Shown here: in pieces, positions 1 to 34,368 of the stretch
How positions within the stretch are numbered: position 1 is the stretch's first letter
Layout: each line of letters starts with the position of its first letter
Source of the DNA: Chloroflexota bacterium
GTDB lineage: Bacteria; Chloroflexota; Anaerolineae; Promineifilales; Promineifilaceae
Assembly (NCBI GenBank): GCA_022616275.1
Contig: JAKEFB010000153.1
Coordinates: 1-34,368, forward strand
Length of the DNA: 34,368 nucleotides
Direction of reading: 5' to 3'
Notes under the pieces: generated by a model
Databases searched by the model: none
What the model was told of the DNA's origin: nothing
Seen by the model: the letters and a program-made list of their open reading frames with translations, nothing else
Made by a program: the position numbers and the translations under genes

Positions 1-784
1 ACTCGCCCTGCGCCTCACCTGTAGCCGCGTCATAAAGGTAAACCATCGGCGTTCCCCGGCCGCCCACTGCCAGCAGCCGGCCGTCTGGACTAAAAGCCAG
101 CGCGTAAGCCGGCCCGTCGTGCCCGGCCAGCGGTTGCCAGCCATTGCTCCCGGTCACCTCCCACAGCGCCACGCTGTCCACTGTCAGCTCCGGCCACCCG
201 GCCGCCAGCCTATCCCCGGCCGGGTGAAAGGCCACCGCTCCCACCGGCGACTCAGCCGGCGAAACAAGCATCGCCCTGGCCTCCCCGGTCTCTACCTCCC
301 ACAGCCCAACGCTCCCATCCGCGCTGCCCGAAGCCAGCAGTTGCCCGCCCGGCTGGAAGGAGAGGGCATTCACCGCCGCCGCATGGCCCACCAGCCGGCC
401 GCCCGGCTCTCCATCGCGCGGGTTCCACAACTGGATAACCCCATCTTCTCCCCCCGAAGCAAAGACGCTCCCGTCCGCACTCATCGCCAGCGCCAGCACC
501 CGGCCGCCCTCGGCCACCAATACGTCTAACTCGGACACGAACTGGGCGTTATCGGCCGAAATGGCCAGCAGCCCCGCGCTTCTAGGCGTGGGCATAGCGG
601 TGGCCGTAGCCGCCGGCCTCGTCTCCCCCGTTGCCCCTGCCACCGGAGAAACGGTCATCGTCGCGGTCGGAGGTAGCGAAGGTGTAGCCGGCAGCGCCTC
701 TGTAGCCCCCGGCCCAGGAGTAGTCTCCGCCGGGCCACAGGCCACCAGCGCCAATAGAACAAGGAACTGAACGAAACACTTCAA
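1..784 (-). CDS. WD40-repeat lipoprotein, C-terminus cut by window edge
   Basis: Partial gene entering the window from its N-terminus and running off the left edge. Read from a TTG at 784, it starts with Lys and a hydrophobic stretch ending in a lipobox (LVAC, Cys about residue 16), so the product is probably a surface-anchored lipoprotein. A Pro/Thr/Ala-rich linker follows to about residue 70, then WD40 blades with the repeating pattern 'sADGSvfASGGeDGvIQLW', 'PGGQLLASGSADGSVGLWE' and 'SPDGRLLAVGG'. WD40 propellers are protein-interaction scaffolds; no catalytic domain is visible in the part present. The TTG start is weak: no ATG or clear Shine-Dalgarno exists in this frame, so the exact N-terminus is uncertain, but the lipobox supports a start close to here. 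Confidence 0.8.
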   Translation of the reverse strand, partial: MKCFVQFLVLLALVACGPAETTPGPGATEALPATPSLPPTATMTVSPVAGATGETRPAATATAMPTPRSAGLLAISADNAQFVSELDVLVAEGGRVLALAMSADGSVFASGGEDGVIQLWNPRDGEPGGRLVGHAAAVNALSFQPGGQLLASGSADGSVGLWEVETGEARAMLVSPAESPVGAVAFHPAGDRLAAGWPELTVDSVALWEVTGSNGWQPLAGHDGPAYALAFSPDGRLLAVGGRGTPMVYLYDAATGEAQGE

Positions 785-800
785 CTGATAGCATCTTAAA

Positions 801-873
801 GTAAGAACAGTTGAAAGACAAGTTGCTTCTCCCCTTCTCCCCTTGTCTCCCTGTCTCCTTGTCCCCTTGTCCC
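801..873. repeat. CT-rich degenerate array (CTCCTTGT type)
   Basis: The short gap between two minus-strand genes is filled by variants of CTCCCCTTGTCTCC. The same low-complexity word fills gaps at 4542-4604 and 5655-5706. It belongs to the group of intergenic simple-sequence arrays seen across this window. Confidence 0.6.
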
Positions 874-3240
874 CTATTCCAGCCGCTCCACCACCCCCCG
901 CGTCCCATCCACCCTCACCCGCTCCCCTGTCCGCAGCCACATCGTCGCCTCCCCCGCCCCAACCACAGCCGGAATCCCCAACTCCCGCGCCACAATAGCC
1001 GCGTGCGACAGCGGCGCCCCCACGTCCGTCACAATCGCCGCCGCCCGCGGAAACAGCGGCGTCCAGCCCACGTTTGTCGTCACCGTCACCAGGACCTCGC
1101 CCGGTTGCAGCAGGTAGCCCTCCTCAACGCTGTCCAGGCGACGAACGAGCCCCTCCACGACCCCGGCCGAACCGGGCAGCCCCCGGATGAGCGACGTAGA
1201 GGACGCAGGCCCAGCCGGCCCTGCTTCAGCGTGGCCGTCATAAATATCACTCCGCCGGTTCGGGTCGGCCGCCCAGGCCTGGGGATCAAACCGGCCGTTA
1301 ATCAACGCCGGATAAGGCGGCAGGCTGGAAAAACGTTCGTGTACCTGGCGGCGAATAGCAATCTGGGCCACGGCCGTCTCGTCGCCGTGCAATACTGCCG
1401 TCAACTCCGCCAGCCATAGGAAAAAGGCATCCTCGCCCAGTCCAGTCAATTCACCCACCCGCAGCGCCAGCACCCGCCCCAGGCCAACCAGCCGCGTGAC
1501 TTCCGAACGAATCGCTTCCCGCCCGCGCGCCGCCCCGGCCGCCGCCGCCAATTTTTGTTGCGTTCTGGCTACCTGCTTGGGGAAACGCGGCCCATACCGT
1601 TCCCAGGCCGCCTGCTTCTCCGCTTCTCGCCTGGCCAGCAAAGCCGGGACGTCAACCCCGGCCAGCGTCGCCAGTTGCCTATTCATCCACTCGGGGTCTT
1701 CGGCCGGCCGCGGCCACGACACTTCAAACTCGTGCGGCCCGCGATGGCCATACTCCTGCAGGTAATCGGCCTGGCTCATTTCCCCCTGCGCCACCTGCCA
1801 CAACCCCACCAGTGGACCGAGGCTGGCCAGCCACTCCCCCTCGGCGCTGACGCCCGAAAGCAGCAGATTCGCATCTTCTTCACCCACCTGTGCCACGAGC
1901 TTGCGGCGCAACGGCCGGTACGCATTTTCATATCTCGACGTGCCTGTTTGCAGCATTTGATAGGCGCGCCGCAACAATGGCTCAAATTCATTCTGCCACA
2001 GGTCGGCCAGCGCCGCCGGGGATGGAGCGACCTGGATTGACTCCTGTAAAACGGCGACCCGCTGGGGTAACTCGGCCGTGAACGCCGCCAACCGGCGCAA
2101 ATTACGCCCGCGGCGCACCATGGCCCGGGCAGCAAACGGCACGAAGCCGCGCAGTACCGCCCGGCGCGAAAAAGGAATGATCGGGATTGCCACGTCGTCC
2201 GGCAGGTTGCCAAAAAACTCTTCGCTTTCCCGGTTCATCCGCTCCCGGCTAAAGCCCAGCGCCTGCATCATCGAGGTAAAGAGCGACAGATTAACGTAAA
2301 ACCGGCCGCCAATGTTGCCCATCAAGGGATTGTCACCGGGCAGGGGATTGCCAAACGTTTCCTCGCTGTAAATCTGAATCAGCGACCAGGTCAGTGGCGT
2401 CATCACGTCCGGCAGCGCTTCGCCAAAGTTGGCATTGGACCACAGGTAATCACCCCGCCGGCTGTCGTTCCACTCCCCCGTTACCGGGTTATAAGCCTGC
2501 ATCGTCGTGATCGGGCGCGACTGCAACACGACCACTTTGTCGCCGGCGATGGCCCACTCAATATCCTGTGGCCCATTCAGTTTGCTTGCCAACCGCTCGC
2601 CCAGTTGAAACAAGGCCCGGGCAAACAGCTTCAACTCGGCCGGGCCCTCGTACGTTCCCGACGGCCGTTGCAGCCGAAACGCCTCCCCATTGGCTTCGCC
2701 GGCCACCAACTGCTCGCCCAGCCCACGCACAAAGTTGCCGGTCATGTAAGCCTGGCTGCCGCTGACCGGATCGGCCGTAAACAACACCCCGGCCAGCGCC
2801 GCCGGCGCCATTTCCTGGACAATAACGGCCATCTCCGGCCGGGCGGCCAGCCCCTGCGCCTGGCGGTAAGCCACCACCCGCTCGCTCTCCCGCGACTGGT
2901 AGACCCGGCCAATCGCCTGCCGGATTTCCTCGGCCGTCGTGACGTTGAGGACAGTCTCAAACTCACCGGCAAAGGAAGCGGCGGCCGAGTCCTCGGTGCT
3001 GGCCGAGGAGCGAACGGCCAGGGCGGACCGGCCGTTCTTTCGCCGCAGCGCCGCCACTTCTTCCAACACCTGTTCCCAGGCCGGCGACCGCAGCTCGCCA
3101 TTTTCAAACGCTTCCGGCGCGATCACAAAGCCGGCCGGGACCGGATACCCGGCCTGTGCCAGTTGGGCCAGCACCCGCGCCTTCCCCCCCACCACCGTCT
3201 GCGCCTGCTCAGGTACTTCGTCCAATCGCCAAATCATCAT
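874..3240 (-). CDS. PEP/pyruvate-binding, rifampicin phosphotransferase-like enzyme
   Basis: A 788-aa protein with the three-part layout of rifampicin phosphotransferases and PEP-synthase-like enzymes. The N-terminal ATP-grasp domain carries GGKARVLAQL near residue 18, RSSASTEDSAAASFAGEFET near 80, and DIEWA...VLQSRPI near 232-250. A central helical substrate domain follows (about 270-660). The C-terminal swivelling domain has the phospho-acceptor His at about 746 (APLSHAAIVARELGIPAVVG). The C-terminal PEP-binding barrel of PpsA/PPDK is absent, so it should use ATP to phosphorylate a small molecule through a phospho-His relay; the substrate is unknown. The start is the second-choice ATG at 3240, because GGAG (3247-3250) lies 6 nt upstream; a GTG at 3279 would extend it by 13 residues. 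It lies downstream of an AT-rich region shared divergently with higBA. Confidence 0.85.
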   Translation of the reverse strand: MMIWRLDEVPEQAQTVVGGKARVLAQLAQAGYPVPAGFVIAPEAFENGELRSPAWEQVLEEVAALRRKNGRSALAVRSSASTEDSAAASFAGEFETVLNVTTAEEIRQAIGRVYQSRESERVVAYRQAQGLAARPEMAVIVQEMAPAALAGVLFTADPVSGSQAYMTGNFVRGLGEQLVAGEANGEAFRLQRPSGTYEGPAELKLFARALFQLGERLASKLNGPQDIEWAIAGDKVVVLQSRPITTMQAYNPVTGEWNDSRRGDYLWSNANFGEALPDVMTPLTWSLIQIYSEETFGNPLPGDNPLMGNIGGRFYVNLSLFTSMMQALGFSRERMNRESEEFFGNLPDDVAIPIIPFSRRAVLRGFVPFAARAMVRRGRNLRRLAAFTAELPQRVAVLQESIQVAPSPAALADLWQNEFEPLLRRAYQMLQTGTSRYENAYRPLRRKLVAQVGEEDANLLLSGVSAEGEWLASLGPLVGLWQVAQGEMSQADYLQEYGHRGPHEFEVSWPRPAEDPEWMNRQLATLAGVDVPALLARREAEKQAAWERYGPRFPKQVARTQQKLAAAAGAARGREAIRSEVTRLVGLGRVLALRVGELTGLGEDAFFLWLAELTAVLHGDETAVAQIAIRRQVHERFSSLPPYPALINGRFDPQAWAADPNRRSDIYDGHAEAGPAGPASSTSLIRGLPGSAGVVEGLVRRLDSVEEGYLLQPGEVLVTVTTNVGWTPLFPRAAAIVTDVGAPLSHAAIVARELGIPAVVGAGEATMWLRTGERVRVDGTRGVVERLE

Positions 3241-3269
3241 GACTGTCTCCATCGTGCCGCTGAGGACTT

Positions 3270-3380
3270 CAGATGGCACATATTCAATAGAGATTTTAAA
3301 AGGTATAAATATAAATTTTGATATGTATAAAAAATATTACTGGTAAAGATGTCGCTTGTCAAGTGTGGATTTAATGAATA
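3270..3380. other. AT-rich divergent promoter region
   Basis: The gap between the minus-strand PEP-utilising gene and higB is extremely AT-rich (roughly 3280-3350) in an otherwise GC-rich window, with several TATA-like strings in both directions. It probably holds the divergent promoter of the PEP-utilising gene. The compositional break starts the higBA island. Confidence 0.45.
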
Positions 3381-3409
3381 TTGCCATACATCTCAGTTTG
3401 AGATAACAT
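3381..3409 (+). promoter_or_regulatory. higBA promoter with palindromic operator
   Basis: TTGCCA (3381-3386) and TAACAT (3404-3409) are spaced by 17 bp; the -10 ends 6 nt before the higB ATG, which has no Shine-Dalgarno, suggesting a leaderless message. The spacer contains a perfect dyad, ATCTCA-GTT-TGAGAT (3390-3404). HigA-type antitoxins repress their own promoters through such palindromes, so this is the likely operator. The promoter boxes are weak matches; the dyad is directly visible. Confidence 0.45.
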
Positions 3410-3415
3410 TGAACC

Positions 3416-3703
3416 ATGCACATCATCTCTCGGAAGGTGTTGCGCAAATTTTGGGAAGAACACCCAGATAGCCGAGCGCCACTTTCTCGTTGGTTCAAAG
3501 TGATGGAACAAAACGATTTTGGCAGTTTTAGTGAGTTGCGTAGCATATTCCTATCGGCTGACAAAGTCGGTGATTTGATCGTCTTTAACATTGGTGGCAA
3601 TAAATACCGGCTCATTGCCTCCATCCATTTCAATCGAGGCAAGGTGTATATTCGTGATGTGCTTACCCACCATGAGTATGATAAAGGAGCATGGAAGCCA
3701 TGA
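3416..3703 (+). CDS. higB: HigB-family mRNA interferase toxin
   Basis: A 95-aa protein matching the HigB toxin family (RelE/ParE-like fold). It opens with MHIISRKVLRKFWEEHPDSR, has the W-x-x-V core (LSRWFKVMEQNDFGSF) and ends in the family signature, including NKYRLIASIHFNRGKVYIRDVL, then HHEYDKGAW. HigB toxins cleave translated mRNA at the ribosome and are neutralised by HigA. The toxin gene comes first and its TGA overlaps the antitoxin start as ATGA, the usual hig order. The sequence is much less GC-rich than its neighbours, suggesting horizontal acquisition. The family call is firm; activity in this host is inferred. Confidence 0.9.
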   Translation: MHIISRKVLRKFWEEHPDSRAPLSRWFKVMEQNDFGSFSELRSIFLSADKVGDLIVFNIGGNKYRLIASIHFNRGKVYIRDVLTHHEYDKGAWKP

Positions 3704-4098
3704 AGACCATGACGAAAGAGATAGAAAACCATTGGACTGCCATCAGTCCACTCTTATCTATTCGTAACGAGCAGGAATACGATCTGGCTGTCGAGCGATT
3801 GAACAGCTTGCTTGATGAAATTGGGACAAATGAACAACACCCTCTCTATGAGTTTCTCGATACGCTGGGCACTATCATCCATGCCTACGAAGAAAGGCAT
3901 CACCCTATGCCGGAATGTAGTGGCGCCGAAATGCTGCGTTTCTTTATGGAAGAGCACGGCCTTGCCCAGTCTGACTTACCTGAGATAGGCTCCCAGGGTG
4001 TTGTATCTGAAATTCTAAATGGCAAACGGGAGCTTAACGTGCGGCAAATACGCGCCCTGGCCAAACGTTTTCAGGTGTCTCCGGCGGTGTTTATGTGA
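3700..4098 (+). CDS. higA: HigA-family antitoxin, HTH domain
   Basis: A 132-aa antitoxin partner of the HigB toxin. The N-terminal half is helical (ENHWTAISPLLSIRNEQEYD). The C-terminal half is a Xre-like helix-turn-helix (SDLPEIGSQGVVSEILNGKR, then ELNVRQIRALAKRFQVSPAVF), the pattern of HigA proteins that bind their own promoter. The start chosen is ATG 3700, which overlaps the toxin stop (ATGA) and has AAGGAG ten bases upstream; an in-frame ATG at 3691 has that same motif only 1 nt away. It probably binds the dyad at 3390-3404. The AT-rich composition matches higB and differs from the flanks. Confidence 0.9.
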   Translation: MKTMTKEIENHWTAISPLLSIRNEQEYDLAVERLNSLLDEIGTNEQHPLYEFLDTLGTIIHAYEERHHPMPECSGAEMLRFFMEEHGLAQSDLPEIGSQGVVSEILNGKRELNVRQIRALAKRFQVSPAVFM

Positions 4099-4118
4099 CC
4101 TGAGTAAACACTGAGCCG

Positions 4119-4532
4119 TTACCGGCCGCTCTCCCACTTCTCCCGCATGGCCGCCGGCACCGGCGCCGGGCGCAACGTAGCCAGGGTCACAAAAATACCC
4201 GTCTGCACCGCCGCGGCGGCTACTTCCTCCCCCATCACAATCTCCGCCGTCACCTCCCACCTCAACCGGCCGAGCTTGCTGACCCACATCCGGCCCACCG
4301 CCTCGTCGCCCAACCGCAGCGGCCGGCGATACTCAATCTCCGTCCGCGTCAGCACCGGCCCCACCCCCGCCGCTATCAGCCCCGCCAGCGGCAAATACTC
4401 CGCCAGAATCTGCAGCCGCAAATCCTCCAACCAGCGAATGTAAACAATATTGCTGACAATCCCGGCAAAGTCCACGTCATACGTCTTCACCGTCAAAGTC
4501 AACTCAATAGAAAGAGGCTTAAGTCGAGTCAT
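4119..4532 (-). CDS. Acyl-CoA thioesterase, hotdog fold (4HBT/YbgC-like)
   Basis: A 137-aa single hotdog-domain protein. The N-terminal catalytic segment YDVDFAGIVSNIVYIRWLED has the 4-hydroxybenzoyl-CoA/YbgC thioesterase pattern, with the acidic residue in DVDFAG and the following helix. The central strand region (RTEIEYRRPLRLGDEAVGRM) is also typical. Such proteins hydrolyse acyl-CoA thioesters in the cytoplasm; the acyl chain is not predictable. The start is ATG 4532, with AAGG five bases upstream; the frame is open to a GTG at 4538. The length fits the family. A CT/GA-rich array (4542-4604) lies just upstream. Confidence 0.85.
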   Translation of the reverse strand: MTRLKPLSIELTLTVKTYDVDFAGIVSNIVYIRWLEDLRLQILAEYLPLAGLIAAGVGPVLTRTEIEYRRPLRLGDEAVGRMWVSKLGRLRWEVTAEIVMGEEVAAAAVQTGIFVTLATLRPAPVPAAMREKWESGR

Positions 4533-4541
4533 TAACACCTT

Positions 4542-4604
4542 GGGGGAGAGGGAGACGATGTATTCCCTATCTCCTTGTCTCCTTGTCTCCCCCTCTCCTT
4601 GTCT
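4542..4604. repeat. GA/CT-rich degenerate inverted array
   Basis: A left arm GGGGGAGAGGGAGAC (4542-4556) is followed by tandem CTCCTTGT words and a near-complement GTCTCCCCCTCTCC (4585-4598). It can fold into an imperfect hairpin. It lies between the DUF1028 stop and the thioesterase ribosome-binding site. It is the same word family as 801-873 and 5655-5706. Confidence 0.6.
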
Positions 4605-4628
4605 TAATCCCTTTGCGTCAAATCTTTC

Positions 4629-5501
4629 TCAGCCAAACCGCTGGCGGAGGAAGTCAACTACCATCCGGTCAATCATCTCCCCCGTCCCATCCCAGCGCTC
4701 TTCCAGGTTCTCCCGGCCGACCAGCGACCACAGCGCCTTCCGCGTCGCCTCGTCGAACCGGCCGCTGGCCGGGCCGTCGTAATCCCCTGTCCGTTTCAGC
4801 AGCCCTTGCAGCTCCCCGGCCACCTCGGCCAGCGGGATCAAGTCCCCCGGGTTAACCGCGCCGAAAAAAAGGTGGTGCAATTCCACCAACTCCTGTAGCT
4901 TGCGAATCGGCTCCGGGTCGTCATCCACCCGCAAATCCAGGTAGCGGTCCGTCCGGCCGCCGTAGCCGCCATCCTCTCGGACCACCAACACCCCGGCCGC
5001 CTGCCGGCCGCGGCTATCCCCGCCCGCCTCCTGCCCGGCCGCCAGCGCCGCCACCAGCCAGTCGGCCAGCTCGCCCGGCCCGCCGCGCACCGCCTCAAAC
5101 TTGGCCGCCATCGCCTCCACCGTGCCGGGAATGAGAATGTTGCCCTGGCAGGCAAAGCCGTCACCGATAATATGTCCGGCCCAGCCATGGCAGCCCTCGC
5201 CCGTAAAAGAATAGGCCCGGCCGGCTTTGTCCACCATCCCTACCTGGCGCTGGCCGCGCTGTGGGTCGGCCGTGGTTAGCGCCTTGATCGTCTCCTCGGC
5301 CGGCATCCCCTGGGCCATCATCTCCAGCCCCACCGGCCCATAGGCCATATTCGCGTACGACTGCGTGGCCACCACTCCTGCCCCCGCTCTGGCCCAGGAG
5401 ACTACGGCAGCGCAGGCCAGGAACTTCGACTGCACCGCCACACCCCACTCCCCCCGGCCGGGATCATAGGCGACGATAGAAAAAGTGGCAATCGGTTGCA
5501 T
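4629..5501 (-). CDS. DUF1028 Ntn-hydrolase-like protein with peptidoglycan-binding-like C-terminus
   Basis: A 290-aa protein. Residues 1 to about 200 are DUF1028 (TFSIVAYDPGRGEWGVAVQS at the N-terminus, then ATQSYANMAYGPVGLEMMAQ and FTGEGCHGWAGH), a family with an Ntn-hydrolase-type fold and no established reaction. The last 85 residues (PIRKLQELVELHHLFFGAVN through the RFDEATRKALW stretch) resemble the putative peptidoglycan-binding domain often fused to DUF1028. No signal peptide is seen, so cell-wall binding is not assured. The start is ATG 5501, with GGAGGA (5506-5511) about 4 nt upstream; a TTG one codon earlier is in frame. A repeat unit shared with the sulfite reductase leader lies directly upstream (5525-5580). 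Confidence 0.85.
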   Translation of the reverse strand: MQPIATFSIVAYDPGRGEWGVAVQSKFLACAAVVSWARAGAGVVATQSYANMAYGPVGLEMMAQGMPAEETIKALTTADPQRGQRQVGMVDKAGRAYSFTGEGCHGWAGHIIGDGFACQGNILIPGTVEAMAAKFEAVRGGPGELADWLVAALAAGQEAGGDSRGRQAAGVLVVREDGGYGGRTDRYLDLRVDDDPEPIRKLQELVELHHLFFGAVNPGDLIPLAEVAGELQGLLKRTGDYDGPASGRFDEATRKALWSLVGRENLEERWDGTGEMIDRMVVDFLRQRFG

Positions 5502-5524
5502 CAAATCCTCCGCAAAAGAGTGAC

Positions 5525-5580
5525 GAGTGCTGTTGGCTGAGTTAGGCGGTCCAACTCCGCCAACTACGAGTAATGAGTCC
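5525..5580 (-). repeat. Hairpin repeat, GTAGTTGGC family, copy 1
   Basis: Reading the minus strand, a 20-base segment (5559-5578) differs by one base from 18206-18225 upstream of the sulfite reductase gene. Both are followed by a complementary GCCAAC arm and a second GCWCTC word. Both copies lie immediately upstream of a Shine-Dalgarno. This copy has a longer loop. Confidence 0.6.
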
Positions 5581-5623
5581 AGATTAACACAGATTTGCCG
5601 GAGAACAAATTTTCGCCAGGTGA

Positions 5624-5656
5624 AGACCTCCGAGGTTTCCCCAACCTCGGAGGTCT
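5624..5656. repeat. Perfect 14-bp inverted repeat, ACCTCCGAGGTT hairpin
   Basis: AGACCTCCGAGGTT (5624-5637), loop TCCCC, then its exact reverse complement (5643-5656). It lies between the VWA and DUF1028 genes and could act as a transcription pause or terminator hairpin, but no T-run follows on either strand. A related element with an AACCTCCCGGAGGTT arm is at 31469-31515. Confidence 0.7.
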
Positions 5657-5706
5657 CCCGCTCCCCCCAATCTCCCCAATCCTCCCCCTCCCCTTGTCTC
5701 CCCCTC
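5655..5706. repeat. CT-rich degenerate array
   Basis: Tandem variants of CTCCCCAATC and CTCCCCTTGT run up to the stop codon of the VWA gene. Same family as 801-873 and 4542-4604. Confidence 0.55.
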
Positions 5707-7377
5707 CTACCTCCTCAACTGCCCCGCCTGCGCCACCAGGCCGGCAAACTCCGCCACCTCCTCGTCGTACGGTATCTGGGCTGCCAGCCGCTCGGCATAG
5801 ACGCTGAGCTGGCTGTAGCTCGTGTCGCCGGCCCAGTAGCTATAACGCAGCAGTTCGGCAAACTGGCTGACCACCACTGCCAGTTGATAGCGGGGCGTGG
5901 CCGCGTCAAAGGAAGTGGCCAGGTCCCAGGTGTTGACATTGCCGTTAATCTCCTGCACCTGGCGCGTCTGCGGCTCTTGCCAGCGCAGTTGGACCGTGGC
6001 CAGCCGGCCGGTCGCCCCGGGATAAAACTGGACCGCGTACAGCGCCGTCACCGTGTGGCCGGCCCCAATCTCCCCCGCGTCCACCGCGTCGTTGCGGAAA
6101 TCCGGGTCGGCCACCGCCCGGTTCTCGTAGCCGATCAGCCGGTACTGGCTGACCACCTCCGGGTTAAAGTCCACCTGGACCCTGGCGTCCAGGGCAATCA
6201 CCTGCAGCGTCGAGGTCAGGTCCTCCACAAACAACTTCTGCGCCTCGGCCAGCGTGTCCACGTAGGCGTAATTGCCGTCACCCTGGTCGGCCAGTTGCTC
6301 CATCAACACGTCGTTAAAATTGCCCATACCAAAGCCAACCGTCGTCAGGGTAATACCTGAGTCGGCGTAACCGCGAATTTGCTCGGCCAGCGCGTCCGGG
6401 TTCGTCACCCCCACGTTAGCCACCCCATCTGAGGCCAGGATAACCCGGTTAATGGCCCCCGGCCGGTAGGCGGCGTTGGCCATCTGGTAGCCCAGTTGCA
6501 GCCCTGCTTCGGCGTTAGTCGAGCCTTCCGGCTGCAGGGTGTAAATAGCACCAAGAATCACCCCTTTGTCATTGCCACCCGTCGGTTCCAGGACGACGCG
6601 AGCCTCCGTGCCGTAGACGGCGATAGCCACCACGTCGTCCGGCCGCAGTCGGTCCACCAACATCTCCAACGACTGCTTGACCAGCTCCAGGCGGTTCTCC
6701 TGGGCCATCGAGCCGGACACGTCAATGACAAAGGTCAGCGAAGCCGGCGGCCGCTGCGCCTCCGGCACGTCGTACCCCTGGACGCCAATCCGCAGCAGGT
6801 AACTACCGTCATAATGGAACGGCGACGGCGCGCCGTCGGCGTAAATAGCAAAGGCCACCTCCGGCGGGATGGGGTATTCCTGGTCAAAATAGTTGACGAA
6901 CTCCTCCACCCGAACTGCCTCCGGTGGCGGCATCAAGCCGTCCCGCAGGTAACGGCGCACCACGCTGTAGGAAGCCGTGTCCACGTCCAGGGCAAAGGTG
7001 GACAGATGGTCGTAACTCGTGGGAACAAACGGATTGACCCCGTAATCCTCAAAGAAATTATCAATGGGCGGTGTGGCCGCCGGCATCCCCACCGGCGAGG
7101 CCGTCGCCGCCGGCGAGTAGGTCGCCAGGGGCTGGGGCTGGTACGGGCTGGACGGCTCGGCCGTGGCCCCGGCTATCGCTGTCACCACCACCTGCTCCGT
7201 CACCACGCGGGTTACCTCCACCTGTGCCCCCTGTTCCTCATAAAAGTACTCTGTAGCCTGCGGCAAAGGCTCCTGGCCCGCCTGGCGGGTAACGCTGATC
7301 TGTTCGGCGTTACCTGCGCAAGCCGCCAACACAAAAGCGGCGACGATCAAAACAATCAAGGCGTGTCTGGTATTCAT
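5707..7377 (-). CDS. YfbK-like von Willebrand factor A lipoprotein
   Basis: A 556-aa secreted lipoprotein with an N-terminal signal and lipobox (VLAAC, Cys about residue 20). A Pro/Thr/Ala-rich linker follows to about 105, then the vWF-A N-terminal segment (VPTSYDHLSTFALDVDTASY...VEEFVNYFDQEYP). The VWA domain has a complete MIDAS start, DVSGSM, near residue 228. The YfbK C-terminal domain ends the protein (ALYAVQFYP, SYSQLSVYAERLA). It probably binds a metal-dependent ligand at the outer face of the membrane; the ligand is unknown. The start ATG is preceded by GGAGGA at a good distance (minus strand, about 7385-7390). The size fits YfbK homologues. Confidence 0.9.
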   Translation of the reverse strand: MNTRHALIVLIVAAFVLAACAGNAEQISVTRQAGQEPLPQATEYFYEEQGAQVEVTRVVTEQVVVTAIAGATAEPSSPYQPQPLATYSPAATASPVGMPAATPPIDNFFEDYGVNPFVPTSYDHLSTFALDVDTASYSVVRRYLRDGLMPPPEAVRVEEFVNYFDQEYPIPPEVAFAIYADGAPSPFHYDGSYLLRIGVQGYDVPEAQRPPASLTFVIDVSGSMAQENRLELVKQSLEMLVDRLRPDDVVAIAVYGTEARVVLEPTGGNDKGVILGAIYTLQPEGSTNAEAGLQLGYQMANAAYRPGAINRVILASDGVANVGVTNPDALAEQIRGYADSGITLTTVGFGMGNFNDVLMEQLADQGDGNYAYVDTLAEAQKLFVEDLTSTLQVIALDARVQVDFNPEVVSQYRLIGYENRAVADPDFRNDAVDAGEIGAGHTVTALYAVQFYPGATGRLATVQLRWQEPQTRQVQEINGNVNTWDLATSFDAATPRYQLAVVVSQFAELLRYSYWAGDTSYSQLSVYAERLAAQIPYDEEVAEFAGLVAQAGQLRR

Positions 7378-7474
7378 AGTTTATCTCCTCCAGTGGGTCA
7401 TACCATAGGTTGTATTCACACTGACAGCCTACCCCACACCAGCGAGGCGCGCTTGATAAACCATTGACCAGTTG

Positions 7475-7502
7475 TTGACAAAACGATGACAAAATGTAAA
7501 AC
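7475..7502 (+). promoter_or_regulatory. Putative promoter for the Uma2 gene
   Basis: A perfect -35 TTGACA (7475-7480), 16-bp spacer and TAAAAC (7497-7502, 4 of 6). It would give a roughly 145-nt untranslated leader containing the hairpin cluster at 7521-7622. Confidence 0.4.
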
Positions 7503-7520
7503 GATACACAGGAGGAGTGT

Positions 7521-7622
7521 GGCATCCTCAGATGCCGCAGCGTTAACCCGCCTGGAAGCGCACAGAATGGCAGTCTGTGCTACAATCTGTAACGCAGGCT
7601 GTTAGCCTGCCTGGAAGCGCAC
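7521..7622. repeat. Cluster of three perfect hairpins with a flanking direct repeat
   Basis: GGCATC-CTCA-GATGCC (7521-7536), GCACAGA-N7-TCTGTGC (7560-7580) and GCAGGCT-GTT-AGCCTGC (7594-7610) follow each other. The last two are framed by the direct repeat CCTGGAAGCGCAC (7551-7563 and 7610-7622). This layout resembles a REP/MITE-type dispersed intergenic element. It lies in the presumed 5' leader of the Uma2 gene. Confidence 0.65.
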
Positions 7623-7654
7623 CGAGCAAAAACGTGCGTCGTGGAGGCGTAACG

Positions 7655-8431
7655 ATGGCCAAGAATATCCAACAGACAGCGCCCACAGTTGAACCCTCGG
7701 CCGATATTCTACCCGAACCAGAGCGCGGTTGGCGTTACGTGCGGGAGACATTGCCGGACGGCCGGGAACTATCTCGAATGGTCCCGCTTACACCCTACGA
7801 TTTCCTCAATCCTAAAGAAGGAGACGTAATGCCCCAGCGTCCTTTCCACGAACGGGCCACCCGCGACCTGGCCGACATGTTGCAGGCTTATTTTGCCGAT
7901 AACCCGAACATCACTGTCTTCCACGACCTGATCTTTAACTGGGACATCTCTGGCCTGGCTAACCCCTCACCTGACATTGCTGTGGTTCCTAACGTCCGCA
8001 ACCCCCAGGACATTGAAGGAGAATTTAACGTGGCGGTCGAGGGGACCCGGCCGATCCTGATCATTGAGGTCGTCTCTCCCCACTACCGCAAAGAAGACCG
8101 CCGGGACAAGGTCGAAATCTACGCCCAGGCCGGCGTCCAGGAGTACGTCATCCTCGACCGCTGGGAGCGGCGCGGCCAGACGGTCAACGAGGTCCTGGGC
8201 TACGAGCTGGAAGAGGGCCGCTACTGGCCTATTCCTCCTGACGACGACGGCTTCATCCTTTGCCGCACCGTCGGGCTGCGAATCGGGCTGGAAGAAGATC
8301 GCGCCGTCCTCCTCAACGCAACCACCGGCGAGCGTCTAAGGACTTACGCCGAAACAAAAGCCGCCCTGTCCGAGGCCGAAGCCCGCCTGGCCGCCCTGGA
8401 AGCAGAATTGCGGCAGCTACGGGAAAAGTAG
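7655..8431 (+). CDS. Uma2-family (DUF820) putative endonuclease
   Basis: A 258-aa member of the Uma2/DUF820 family, with the PD-(D/E)XK nuclease fold. Visible motifs are SPDIAVV (Asp about 107), PILIIEVVSPHYRKEDRRDK (Glu about 138, Lys about 152) and YAQAGVQEYVILD, the usual order of the family. The last 30 residues are a short charged coiled coil (ALSEAEARLAALEAELRQL). Uma2 proteins are abundant in Chloroflexota and Cyanobacteria; their substrate is unknown. The start is ATG 7655, with GGAGG seven bases upstream; the frame is open to 7577, but that extension would translate the hairpin repeat. The convergent neighbour ends 10 nt away. Confidence 0.88.
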   Translation: MAKNIQQTAPTVEPSADILPEPERGWRYVRETLPDGRELSRMVPLTPYDFLNPKEGDVMPQRPFHERATRDLADMLQAYFADNPNITVFHDLIFNWDISGLANPSPDIAVVPNVRNPQDIEGEFNVAVEGTRPILIIEVVSPHYRKEDRRDKVEIYAQAGVQEYVILDRWERRGQTVNEVLGYELEEGRYWPIPPDDDGFILCRTVGLRIGLEEDRAVLLNATTGERLRTYAETKAALSEAEARLAALEAELRQLREK

Positions 8432-8441
8432 CGCAGGCCGT

Positions 8442-11105
8442 CTAGCCAGTTAAGAGGCTCTCGATCAATCCCCGTTCCGCCGCCTCATCGGCTACCTCTC
8501 CATCCAGCCGGGCCGCCAGCAGCCTTTCCAGCAGCCGGCCGATCTCCGGCCCCGGTTTCAGCCCCATCGCCAGCAGGTCGTTACCATCCAGCGCCGGCCG
8601 CACCTGCCGCCACTCCCGTTGGTAACGCTCAATCTGCTGCCCGGCCGGTGACGCTTGCCCCACGGCCGCCAGCGCCGTCAGCAGCACCCGGGCTGGGTGC
8701 TGCCGCAGCCTCTTGACCACCTGGCTCGGCCTGGCCCCGGCCGGCAACGTCTCCAGGTCGTGCAGCAAGGTCCGCACCGCCGTCATGTCGTCACGCGTGC
8801 TGCGCCGCACCTTCAGCCGGTCCATCACCGCCTCCTGGACCTCCGCCGGCAGCGGCGCCATCCACAAGGCAAAATAGACGAAAGTCGGCGGCCCGCCGGC
8901 CAGCGCTTCCTGCCACACCGGGTCGTCCAGGAGTCGCCGCAGCCGGGTAAAGCTTCCGGCCACCGGCTCCTGCCAGGCCAGCCCCGGGTGAATCCGGGCC
9001 ATCACCCCCAGCTCAGCCAGCCGCTCCATAATCGGCAGCGGCTCGGCCTCTTCCAGAGCAAATTCAATTTCGTGGCGAATCCGGTCCCCCGTCACCCGGT
9101 CCAGCACCGGTAGGGCCGCTGCCATCAGCTCGGCCGTACGCGTCTCAATACGAAACCCAAGCCGTTGCTCCAGGCGCACCGCCCGCAAAATTCGCGTCGG
9201 GTCGTCAATAAAGCTCAGGCTGTGCAGCACCCGGATCAACCCCTGCTCCAGGTCGCGTCGGCCGCCATAAAAGTCCAATAACTCCCCCAGGTGCGCCCCG
9301 TCCAGCCGGATGGCCAGCGTGTTAATCGTAAAGTCCCGCCGGTGCAGATCCAGCTTAATCGAGCCCCGCTCCACTTCCGGCAGGGCCGACGGCTGGTTGT
9401 AAAACTCCGTCCGGGCGGTGACAAAATCTACCGACTGCGGCGTGCCCATACTGTCGGCCGCGCCGATGGTCTGCCAGACGGCCGGCGAGAGCAGCCACTT
9501 GGCCGTGCCAAAACGGGCGTGGCTGCGCACCTCGCCGCCATACTGCTTCCGCAAGGCCCGTACCAGGCGGATAGCGTCTCCCTCCACCACCATATCAATG
9601 TCGGTCGAAGGCTTATCCAGCAACAGGTCACGCACCAGCCCGCCGACAAAGTAGAGCGGCATTTCCATCGCGCCGGCCACCTCACTCACCTTCTGGACCA
9701 TCTGCCACAGCGCCGGGGGCCACGACCGGGCCATCAACTGGCGCATGTCCGGCTGGCCGGCGCTCCTGGCCGGCTCGGTCAGCAGGTTAATCACGTCGGT
9801 CCGGGTAACGATGCCAATCAACCGGCCGGCCGTGGCCTCTTCGCCGTTTGGCCCGCCATCTGGCGAACCAGCTTGCCCGCTTTCGGCCACTACCGGGATC
9901 TGCCCCCAGCCTTCCTCAATCATCAGCCGTTGCACCTGCTCTACCGAGTCCGACGGCCGGACCGTTACCAGGCCGGCGCGCATCACCTGGCTCACCGGCA
10001 TCCGCTCCAGCTTGTGGCTCATCGCCCGGTCCACGGCCCGCCGCGTCAGCAGCCCCACCAGCCGGCCGCTGGTGGCGTCTACCACCGGGTAGCCCTCGTG
10101 GCCAAAGCGCTGCATCCGGGCCGCCGCCTCACCCACCGTGGCCGTGTCCGGCAGCGTTTGCACCCCGTAAGACATAATCTCGGCCACCCTGGCCATCGGC
10201 CGGACTGCCTGGGGCAGCAGCTCCATCACCTGGGCCCGAACGCCGGCCAACTCCCGGTCCATCACCGTCGCCGCCGCCGCCCGGCTGTGGCCGCCGCCGC
10301 CCAGCGCCCGGGCAATCACCGACACGTCTACGTTGTCGCTGTTGCTACGGGCCACCAGTTGGACGTGATTATGCTTCAGTTGGACCAGCAAAAACATACC
10401 GTCGGGCGTCAGGGCGTCGCGCAGGCGGTGAGCCACCGCCGAAATCTCGCCTTCAAAGCCGGCCGGGGCTTCCACCGCCGCTACCAGCACTGACCGGCCG
10501 CCCACTTTGACCCACTCGACTGCCGCCTGTAGTCGCTCATATAACACCCGCTGCTCGTCAGACAGGGGAATGTTCAGGAAGCGGCGCACCACTGCCAGTT
10601 GCGCCCCCTGCTCCACCAGCCAGGCAGCCGCCTGCACGTCCCGCGCCGTCGTCGTGTCGTACAGCAGTGAGCCGGTATCCTCGTGAATACCAAGCAGCAA
10701 CAGCGTGGCCTCATTGCAGCTCAGGCTGAGGCCGGCGGCCTGCAATTTTTCCACCAGTAGCGTCGTCGTCGCCCCCACCAGGCCCACCTGGTACGTCCAG
10801 CTCGGCTCCGGCTGGCTGACCTCGTGATGGTCTATAACCTTAACCTGGGTTTTGTCCGGCCGCAGGCCGCGCACGCTGGGCAGCGACGTTGTATCCACCA
10901 GGATCACCCGCTCGATCCGCCGCCGCTGCCAGTCGCCTGGCCGGACGAAGGCGAAGGCGTCCCAGTAAAGCGTCAGGAACTGGTGGACGTTGCGGTTGAC
11001 GCGCCAGGAAAGCAGTGGCGCCCCCTCCGGGTACAGCCGGTGAGCCGCGTGCTGCGAAGCCACCGCGTCAAAGTCGGCGTTTTCGTGCGTCAGAATGATT
11101 AACAT
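8442..11105 (-). CDS. DHH / CBS / poly(A) polymerase fusion, CCA- or A-adding tRNA nucleotidyltransferase
   Basis: An 887-aa fusion. The DHH phosphoesterase domain has HENADFDAVAS at 7-17, DTTS near 71 and DHH at 92-94, and a DHHA1 domain has ALGGGGHSRAAAA near 270. Two CBS domains lie at about 305-440, the second interrupted by a Gly/Ser/Glu-rich loop. A class II nucleotidyltransferase head has VGGLVRD and DIDMVVEGD at about 482-508 and RRDFTINTLAIR near 588, with RNA-binding tails after it. The head should add A or CCA to tRNA 3' ends; the DHH part may trim RNA and the CBS pair may sense adenine nucleotides. This architecture is known from Aquifex-like, deltaproteobacterial and Chloroflexota proteins. 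It has no Shine-Dalgarno, but TATAAT ends 6 nt before the ATG. Confidence 0.92.
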   Translation of the reverse strand: MLIILTHENADFDAVASQHAAHRLYPEGAPLLSWRVNRNVHQFLTLYWDAFAFVRPGDWQRRRIERVILVDTTSLPSVRGLRPDKTQVKVIDHHEVSQPEPSWTYQVGLVGATTTLLVEKLQAAGLSLSCNEATLLLLGIHEDTGSLLYDTTTARDVQAAAWLVEQGAQLAVVRRFLNIPLSDEQRVLYERLQAAVEWVKVGGRSVLVAAVEAPAGFEGEISAVAHRLRDALTPDGMFLLVQLKHNHVQLVARSNSDNVDVSVIARALGGGGHSRAAAATVMDRELAGVRAQVMELLPQAVRPMARVAEIMSYGVQTLPDTATVGEAAARMQRFGHEGYPVVDATSGRLVGLLTRRAVDRAMSHKLERMPVSQVMRAGLVTVRPSDSVEQVQRLMIEEGWGQIPVVAESGQAGSPDGGPNGEEATAGRLIGIVTRTDVINLLTEPARSAGQPDMRQLMARSWPPALWQMVQKVSEVAGAMEMPLYFVGGLVRDLLLDKPSTDIDMVVEGDAIRLVRALRKQYGGEVRSHARFGTAKWLLSPAVWQTIGAADSMGTPQSVDFVTARTEFYNQPSALPEVERGSIKLDLHRRDFTINTLAIRLDGAHLGELLDFYGGRRDLEQGLIRVLHSLSFIDDPTRILRAVRLEQRLGFRIETRTAELMAAALPVLDRVTGDRIRHEIEFALEEAEPLPIMERLAELGVMARIHPGLAWQEPVAGSFTRLRRLLDDPVWQEALAGGPPTFVYFALWMAPLPAEVQEAVMDRLKVRRSTRDDMTAVRTLLHDLETLPAGARPSQVVKRLRQHPARVLLTALAAVGQASPAGQQIERYQREWRQVRPALDGNDLLAMGLKPGPEIGRLLERLLAARLDGEVADEAAERGLIESLLTG

Positions 11106-11111
11106 GAGAAA

Positions 11112-11120
11112 ATTATACCA
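11112..11120 (-). promoter_or_regulatory. Extended -10 promoter, leaderless start of the DHH/CBS/PAP gene
   Basis: On the minus strand, TGGTATAAT is a perfect TATAAT with an extended TGn. It is followed by only six bases (TTTCTC) before the ATG at 11105. Transcription should therefore start at or within a base or two of the start codon. No convincing -35 is visible, as is usual with an extended -10. Confidence 0.65.
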
Positions 11121-11136
11121 CTCAACTACTTGAGTA

Positions 11137-11184
11137 ACTGGGTAATTGGGTAATTACCTGATTACTTAATTACCCAACTACCCC
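11137..11184. repeat. TAATTACC degenerate inverted array
   Basis: GGGTAATTGGGTAAT (11140-11154) and ATTACTTAATTACCC (11161-11175) pair with two mismatches around a 6-nt loop. Flanking words continue the same theme. It lies between divergent genes. Related arrays are at 15654-15693, 26011-26060 and, more weakly, 30217-30262. Confidence 0.65.
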
Positions 11185-11214
11185 TTTTTCATTTTCCGGT
11201 TTACAATGTGGTTT

Positions 11215-12441
11215 ATGGTACGCGTCAACGAGTTGCAAAACCTGGACCCGGCCGCCTGGACCGCCCTGCTGGTCCGCGAGCTGGACGCCCCGGACATTGT
11301 GGTAACAGAGGTGGCCGAAGAACGGCTGGGCAACGGCCGCCACCTGACGCGCTACCTGTTGTCCCTGGCCGGCTACGCCGAGCTGACAACGCTGGTGGGC
11401 AAACAGACCAACGCCGCTGAAGCCCAGTTTTACCAGGAGCTGGCCGGGTCGCTGGCTTTCCTCGTACCCCGCTGCTGGTTCAGCCACGTCGCTGGCGACC
11501 AGAGCTGGGTCCTCCTGGACGAAGTCCATAACGACTGGCCGGCCGACTCCTGGACGGAAGGCGACGTGGAGGAGATCGTCGGCGACATGGCCGCTCTTCA
11601 CGCCGTCTTTTGGGGCCAGGAAGAAGAACTGGCCCAATTAGGCTGGCGTTCGCCGTTCGCCAGCCAGCCAGCCCCGGCCGCCGCCTTCAACAGCCGGGGG
11701 GCTGCCCGGCGCAATGGTGCCCACCGGCCGGCCCCCCGCTTCGAGCGCGGCCGGCGGCCACTGATTTCCGATCACGCTATTCGCAGCGCCGGCCGGCTGG
11801 CCCCCCAGCTCATCAAGGCTGCCGCCGGCCTGGAGATGATTCGCGCCGTGGGCGGCTGGCCTGGCGTGATTAAAGAGAAACACCTCGCCGCCGTGGCCGA
11901 CCTGATTGACGACCCGCTGCCAATGCTCTACCCGCTACGCCTCTTGCCTGCCACCCTGCTCCACGGCGATCTGTCTATTGACCACTGGCACATCACCCTC
12001 TTCAACGAGCGCCGGCTGCTGGACTGGCAAAAAGCCACCTGCGGCCCGGCCGTCGCCGACCTGGTTAATTTTATTGAGCAGTTTGACCTGTTGGAAAGCG
12101 AAGCGGGGGGCTGGCGCGGCCGCTGCCGCTGGCCGGCCACCGAAGAAACAATGATAGACGGCTATATGCTGGCCATGCACCGGGCGCTGGGCGAGCGCTT
12201 TAACGCCACGGCCACCCGCCGGGCCATTCCATCCGCCCGCTGCCTCTACGTCCTCACCACCTGGCTGACTCGTTTTGCCGACTGGTTCCAACACCTGCCG
12301 GCCAGCCAGCACACCTGGCAAACGCTGAACAAGATGGACGACGACGAACTGGCCGAGGCCGGTTTTTCCCAGATAGTCGGACTGCGCCCTTATCTGGCCG
12401 GGGTGTTTGAGCGGTTCTGGACCGCTTACAAGGCATTGTAG
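11215..12441 (+). CDS. Aminoglycoside phosphotransferase/choline kinase-like protein
   Basis: About 408 aa with the APH-type kinase fold. The C-lobe catalytic loop reads LLHGDLSIDHWHITLF and the metal-binding segment RLLDWQKATCGPAVADLVNF. His-Gly-Asp is intact, but the Asn five residues after the Asp (HGDxxxxN) is His here, so metal binding is altered and the substrate or activity is uncertain. An Ala/Arg-rich insertion sits in mid-protein (about 165-200). The family phosphorylates small hydroxylated molecules; a resistance role cannot be assumed. No Shine-Dalgarno is present. TACAAT (11202-11207) ends 7 nt before ATG 11215, which favours a leaderless start there; an ATG at 11206 overlaps that box. 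Confidence 0.75.
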   Translation: MVRVNELQNLDPAAWTALLVRELDAPDIVVTEVAEERLGNGRHLTRYLLSLAGYAELTTLVGKQTNAAEAQFYQELAGSLAFLVPRCWFSHVAGDQSWVLLDEVHNDWPADSWTEGDVEEIVGDMAALHAVFWGQEEELAQLGWRSPFASQPAPAAAFNSRGAARRNGAHRPAPRFERGRRPLISDHAIRSAGRLAPQLIKAAAGLEMIRAVGGWPGVIKEKHLAAVADLIDDPLPMLYPLRLLPATLLHGDLSIDHWHITLFNERRLLDWQKATCGPAVADLVNFIEQFDLLESEAGGWRGRCRWPATEETMIDGYMLAMHRALGERFNATATRRAIPSARCLYVLTTWLTRFADWFQHLPASQHTWQTLNKMDDDELAEAGFSQIVGLRPYLAGVFERFWTAYKAL

Positions 12442-12448
12442 TCACTGA

Positions 12449-12479
12449 ACGTTGGCCACTGCCAAGCAGTGGCCAACGT
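12449..12479. terminator. 13-bp perfect hairpin after the APH-like gene
   Basis: ACGTTGGCCACTG (12449-12461), loop CCAAG, exact complement CAGTGGCCAACGT (12467-12479). There is no U-tract, so it may be an attenuator, an mRNA-stabilising hairpin or a pause. Its right arm contains the GTG (12469) that would otherwise be the longest start for the next gene, which argues for a start further downstream. Confidence 0.5.
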
Positions 12480-12498
12480 CTCGCAAGGAAACCTGACG

Positions 12499-13023
12499 TT
12501 GTCCCTCCTGGTGGAGTCTGTCCGCTTTGCCCTGGCCGTGGTTTTAATGGTTGTCGGCCTGGTCGGTGTCGTCGTTCCCATTGTGCCCGGCATGGCCCTC
12601 ATCTGGCTCAGCGTCCTCGCTTACGCCGTCCTGGAAGGTTTCAAAGCTATTGACCCCCTGACCTTCGCCGTTCTGACCCTTATTGCCCTGGTGACAGGCA
12701 CGTCCGACATCTGGATGTCCGTCTTGGGTGCGAAAAAGGGCGGCGCGGCCGGCTGCTCCTTCGTCTACGGCTTCATTGGCGCGATTATTGGCTTCTTCCT
12801 TCTGGGGGCACTGCTCCCCGTGATTGGCAACCTCTTCGGTGGCATTATCGGTTACGCGCTGGGCATCCTCCTGGGGGAATATCAGAAGCACCGCGACTGG
12901 AATATGGCCCTCAAAGCCAGCCTGGGCGGCGTGGCCGGCTGGGGCGTGGCCACCGCCCTCCAACTGGGCGGTGGGCTGTTGATGATCCTGATCTTTATCT
13001 GGCAGGTTTTGTCGTATCAGTAG
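12499..13023 (+). CDS. DUF456 family membrane protein
   Basis: A small, almost wholly hydrophobic protein (about 174 aa) with at least four membrane helices, among them ALAVVLMVVGLVGVVVPIVP, FVYGFIGAIIGFFLLGALLP, GNLFGGIIGYALGILLGEY and a C-terminal LLMILIFIW segment. The PIVPG motif after helix 1, the Gly-rich FGGIIGY stretch and the LLGEY end of that helix are the hallmark of DUF456. The function is unknown. Start choice: GTG 12469 lies inside a 13-bp hairpin and has no ribosome-binding site, whereas TTG 12499 follows AAGGA at 9 nt; the first 30 nt are therefore doubtful. It is followed 39 nt later by another small membrane protein. Confidence 0.82.
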   Translation: MSLLVESVRFALAVVLMVVGLVGVVVPIVPGMALIWLSVLAYAVLEGFKAIDPLTFAVLTLIALVTGTSDIWMSVLGAKKGGAAGCSFVYGFIGAIIGFFLLGALLPVIGNLFGGIIGYALGILLGEYQKHRDWNMALKASLGGVAGWGVATALQLGGGLLMILIFIWQVLSYQ

Positions 13024-13062
13024 CGCGATTTTGGAAATTGCGGCTACTCTATAGGGAACTTG

Positions 13063-13464
13063 ATGACCGCTGAAGACTTACGAACTCTCCTATTGATTCT
13101 AGGGGCCATGATGCTGAGCGGCCTATTGCTGGGCACGCTGCTGCTCGCTCTGGCCGTCCGCCAAGTGCGCCAGATAGACATCCCCCCGGACGCTGGCCTG
13201 GCCGACACCCTGCACCTGACTCCTCTTCTCGTCGTCCTGGCTATTGACCTGCTAGACCTGGGCCTGGATGTCCTGGCCGCCCCGGTCTCCTGGGTCATCC
13301 TGGACCGCCTGGGGCTGAAGGCGCTGCGGGGCATTTCCGTAGTTGAGGCGTTGATCCCCGTCACCCAGTTTATCCCCACCCTGACCCTGGCCTGGCTTGC
13401 CGTCCGCCTCTTCGGCATCCGCTCCGGCGGCCCCGGAACGAAGATTATTGATCAATACCGTTAG
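13063..13464 (+). CDS. Small membrane protein, unknown
   Basis: A 133-aa protein with hydrophobic segments at about 7-32 (LRTLLLILGAMMLSGLLLGT), about 55-80 (LLVVLAIDLLDLGLDVLAAP) and about 90-115 (VVEALIPVTQFIPTLTLAWL), probably three membrane helices. I do not recognise a family. The start is ATG 13063, with AGGGA five bases upstream; a TTG one codon earlier is in frame. It probably shares a transcript with the DUF456 gene, and the unit ends at the hairpin 13464-13504. Confidence 0.7.
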   Translation: MTAEDLRTLLLILGAMMLSGLLLGTLLLALAVRQVRQIDIPPDAGLADTLHLTPLLVVLAIDLLDLGLDVLAAPVSWVILDRLGLKALRGISVVEALIPVTQFIPTLTLAWLAVRLFGIRSGGPGTKIIDQYR

Positions 13465-13504
13465 GGGAGGGGCAAGGTTACAGAAATAACCTTGCCCTCC
13501 CCCC
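13464..13504. terminator. Bidirectional terminator between convergent genes
   Basis: GGGCAAGGTTA (13470-13480) and TAACCTTGCCC (13487-13497) form an 11-bp perfect stem with a 6-nt loop, extended by G-rich and C-rich flanks. It separates the plus-strand membrane-protein unit from the minus-strand M42 unit. No long T-run is present, so it may be only a weak intrinsic terminator. Confidence 0.6.
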
Positions 13505-14496
13505 TATAATTCAATCGGCCGTCCGAGTATTTCCACCAACAGTTTGACCGAGTTCTCCACGTCGGCCGCGTCCACTATCTCGCTCTGGCTATGGACGTAG
13601 CGACAGGGAATAGAAATGCAGCCGGCTGCACAGCCGGCGCTGGCAATTTGCATGGCCCGGGCGTCAGTCGAGCCCCCTTCCAGGACCTCTAACTGGTATG
13701 GAATGCCAGCCTCCTCGGCCCGTGCCCGCATCACCCGTACTAGGCCGGCGTGGGAAATCATTCCCGCATCCTTGACCTTGATCGCCGGCCCATCCCCCAG
13801 GCCCACGGCCATCGTCCGCCCCTCCGGCGTATCGCCGGTTCCGGTCACGTCCAGGGCAATGCCCACGTCCGCATTCAAGGCGTTGGCCGCCGTCTGCGCT
13901 CCCCGCGTCCCGACTTCTTCCTGGACGCTGAAGACAAAATAAACGTCGTGCGGCGTTTTCTTTAACCGCTTCAGAGCCTCAATGCCGACGACACAACCGA
14001 TGCGGTCGTCCATGCTCTTGGCCACCAGCTGGCTGCCCTGGGCCAGGAAGGAACGCTTGAAGCCGGCCGCCGCTCCCACCTCGATAGGGCAATCGTCCCG
14101 GCTGGTGGCCCCCACGTCAATGTAATGCTTATCCAGCCCGTGGACCTTGTCCCGGCCGTCCAGCTTCTCGCTGTAAACCACGCCCACCGTGCCGTCGGCA
14201 AACTGAACACGGGCGCCCATCAAGTTGTGCGGGAAGACGCCGCCAATATTAGTAAAGCGCAAAAAGCCCTTTTCCGTGATGTGAGTGATCATGACGCCAA
14301 TCTCGTCCATGTGCGCCGCCACCATCACCTTCAGGCCGTCGCCGTCACCCTTCTTGCGGGCAATCAGGTTGCCCAGAGCATCCACCCAGATCTCGTCGGC
14401 GTAAGCCTCGATCTCTGCCTGGATCACTTCCCGCATCCCATCCTCAAACCCGGATGGCCCATATGCTTCAACCAGCTTTTGAATCAATTCGTTCAT
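13504..14496 (-). CDS. M42 family metallo-aminopeptidase (copy 1)
   Basis: A 330-aa cytosolic co-catalytic zinc peptidase of the M42/TET family. The metal and catalytic residues are in order: AAHMDEIG (His about 62), KSMDDRIG (bridging Asp), VQEEVG (general base and ligand Glu), ALDVTG (Asp) and CRYVHS (C-terminal His). M42 enzymes form dodecamers that trim peptides produced by the proteasome or other proteases. The start is ATG 14496, with GAGGA five bases upstream; the frame opens at 14514. It is the last of three M42 genes in a row on this strand. The length is typical. Confidence 0.9.
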   Translation of the reverse strand: MNELIQKLVEAYGPSGFEDGMREVIQAEIEAYADEIWVDALGNLIARKKGDGDGLKVMVAAHMDEIGVMITHITEKGFLRFTNIGGVFPHNLMGARVQFADGTVGVVYSEKLDGRDKVHGLDKHYIDVGATSRDDCPIEVGAAAGFKRSFLAQGSQLVAKSMDDRIGCVVGIEALKRLKKTPHDVYFVFSVQEEVGTRGAQTAANALNADVGIALDVTGTGDTPEGRTMAVGLGDGPAIKVKDAGMISHAGLVRVMRARAEEAGIPYQLEVLEGGSTDARAMQIASAGCAAGCISIPCRYVHSQSEIVDAADVENSVKLLVEILGRPIEL

Positions 14497-14530
14497 TGCC
14501 GTCCTCAGTGTCATTTGTATAGAGCGCCCA

Positions 14531-14590
14531 TAAACGCGGACAAACGCTGATTTTATTTCTTATCTGCGCTATCTGCGTTCATCGGCGTCC
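14531..14590. repeat. Degenerate GCG-containing inverted array between M42 genes
   Basis: AAACGCGGACAAACGCTGAT on the left and the ATCTGCGCTATCTGCGTTCA/TCGGCGT words on the right are near reverse complements, giving a long imperfect hairpin. It has the same construction as the other intergenic arrays and is closest in wording to 20742-20796. Confidence 0.5.
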
Positions 14591-14598
14591 CATTTTTT

Positions 14599-15639
14599 TC
14601 ATCCATCTCGCCTGATCAGGTTCGGTGTCAGGGTCCGTAAGGTAGCGTCGGCCAATTTGACTAGATTGGCGTAATCGTCCAGGTGTACCATCGAAACGGG
14701 GCTGTGCAAGTAGCGGACCGGCACGGCCAGCGTGGCCACCGGTACGCCAGCCTGGGCGCTTTGAACGGCTCCGGTGTTAGTCCCGCCGCCACCCGGCTGC
14801 CGGATCTGGAAGGGAATCTCCTTGGCCGCAGCCGTGCGGGTGATGTGGGCCACCAGGCGCGGGTCCTGGATAGCGTTGGCATCCATCACGTAGACCGACG
14901 CGCCGCGCCCCAGGCTTACATTCGGGCTGACGTCCCGCTTATTGGGCAAGTCGTGGGCCGGCGTGCATTCCAGGATGAGTGCCGCATCCGGCCGGACAGC
15001 GTAGGCGGCCACCCTGGCCCCCCGCAGCCCGACCTCCTCCTGGACGGTGAAAGCGGCTACCAGGTCAAACGGATAGCGCTCGCCCCGTAGCAACTCAACC
15101 AGCACGGCGCACCCAACCCGGTTGTCCAGCGCCTTGCCAATGGCCACCCGGTCCAGCTCCTCATACTCGGTCACAAAGACCACCGGGTCGCCCACCTCCA
15201 CCTTGCGCGCCGCCTCGTCCTTCTTCTTAGCCCCAATGTCTATGCGCATATTGTCTGCCTTGACCACGCTGTTCCGCTGGTCCCCTCGGAGTAAATGCAG
15301 CGGCCGGGCGCCAATCACCCCGGTCAGGCGCTGCGGACCAACCTGGACCACCTTGCCCAGCAGGGCGCGGTCGTCAAAGCCGCCGACCTCTTCAAACTTA
15401 AGCGTGCCGTCGCTGTCCGCCTCGGTGACCACCAGGCCCACCTCGTCCATATGCGCGTCCACCATAATCCGCAGATCCGATTCGCCCGTGCCCTTGCGGG
15501 TGGCGATGAGGTTACCCATCGTATCCACCCGCCATTCGTCCACAGAATCGGCAATCAGGTCACGGATCAGCCGGCGGACCTCTTTCTCAAAGCCAGACAC
15601 GCCGCTGGCTTCGGACAGTTGTTTCAGTAGTTCGTTCAT
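14599..15639 (-). CDS. M42 family metallo-aminopeptidase (copy 2)
   Basis: A 346-aa paralogue. DAHMDEVG (His about 63), KALDNRVG, VQEEVG and VRYLHS match the M42 metal sites, but the Asp that normally follows the sixth strand (DVT in copies 1 and 3) is Glu here (LILECTPAHD). This is a conservative change that may alter metal choice or mark a different subfamily. The start is the first ATG; upstream there is no good Shine-Dalgarno, only the tail of a 40-bp palindrome. The middle member of the three-gene M42 run, it probably forms its own or mixed oligomers with a different side-chain preference. Confidence 0.88.
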   Translation of the reverse strand: MNELLKQLSEASGVSGFEKEVRRLIRDLIADSVDEWRVDTMGNLIATRKGTGESDLRIMVDAHMDEVGLVVTEADSDGTLKFEEVGGFDDRALLGKVVQVGPQRLTGVIGARPLHLLRGDQRNSVVKADNMRIDIGAKKKDEAARKVEVGDPVVFVTEYEELDRVAIGKALDNRVGCAVLVELLRGERYPFDLVAAFTVQEEVGLRGARVAAYAVRPDAALILECTPAHDLPNKRDVSPNVSLGRGASVYVMDANAIQDPRLVAHITRTAAAKEIPFQIRQPGGGGTNTGAVQSAQAGVPVATLAVPVRYLHSPVSMVHLDDYANLVKLADATLRTLTPNLIRRDG

Positions 15640-15653
15640 TCGCTGTCAACTTT

Positions 15654-15693
15654 GTAATTAAGTAATTGGGTAATTACCCAATTACTTAATTAC
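15654..15693. repeat. Perfect 40-bp palindrome of TAATTACC words
   Basis: Every base from 15654 to 15693 pairs with its mirror position; the centre is GGGTAATTACCC, and arms of GTAATTAAGTAATT lead out of it. It is the cleanest of the TAATTACC arrays. It lies between the stop of M42 copy 3 and the start of M42 copy 2, just upstream of the latter. Confidence 0.85.
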
Positions 15694-15703
15694 CCCAATT
15701 ACC

Positions 15704-16807
15704 TCATTCACCCAACATCTCCCGCGCCAGGCTGTCGAGGAAACGGCCGTCCAGTCGGACGATAAACTCGCCCAACAGCCGGCCGGCCCGCTCTACGTCG
15801 GCCACGGCCAGCGTCTCCACCATGGTATGCATATAGCGCAGGGGAATCCCCACCAGCCCGGTGGGAATGCCCTCCCGGGCAATTTGCAGACCAAAGGCAT
15901 CGGTGCCGCTGTAGCGTGCGTGCGGCTCGGTGTGGACCTTCATTTCCAGCGCCTCGGCTGTCGCCTTCAATGCCTTGAACATGCCAGGATGGACGTTCGG
16001 CCCCATACCTATCGCCGGGCCTTCGTCCAGTTCAAAGGTTCCGGCGTCGCTCGAGCCCGGCCCTTTGCCAAAAGTCACGTCAATGGCCACGGCCGCGTCC
16101 GGCTTTTGGGCGTGGGCGCTGGTATAAGCGCCCAGCAAGCCGGTCTCCTCCTGGGCTGTGGCCACGGCCACCACGTCCCATTGGTGGCGGCGGCCGGCCA
16201 GGTATTCCAGGCAAACGGTCACGGCCGCCACCGAGGCCCGGTTGTCCAATGACTTGCCCGCCGCCCGCTTGTTCAACAACTTCCGCAGCGGTTGCCGGAA
16301 GCTGATGAAGTCGCCGACGGATACCAGTTGGCGCAATTCGGCCGCCGGCAGCCCCACGTCCACCACCAGGTCGTCGTAACCGTGAGCCTTATCGCGCCGC
16401 TCTTCCGGCAGCAGGTGGCGCGGCAAAGCGCCTATTACTCCCACAAGCTCTCGTCCACCGTTCCGTGAGCTATGTACCACCACCATTTGGCCGTAGAGGT
16501 GGCGGATGTCCACCCCACCCACGTTACTTACCCGCAAAAAACCGTGGCCCTCGTCCTCGTCCGGGTGGGCTAAGATTTTAGAAACTATCAGGCCAATCTC
16601 GTCCATGTGGGCGGCCAATAACAGGCGCGGCCGGGGTTCATCCCCCTGCCCACGCTTCACAGCCACCAGGCTACCCACCCGGTCCACTGTCAGGGTGTCC
16701 ACGGTGGGCTGCCAGGCTTCCTGGACAACCGTGGCAATTTTCATTTCATAACCCGAAGGGCCGGGGGTTTCGGTCAGCTTTTGCAAGTGTTCAAAAACGT
16801 CTATCAT
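15704..16807 (-). CDS. M42 family metallo-aminopeptidase (copy 3)
   Basis: A 367-aa paralogue, first in transcription order. Metal-site motifs are complete: AAHMDEIG (His about 67), KSLDNRAS, AQEETG, AIDVTFGKG and LRYMHT. It has a slightly longer insert after the first zinc motif (LAHPDEDEGHGFLRV) than the other two. The start ATG has GTGAGA close upstream and a TATGAG box ending 6 nt before it; both are weak. Three adjacent, well-diverged M42 copies suggest complementary peptide specificities rather than recent duplication. Confidence 0.9.
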   Translation of the reverse strand: MIDVFEHLQKLTETPGPSGYEMKIATVVQEAWQPTVDTLTVDRVGSLVAVKRGQGDEPRPRLLLAAHMDEIGLIVSKILAHPDEDEGHGFLRVSNVGGVDIRHLYGQMVVVHSSRNGGRELVGVIGALPRHLLPEERRDKAHGYDDLVVDVGLPAAELRQLVSVGDFISFRQPLRKLLNKRAAGKSLDNRASVAAVTVCLEYLAGRRHQWDVVAVATAQEETGLLGAYTSAHAQKPDAAVAIDVTFGKGPGSSDAGTFELDEGPAIGMGPNVHPGMFKALKATAEALEMKVHTEPHARYSGTDAFGLQIAREGIPTGLVGIPLRYMHTMVETLAVADVERAGRLLGEFIVRLDGRFLDSLAREMLGE

Positions 16808-16871
16808 TTCTCACTCATACTCAGTATGGTCGTAAAGCCTCACCCTGTCACCATGCAACTCCAGGTTGCCG

Positions 16872-17441
16872 TCACCTTGTCAAGTATCTTGGCGGAATGC
16901 CTAGAGTTGGCGTCTCCGTCGGCGTCGCCGTAGCCGTGGCCGTCGGCAGGACGACAAACGGTGTTTCCGTCGGCGTTGGCGTCTCCGTCGGGGCTGGCGT
17001 CGGCGTCTGTGTCGGCATCGCGGTGTCAGTCGGCTTCGGCGCGGCCGTCGCCGTGGCTGTGGCCGTCCCGGTAGCCGTGGCCGTCCCCGTCGGTGTCGTC
17101 GTCGGCGCGGTTGTTGGCGTGTCCGTCGGCGTCAGGCTAGGCGTGACAGAAGGCGTCAGGCTAGGCTGTTGCGTCGGCGTCTGGAACTGCCCCGGGGTAG
17201 ATGGCAGCGTCGCGGTCGGCCGTCCAGTTGTGCTGGTCGGCCGGGGGGTGCTGGTGACGAGAGGAGTAAACGTAGGCGGGACCTCCGCTGTGCTCGATGG
17301 TGTCGGTGTAATAATTGCCGGCGGTAACGTCGGGACCGGTCCGGGTGCTAAGGCATACGCCGCAATACCAAGACAATAACAGGGTAATGTCAGTAGAATT
17401 ATCCCTATCAGGATGGTATAGGTCAAACGGCGTGATTCCAT
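16872..17441 (-). CDS. Membrane-anchored Thr/Pro-rich surface protein
   Basis: A 189-aa protein. Residues 7-31 form one hydrophobic helix (YTILIGIILLTLPCYCLGIA) preceded by Arg-Arg, an uncleaved anchor or signal. Everything after about residue 35 is low complexity: runs of TPTPT, TATATGTA and PTETPTPTETP, ending in an ordinary short tail. It should be an extended mucin-like stalk outside the cell, possibly glycosylated. Such proteins are common in Chloroflexota. No enzymatic domain is present. No Shine-Dalgarno precedes the ATG. The repeat tract is likely to vary in length between strains. Confidence 0.7.
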   Translation of the reverse strand: MESRRLTYTILIGIILLTLPCYCLGIAAYALAPGPVPTLPPAIITPTPSSTAEVPPTFTPLVTSTPRPTSTTGRPTATLPSTPGQFQTPTQQPSLTPSVTPSLTPTDTPTTAPTTTPTGTATATGTATATATAAPKPTDTAMPTQTPTPAPTETPTPTETPFVVLPTATATATPTETPTLGIPPRYLTR

Positions 17442-17635
17442 GAAATGGCGCTTGGCAATGGTTCAACGTTCGCAGCGGGCTGGAACAATCCGTGATGATA
17501 AATGACAACCGGGCAAATGACAAATAGCTGTAGCCGCTCTCTGATCTCCAGCCAGGCCAGCTTCTGGCCCAGCTACCCAGGCATTTGTGCGTTTCGCCCA
17601 ATCCCTCCAGGCCATTTTTTGGACCTTTTCCATGA
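17442..17635. other. Intergenic stretch without a recognised gene
   Basis: I see no coding signal on either strand. It contains two imperfect copies of AATGACAA around GGGCA (17501-17526), again a low-complexity intergenic word. The far end leads into the promoter at 17636. Confidence 0.5.
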
Positions 17636-17664
17636 TAGACAGCGGCCAGACAACGTGATATAAA
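17636..17664 (+). promoter_or_regulatory. Strong promoter of the sulfur-assimilation operon leader
   Basis: TAGACA (17636-17641, 5 of 6) and TATAAA (17659-17664, 5 of 6) are spaced by exactly 17 bp. The -10 has an extended TGA directly before it (TGATATAAA). The -10 ends 6 nt before ATG 17671, so transcription should begin on or next to that ATG. Confidence 0.7.
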
Positions 17665-17670
17665 AGAGGC

Positions 17671-17763
17671 ATGTCTCGCACTATGGTTACCACCAATCAC
17701 GCTTGCGCCTGTTGTTGCCCGGAGGGCCTTGTCCCTTCGGCCGGCGGCCGGGCACCTGGTTGA
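17671..17763 (+). CDS. Leaderless polycysteine leader peptide for the cys operon
   Basis: A 30-codon ORF starting where transcription is predicted to start. It reads MSRTMVTTNH, then Ala-Cys-Ala-Cys-Cys-Cys-Pro (Cys codons 12, 14, 15 and 16, at 17704-17718), and ends with a Gly/Ala/Pro-rich tail and TGA at 17761. Four Cys codons in five are extremely unlikely by chance and make translation sensitive to charged Cys-tRNA. It is followed by competing hairpins and a strong intrinsic terminator, then by genes that make sulfide for cysteine synthesis. Leaderless polycysteine ORFs that attenuate cysteine operons are known in mycobacteria; this appears to be an independent or homologous case in another phylum. 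The peptide itself probably has no function. Confidence 0.75.
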   Translation: MSRTMVTTNHACACCCPEGLVPSAGGRAPG

Positions 17764-17870
17764 TTGACCGGCACCCCCCGCCAGCAGGCCTCAGGGCGAA
17801 GGCTCCTCACCGGTTTGTCGAGCATTCGCCTGAAAGAGTAACCCGAACACAGCGGCCCAGGAAAATGCTC
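17707..17870 (+). ncRNA. Leader RNA with mutually exclusive pairings (attenuator switch)
   Basis: Visible complementarities: GCCTGTTG (17707-17714, on the Cys codons) with CAGCAGGC (17782-17789); CCTTCG (17734-17739, inside the ORF) with CGAAGG (17797-17802); CAGGGCGAA (17792-17800) with TTCGCCTG (17825-17832), closed further by GCTC/GAGC (17802-17805 with 17820-17823); and GAGCATT (17820-17826) with AATGCTC (17864-17870). The last pairing invades the terminator stem, and the third one hides its left half. Ribosome position on the Cys codons could therefore choose between them. This is inferred from base pairing by eye, without energies. Confidence 0.55.
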
Positions 17871-17888
17871 CTGGGCCTTTTTGTTTTC
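17854..17888 (+). terminator. Strong intrinsic terminator / attenuator before the sulfite reductase operon
   Basis: A perfect 9-bp stem, GGCCCAGGA (17854-17862) and TCCTGGGCC (17869-17877), loop AAATGC, followed at once by TTTTTGTTTT. This is a textbook Rho-independent terminator. It lies 90 nt after the leader-peptide stop and about 375 nt before the first structural gene. Confidence 0.88.
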
Positions 17889-18117
17889 TACTAGATAACT
17901 GCTCAGGCCGTTCTCCTGACCGAGCCTGGGTGGCACGGTCGTGAGACCAGCCACAGCGAGCGTTTCTATACGGCAATGATGTTTTTCAAACAGCCAGACC
18001 CACAACCAGTGATGTGCATCTGTACCAGGCGGGGACGCTTTCGCCGCCGCCTGACCTCCCCTGCCCGTTAACCCCTCCCACCCGGCCGGCCCCCGCGAAA
18101 TCCCCCGCCAACAGTCC
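17889..18117 (+). other. Post-terminator leader with further hairpins
   Basis: No ORF is supported here. Hairpins visible on the plus strand: TCAGG-N6-CCTGA (17903-17918); GTGGC-AC-GGTC-GTGA-GACC-A-GCCAC (17930-17954), a nested 9-bp stem with a GNRA-like loop; and CAGGCGG with CCGCCTG at about 18027-18053. The piece GGGTGGCAC (17928-17936) resembles part of a T-box, but the rest of a T-box is not found. It may be a second layer of leader control. Confidence 0.4.
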
Positions 18118-18250
18118 GAGTGAGAGTCCTGAGTGAGAGTCAGAGTCTACTTCTTCACCTCTCACTCATCACTCATCACTCATCGCTCATCGCTCATCAC
18201 TCATCACTCATTGCTCGTAGTTGGCCTTGCCAACTGCGCTCATTGCTCAT
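18118..18250. repeat. CTCATCA array and GTAGTTGGC hairpin, copy 2
   Basis: Left part GAGTGAGAGTCCTGAGTGAG (from 18118) contains TGAGTGAGAG (18130-18139), the exact complement of CTCTCACTCA (18159-18168). From there a run of CTCATCAC/CTCATCGC words continues to about 18210. It ends in AGTTGGC-CTT-GCCAACT (18219-18235). The segment 18206-18225 matches 19 of 20 bases of the repeat upstream of the DUF1028 gene (5559-5578). Confidence 0.7.
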
Positions 18251-18264
18251 ATTAGGAGAACGAT

Positions 18265-19914
18265 ATGTCGGCCGTAACAAATAAAGTTGAAAACTTCAAG
18301 GGAGAGAGCGATTACCTTCGGGGAACCATTGGCCAGGAGTTGCACTCCGGGGAAAACCACTTTGGCGAGGCCAGCAAGCAACTCCTCAAGTTCCACGGCC
18401 TCTACCAGCAGGACGACCGCGACCAACGTGACGGCGCCCGCCGGCCGGAAAAAGAATATTCCTTCATGATCCGCAGCAAAATTCCCGGCGGCCGTTTGAC
18501 GGCCGAACAATACCTGGTCCACGACGAGCTGGCCGGCCGCTACGGCAACGGCACCCTGCGCATCACCACCCGCGAAGACTTCCAACTGCACGGCGTCCTC
18601 AAAGGTGAGCTGAAACAAACCCTGGCCGCCATGAACGAAACGCTCATTACCACCTTGGGCGCCTGCGGCGACCTCGTCCGCAACGTCATGTGCTGCCCCG
18701 TGCCACCCGGCGAACCGCTGCGGGCCGAGCTATACGCCTGCGCCCGCCGCATTTCCGACCACCTCCGGCCGCACACCAGGGCCTATCACGAAATCTGGCT
18801 CGATGGCGAAAAAGTATCCTCCGGCGAAACCGGGGAAGAGCCAATCTATGGCCAAAACTACCTGCCCCGCAAATTCAAAATCGCCATTGCTTACCCCGGC
18901 GATAACTGCGTGGACGTGTACACCCAGGACGTTGGCCTGGTCCCGGTTGTCCAGGGTGGGGCGCTCCAGGGCTATAACCTTCTGGTCGGCGGCGGCCTGG
19001 GTATGACCCACAACAAACCCGAAACCTTTCCCCGCCTGGCCGATGCCCTGGCCTTTGTCCTCCCGGCCGAGGTCGTCCCGGCCGTCGAGGCCGTCGTCAC
19101 CATCCACCGCGACCATGGCGACCGGGGCAACCGCAAGCACGCCCGGCTCAAGTACCTGGTCCACGACTGGGGCATCGAGCGCTTCCGGGCTGAGGTCGAG
19201 CGGCGGCTGGGCTACCGCCTCTCGCCAGTGGTTCCCACACCACCCTTTGAGCTGGAACTGCATCTCGGCTGGCACGAGCAGGGCGACGGCTGTGTCTACC
19301 TGGGCCTTTCCGTTGAGAACGGCCGCATCCAGGACACCGGGAATAGTGGCTTAAAGACCGGGCTGCGAGAGATCATCCGCGCTTTCCGGCCGGGCATCGC
19401 CCTGACCCCTAACCAGGACATCCTCCTCACCGGTCTGGACCCGGCCGACCGGGAACCTATCGAAGCTATCCTGCGCCGCTACGCCATCCCCACCCCTGGC
19501 CAACTGGCCAACGTCCAGTTGTACTCGATGGCCTGCCCGGCCCTGCCCACCTGCGGCCTGGCTCTGGCCGAGTCGGAACGGGCCTTGCCGGCCATCATTG
19601 ACGAACTGGAAGCCGAGCTGGCCCAACTCGGCCTGCAAGACGAGCGGCTGACCGTCCGCATGACCGGCTGCCCCAACGGCTGCGCCCGCCCCTACGTCGC
19701 CGACCTGGCCTTCGTCGGCCGCTCGGCCGACAAGTACGTCATCTACGTCGGCGGCCGCCGGGACGGCACCCGCCTCAACCGGCCTTACCAGGACCTCGTC
19801 CCCCGCGACGAGCTGGTGGCCACCATCCGGCCGCTCCTGGTCCACTTCAGCCAGGCCCGCCAACCCGGCGAGTCCTTCGGCGATTTCTGCCACCGGGTGG
19901 ATGTGGTTGTGTAA
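18265..19914 (+). CDS. Siroheme [4Fe-4S] sulfite reductase (assimilatory)
   Basis: A 549-aa enzyme reducing sulfite to sulfide with six electrons; it sits in the cytoplasm. The siroheme/iron-sulfur signature is complete: Cys 424 and 430 (C-P-A-L-P-T-C) with Cys 469 and 473 (TGCPNGCARPYV). The N-terminal half has the ferredoxin-like repeat (FMIRSKIPGG, GNGTLRITTREDFQLHG) and RNVMCCPVP near 140-146. NYLPRKFKIAIAYP and GYNLLVGGGLGMTH are standard for this family. It resembles the CysI hemoprotein more than nitrite reductase, and the siroheme and cysH neighbours agree. The start ATG has AGGAG six bases upstream. The last codons (VDVVV) are written by the repeat that fills the following gap. Confidence 0.9.
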   Translation: MSAVTNKVENFKGESDYLRGTIGQELHSGENHFGEASKQLLKFHGLYQQDDRDQRDGARRPEKEYSFMIRSKIPGGRLTAEQYLVHDELAGRYGNGTLRITTREDFQLHGVLKGELKQTLAAMNETLITTLGACGDLVRNVMCCPVPPGEPLRAELYACARRISDHLRPHTRAYHEIWLDGEKVSSGETGEEPIYGQNYLPRKFKIAIAYPGDNCVDVYTQDVGLVPVVQGGALQGYNLLVGGGLGMTHNKPETFPRLADALAFVLPAEVVPAVEAVVTIHRDHGDRGNRKHARLKYLVHDWGIERFRAEVERRLGYRLSPVVPTPPFELELHLGWHEQGDGCVYLGLSVENGRIQDTGNSGLKTGLREIIRAFRPGIALTPNQDILLTGLDPADREPIEAILRRYAIPTPGQLANVQLYSMACPALPTCGLALAESERALPAIIDELEAELAQLGLQDERLTVRMTGCPNGCARPYVADLAFVGRSADKYVIYVGGRRDGTRLNRPYQDLVPRDELVATIRPLLVHFSQARQPGESFGDFCHRVDVVV

Positions 19915-19988
19915 GTATGTAGTCGTGTAGGTGTGTAATGCACCACACAACCACACAACCACATAACCGCACAACTACATAACCACAT
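19903..19988. repeat. ACACAACC degenerate inverted array, copy 1
   Basis: GTGGTTGTGT (19903-19912) starts inside the sulfite reductase C-terminus and is exactly complementary to ACACAACCAC (19945-19954). Variants of ACATAACCAC continue up to the cobA ribosome-binding site (AGGAG). A second copy is at 21547-21598. Confidence 0.7.
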
Positions 19989-19998
19989 AGGAGACAGT

Positions 19999-20811
19999 AT
20001 GCGTAACCCAGGTATCGTCTACATTGTCGGCGCGGGGCCGGGCGACCCCGAGCTGATTACGGTGCGCGGCCTCAACTGCCTGCGCCAGGCCGGCGTCGTC
20101 GTCTACGACCGGCTGGCCAACCCCCGGCTGCTGGACGAGGCTCCCCTGTCGGCCCGCCTCATTGACGCCGGCAAAGCCCCCGGCCGCCACCCCCTGAGCC
20201 AGGAAGCGATCAACGATCGACTCATTGCCGAGGCCCGCCAGGGCCACGTCGTCGTCCGCCTGAAGGGCGGCGACCCCTTCCTCTTCGGCCGGGGCGGTGA
20301 AGAGTGCCAGGCCCTGGCCGGGGCCGGCATTTCCTTCGAGGTCGTCCCTGGCGTCAGCAGCGCCCTGGCTGTGCCGGCCTACGCCGGCATTCCCGTCACC
20401 CACCGCGGTCTGGCTGGCGCCGTCACCATCGTCACCGGCCACACCGCCGGGGCGGCCGGCTGCGTCGTGGACTGGGCCAGCCTGCCGGCCGGCGGCACGT
20501 TGGTCATCTTGATGGGCCTGCGCCACCTGGCCACCATTGTTCAACAACTGCTGGCTCACGGCCGCCCGCCCTATACCCCCGTCGCCGTCATCCAGTCCGG
20601 CACGACGGCCGGCCAGGTGGTCGTCGAGGGTACGCTGGCCGGCATCGTCGAGCAAGCGAGGGGAATCCAGTCGCCGGCGATTATCGTCGTCGGTGAAGTC
20701 GTCCGCCTCCGCCGCCAGTTGGCCTGGTTCGACCCGCTCATGATTCGCGTCACCTTAAATTCGCGTCATTCGTCAGCTTTGCGTTATTCGCGTTTCTCGG
20801 AGATAGCATGA
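19999..20811 (+). CDS. cobA: Uroporphyrinogen-III C-methyltransferase (SUMT)
   Basis: A 270-aa SAM-dependent enzyme that methylates uroporphyrinogen III twice to precorrin-2, the first step to siroheme. Motifs: VGAGPGDPELITVRG (11-25), VVYDRLANP, RLKGGDPFLFGRGGEE, VVPGVSSALAVPAYAGIPVTHR, GTLVILMGLRHL and PAIIVVGEVV. It feeds the siroheme needed by the upstream sulfite reductase. AGGAG is five bases upstream of the ATG, and the TGA overlaps the cysH start (ATGA). Oddity: the normal C-terminus seems to be reached at about residue 247, and the last 23 residues are encoded by a TTCGCG-type intergenic repeat, so the stop has been moved downstream. Confidence 0.92.
   Translation: MRNPGIVYIVGAGPGDPELITVRGLNCLRQAGVVVYDRLANPRLLDEAPLSARLIDAGKAPGRHPLSQEAINDRLIAEARQGHVVVRLKGGDPFLFGRGGEECQALAGAGISFEVVPGVSSALAVPAYAGIPVTHRGLAGAVTIVTGHTAGAAGCVVDWASLPAGGTLVILMGLRHLATIVQQLLAHGRPPYTPVAVIQSGTTAGQVVVEGTLAGIVEQARGIQSPAIIVVGEVVRLRRQLAWFDPLMIRVTLNSRHSSALRYSRFSEIA
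20742..20796. repeat. TTCGCG degenerate array inside the cobA 3' end
   Basis: Words ATTCGCGTCA, TTCGCGTCATTCG, GCGTTATTCGCGTT repeat up to the cysH Shine-Dalgarno. The array is translated as the C-terminal tail of CobA. Its wording is related to 14531-14590. Confidence 0.55.
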
Positions 20812-21542
20812 ACAGCAACTTACAATGGAGTCTTGAAACGTTGGCCAAAGTCAACGACCACTTTTCGGTCTGTGGCCCTGAGGACGTGTTAGGATGGGCG
20901 CTGGCCGCGTTCGCCCCTGAAATTGCCCTGGCGACCGGCTTCGGGCCGTCGGGTGTGGTCTTAATGCACCTGGTCGCCCGTCTCCGGCCGGAGACGACGA
21001 TCTGCTACCTGGACACCGGCCTGCTCTTCCCGGAGACGTACGATTTACGCGGCCAACTGGCCCGGCGGTTGGGGATTCGCTTCACCCGGCTACACTCAGA
21101 GTTGTCGCTGGAAGCCCAGGCGGCCGGACACGGCCCGGCGCTGTGGGAGCGCAACCCCGACCTCTGCTGCCACCTCCGCAAGGTCGAGCCGCTGCGCCGC
21201 TTCCTGGCCACCCAGCGGGCCTGGATCAGTGGCATCCGCCGCGACCAGGGGCCGACCCGCGCCAGGACGGAGATGGTGACCTGGGATGTGGCCAACGGCC
21301 TGGTCAAGGTCAATCCCCTGGCCTACTGGACCCGCGATCAGGTCTGGGCTTATATCCGCCATCACGATCTGCCCACCAATGTCCTGCACGACGAAGGCTA
21401 CTCCAGCATTGGTTGCATCCCCTGCACCCGGCCGGTAGCCCCTGGCGAGGACGAGCGCGCCGGCCGCTGGTCCGGCCAGGCCAAGACCGAGTGCGGTATC
21501 CACGTCCAGCCCGACGGGCGGTTGGTCCGCACGGTGGGGTAA
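20808..21542 (+). CDS. cysH: Adenylylsulfate (APS) reductase, thioredoxin-dependent
   Basis: A 244-aa enzyme reducing activated sulfate to sulfite. It has the [4Fe-4S] Cys set that separates APS reductases from PAPS reductases: CC at 120-121 (CCHLRKVEPL) and Cys 203 and 206 (SIGCIPCTRPV). GRWSGQAKTECGIH follows, with catalytic Cys 229. The PP-loop-like N-terminus reads ATGFGPSGVVLMHL, and SGIRRDQGPTR binds the nucleotide. Translational coupling with cobA is likely: ATGA overlap, GGAG five bases before the ATG. The substrate-activating ATP sulfurylase is not in this window. The length and motifs are standard. Confidence 0.93.
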   Translation: MNSNLQWSLETLAKVNDHFSVCGPEDVLGWALAAFAPEIALATGFGPSGVVLMHLVARLRPETTICYLDTGLLFPETYDLRGQLARRLGIRFTRLHSELSLEAQAAGHGPALWERNPDLCCHLRKVEPLRRFLATQRAWISGIRRDQGPTRARTEMVTWDVANGLVKVNPLAYWTRDQVWAYIRHHDLPTNVLHDEGYSSIGCIPCTRPVAPGEDERAGRWSGQAKTECGIHVQPDGRLVRTVG

Positions 21543-21546
21543 TTAT

Positions 21547-21598
21547 GTGGTTATGTGGGATGCTGCCCAGACACACCTACACAACCACACAACTACAG
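21547..21598. repeat. ACACAACC degenerate inverted array, copy 2
   Basis: GTGGTTATGTGG (21547-21558) pairs with ACACAACCAC (21579-21588), allowing one G-U. The intervening GGGATGCTGCCC-like segment can form an inner hairpin. It abuts the AGGAGG of sirC. It is the same family as 19903-19988 in the same operon. Confidence 0.65.
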
Positions 21599-21605
21599 GA
21601 GGTCC

Positions 21606-22274
21606 ATGAAACCCTACCCCATCTTCTTAGTCGGTCTGGCCAGGCGGCGCTGCCTCGTCGTTGGCGGCGGGCAGGAGGCGGAGCGCAAGGTAGCAGAGTT
21701 GCTGGCCTGTGAGGCGGCGCTGACGGTTATCAGCCCGGCCGTGACGGAACGGCTGCGCCAGTGGGCCGAGGCGGGGCGCTTGAGCTGGATTGAGCGGGCC
21801 TACCGGCTGGGCGACCTGCGCGGTGCCTTCCTGGTCGTTGCCGAAAAGGCGGACGCGGCGACAAACGAACAAATCTGGCAAGAAGCAGAGGCCGAGGGCG
21901 CGTTGGTCAACGTCATGGACGATATCCCCCACTGCGCCTTCATCGCCGGCTCGGTGGTGCGCCGGGGGCCGCTGGTGGTCAGCATCTCCACCAGCGGCGT
22001 GGCCCCGGCGTTGGCCGTGCGGCTGCGGCAGCGGATGGAGGAAGAGTTTGGCCCGGAGTACGAGCTATTCCTGGAGTGGCTGGCCGCCCTGCGCCGGCCG
22101 CTGGCCGCCCGCTACCCCGACTTCGAGGAACGCCGCCGGCGCTGGTATGAACTGGTGGACTCGGACGTGCTGGAATTGCTGCGCGCCGGCCGGGTGGAGG
22201 AGGCGCGACGGCGGGTGGCGGAGATTGCCGGGGCGGAATGCGATTTACCCACCAGACATTTCGTGGTACGTTAA
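21606..22274 (+). CDS. sirC: Precorrin-2 dehydrogenase / sirohydrochlorin ferrochelatase (Met8/CysG-N type)
   Basis: A 222-aa NAD-dependent enzyme completing siroheme: it oxidises precorrin-2 and may insert iron. The N-terminus FLVGLARRRCLVVGGGQEAERK is the family's Rossmann motif. LGDLRGAFLVVAEKADAATN and VNVMDDIPHCAFIAGSVVRRGPLVV carry the conserved Asp, and STSGVAPALAVRLRQRMEE follows. The start ATG 21606 has a perfect AGGAGG 3 nt away; the longer frame from 21555 would translate the repeat and is rejected. It is the last gene of the operon. Its 3' end overlaps the convergent unknown gene by 30 nt. Confidence 0.9.
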   Translation: MKPYPIFLVGLARRRCLVVGGGQEAERKVAELLACEAALTVISPAVTERLRQWAEAGRLSWIERAYRLGDLRGAFLVVAEKADAATNEQIWQEAEAEGALVNVMDDIPHCAFIAGSVVRRGPLVVSISTSGVAPALAVRLRQRMEEEFGPEYELFLEWLAALRRPLAARYPDFEERRRRWYELVDSDVLELLRAGRVEEARRRVAEIAGAECDLPTRHFVVR

Positions 22275-22880
22275 ACATGCCTTCTCCATTGTCGCTTCGT
22301 CGAGATGGATTCGCCATCGCACCGATTTCAGCCGGACACCGCACCAGGGGCAGGCCATAATCCGTCTGAGGCCATCCAGTTGATCTAGAACACGCTTCTT
22401 GCAGGTCGCCTCGACTTTGGAAAACAACTCCACCGCCTTTTCGCTAACTGTGAAACTATCTCGTCGCCTGGTGATGAGACCGCCGGCCGCCAGGCGATTC
22501 AAGGCTCCATGCATTTCCTCCAACGTCGGTATGGCGTGGTTGATGAAGTCGGCCATCGCGATGATATTTTCCAGTCGGCCCGAAGGATTTTCCCGGTTGT
22601 ACAGCAAGGCCAGTAACATCCAGGCATCTTCCGCTTTCCATTCGGGAGCGAGAGCCGGTCCTCTGGCCTGCTTGGTGGCATTGGGCGATAGAAACCAATT
22701 CCGCCCAACGCGGACGAGCTGGCCGGCTACTTCAAGACGATCGAGCGCTGCTCGATCCTCCTTCGAGGGTTGCCGTTTGTCCCCACGGACGCTGATATAG
22801 GCCCGTATCGAGCGGAGGTCGGCGCCGACGTAGCGGCGATAACAGACTGCTTCGAACACCAGATCATCGTGCGTCATCAT
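22245..22880 (-). CDS. Unknown protein with a Cys-x-x-Cys element
   Basis: A 211-aa protein I cannot assign. It starts MMTHDDLVFEAVCYRRYVGA and looks helical and charged. Two winged-helix-like blocks are possible (SIRAYISVRGDKRQPSKEDR, then AALDRLEVAGQLVRVGRNWF; later LEEMHGALNRLAAGGLITRR followed by RDSFTVSEKA), the pattern of short transcription-factor-like folds. Near the C-terminus, IMACPWCGVRLKSVRW carries a CPWC knuckle without a clear second pair. Its composition is less GC-rich than the operon it faces. It lies 3 nt after a 36-aa ORF on the same strand, and its 3' end overlaps sirC. No Shine-Dalgarno is evident, so translation may be coupled to the small ORF. Confidence 0.65.
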   Translation of the reverse strand: MMTHDDLVFEAVCYRRYVGADLRSIRAYISVRGDKRQPSKEDRAALDRLEVAGQLVRVGRNWFLSPNATKQARGPALAPEWKAEDAWMLLALLYNRENPSGRLENIIAMADFINHAIPTLEEMHGALNRLAAGGLITRRRDSFTVSEKAVELFSKVEATCKKRVLDQLDGLRRIMACPWCGVRLKSVRWRIHLDEATMEKACLTYHEMSGG

Positions 22881-22883
22881 ACA

Positions 22884-22994
22884 TCACAATCGTTGGGCCG
22901 TGTCCATTGCCAGGTAAGCGGCCTTTTCCCGTTCAATTGCCGCAGCTAACTCAGGGGGCATCATCTCGCCGGTTTCATCGCCGCGCGTTATCAT
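22884..22994 (-). CDS. 36-aa acidic small ORF paired with the unknown gene
   Basis: A short open frame, MITRGDETGEMMPPELAAAI, then EREKAAYLAMDTAQRL, ending in TGA 3 nt before the downstream gene's ATG. A perfect TATAAT (minus strand, 23014-23009) lies 14 nt upstream of its ATG, with GACGAG just before it. The amphipathic C-terminal helix would suit a small antitoxin or partner protein, but no family is recognised. Support is positional (promoter, tight spacing), not homology. Confidence 0.4.
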   Translation of the reverse strand: MITRGDETGEMMPPELAAAIEREKAAYLAMDTAQRL

Positions 22995-23008
22995 CTCGTC
23001 AACTGGGA

Positions 23009-23014
23009 ATTATA
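23009..23014 (-). promoter_or_regulatory. -10 box of the small ORF / unknown gene pair
   Basis: Perfect TATAAT on the minus strand; the best -35 is poor. It would start a transcript just before ATG 22994 and diverge from the enolase-superfamily gene. Confidence 0.4.
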
Positions 23015-23061
23015 GCAGAGGCGCGACAACTTTTGGGCAAAGAGACCAAGTAGGAGTGAAA

Positions 23062-24201
23062 ATGAACGCTTCACAAATTGTCGGTGTTGAATGGGCTACC
23101 CTTGAGGGCCGCCGGCCGCGCCCGGCCGGCTGCAACGCCCGCCTGGACGCTCACGGCGATCTTATCCGTTTGCCGGCCGTCCGTTTGACCACAGCCGATG
23201 GAGCGACGGGTTTCGGGGTCTGCCGGGCCATGCCGGAGCAGGTGGCCCAAATCGTCGGGGCGTCATTGGAGACCCTGTTTTCGCTAGAAGCCGGGGTCAA
23301 CGAAGCCTGGCTGGCCTTCGACTACCCCCTCTGGGACTTGGTGGGCCAGCGGACCGGCCGGCCGGTCTATGAGCTGGCTGGCGAGATCGTGGGACGCACG
23401 CCGCCCACGCCGCTGCGCGCGCCGTGCTACGACAGCTCCTTTTACTTCGACGACCTCCACCTTGCGTCCACCCAGGCGGCGGCCGAATGGATGGCCGAAG
23501 AAGCGCGGGCCGTCTATGTGCGTGGCCACCGGGTCTTCAAGATTAAGATCGGCCGTGGCGCCCGCCATCTGCCCTTAATGGAAGGGACGGCCCGCGACGT
23601 GGCCATCATTCACGCCGTCCGGGAAGCGGTGGGGCCGCAAGCCACGCTCCTGATTGACGCCAATAACGGCTACAACCTCAACCTGGCTAAACAGGTGCTG
23701 CAAGAGACGGCCGGCTGTCACATTTTCTGGCTCGAGGAGCCCTTCCACGAAGATCCGGTCCTCTACCAGGACCTCAAGGCCTGGCTGGCCGGCCGTGGCC
23801 TGGCGACGTTGATCGCCGACGGCGAAGGCGACGCCTCACCACAACTGCTGGCCTGGGCGCGAGAGGGATTGATTAACGTGGTCCAATACGACGTCATCGG
23901 CTATGGTTTCACCCCCTGGCTGCATTTGGGCCGGCAGCTTGACGCCTGGGGCGTTCGCTCCGCGCCGCACCATTTTGGCACTCACTACGGCAACTACGCC
24001 GCCTGCCACCTGGCCGCCGCCTTCCGCCACTTTACCTTTGTCGAGTGGGATGAGGCCCAGACGCCGGGGCTGGATGCGGCCGGCTACGTGCTCGAAGAAG
24101 GGTTTGTCCAGGTCCCCGACACCCCTGGCTTCGGGCTGGCGTTGGATGACGGGGTGTTTCAGCGGGCGGTCAAAGCTGGAGGGGGTGTGTGCTGGTTGTG
24201 A
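23062..24201 (+). CDS. Enolase-superfamily enzyme (mandelate racemase/muconate lactonizing type)
   Basis: A 379-aa member of the enolase superfamily. The (beta/alpha)7-beta barrel carries the KxK motif at 160-162 (VFKIKIG), metal ligands in DANNGYN (Asp 199), WLEEPFHED (Glu 225/226) and IADGEGD (253-255), and a His pair near 303-304 (APHHFGTH). The N-terminal capping domain is short (VNEAWLAFDYPLWDLVGQRT). The fold abstracts a proton alpha to a carboxylate; the substrate, probably a sugar acid, is not predictable. The start is ATG 23062, with AGGAG five bases upstream; GTG 23056 is in frame two codons earlier. No sugar-acid pathway gene is adjacent. Confidence 0.87.
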   Translation: MNASQIVGVEWATLEGRRPRPAGCNARLDAHGDLIRLPAVRLTTADGATGFGVCRAMPEQVAQIVGASLETLFSLEAGVNEAWLAFDYPLWDLVGQRTGRPVYELAGEIVGRTPPTPLRAPCYDSSFYFDDLHLASTQAAAEWMAEEARAVYVRGHRVFKIKIGRGARHLPLMEGTARDVAIIHAVREAVGPQATLLIDANNGYNLNLAKQVLQETAGCHIFWLEEPFHEDPVLYQDLKAWLAGRGLATLIADGEGDASPQLLAWAREGLINVVQYDVIGYGFTPWLHLGRQLDAWGVRSAPHHFGTHYGNYAACHLAAAFRHFTFVEWDEAQTPGLDAAGYVLEEGFVQVPDTPGFGLALDDGVFQRAVKAGGGVCWL

Positions 24202-24251
24202 AAAGCTAGAACGAGAGTGAAACGTTAGCAACTCGCCAAATAAGAAGCGGC

Positions 24252-24260
24252 TGCTATAAT
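24252..24260 (+). promoter_or_regulatory. Extended -10 promoter of queC
   Basis: TGCTATAAT is a perfect TATAAT with an extended TGn. No good -35 is seen. The predicted start near 24267 leaves a leader of about 90 nt before queC. Confidence 0.55.
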
Positions 24261-24270
24261 GGCTACCACG

Positions 24271-24339
24271 CCGGTCGCAGAAAAGGGCTCCCGGCCCGTA
24301 CCCGGCTTACCAAAACTGCGGCGGTCCCGGCCAACCGCC
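24271..24339 (+). ncRNA. Structured queC leader, possible riboswitch
   Basis: CGCAG (24276-24280) pairs with CTGCG (24316-24320), extended by a G-U and a G-C. Within the loop, GGGC-TCCCG-GCCC (24285-24297) forms an inner hairpin. GGCGGT (24320-24325) pairs with ACCGCC (24334-24339) and competes with the outer stem for bases 24320-24322. TCCC (24325-24328) is also complementary to the GGGA of the queC ribosome-binding site. Competing stems in a leader of a queuosine gene suggest a regulatory RNA, but I do not recognise the preQ1-I consensus. Folding has not been computed. Confidence 0.35.
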
Positions 24340-24356
24340 TCAACAACAAGGGAATA

Positions 24357-25031
24357 ATGATTGACTCGGTCGTCATCGTCAGCGGGGGCATGGACAGCGT
24401 CACCCTGCTGCACTATCTCGTCAAAAGGGAACGGCTCAACCCGGCCGTCATCACCTTCGTCTACGGCCAGAAACACGCCAGAGAGATCGCCTGCGCCCGG
24501 ACGCACGCCTCGCTGCTCAACTGCGCCGTTCACCTGGTGCTGGATTTATCCCTGCTACGGCCGCTCTTCACCAGCTCCGCCCTGGTTTCGGCTGATATTC
24601 CCGTCCCCACCATCGAAGAAGTAACCGGCGATCCCCAGCCCGTCACCTACGTCCCCAATCGCAACATGATCTTCCTCGCTCTGGCCGCGGCCTACGCCGA
24701 GAGCCACGGGGCAACGGCCGTTTACTACGGCGCCCAACGCCACGACCTGTACGGCTACTGGGACACCCCCCCCCAATTCCTGGACAGCCTGAACCGGGTC
24801 TACCAGCTCAACCGCAAAACACCCGTCCAGATCCACGCCCCTTTTGTGAACTACTCCAAGGCCGATATCCTCCGCCTGGGCCTGGAACTGGGCGTAGATT
24901 ACAGCCAGACCTGGTCCTGCTACCAGGGCCAGGAGGTCGCCTGCGGCCGCTGCCCCACCTGCGCCGAACGCCTGCAAGCCTTCGCCGAAGTAGGCCTGCC
25001 TGATCCCTTGCCCTACGTGACCGGTGCTTGA
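24357..25031 (+). CDS. queC: 7-cyano-7-deazaguanine (preQ0) synthase
   Basis: A 224-aa ATP-dependent enzyme converting 7-carboxy-7-deazaguanine and ammonia to preQ0 for queuosine tRNA modification. Signatures: the PP-loop SGGMDSVTLLHYL (9-14), TFVYGQKHAREI, VTYVPNRNMIFLALAAAYAE, TAVYYGAQRHDLYGYWDTPP, HAPFVNYSKADILRLGLELG. The C-terminal zinc cluster is SCYQGQEVACGRCPTC. ATG 24357 has AGGGA just upstream. A structured leader precedes it, and a precursor-transporter gene follows. queD, queE and queF are not in this window. The length is normal. Confidence 0.95.
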   Translation: MIDSVVIVSGGMDSVTLLHYLVKRERLNPAVITFVYGQKHAREIACARTHASLLNCAVHLVLDLSLLRPLFTSSALVSADIPVPTIEEVTGDPQPVTYVPNRNMIFLALAAAYAESHGATAVYYGAQRHDLYGYWDTPPQFLDSLNRVYQLNRKTPVQIHAPFVNYSKADILRLGLELGVDYSQTWSCYQGQEVACGRCPTCAERLQAFAEVGLPDPLPYVTGA

Positions 25032-25079
25032 CTGACTGGACGGCCAATCTTATTTGGAAACAACTTTTAAGGAGTTCAT

Positions 25080-25154
25080 ATGCGCGGGGCGCACCATAAT
25101 GAATCAAAACATGCCGGGAGAAGGCTCTATTTTATCAATCCCCTAATCCCCTAA
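25080..25154 (+). CDS. Possible 24-codon leader ORF before the queuosine transporter
   Basis: An open frame with an ideal AAGGAG (25069-25074) five bases before ATG 25080. It reads MRGAHHNESKHAGRR, then LYFINPLIP and TAA. It ends exactly where the right arm of a terminator-like stem begins, and the left arm (25113-25119) lies inside it. Translation would therefore affect that stem. No family is recognised and the last codons come from a CTAATCCC repeat, so it may be chance. Confidence 0.35.
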   Translation: MRGAHHNESKHAGRRLYFINPLIP

Positions 25155-25169
25155 TCCCGGCTTTTTTTT
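25113..25169 (+). terminator. Terminator-like stem with T8 before the transporter gene
   Basis: GCCGGGA (25113-25119) and TCCCGGC (25155-25161) pair perfectly across a 35-nt loop, followed by eight Ts and then the AGGAG of the transporter. This could be an attenuator between queC and the transporter. The long loop makes it weaker than a normal intrinsic terminator. Confidence 0.45.
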
Positions 25170-25180
25170 CAGGAGAACCT

Positions 25181-25696
25181 ATGCTTTACGTCATCCTATA
25201 TCTGATAGCCATTATCTTGGCCAACCTCAGCGTAGCCACCTTCGGGCCGGACGTCGTCATTATCAACGCCTTCCTGTTCATCGGCCTGGACCTGACCGCT
25301 CGCGACCGGCTGCACGACGCCTGGCGCGGCAAAAATCTTTTCCCCAAGATGGCCGCCCTCATCGCCGCCGGCTCAATTTTGTCCTGGCTACTAAACCGTA
25401 ACGCCGGACAGGTTGCCCTGGCCTCGTTCGTGGCTTTTGCCGCGGCCGCCACTGTAGACGCCATTGTCTATCACCTGCTCGGCCGCTACCCTCGTTGGCT
25501 GCGCATCAACGGCAGCAACATCCCCAGCGCGGCCGTGGATTCCCTGGTCTTTCCCACCTTAGCCTTCGGCAGCTTTCTGTGGCCCATTGTCCTGGGACAA
25601 TTCGCCGCTAAAACCCTGGGCGGCTTTGTCTGGTCTCTAATCCTGCGCTGGCTGGATGGCCGTGCCTCTGCCATCGAACAAACTGGCTCGAGTTGA
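25181..25696 (+). CDS. VUT-family putative queuosine precursor transporter
   Basis: A 171-aa integral membrane protein of the Vut_1/YhhQ family, which imports queuine-type precursors. The N-terminus is a membrane helix, MLYVILYLIAIILANLSVAT, then FGPDVVIINAFLFIGLDLTA and RDRLHDAW. About five helices follow; VAFAAAATVDAIVYHLLGRY and SNIPSAAVDSLVFPTLAFGS are typical family segments. It sits directly after queC, as expected for an uptake route beside synthesis. ATG 25181 has AGGAG five bases upstream. The start lies just downstream of a possible attenuator. Confidence 0.88.
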   Translation: MLYVILYLIAIILANLSVATFGPDVVIINAFLFIGLDLTARDRLHDAWRGKNLFPKMAALIAAGSILSWLLNRNAGQVALASFVAFAAAATVDAIVYHLLGRYPRWLRINGSNIPSAAVDSLVFPTLAFGSFLWPIVLGQFAAKTLGGFVWSLILRWLDGRASAIEQTGSS

Positions 25697-25835
25697 CTTT
25701 ATGGCGGCAAATTTACCGAAAGGACTGCCGCTCTTCCCCCGGCTTATACGGCCGCAACGCAAAGGCCGACCAGGTCTTGAGGACTTTCATTCATCGAAAA
25801 CACCTGCAAAATGTGGCTATAACCTGGTAATTCTG

Positions 25836-25868
25836 GTAGAATAAAGAACTTTCGTTCTATTATTCTAC
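25836..25868. promoter_or_regulatory. GAAC-N4-GTTC LexA-type box in a long inverted repeat, upstream of uvrB
   Basis: GAAC-TTTC-GTTC (25846-25857) matches the GAAC-N4-GTTC core of the Gram-positive LexA/DinR box. It is embedded in a larger dyad: GTAGAATAAAGAAC (25836-25849) pairs with GTTCTATTATTCTAC (25854-25868) apart from one bulged base. TATTAT (25858-25863, 5 of 6 to TATAAT) overlaps the right side, so a bound repressor would block it. Its place upstream of a DNA-repair gene supports SOS control. The distance to uvrB is about 205 nt. Confidence 0.55.
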
Positions 25869-25947
25869 GGAGCCTGCCTGCTTATGGCAAAATCTTGCGA
25901 CGCGAACTTCATGAGCGAATTAGAAGAATTCGTGAAGAGTTTTGTAA

Positions 25948-25966
25948 TTTGACAATTGGTGTCAAA
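25948..25966. promoter_or_regulatory. TTTGACA inverted repeat, possible second uvrB operator or -35 region
   Basis: TTTGACA-N5-TGTCAAA is a perfect 7-bp dyad that includes a consensus -35 (TTGACA, 25949-25954). A TATAGT lies 21 bp downstream (25976), too far for a normal spacer. It may be a regulator site. Confidence 0.4.
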
Positions 25967-26010
25967 AATCTTCGGTATAGTATTACGGTTTGTCAAGAAC
26001 GCAATCGCTC

Positions 26011-26060
26011 AACAATAACCAATAACCAATTACCAATTACCTTATTACCCAATTACCCTC
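26011..26060. repeat. TAATTACC/AATAACC array before uvrB
   Basis: Tandem words AACAATAACC, AATAACCAATTACC, AATTACCTTATTACCC and AATTACCC fill the leader up to AGGAGG. Only one orientation is present here, unlike the inverted copies at 11137 and 15654. Confidence 0.65.
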
Positions 26061-26073
26061 TTAGGAGGTCCTG

Positions 26074-28146
<2,073 letters not shown>

Positions 28147-28194
28147 GAGACAGGGAACAAGGGCACGCAACAATTGAGTGACTTACAAACCTGC

Positions 28195-28227
28195 CACCTG
28201 CAACTCGCCCACTCGCCCACTCGCCGC
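28195..28227. repeat. ACTCGCCC tandem words
   Basis: CAACTCGCCCACTCGCCC and a further ACTCGCC lie just before the dynamin-like gene. The longer in-frame start (TTG 28174) would translate these words. Confidence 0.45.
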
Positions 28228-28233
28228 TATACT
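28228..28233 (+). promoter_or_regulatory. -10 box for a leaderless dynamin-like gene
   Basis: TATACT (5 of 6) ends exactly 6 nt before ATG 28240, which has no Shine-Dalgarno. This is the same geometry as at 17659-17671 and 11112-11105. Confidence 0.5.
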
Positions 28234-28239
28234 TCCTGC

Positions 28240-29973
28240 ATGGAGACCATCCTCAAGCCTGAGCAGGAAGAGCTGCTGAAGCGGACCCGCGATGTGCTCG
28301 GCCGGCTGCGCGATGCCCTGGCCGATGCCGGTGCGCCACCCGAAGACCGGACCGCCCTGGCCGACTCCATCCGCCAACTGGACGAGTTGTTTCTACTCGT
28401 CGTCGCTGGCGAATTTAACGCCGGCAAATCAGCCTTCATCAACGCCCTGCTCGGCCGCGCCCTGCTGGCCGAAGGTGTCACCCCCACCACTACCCAGATT
28501 TACCTGCTCAAGTACGGCCCCGAACCAAGTACGATCCCGGCCGAAAAGGGTGTCTGGATACAGACCGCCCCTATCGAGCTGCTGCAAAACGTTAACATTG
28601 TGGACACCCCCGGCACTAACGCCATCCAGCGTGAACACGAGGCCTTGACAGCCGAGTTTATCCCCCGCAGCGACTTGGTCCTCTTCCTCACCTCGGCCGA
28701 CCGGCCGTTCACCGAGAGCGAGCGCGCCTTCCTGACCCAGATCCGCGACTGGGGCAAAAAGATCGTCCTCATTATCAACAAGGTGGACATCCTTGACGGG
28801 CAGACGGCCGTTGACCAGGTGGTGGACTTTGCCGCCGGCGCGGCCAACCGGCTGGTGGGCGACATTGCCGCCGTCTTCCCCGTTTCCGCCCGGCTGGCCC
28901 GCCAGGCCAAGGCCGGCCAGCCGCGCCTGTGGCCGGCCAGCGGCTTCGAGCCATTGGAAAGCTTCATCCACGACACGCTCGACGACGACGGCCGCTTTCG
29001 CCTCAAGCTGCTCAACCCCCTGGGCGTTGGCCAAAAGCTGGTCAGCAAGCAACTGGCGGCCATCGGCGAAGACCTGGCTGCCCTGCAAGACGACAACCAG
29101 TTGTTGGAGGACATTCGCGGCCAGACGGTCTATTACAACGAAGATATGCAGCGCAACTTCCAGGCCCGCCTGGGGGAGATTGACAACCTGCTGTACGCCA
29201 TGGAAAAGCGCGGCCGGGACTTCTTCGACGAAACGATCCGCGTCGGTCGCATCCCTGACCTGGTCCGGGCCAACCGGGTCAAAGAGGCCTTCGAGCAGCA
29301 GGTCGTGGCCGACACCCCCCAGCAAATCGAAGCCCGCATTGGCGAGCTGGTGGACTGGCTGGTGGAGCAGGATTTGCGCCAGTGGACGGCCGTGGCCGAG
29401 CACCTGGCCCGGCGCAAGCAGGAATATGACGAGCGCATCGTCGGCCACTCTGGCCCGCGCGAAGGCACGCTGGCCTATGACCGGCAGCGGCTGGTAGACT
29501 CGATTGGCGCGGCCACCCGCCAGGCTGTGGCTAGCTACGACCGGGAAAAAGAAGCAGCCGAACTGGCCAACTCCGCCCAGACGGCCGTGGCTGGAGCGGC
29601 GCTGCTGGAGTTAGGCGGGATGGGCATCAGCACGGTGGTGGCCCTGCTGGCTACCGCCACCTGGCTGGACGTAACCGGCATCCTGGCCGGCGTGGCCTTC
29701 ATGGCCCTGGGCTTTCTCGTCCTGCCGGCCCGCAAGCGGCGGGCCAACCAGGAGCTGGAACGCAAACTGGCCGATCTCCGCCACCGGCTGGTCGGCAGCC
29801 TGACCGAGCAGTTCAACCGGGAAATGCGGCGCGGCGCGCAGCGCCTCGAAGACACGGTCGCCCCCTTCGACCGCTTCGTCCGTACCCAACAAGCCAGGCT
29901 GGTGGCAAACAAAAACAGCCTGGCCGATCTGGAAAAGCAAATCGGCGGGCTGCGTAACCAGTTGAAACAGTAG
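28240..29973 (+). CDS. Bacterial dynamin-like GTPase
   Basis: A 577-aa membrane-associated GTPase. The G domain has G1 GEFNAGKS (57-64), a Thr-rich switch (VTPTTTQIYLLKYG), G3 DTPG (122-125) and G4 NKVD (180-183). A long helical stalk follows, then two closely spaced hydrophobic helices near 455-500 (STVVALLATATWLDVTGILA, VAFMALGFLVLPARKRRANQ), the usual paddle of bacterial dynamin-like proteins, and a C-terminal coiled coil. Such proteins remodel or repair membranes on GTP hydrolysis. The start ATG 28240 is preferred over TTG 28174, which would translate a repeat. Transcription is probably independent of uvrB. Confidence 0.88.
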   Translation: METILKPEQEELLKRTRDVLGRLRDALADAGAPPEDRTALADSIRQLDELFLLVVAGEFNAGKSAFINALLGRALLAEGVTPTTTQIYLLKYGPEPSTIPAEKGVWIQTAPIELLQNVNIVDTPGTNAIQREHEALTAEFIPRSDLVLFLTSADRPFTESERAFLTQIRDWGKKIVLIINKVDILDGQTAVDQVVDFAAGAANRLVGDIAAVFPVSARLARQAKAGQPRLWPASGFEPLESFIHDTLDDDGRFRLKLLNPLGVGQKLVSKQLAAIGEDLAALQDDNQLLEDIRGQTVYYNEDMQRNFQARLGEIDNLLYAMEKRGRDFFDETIRVGRIPDLVRANRVKEAFEQQVVADTPQQIEARIGELVDWLVEQDLRQWTAVAEHLARRKQEYDERIVGHSGPREGTLAYDRQRLVDSIGAATRQAVASYDREKEAAELANSAQTAVAGAALLELGGMGISTVVALLATATWLDVTGILAGVAFMALGFLVLPARKRRANQELERKLADLRHRLVGSLTEQFNREMRRGAQRLEDTVAPFDRFVRTQQARLVANKNSLADLEKQIGGLRNQLKQ

Positions 29974-30064
29974 AATTAATGGCCGGAAACCGAAATGCCT
30001 GCCTTCGGCCGAAAGCAGGCATCACCGGGTACGCCAGGTGGTTTACGGTACGAGGGTCGCGCCT

Positions 30065-30193
30065 CTAAAAGTTGAACTGGGTAGCTAGCGTGTCTCCGTA
30101 GAACCAGCCCCCCACCAGCAACGAACAACAACAACAGAGCAACAAAATCACGACGATAGCAATAATAATGTTCCGATTGCGATTGTCTCCCAT
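30065..30193 (-). CDS. 42-aa single-span membrane protein with Cys4
   Basis: A small open frame with a convincing membrane helix: MGDNRNRNIIIAIVVILLLC, then CCCSLLVGGWFYGDTLATQF. A polar Asn/Arg head is followed by a roughly 25-residue hydrophobic helix whose middle holds four consecutive Cys. Candidate ribosome-binding GGAGGG lies 14 nt upstream of the ATG, which is long; a TTG four codons earlier is in frame but only about 2 nt away. Upstream on the same strand are three other small membrane proteins. The role is unknown; the Cys row might be acylated or bind metal. Confidence 0.55.
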   Translation of the reverse strand: MGDNRNRNIIIAIVVILLLCCCCSLLVGGWFYGDTLATQFNF

Positions 30194-30216
30194 TTCGTTT
30201 AACAATCCCTCCTCTT

Positions 30217-30262
30217 TCTGGTTGTTGGTGATTGGTCATTGAATTACCAATAACCGTTGTTA
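30217..30262. repeat. Weak AATTACC-type inverted array
   Basis: GGTTGTTGGTGATTGGT (from about 30219) is followed by ATTACCAATAACC (30243-30255), which pair with two G-U type mismatches. It is related to the TAATTACC arrays. Confidence 0.4.
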
Positions 30263-30290
30263 ATACCCGGCCGCGTACATTTTGGTTTGT

Positions 30291-30330
30291 AGTAACGGCT
30301 TCAGCCACTCTGACTGCTAAAGCCGTTACT
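30291..30330. terminator. 11-bp hairpin, AGTAACGGCTT type
   Basis: AGTAACGGCTT (30291-30301) and AAGCCGTTACT (30320-30330) pair exactly; CAGC and GCT inside extend the stem. It lies downstream of the Gly-rich membrane-protein gene (ending at 30347) and may terminate it on the minus strand. No T-run is present, so a dispersed repeat is equally likely. Confidence 0.5.
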
Positions 30331-30346
30331 GCAAACCCCAGGCGTA

Positions 30347-30802
30347 CTAGGCAGCGGCTGCGCTGCCCTTTCGCCCTTGAAAGACTGTCCAAAGAGCGCC
30401 GCCAATGGCGCCAAAGATAAGCCCGCCAATCGCCGTGCCACAGCAGCTTATTAGAGTGCCCACTATGCCGGCGGTAAGAGCGGTCACGGCCGTCTCTACA
30501 TCACCACTTTGGATAAGAGTGGCCAGGACCGTAGTTGAAAGGCCACTGATCACGCCGTAAATCAAACCGCCGATAGCTCCCGCTAGACCTCCACCAATGG
30601 CGCTTTGGGCCAGATCCTCCTGGCCGGGCGCAAAGTTGCCGTAGAGGAGACCTGCACCTACCGGGATTAAAAACCCGGCAAAACAGGTGCAAAGCCAGAT
30701 AAAACCCCCTACGAACGGAATTGCGGTGAGCACGGCCAGGATTCCGCTAACGACGGCAGCGATAACACCGGCCTTGATCACGCTGGGCATATGAACATTC
30801 AT
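30347..30802 (-). CDS. Gly/Ala-rich membrane protein, unknown
   Basis: A 151-aa hydrophobic protein with about four helices: AGVIAAVVSGILAVLTAIPF, GGFIWLCTCFAGFLIPVGAG, a Gly-rich hairpin AIGGGLAGAIGGLIYGVISG, and GTLISCCGTAIGGLIFGAIG. It ends in a polar tail GRKGSAAAA. The many GxxxG-type Gly pairs suggest tight helix packing. I do not recognise a family. The start is ATG 30802 with GGAGGG seven bases upstream; a further ATG five codons earlier overlaps that motif. Confidence 0.75.
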   Translation of the reverse strand: MNVHMPSVIKAGVIAAVVSGILAVLTAIPFVGGFIWLCTCFAGFLIPVGAGLLYGNFAPGQEDLAQSAIGGGLAGAIGGLIYGVISGLSTTVLATLIQSGDVETAVTALTAGIVGTLISCCGTAIGGLIFGAIGGALWTVFQGRKGSAAAA

Positions 30803-30856
30803 AGATATTCCCTCCATCTAATACGGGTGTGCCAGTAAAATTCCGGTCCCCCGCCT

Positions 30857-31450
30857 TCACCCACGGTAAACATAGTTATGGCGCTTGTTGCGGCGGTAGA
30901 GGTAGGAAAGGAAAAAGTAGAGAAGGATGGCAAACACAATCGCGCTGAGGATAGGAATGAGGATGGACAATACCGAAACGACGAAGGCAATCACGTCCTC
31001 GATCAGACTAACCAGCCAGTTGCCGGTCCCGGCCGTCGTTGCTGTCACCGCCGGCCGGACCACACCTTTGACCGCGTGGACGCCACCGGCCAGGATGAGG
31101 CCAATAATAATGGCCAGCACGGGGCTGAGGTCGGTGACGATACCGGCGTTGGCGGCAAAGAGAATGGCGCCGGCCGTCGGCCGGATGACGGTCTGGATCA
31201 CGTCGTTGATCGTGTCAACAGCCGGTATCTTATCTACAAACATTTCAATGAGCAACAAAACGGCCAACACGCCGATGACCCAGCTATTGGCCAGCGTGTT
31301 GTAAGGCTCGCCCAGCTCCAGGATGGGGTTGGCGGTTGGAAAACGGGCCGCCAGGGCCACGATCAACAGGGGAATATAGGCGTTCAGCCCGGCGCTGCCC
31401 GATAGGCCAAATCCCGCCGCAATGCCACCCAAACCACTTATCACGTCCAT
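30857..31450 (-). CDS. DUF4126 family membrane protein
   Basis: A 197-aa protein resembling DUF4126: GLGGIAAGFGLSGSAGLNAY at the N-terminus, then IPLLIVALAARF and YNTLANSWVIGVLAVLLLIE followed by MFVDKIPAVDTINDVIQTVI, the family's conserved core. GGVHAVKGVVRPAVTATTAG comes next, and a final long helix pair ends in a basic tail (LYRRNKRH). There are about five membrane segments. The function is unknown. ATG 31450 has GGGAGGT five bases upstream. Confidence 0.85.
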   Translation of the reverse strand: MDVISGLGGIAAGFGLSGSAGLNAYIPLLIVALAARFPTANPILELGEPYNTLANSWVIGVLAVLLLIEMFVDKIPAVDTINDVIQTVIRPTAGAILFAANAGIVTDLSPVLAIIIGLILAGGVHAVKGVVRPAVTATTAGTGNWLVSLIEDVIAFVVSVLSILIPILSAIVFAILLYFFLSYLYRRNKRHNYVYRG

Positions 31451-31468
31451 TGTCTACCTCCCTACTTC

Positions 31469-31515
31469 AACCTCCCGGAGGTTCAAGCGGTGAAACCGCC
31501 AACCTCCGGGAGGTT
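31469..31515. repeat. Perfect 15-bp inverted repeat, AACCTCCGGGAGGTT hairpin
   Basis: AACCTCCCGGAGGTT (31469-31483) is the exact reverse complement of 31501-31515. The 17-nt loop itself contains GCGGT-GAA-ACCGC. Each arm is also nearly palindromic, giving several alternative folds. Related to the hairpin at 5624-5656. It lies between the DUF2085 and DUF4126 genes, next to the latter's ribosome-binding site. Confidence 0.75.
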
Positions 31516-31523
31516 CGCCCGAA

Positions 31524-32372
31524 TTAGGCTACCCCAGGAATACCAGTCAAAGCGCCGGTCAAGGCGTAACGAAGCAGGCTGGCAGCGGCAATTTGCCCAA
31601 CCGCCAGCAACACACCAATAGCCAGGGGCACGGCCGCCTGCCGCCAATTCGTAGCCCGCGCGTCCCGTTTCGACAAAATCAACAGCATCATGCAGTTGAT
31701 CCCCGCCAGGATGATGACCACGCCGGCCGCGCTGGCAATAGCCAATACGTACAAAATGACCGGTTGGTTGCTCAACACCAGCAACACGACCACGGCCGCC
31801 ACGACCATCAACCCCAGCAACTCCCGCAGCGAGCCAAGCGCCGGCCGCCGTTCCTGGTCCTGCCACAACGTCTGGGCCAGCCCCGGGAAGACGATGGCTC
31901 CCATCGCCAGCCCGGTCCCCATGCCCGTCACCAGCCGCAGCCAGTTGCGTGGTTCGTAGACGTGGGGTAGCCCGGGGAAAAAGTGGCTGTACGAGTTAAT
32001 CCCATCAATCCCCATCAGGCCCACCAGCCCCAGCAACACCAGCAGCACCGCCCGTGGTGGTAGGTCGGACCAACGGCGCCGGCCGGCCAGCCACAACGCC
32101 AGGAACGTCAACGTCACTCCCAGGTACATGCCCGTGCAGCGGGCGCACAGCGGGAACTGCCGGCCGGCTACGGTAAAGGAGCGAGACGTAATCCGGTGGC
32201 AAACGGCGTAGCCGGCGTAATCAGCCACCCCCAGGCCAGGGTCGTGGGCCAGGCGCTCCGGGTCGGTAGCGCTGTAAAAACCCAGCACCAGCAACACTCC
32301 GGCCACCACCAGCAGCACCAACGTCCGCCGCGACAGCGGCCGGATCCAGGGACGCGCCACCAACTCACTCAC
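31524..32372 (-). CDS. DUF2085 membrane protein
   Basis: A 282-aa multi-span protein. The DUF2085 core is clear: YAGYAVCHRITSRSFTVAGR followed by QFPLCARCTGMYLG, which has Cys-His plus C-x-x-C, a likely metal or redox site at the membrane face. Then GLVGLMGIDGINSYSHFFPG with conserved Asp/Asn, and MGTGLAMGAIV. About seven helices in total. The function is unknown. The start is GTG at 32372, with GGAG eight bases upstream. It diverges from the FAD-subunit gene across a 189-nt gap. Confidence 0.85.
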   Translation of the reverse strand: MSELVARPWIRPLSRRTLVLLVVAGVLLVLGFYSATDPERLAHDPGLGVADYAGYAVCHRITSRSFTVAGRQFPLCARCTGMYLGVTLTFLALWLAGRRRWSDLPPRAVLLVLLGLVGLMGIDGINSYSHFFPGLPHVYEPRNWLRLVTGMGTGLAMGAIVFPGLAQTLWQDQERRPALGSLRELLGLMVVAAVVVLLVLSNQPVILYVLAIASAAGVVIILAGINCMMLLILSKRDARATNWRQAAVPLAIGVLLAVGQIAAASLLRYALTGALTGIPGVA

Positions 32373-32396
32373 TTAATAATCTCCAACTCTTAACAT

Positions 32397-32460
32397 AGTG
32401 CCTGGCACGGGGCAAACAGCCTTGGTCTATCCAGAGTGATTCTGTCCCGTGCCAGGCACT
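32397..32460. repeat. 15-bp inverted repeat with GTGCCTGGCAC core
   Basis: AGTGCCTGGCACGGG (32397-32411) pairs exactly with CCCGTGCCAGGCACT (32446-32460) over a 34-nt loop. TAACA words on both outer sides extend it imperfectly. GTGCCTGGCAC is itself nearly palindromic. It sits in the divergent gap between the DUF2085 and FAD-subunit genes and is followed by CTCTTGCTCT tandem words (32468-32496). Confidence 0.65.
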
Positions 32461-32561
32461 GTTAGCAGCTCTCGCTCTTCCTCTTGCTCTTGCTCTAAAC
32501 TCCGGGTTTAATTATAGCACACGATTCCAATAACCCTGTTACTGTTAACCAGAGATAAACC

Positions 32562-33365
32562 ATGCCCAAAAAACCAGGCGCTTATTACCGTCCCAAAACC
32601 GTCGAGGAAGCGTTGCAACTGCTGGCCCGGCCGGACACCGTTCCCCTGGCCGGTGGGACAACGCTGCTGGCCAGCCATATCACCGCGGCCGTGGTAGACC
32701 TCCAGGATCTGGGGCTAGATCAGCTCCGGCCGGAGCTGGGCCAACTGGTCGTCGGGGCGATGGTCCGGCTGTCCGACCTGGACAACTACCTGGCCGAACA
32801 CGGCCTGGTTGGCGATCCAGCCTCCCTGCTGCGCAAGGCCATTCGCCAGGCCGGCCCCAACACCTACCGCAACGCGGCCACGTTGGGCGGCAGCGTCGCC
32901 GCCCGCCTGCCGGACAGTGAACTGCTGGGGGCGCTGCTGGTCTTGAACGCCACCCTGGCTCTGCGCCGGCCGCAGGGGGCAACCACCCTGGGGCTGGTCG
33001 AGTACCTGGCCGCCGCCGAACGCCCGGCCGGGCTAATCACGGAGGTTAGCCTGGCCTGGTCGGAAGGCCTGGGCAACAGCGAGCGTGTCGCCCGCACCCC
33101 GGCCGACTACCCCATCGTCTCCGTCACCCTTTGGCAGGCCGAAGGAGAGACGCCGCGTCTGGCCGCCACCGGCATTGACGACCGGCCGGTCCGCCTGGCC
33201 GAGGCCGAGGCCGCCCTGGCCAGGGGCCTCAATCAACAGACTATCGAGGAAGCGGCCGCGGCGGCGAAGAGGCAGGCCAGCCACCCCGGCGATTTCCGGG
33301 GCGACGCCGCTTACCGGGCCGAGATGGCTGCCGTCCTCACCCGGCGGCTTCTGTTAACCCTATGA
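32562..33365 (+). CDS. FAD-binding subunit of a xanthine dehydrogenase/CO dehydrogenase-type enzyme
   Basis: A 267-aa medium-subunit-like protein. The FAD-binding N-terminus has YYRPKTVEEALQLLARPDTV and PLAGGTTLLA (about 28-37, the usual AGGTDL). NTYRNAATLGGSVAARLPDS (about 100-119, the usual TIGGNL) follows, and a C-terminal CO_deh_flav_C-like domain ends it (RLAATGIDDRPVRLAEAEAA). This subunit passes electrons from a molybdopterin subunit to FAD. The molybdopterin and [2Fe-2S] subunits are missing from the neighbourhood, and the two FAD motifs are atypical (T for D, S for N), so FAD binding is uncertain. No clear Shine-Dalgarno. Confidence 0.78.
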   Translation: MPKKPGAYYRPKTVEEALQLLARPDTVPLAGGTTLLASHITAAVVDLQDLGLDQLRPELGQLVVGAMVRLSDLDNYLAEHGLVGDPASLLRKAIRQAGPNTYRNAATLGGSVAARLPDSELLGALLVLNATLALRRPQGATTLGLVEYLAAAERPAGLITEVSLAWSEGLGNSERVARTPADYPIVSVTLWQAEGETPRLAATGIDDRPVRLAEAEAALARGLNQQTIEEAAAAAKRQASHPGDFRGDAAYRAEMAAVLTRRLLLTL

Positions 33366-33391
33366 GAGGCCAACCCAATAGCCTCTTTTGA

Positions 33392-33400
33392 TGTTATAAT
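33392..33400 (+). promoter_or_regulatory. Extended -10 promoter of the kinase gene
   Basis: TGTTATAAT is a perfect TATAAT with an extended TGn, 18 nt before ATG 33419. The predicted leader is about 12 nt, without a Shine-Dalgarno. Confidence 0.6.
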
Positions 33401-33418
33401 CTGGCTTTAATTCACGCC

Positions 33419-34368
33419 ATGAAGCCAGGCAAACACTCTTTCCTTCCCTCTGAGCCACTTCTCCTTGGCGGCCGTTACCGCCTTCATAACCAGTTGGGTA
33501 AAGGGGGTATGGGCAACGTTTATCGCGCCAACGACCGCCTAACCGGGCAAGACGTCGCCTTAAAACGGGTCATTACCGCCGATGAGTTGCTCGCCAGCAC
33601 TTACGGCGACACCAGCTACAACCCCCGTCTGGCTCTGGCTCAGGAGTTTGAAGCCTTAGCCTCACTCCGGCACCCTCATATCATCGCCGTCCTGGATTAT
33701 GGCTTCGACGACGAGCGCCAGCCCTACTTCACCATGGACTTGCTGGAAAACGCCAAAACCATCGTTGAGGCCGGCCATCGCCAACCCCTGGCGGCTAAAA
33801 TCACTCTGCTGGTCCAGGTTCTCCAGGCGCTGGCCTACATCCACCGCCGTGGCCTGGTTCACCGCGACCTGAAACCGGGCAACGTCCTGGTCGCTCCAAC
33901 GCTACCCGGCGCTGGAAGCCTGAACGGCGTCGCCGGCGTCGGTGTAGTTAAAGTGCTTGATTTCGGCCTATCGGTAGACATAAATAAAGCTACCGGTACA
34001 GTGGGAACGCTCTATTATATGGCCCCGGAGGTGCTGCGCGGCGTTTTGGCTGGCCCACCGGCCGACCTCTACGCCGTGGGCGTCCTGGCCTACGAGCTGT
34101 TCGCCGGCCATAACCCTTTCCGCGACAGTGATTCGGTCACCGTTCTGGATCGCATTCTGAACGTCACCCCCAACGTGGCCGTCCTGGAAGTTCCGCAGCC
34201 AGTTCAACGACTGTTGGAACGGTTGCTGGCCAAGGAGATAGCCAATCGTTATACCAGCGCCGACGAGGTCATTCGCGACCTGAGTGCGGCCATTGACCAG
34301 CCGGTGCCGGTGGAGACCGAGGCCACTCGGGAAAGCTTTCTCCAGGCGGCCAGGCTCGTCGGCCGGGA
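33419..34368 (+). CDS. Serine/threonine protein kinase, PknK-like, C-terminus cut by window edge
   Basis: The first 316 codons of a Hanks-type kinase. The glycine loop GKGGMGNVY (28-35), Lys 49 (VALKR), HRDLKPGN (148-155), DFG (181-183) and APE (202-204) are all present, so it should be active. An insert with Gly/Val repeats (LPGAGSLNGVAGVGV) separates the catalytic loop from DFG. After the kinase domain the sequence ends at ESFLQAARLVGR, the usual entry to an AAA/ATPase domain in PknK-type regulators, so a large multidomain protein probably continues beyond the edge. ATG 33419 has an extended -10 just upstream. Confidence 0.9.
   Translation, partial: MKPGKHSFLPSEPLLLGGRYRLHNQLGKGGMGNVYRANDRLTGQDVALKRVITADELLASTYGDTSYNPRLALAQEFEALASLRHPHIIAVLDYGFDDERQPYFTMDLLENAKTIVEAGHRQPLAAKITLLVQVLQALAYIHRRGLVHRDLKPGNVLVAPTLPGAGSLNGVAGVGVVKVLDFGLSVDINKATGTVGTLYYMAPEVLRGVLAGPPADLYAVGVLAYELFAGHNPFRDSDSVTVLDRILNVTPNVAVLEVPQPVQRLLERLLAKEIANRYTSADEVIRDLSAAIDQPVPVETEATRESFLQAARLVGR

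Follow-up and report, generated by a model that had tools for sequence, protein, structure and literature searches.

A candidate cysteine-sensing transcription attenuator ahead of the sir-cobA-cysH-sirC operon of a Chloroflexota bacterium and its recurrence among relatives of the same class

Introduction

The locus described here raises the question of how a sulfite reductase operon, sir-cobA-cysH-sirC, is controlled in a Chloroflexota bacterium in which this operon is preceded by a short open reading frame (ORF) with clustered cysteine codons and by an intrinsic terminator. The DNA analysed, hereafter called the window, is the whole stretch of 34,368 nt of JAKEFB010000153.1 (assembly GCA_022616275.1; class Anaerolineae, family Promineifilaceae), which is contig 54 of a genome of 8.53 Mb in 309 contigs. 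A first-pass annotation, made from the letters alone, had proposed that low Cys-tRNA stalls ribosomes on a leaderless polycysteine leader and opens the operon, following the logic known from mycobacteria. Mycobacterial polycysteine ORFs were reported before cysA2 and nirA (PMC4633059); in the excerpts available of later articles they regulate the translation of the downstream gene (PMC9031893), and the leaderless ones are presented as a case of translation attenuation (Canestrari et al. 2020; PMC13236596).

Our analysis points to a different member of this family of mechanisms, namely a ribosome-mediated, Cys-tRNA-sensing transcription attenuator controlling the sir-cobA-cysH-sirC operon, a reading to which we assign a probability of about 0.8.

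Results

The first-pass annotation had described a promoter whose -10 element ends 6 nt before an ATG, and, after it, an ORF of 30 codons in which codons 12, 14, 15 and 16 specify Cys; both descriptions were borne out, the former by base-by-base reading and the latter by translation (Table 1). The two promoter elements, TAGACA and TATAAA, are 17 nt apart as read from the sequence, and with 6 nt between the -10 element and the ATG at 17671, standard geometry predicts that transcription starts at the A of this ATG. Only this ATG, among the 707 present on both strands of the window, has a promoter of such a score placed within 2 nt, and when GTG and TTG starts are counted too the figure is 2 of 2743; the score was of our own construction and was devised after the window promoter had been seen. 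A standard promoter scan gave no match at this site because it requires T as the last base of the -10 element. The Cys codons of the ORF start at 17704, 17710, 17713 and 17716, and shuffling the 700-nt region upstream of sir in the window produced a Cys-cluster ORF in 1 of 20 copies.

Table 1. Features predicted at the sir locus of the window
Feature	Position	Strand	Basis
-35 element TAGACA	17636..17641	+	sequence reading and promoter scoring
-10 element TATAAA, extended, TG at 17656-17657	17659..17664	+	sequence reading and promoter scoring
Leader ORF, 30 codons and stop, MSRTMVTTNHACACCCPEGLVPSAGGRAPG	17671..17763	+	ORF translation
Putative regulatory Cys codons 12, 14, 15, 16 (codon 13 is Ala)	17704..17718	+	codon reading
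Segment 1, predicted free upon stall at Cys codons, covered by a ribosome at the stop codon	17734..17749	+	inverted repeat I3, constrained folding
Segment 2, predicted partner of segment 1 or segment 3	17787..17805	+	inverted repeats I3 and I15, constrained folding
Segment 3, putative antiterminator arm; would pair with segment 4 once segment 1 occupies segment 2	17820..17832	+	inverted repeats I15 and I6, constrained folding
Segment 4, overlapping terminator 5' arm and loop	17858..17870	+	inverted repeat I6, constrained folding
Intrinsic terminator GGCCCAGGA-AAATGC-TCCTGGGCC and T-rich tail	17854..17887	+	terminator scan
sir, assimilatory sulfite reductase hemoprotein	18265..19914	+	NCBIfam NF010029, 756.6 bits, cut-off 457
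cobA, uroporphyrinogen-III C-methyltransferase	19999..20811	+	NF004790 above cut-off
cysH, phosphoadenylyl-sulfate (APS/PAPS) reductase	20808..21542	+	NF002537 above cut-off
sirC-like siroheme synthase, CysG N-terminal domain (start chosen by us; the ORF as listed begins at 21555)	21606..22274	+	TIGR01470 above cut-off

Competing hairpins and an intrinsic terminator had likewise been claimed to follow the ORF and to precede sir-cobA-cysH-sirC, and a search for inverted repeats, a terminator scan and NCBIfam profiles agreed with this claim. Three inverted repeats compete with one another (17734-17749/17787-17802, 17795-17805/17820-17830 and 17820-17832/17858-17870), and the four segments of Table 1 were chosen after the sequence had been seen. 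The terminator hairpin (17854-17877) comprises 9 pairs, 7 of them G-C, and is followed by the tail TTTTTGTTTT; the fold of 17671-17888 was better than that of 200 of 200 shuffles (z -2.66).

This arrangement would work as follows. A ribosome would initiate on the leader ORF and, with ample Cys-tRNA, reach the stop codon at 17761, where it would cover segment 1; segments 2 and 3 would then pair, the terminator would form and the operon would be off. With Cys-tRNA in short supply, the ribosome would stall at codons 12-16, leaving segment 1 free to pair with segment 2, and segment 3 would pair with segment 4, which overlaps the terminator, so that RNA polymerase would read through and the operon would be on. 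The transcription start, the translation of the leader, the stalling and the response to cysteine are here inferred. The relay of three pairings would be the window's own version, in its longer spacer; in relatives with shorter spacers, the RNA that separates the terminator from the Cys codons would itself pair with the 5' arm of the terminator.

The first-pass annotation had named the retention of the Cys codons in relatives as a check of its proposal. Sir orthologs are patchy, being found in 17 of 397 genomes of the class, our own included (E below 1e-60), and none of 35 genomes of the same family contains a full-length Sir, matches there being partial and distant, or absent; thus, the conservation test covers only loci from beyond the family. 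The nearest orthologs are those of G187 (locus L119), 62% identical, and G355 (L120), 64% identical. The search criterion was a short ORF (60 codons or fewer) located in the 700 nt upstream and containing 3 or more Cys in a stretch of 5 codons. Such an ORF was found in 11 of 16 class loci of a first set, whereas the antisense strand gave 0 of 16 and dinucleotide shuffles gave an expectation of 1.3 of 16; this set was not blind, since the criterion was set after its loci had been looked at. With the identical criterion, a second set of 15 new loci from two order-level searches gave 13 hits on the sense strand and 1 on the antisense strand; some of these loci come from genera already represented in the first set (G780, G785, G863). 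Conservation of the Cys codons was seen in both sets.

In the final tally, a Cys-cluster leader lies ahead of sir in 25 of the 30 relatives having upstream sequence; L123 and L284 were added from wider windows, L292 has no upstream sequence, and L129 was dropped, its Cys-cluster ORF being rejected as a leader as its frame lies inside another open frame. When the window and the 30 relatives were subjected to the same search for each amino acid, Cys clusters appeared in 25 of 31 sense strands versus 1 of 31 antisense strands, and no comparable skew was seen for the other 19 amino acids, the next sense excess being that of Leu (19 versus 9). Outside the class we found no enrichment, either at Sir loci of other classes of the phylum (6 of 55 versus 4 of 55 antisense) or in 80 named records among the matches listed (5 of 80 versus 6 of 80 antisense), which are mostly from other phyla, with some Chloroflexota and at least 3 also in the first group.

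These controls bear on the proposal that a metabolite riboswitch or a Cys T-box governs the operon and that the ORF arose by chance. T-boxes and SAM riboswitches have been reported in Chloroflexi (PMC3766115, available in part), and SAM-I/IV matches occur elsewhere in two loci of family f47. Nevertheless, no Rfam family matched at its gathering score in the window, 19 loci of relatives gave 3 matches of which none lay on a leader, and the antisense, shuffle and amino-acid controls make a fortuitous ORF unlikely; we regard this explanation as extremely improbable.

The five relatives without a leader adjoining sir (L119, L125, L129, L130 and L131) all have another gene directly before sir, as judged by eye for L131, and in the four of these loci that were examined further upstream, the head of the cluster likewise showed no leader with a terminator. 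G187 (L119), one of the two genomes with the nearest orthologs, is thus without a detected leader, and this lowered our confidence in the attenuator reading.

Of the 25 relatives with a leader, 21 also have an intrinsic terminator behind it. Nine of the 25 carry two leader-terminator units in tandem (L121, L124, L126, L127, L286, L288, L289, L290 and L294), with L124, L126, L127 and L294 belonging to one genus, and two leaders and a single terminator were detected at L120. At L121, inspection by eye showed the terminator 3' arm sequence a second time just past the second leader's stop codon, where the RNA can therefore pair with the 5' arm of the terminator. In the leaders of family f39 (L128, L132, L281 and L282), the ORF ends in extreme runs of Cys codons (e.g. 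...SSSCCCCCCSCLCS) and no strong terminator comes after it, weak matches being found only in L132 and L282; these are possibly subject to Rho-dependent or translational control.

The f39 leaders are among the facts that speak for attenuation or coupling of translation of the mycobacterial type, in which translating the Cys codons would make the following gene's start more or less accessible, and the terminator would be incidental or serve only to end other transcripts. At L269, the second f47 cysP leader, which overlaps the start of the gene for a sulfate-binding protein, can be cited in the same sense. However, a terminator follows the leader in the window as well as in the 21 relatives mentioned above, and the 501 nt that separate the leader stop codon from sir in the window make direct coupling to sir unlikely here. 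We therefore hold this explanation to be quite unlikely for the operon under study.

The comparison of leader peptides across families, made by inspection, showed that Cys clusters are common to them and little else, length and Cys spacing being different. That such peptides might act in trans, for instance as metal- or thiol-binding small proteins unrelated to the terminator, would agree with their richness in Cys and with their plausible predicted promoters; the absence of a common length or Cys spacing and the recurrence of leader and terminator as a unit, at times in tandem, before different genes of the cysteine pathway make it very improbable.

As to the leaderless start claimed by the first-pass annotation, promoter geometry, scored with our own scheme, predicts the +1 on the ATG of the window, but a similar geometry (+1 on the ATG in the window, or 1 nt before it in L283, L284 and L291) holds in only 4 of 26 leaders. 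The predicted 5' untranslated region is 4 nt long in L132, about 90 nt in L120 and about 15-60 nt in most other leaders. A leaderless start is thus no defining trait of the group.

The effect of a stalled ribosome on RNA folding was compared unit by unit, with the A site placed at the last clustered Cys codon or at the stop codon. The folded RNA ended just before the 3' arm of the terminator, and the readout was the pairing of the 5' arm with upstream RNA. A first run used a redundant set of 31 units; the set analysed further had 26 units, without the near-duplicates L124, L127, L290 and L294 and the long overlapping ORF of L288. In this set the 5' arm of the terminator was more sequestered upon a Cys stall, with a mean difference of 0.38 versus 0.11 in shuffles of the spacer, and 23 of the 26 units lay above their own null mean (Wilcoxon P 3.8e-6; 7.5e-6 without the window). 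Only 7 of the 26 units individually exceeded at least 95% of their own shuffles; the second unit of L126, L291 and the cysK leader of L203 were not above the null mean, and L284 equalled it. The units of the cysK, cysP and cysE-like leaders gave differences of -0.08, 0.29 and 0.13, none of which beat 95% of the shuffles.

For the window alone the difference between stall and stop was modest (0.63 versus 0.46), 16% of shuffles being as good. The leader stop codon is 90 nt from the terminator in the window, compared with 22-51 nt in the other 25 units. When the window RNA was folded to 17868, the pairing of segments 3 and 4 had a probability of 0.80 with a stall at Cys12, 0.53 at Cys14, 0.00 at Cys16 and 0.00 with the ribosome at the stop codon; folding to 17872 gave 0.84, 0.82, 0.59 and 0.20, respectively, and the RNA without a ribosome gave 0.02 at 17868 and 0.44 at 17872. 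Once the hairpin is complete (RNA to 17877), the terminator prevails in every state of this equilibrium model, which implies that the switch must be kinetic. Taken as a group, the modelled folds are shifted towards antitermination by a ribosome stalled at the Cys codons, the effect being weak for the window.

The weakness of the window's own pairings leads to the possibility that the attenuator operated in a donor or an ancestor and has been bypassed or has decayed in this genome, sir being driven from a promoter-like site just before the gene and repeats having come to lie between the terminator and sir. The last terminator is 32-88 nt from the aligned Sir start in 20 of the 21 relatives having both leader and terminator, and the corresponding gap in the window is 387 nt long and contains repeats present elsewhere in the genome. 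A promoter-like match, weaker than that of the leader (score 11.8), is found immediately before sir with its +1 at 18262, and the 35 genomes of the same family that contain no full-length Sir match would fit such a history. Against it, the promoter, the ORF and the terminator are all intact in the window, and transcripts from the site before sir would begin past the Shine-Dalgarno-like AGGAGA at 18254-18259. The long gap alone is no sign of decay, as the sole detected terminator of L120, which belongs to one of the two nearest orthologs, also ends 493 nt before the Sir start. A bypass in this genome, which we consider unlikely, is compatible with the attenuator reading for the class.

As to the composition of the gap, positions 17896-17960 hold a 65-nt interspersed repeat with 7 further copies among the matches listed for the genome (84-91% identity), and positions 18162-18250 hold a TCACTCA heptamer array of 7.1 copies in a stretch with more than 30 similar sites in the genome. 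At L120, the second leader is located between the terminator and sir.

Leaders of this kind also precede other genes of cysteine metabolism. All three f47 genomes examined carry them before both cysP and cysK-cysE. At the f47 cysP cluster, a leader (for L269, MSRTLLASTDCAMCCCP...) and a terminator are followed by a second Cys-rich ORF; at L269 this second leader (1537-1680) runs into the sulfate-binding protein gene, which begins at 1667, and this overlap suggests that translational coupling is added there to transcription attenuation. For the f47 cysK-cysE leaders, a terminator was seen in both genomes inspected for one, and in 2 of 4 f5 genomes a leader and a terminator precede a cysE-like gene whose score does not reach the cut-off of the family.

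The leader of the window scored 20.4 bits against a profile of the three f47 cysP leaders, the best of 1000 shuffles keeping the CACCC core reaching 16.4 bits, a similarity at sequence level that hints at common descent. A profile of the MSRT...CxCCCP leaders matched 55 of the 397 class genomes at E of at most 0.1, about the level of chance, with a best E of 3e-4 apart from the four sequences used to build the model. These matches were dismissed as chance: of nine loci that were read, several had the match inside longer open frames, and none had a terminator-like hairpin within 400 nt, except for a weak one in L318.

In our own genome, no leader was found at the cysT cluster (G000:C270) over a stretch of 3.6 kb, the Cys-rich frames present there lying in or near coding frames. 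Among relatives, 14 of 30 CysT loci were examined and 3, all from f47, had a leader and a terminator; 12 of 30 CysE loci were examined and 5 had leaders. With leaders at only part of these loci, control of a whole regulon is seen in some families only. A broader picture, which we consider somewhat probable, is that of a class-wide cysteine-attenuation regulon in which fast-evolving Cys leaders with terminators, often two in series, would govern sulfate uptake (cysP), sulfate reduction (the sir operon) and cysteine synthesis (cysK-cysE) and might stand in for a specialised regulatory protein, with some lineages being leaderless and f39 having terminator-free, mycobacterium-like forms.

Two further elements were observed in these gene clusters. 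In G093 (L234; L263 about 5760-5868) a Cys-rich frame, MERMHMLRYSALQQMCWLSPAGLKTRSCCRFLCCA, which may be an internal leader, lies between the cobA that follows sir and the gene for a sulfate-binding protein. SAM-I/IV riboswitches occur near f47 sir clusters at L124:4-125 and L126:4454-4575, that of L126 on the strand opposite to sir.

Discussion

Our analysis places a predicted attenuator, with its transcription terminator, before a sulfate-assimilation operon in a phylum for which full-text searches, covering few subscription papers, showed no report of a cysteine attenuator. The promoter, the ORF, the Cys cluster, the terminator, the possible pairings and the recurrence in the class are computational observations.

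The first-pass annotation had assigned to this locus the same logic as in mycobacteria. The part of this claim that stands is the short ORF, bearing a run of Cys codons and placed at the start of the transcript (a predicted start in our case) before sulfur-assimilation genes, common to the mycobacterial ORFs and to the window. What differs is the intrinsic terminator at 17854-17877 and the Chloroflexota host, as the mycobacterial ORFs, described as translation attenuators, have no conserved terminator hairpin in the available text of PMC1262725. For this reason, we do not class the leader among the mycobacterial-type attenuators, which are terminator-free. In that same report, Seliverstov et al. 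(2005) presented candidate cys leader peptides for Mycobacterium, Propionibacterium acnes and Bifidobacterium longum, with runs of Cys codons before cys or cbs operons; in the part available to us no terminators were found at them, and Rho-dependent termination was suggested. The f39 loci L128, L132, L281 and L282 resemble these terminator-free actinobacterial leaders.

The system of the window, with its terminator, is closer to the attenuator predicted before cysS in Rhodobacterales (PMC8632094, seen in part) than to the mycobacterial form. This element, uORFC-8-2, consists of an upstream ORF with Cys codons and an intrinsic terminator, has a conserved RNA consensus, and was proposed to act by ribosome-mediated attenuation responding to Cys-tRNA. 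It differs in having two tandem Cys codons, in preceding a tRNA synthetase gene and in belonging to the Alphaproteobacteria; the leaders described here have 3 to about 10 Cys codons and the genes concerned are sir, cobA, cysH and sirC, of sulfate assimilation. The order of regulatory codons followed by competing hairpins is shared with the classical trp, his and ilv attenuators. In Streptomyces lividans, trpL1, ilvL and leuL2 are leaderless leader peptides followed by apparent Rho-independent terminators (PMC8079986). The classical attenuators and the Streptomyces leaders respond to other amino acids, and none is assigned to cysteine in the portion of PMC8079986 available. A work of 2010 (PMC2965389), also seen in part, stated that leader-peptide systems were known to its authors only in Proteobacteria and Actinobacteria, and added Firmicutes.

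The principle is thus already known; what is new is the host group, the genes, the terminators, the tandem arrangement and the existence of terminator-free forms in the same class. If our reading is correct, terminator-type cysteine attenuators across the class would extend the mechanism to the phylum Chloroflexota, and the forms with and without a terminator that accompany the same gene would offer a natural series in which the evolution of attenuators can be tested. Part of the cysteine regulon would also become predictable from sequence in bacteria that are poorly cultured.

Of the leaders listed for S. lividans, the leaderless metL (MSTTSDRTPATEATTTPGARCMCRRMCAF; PMC8079986, Table 4, in the part available) contains three Cys codons near its end, and it might sense cysteine instead of methionine.
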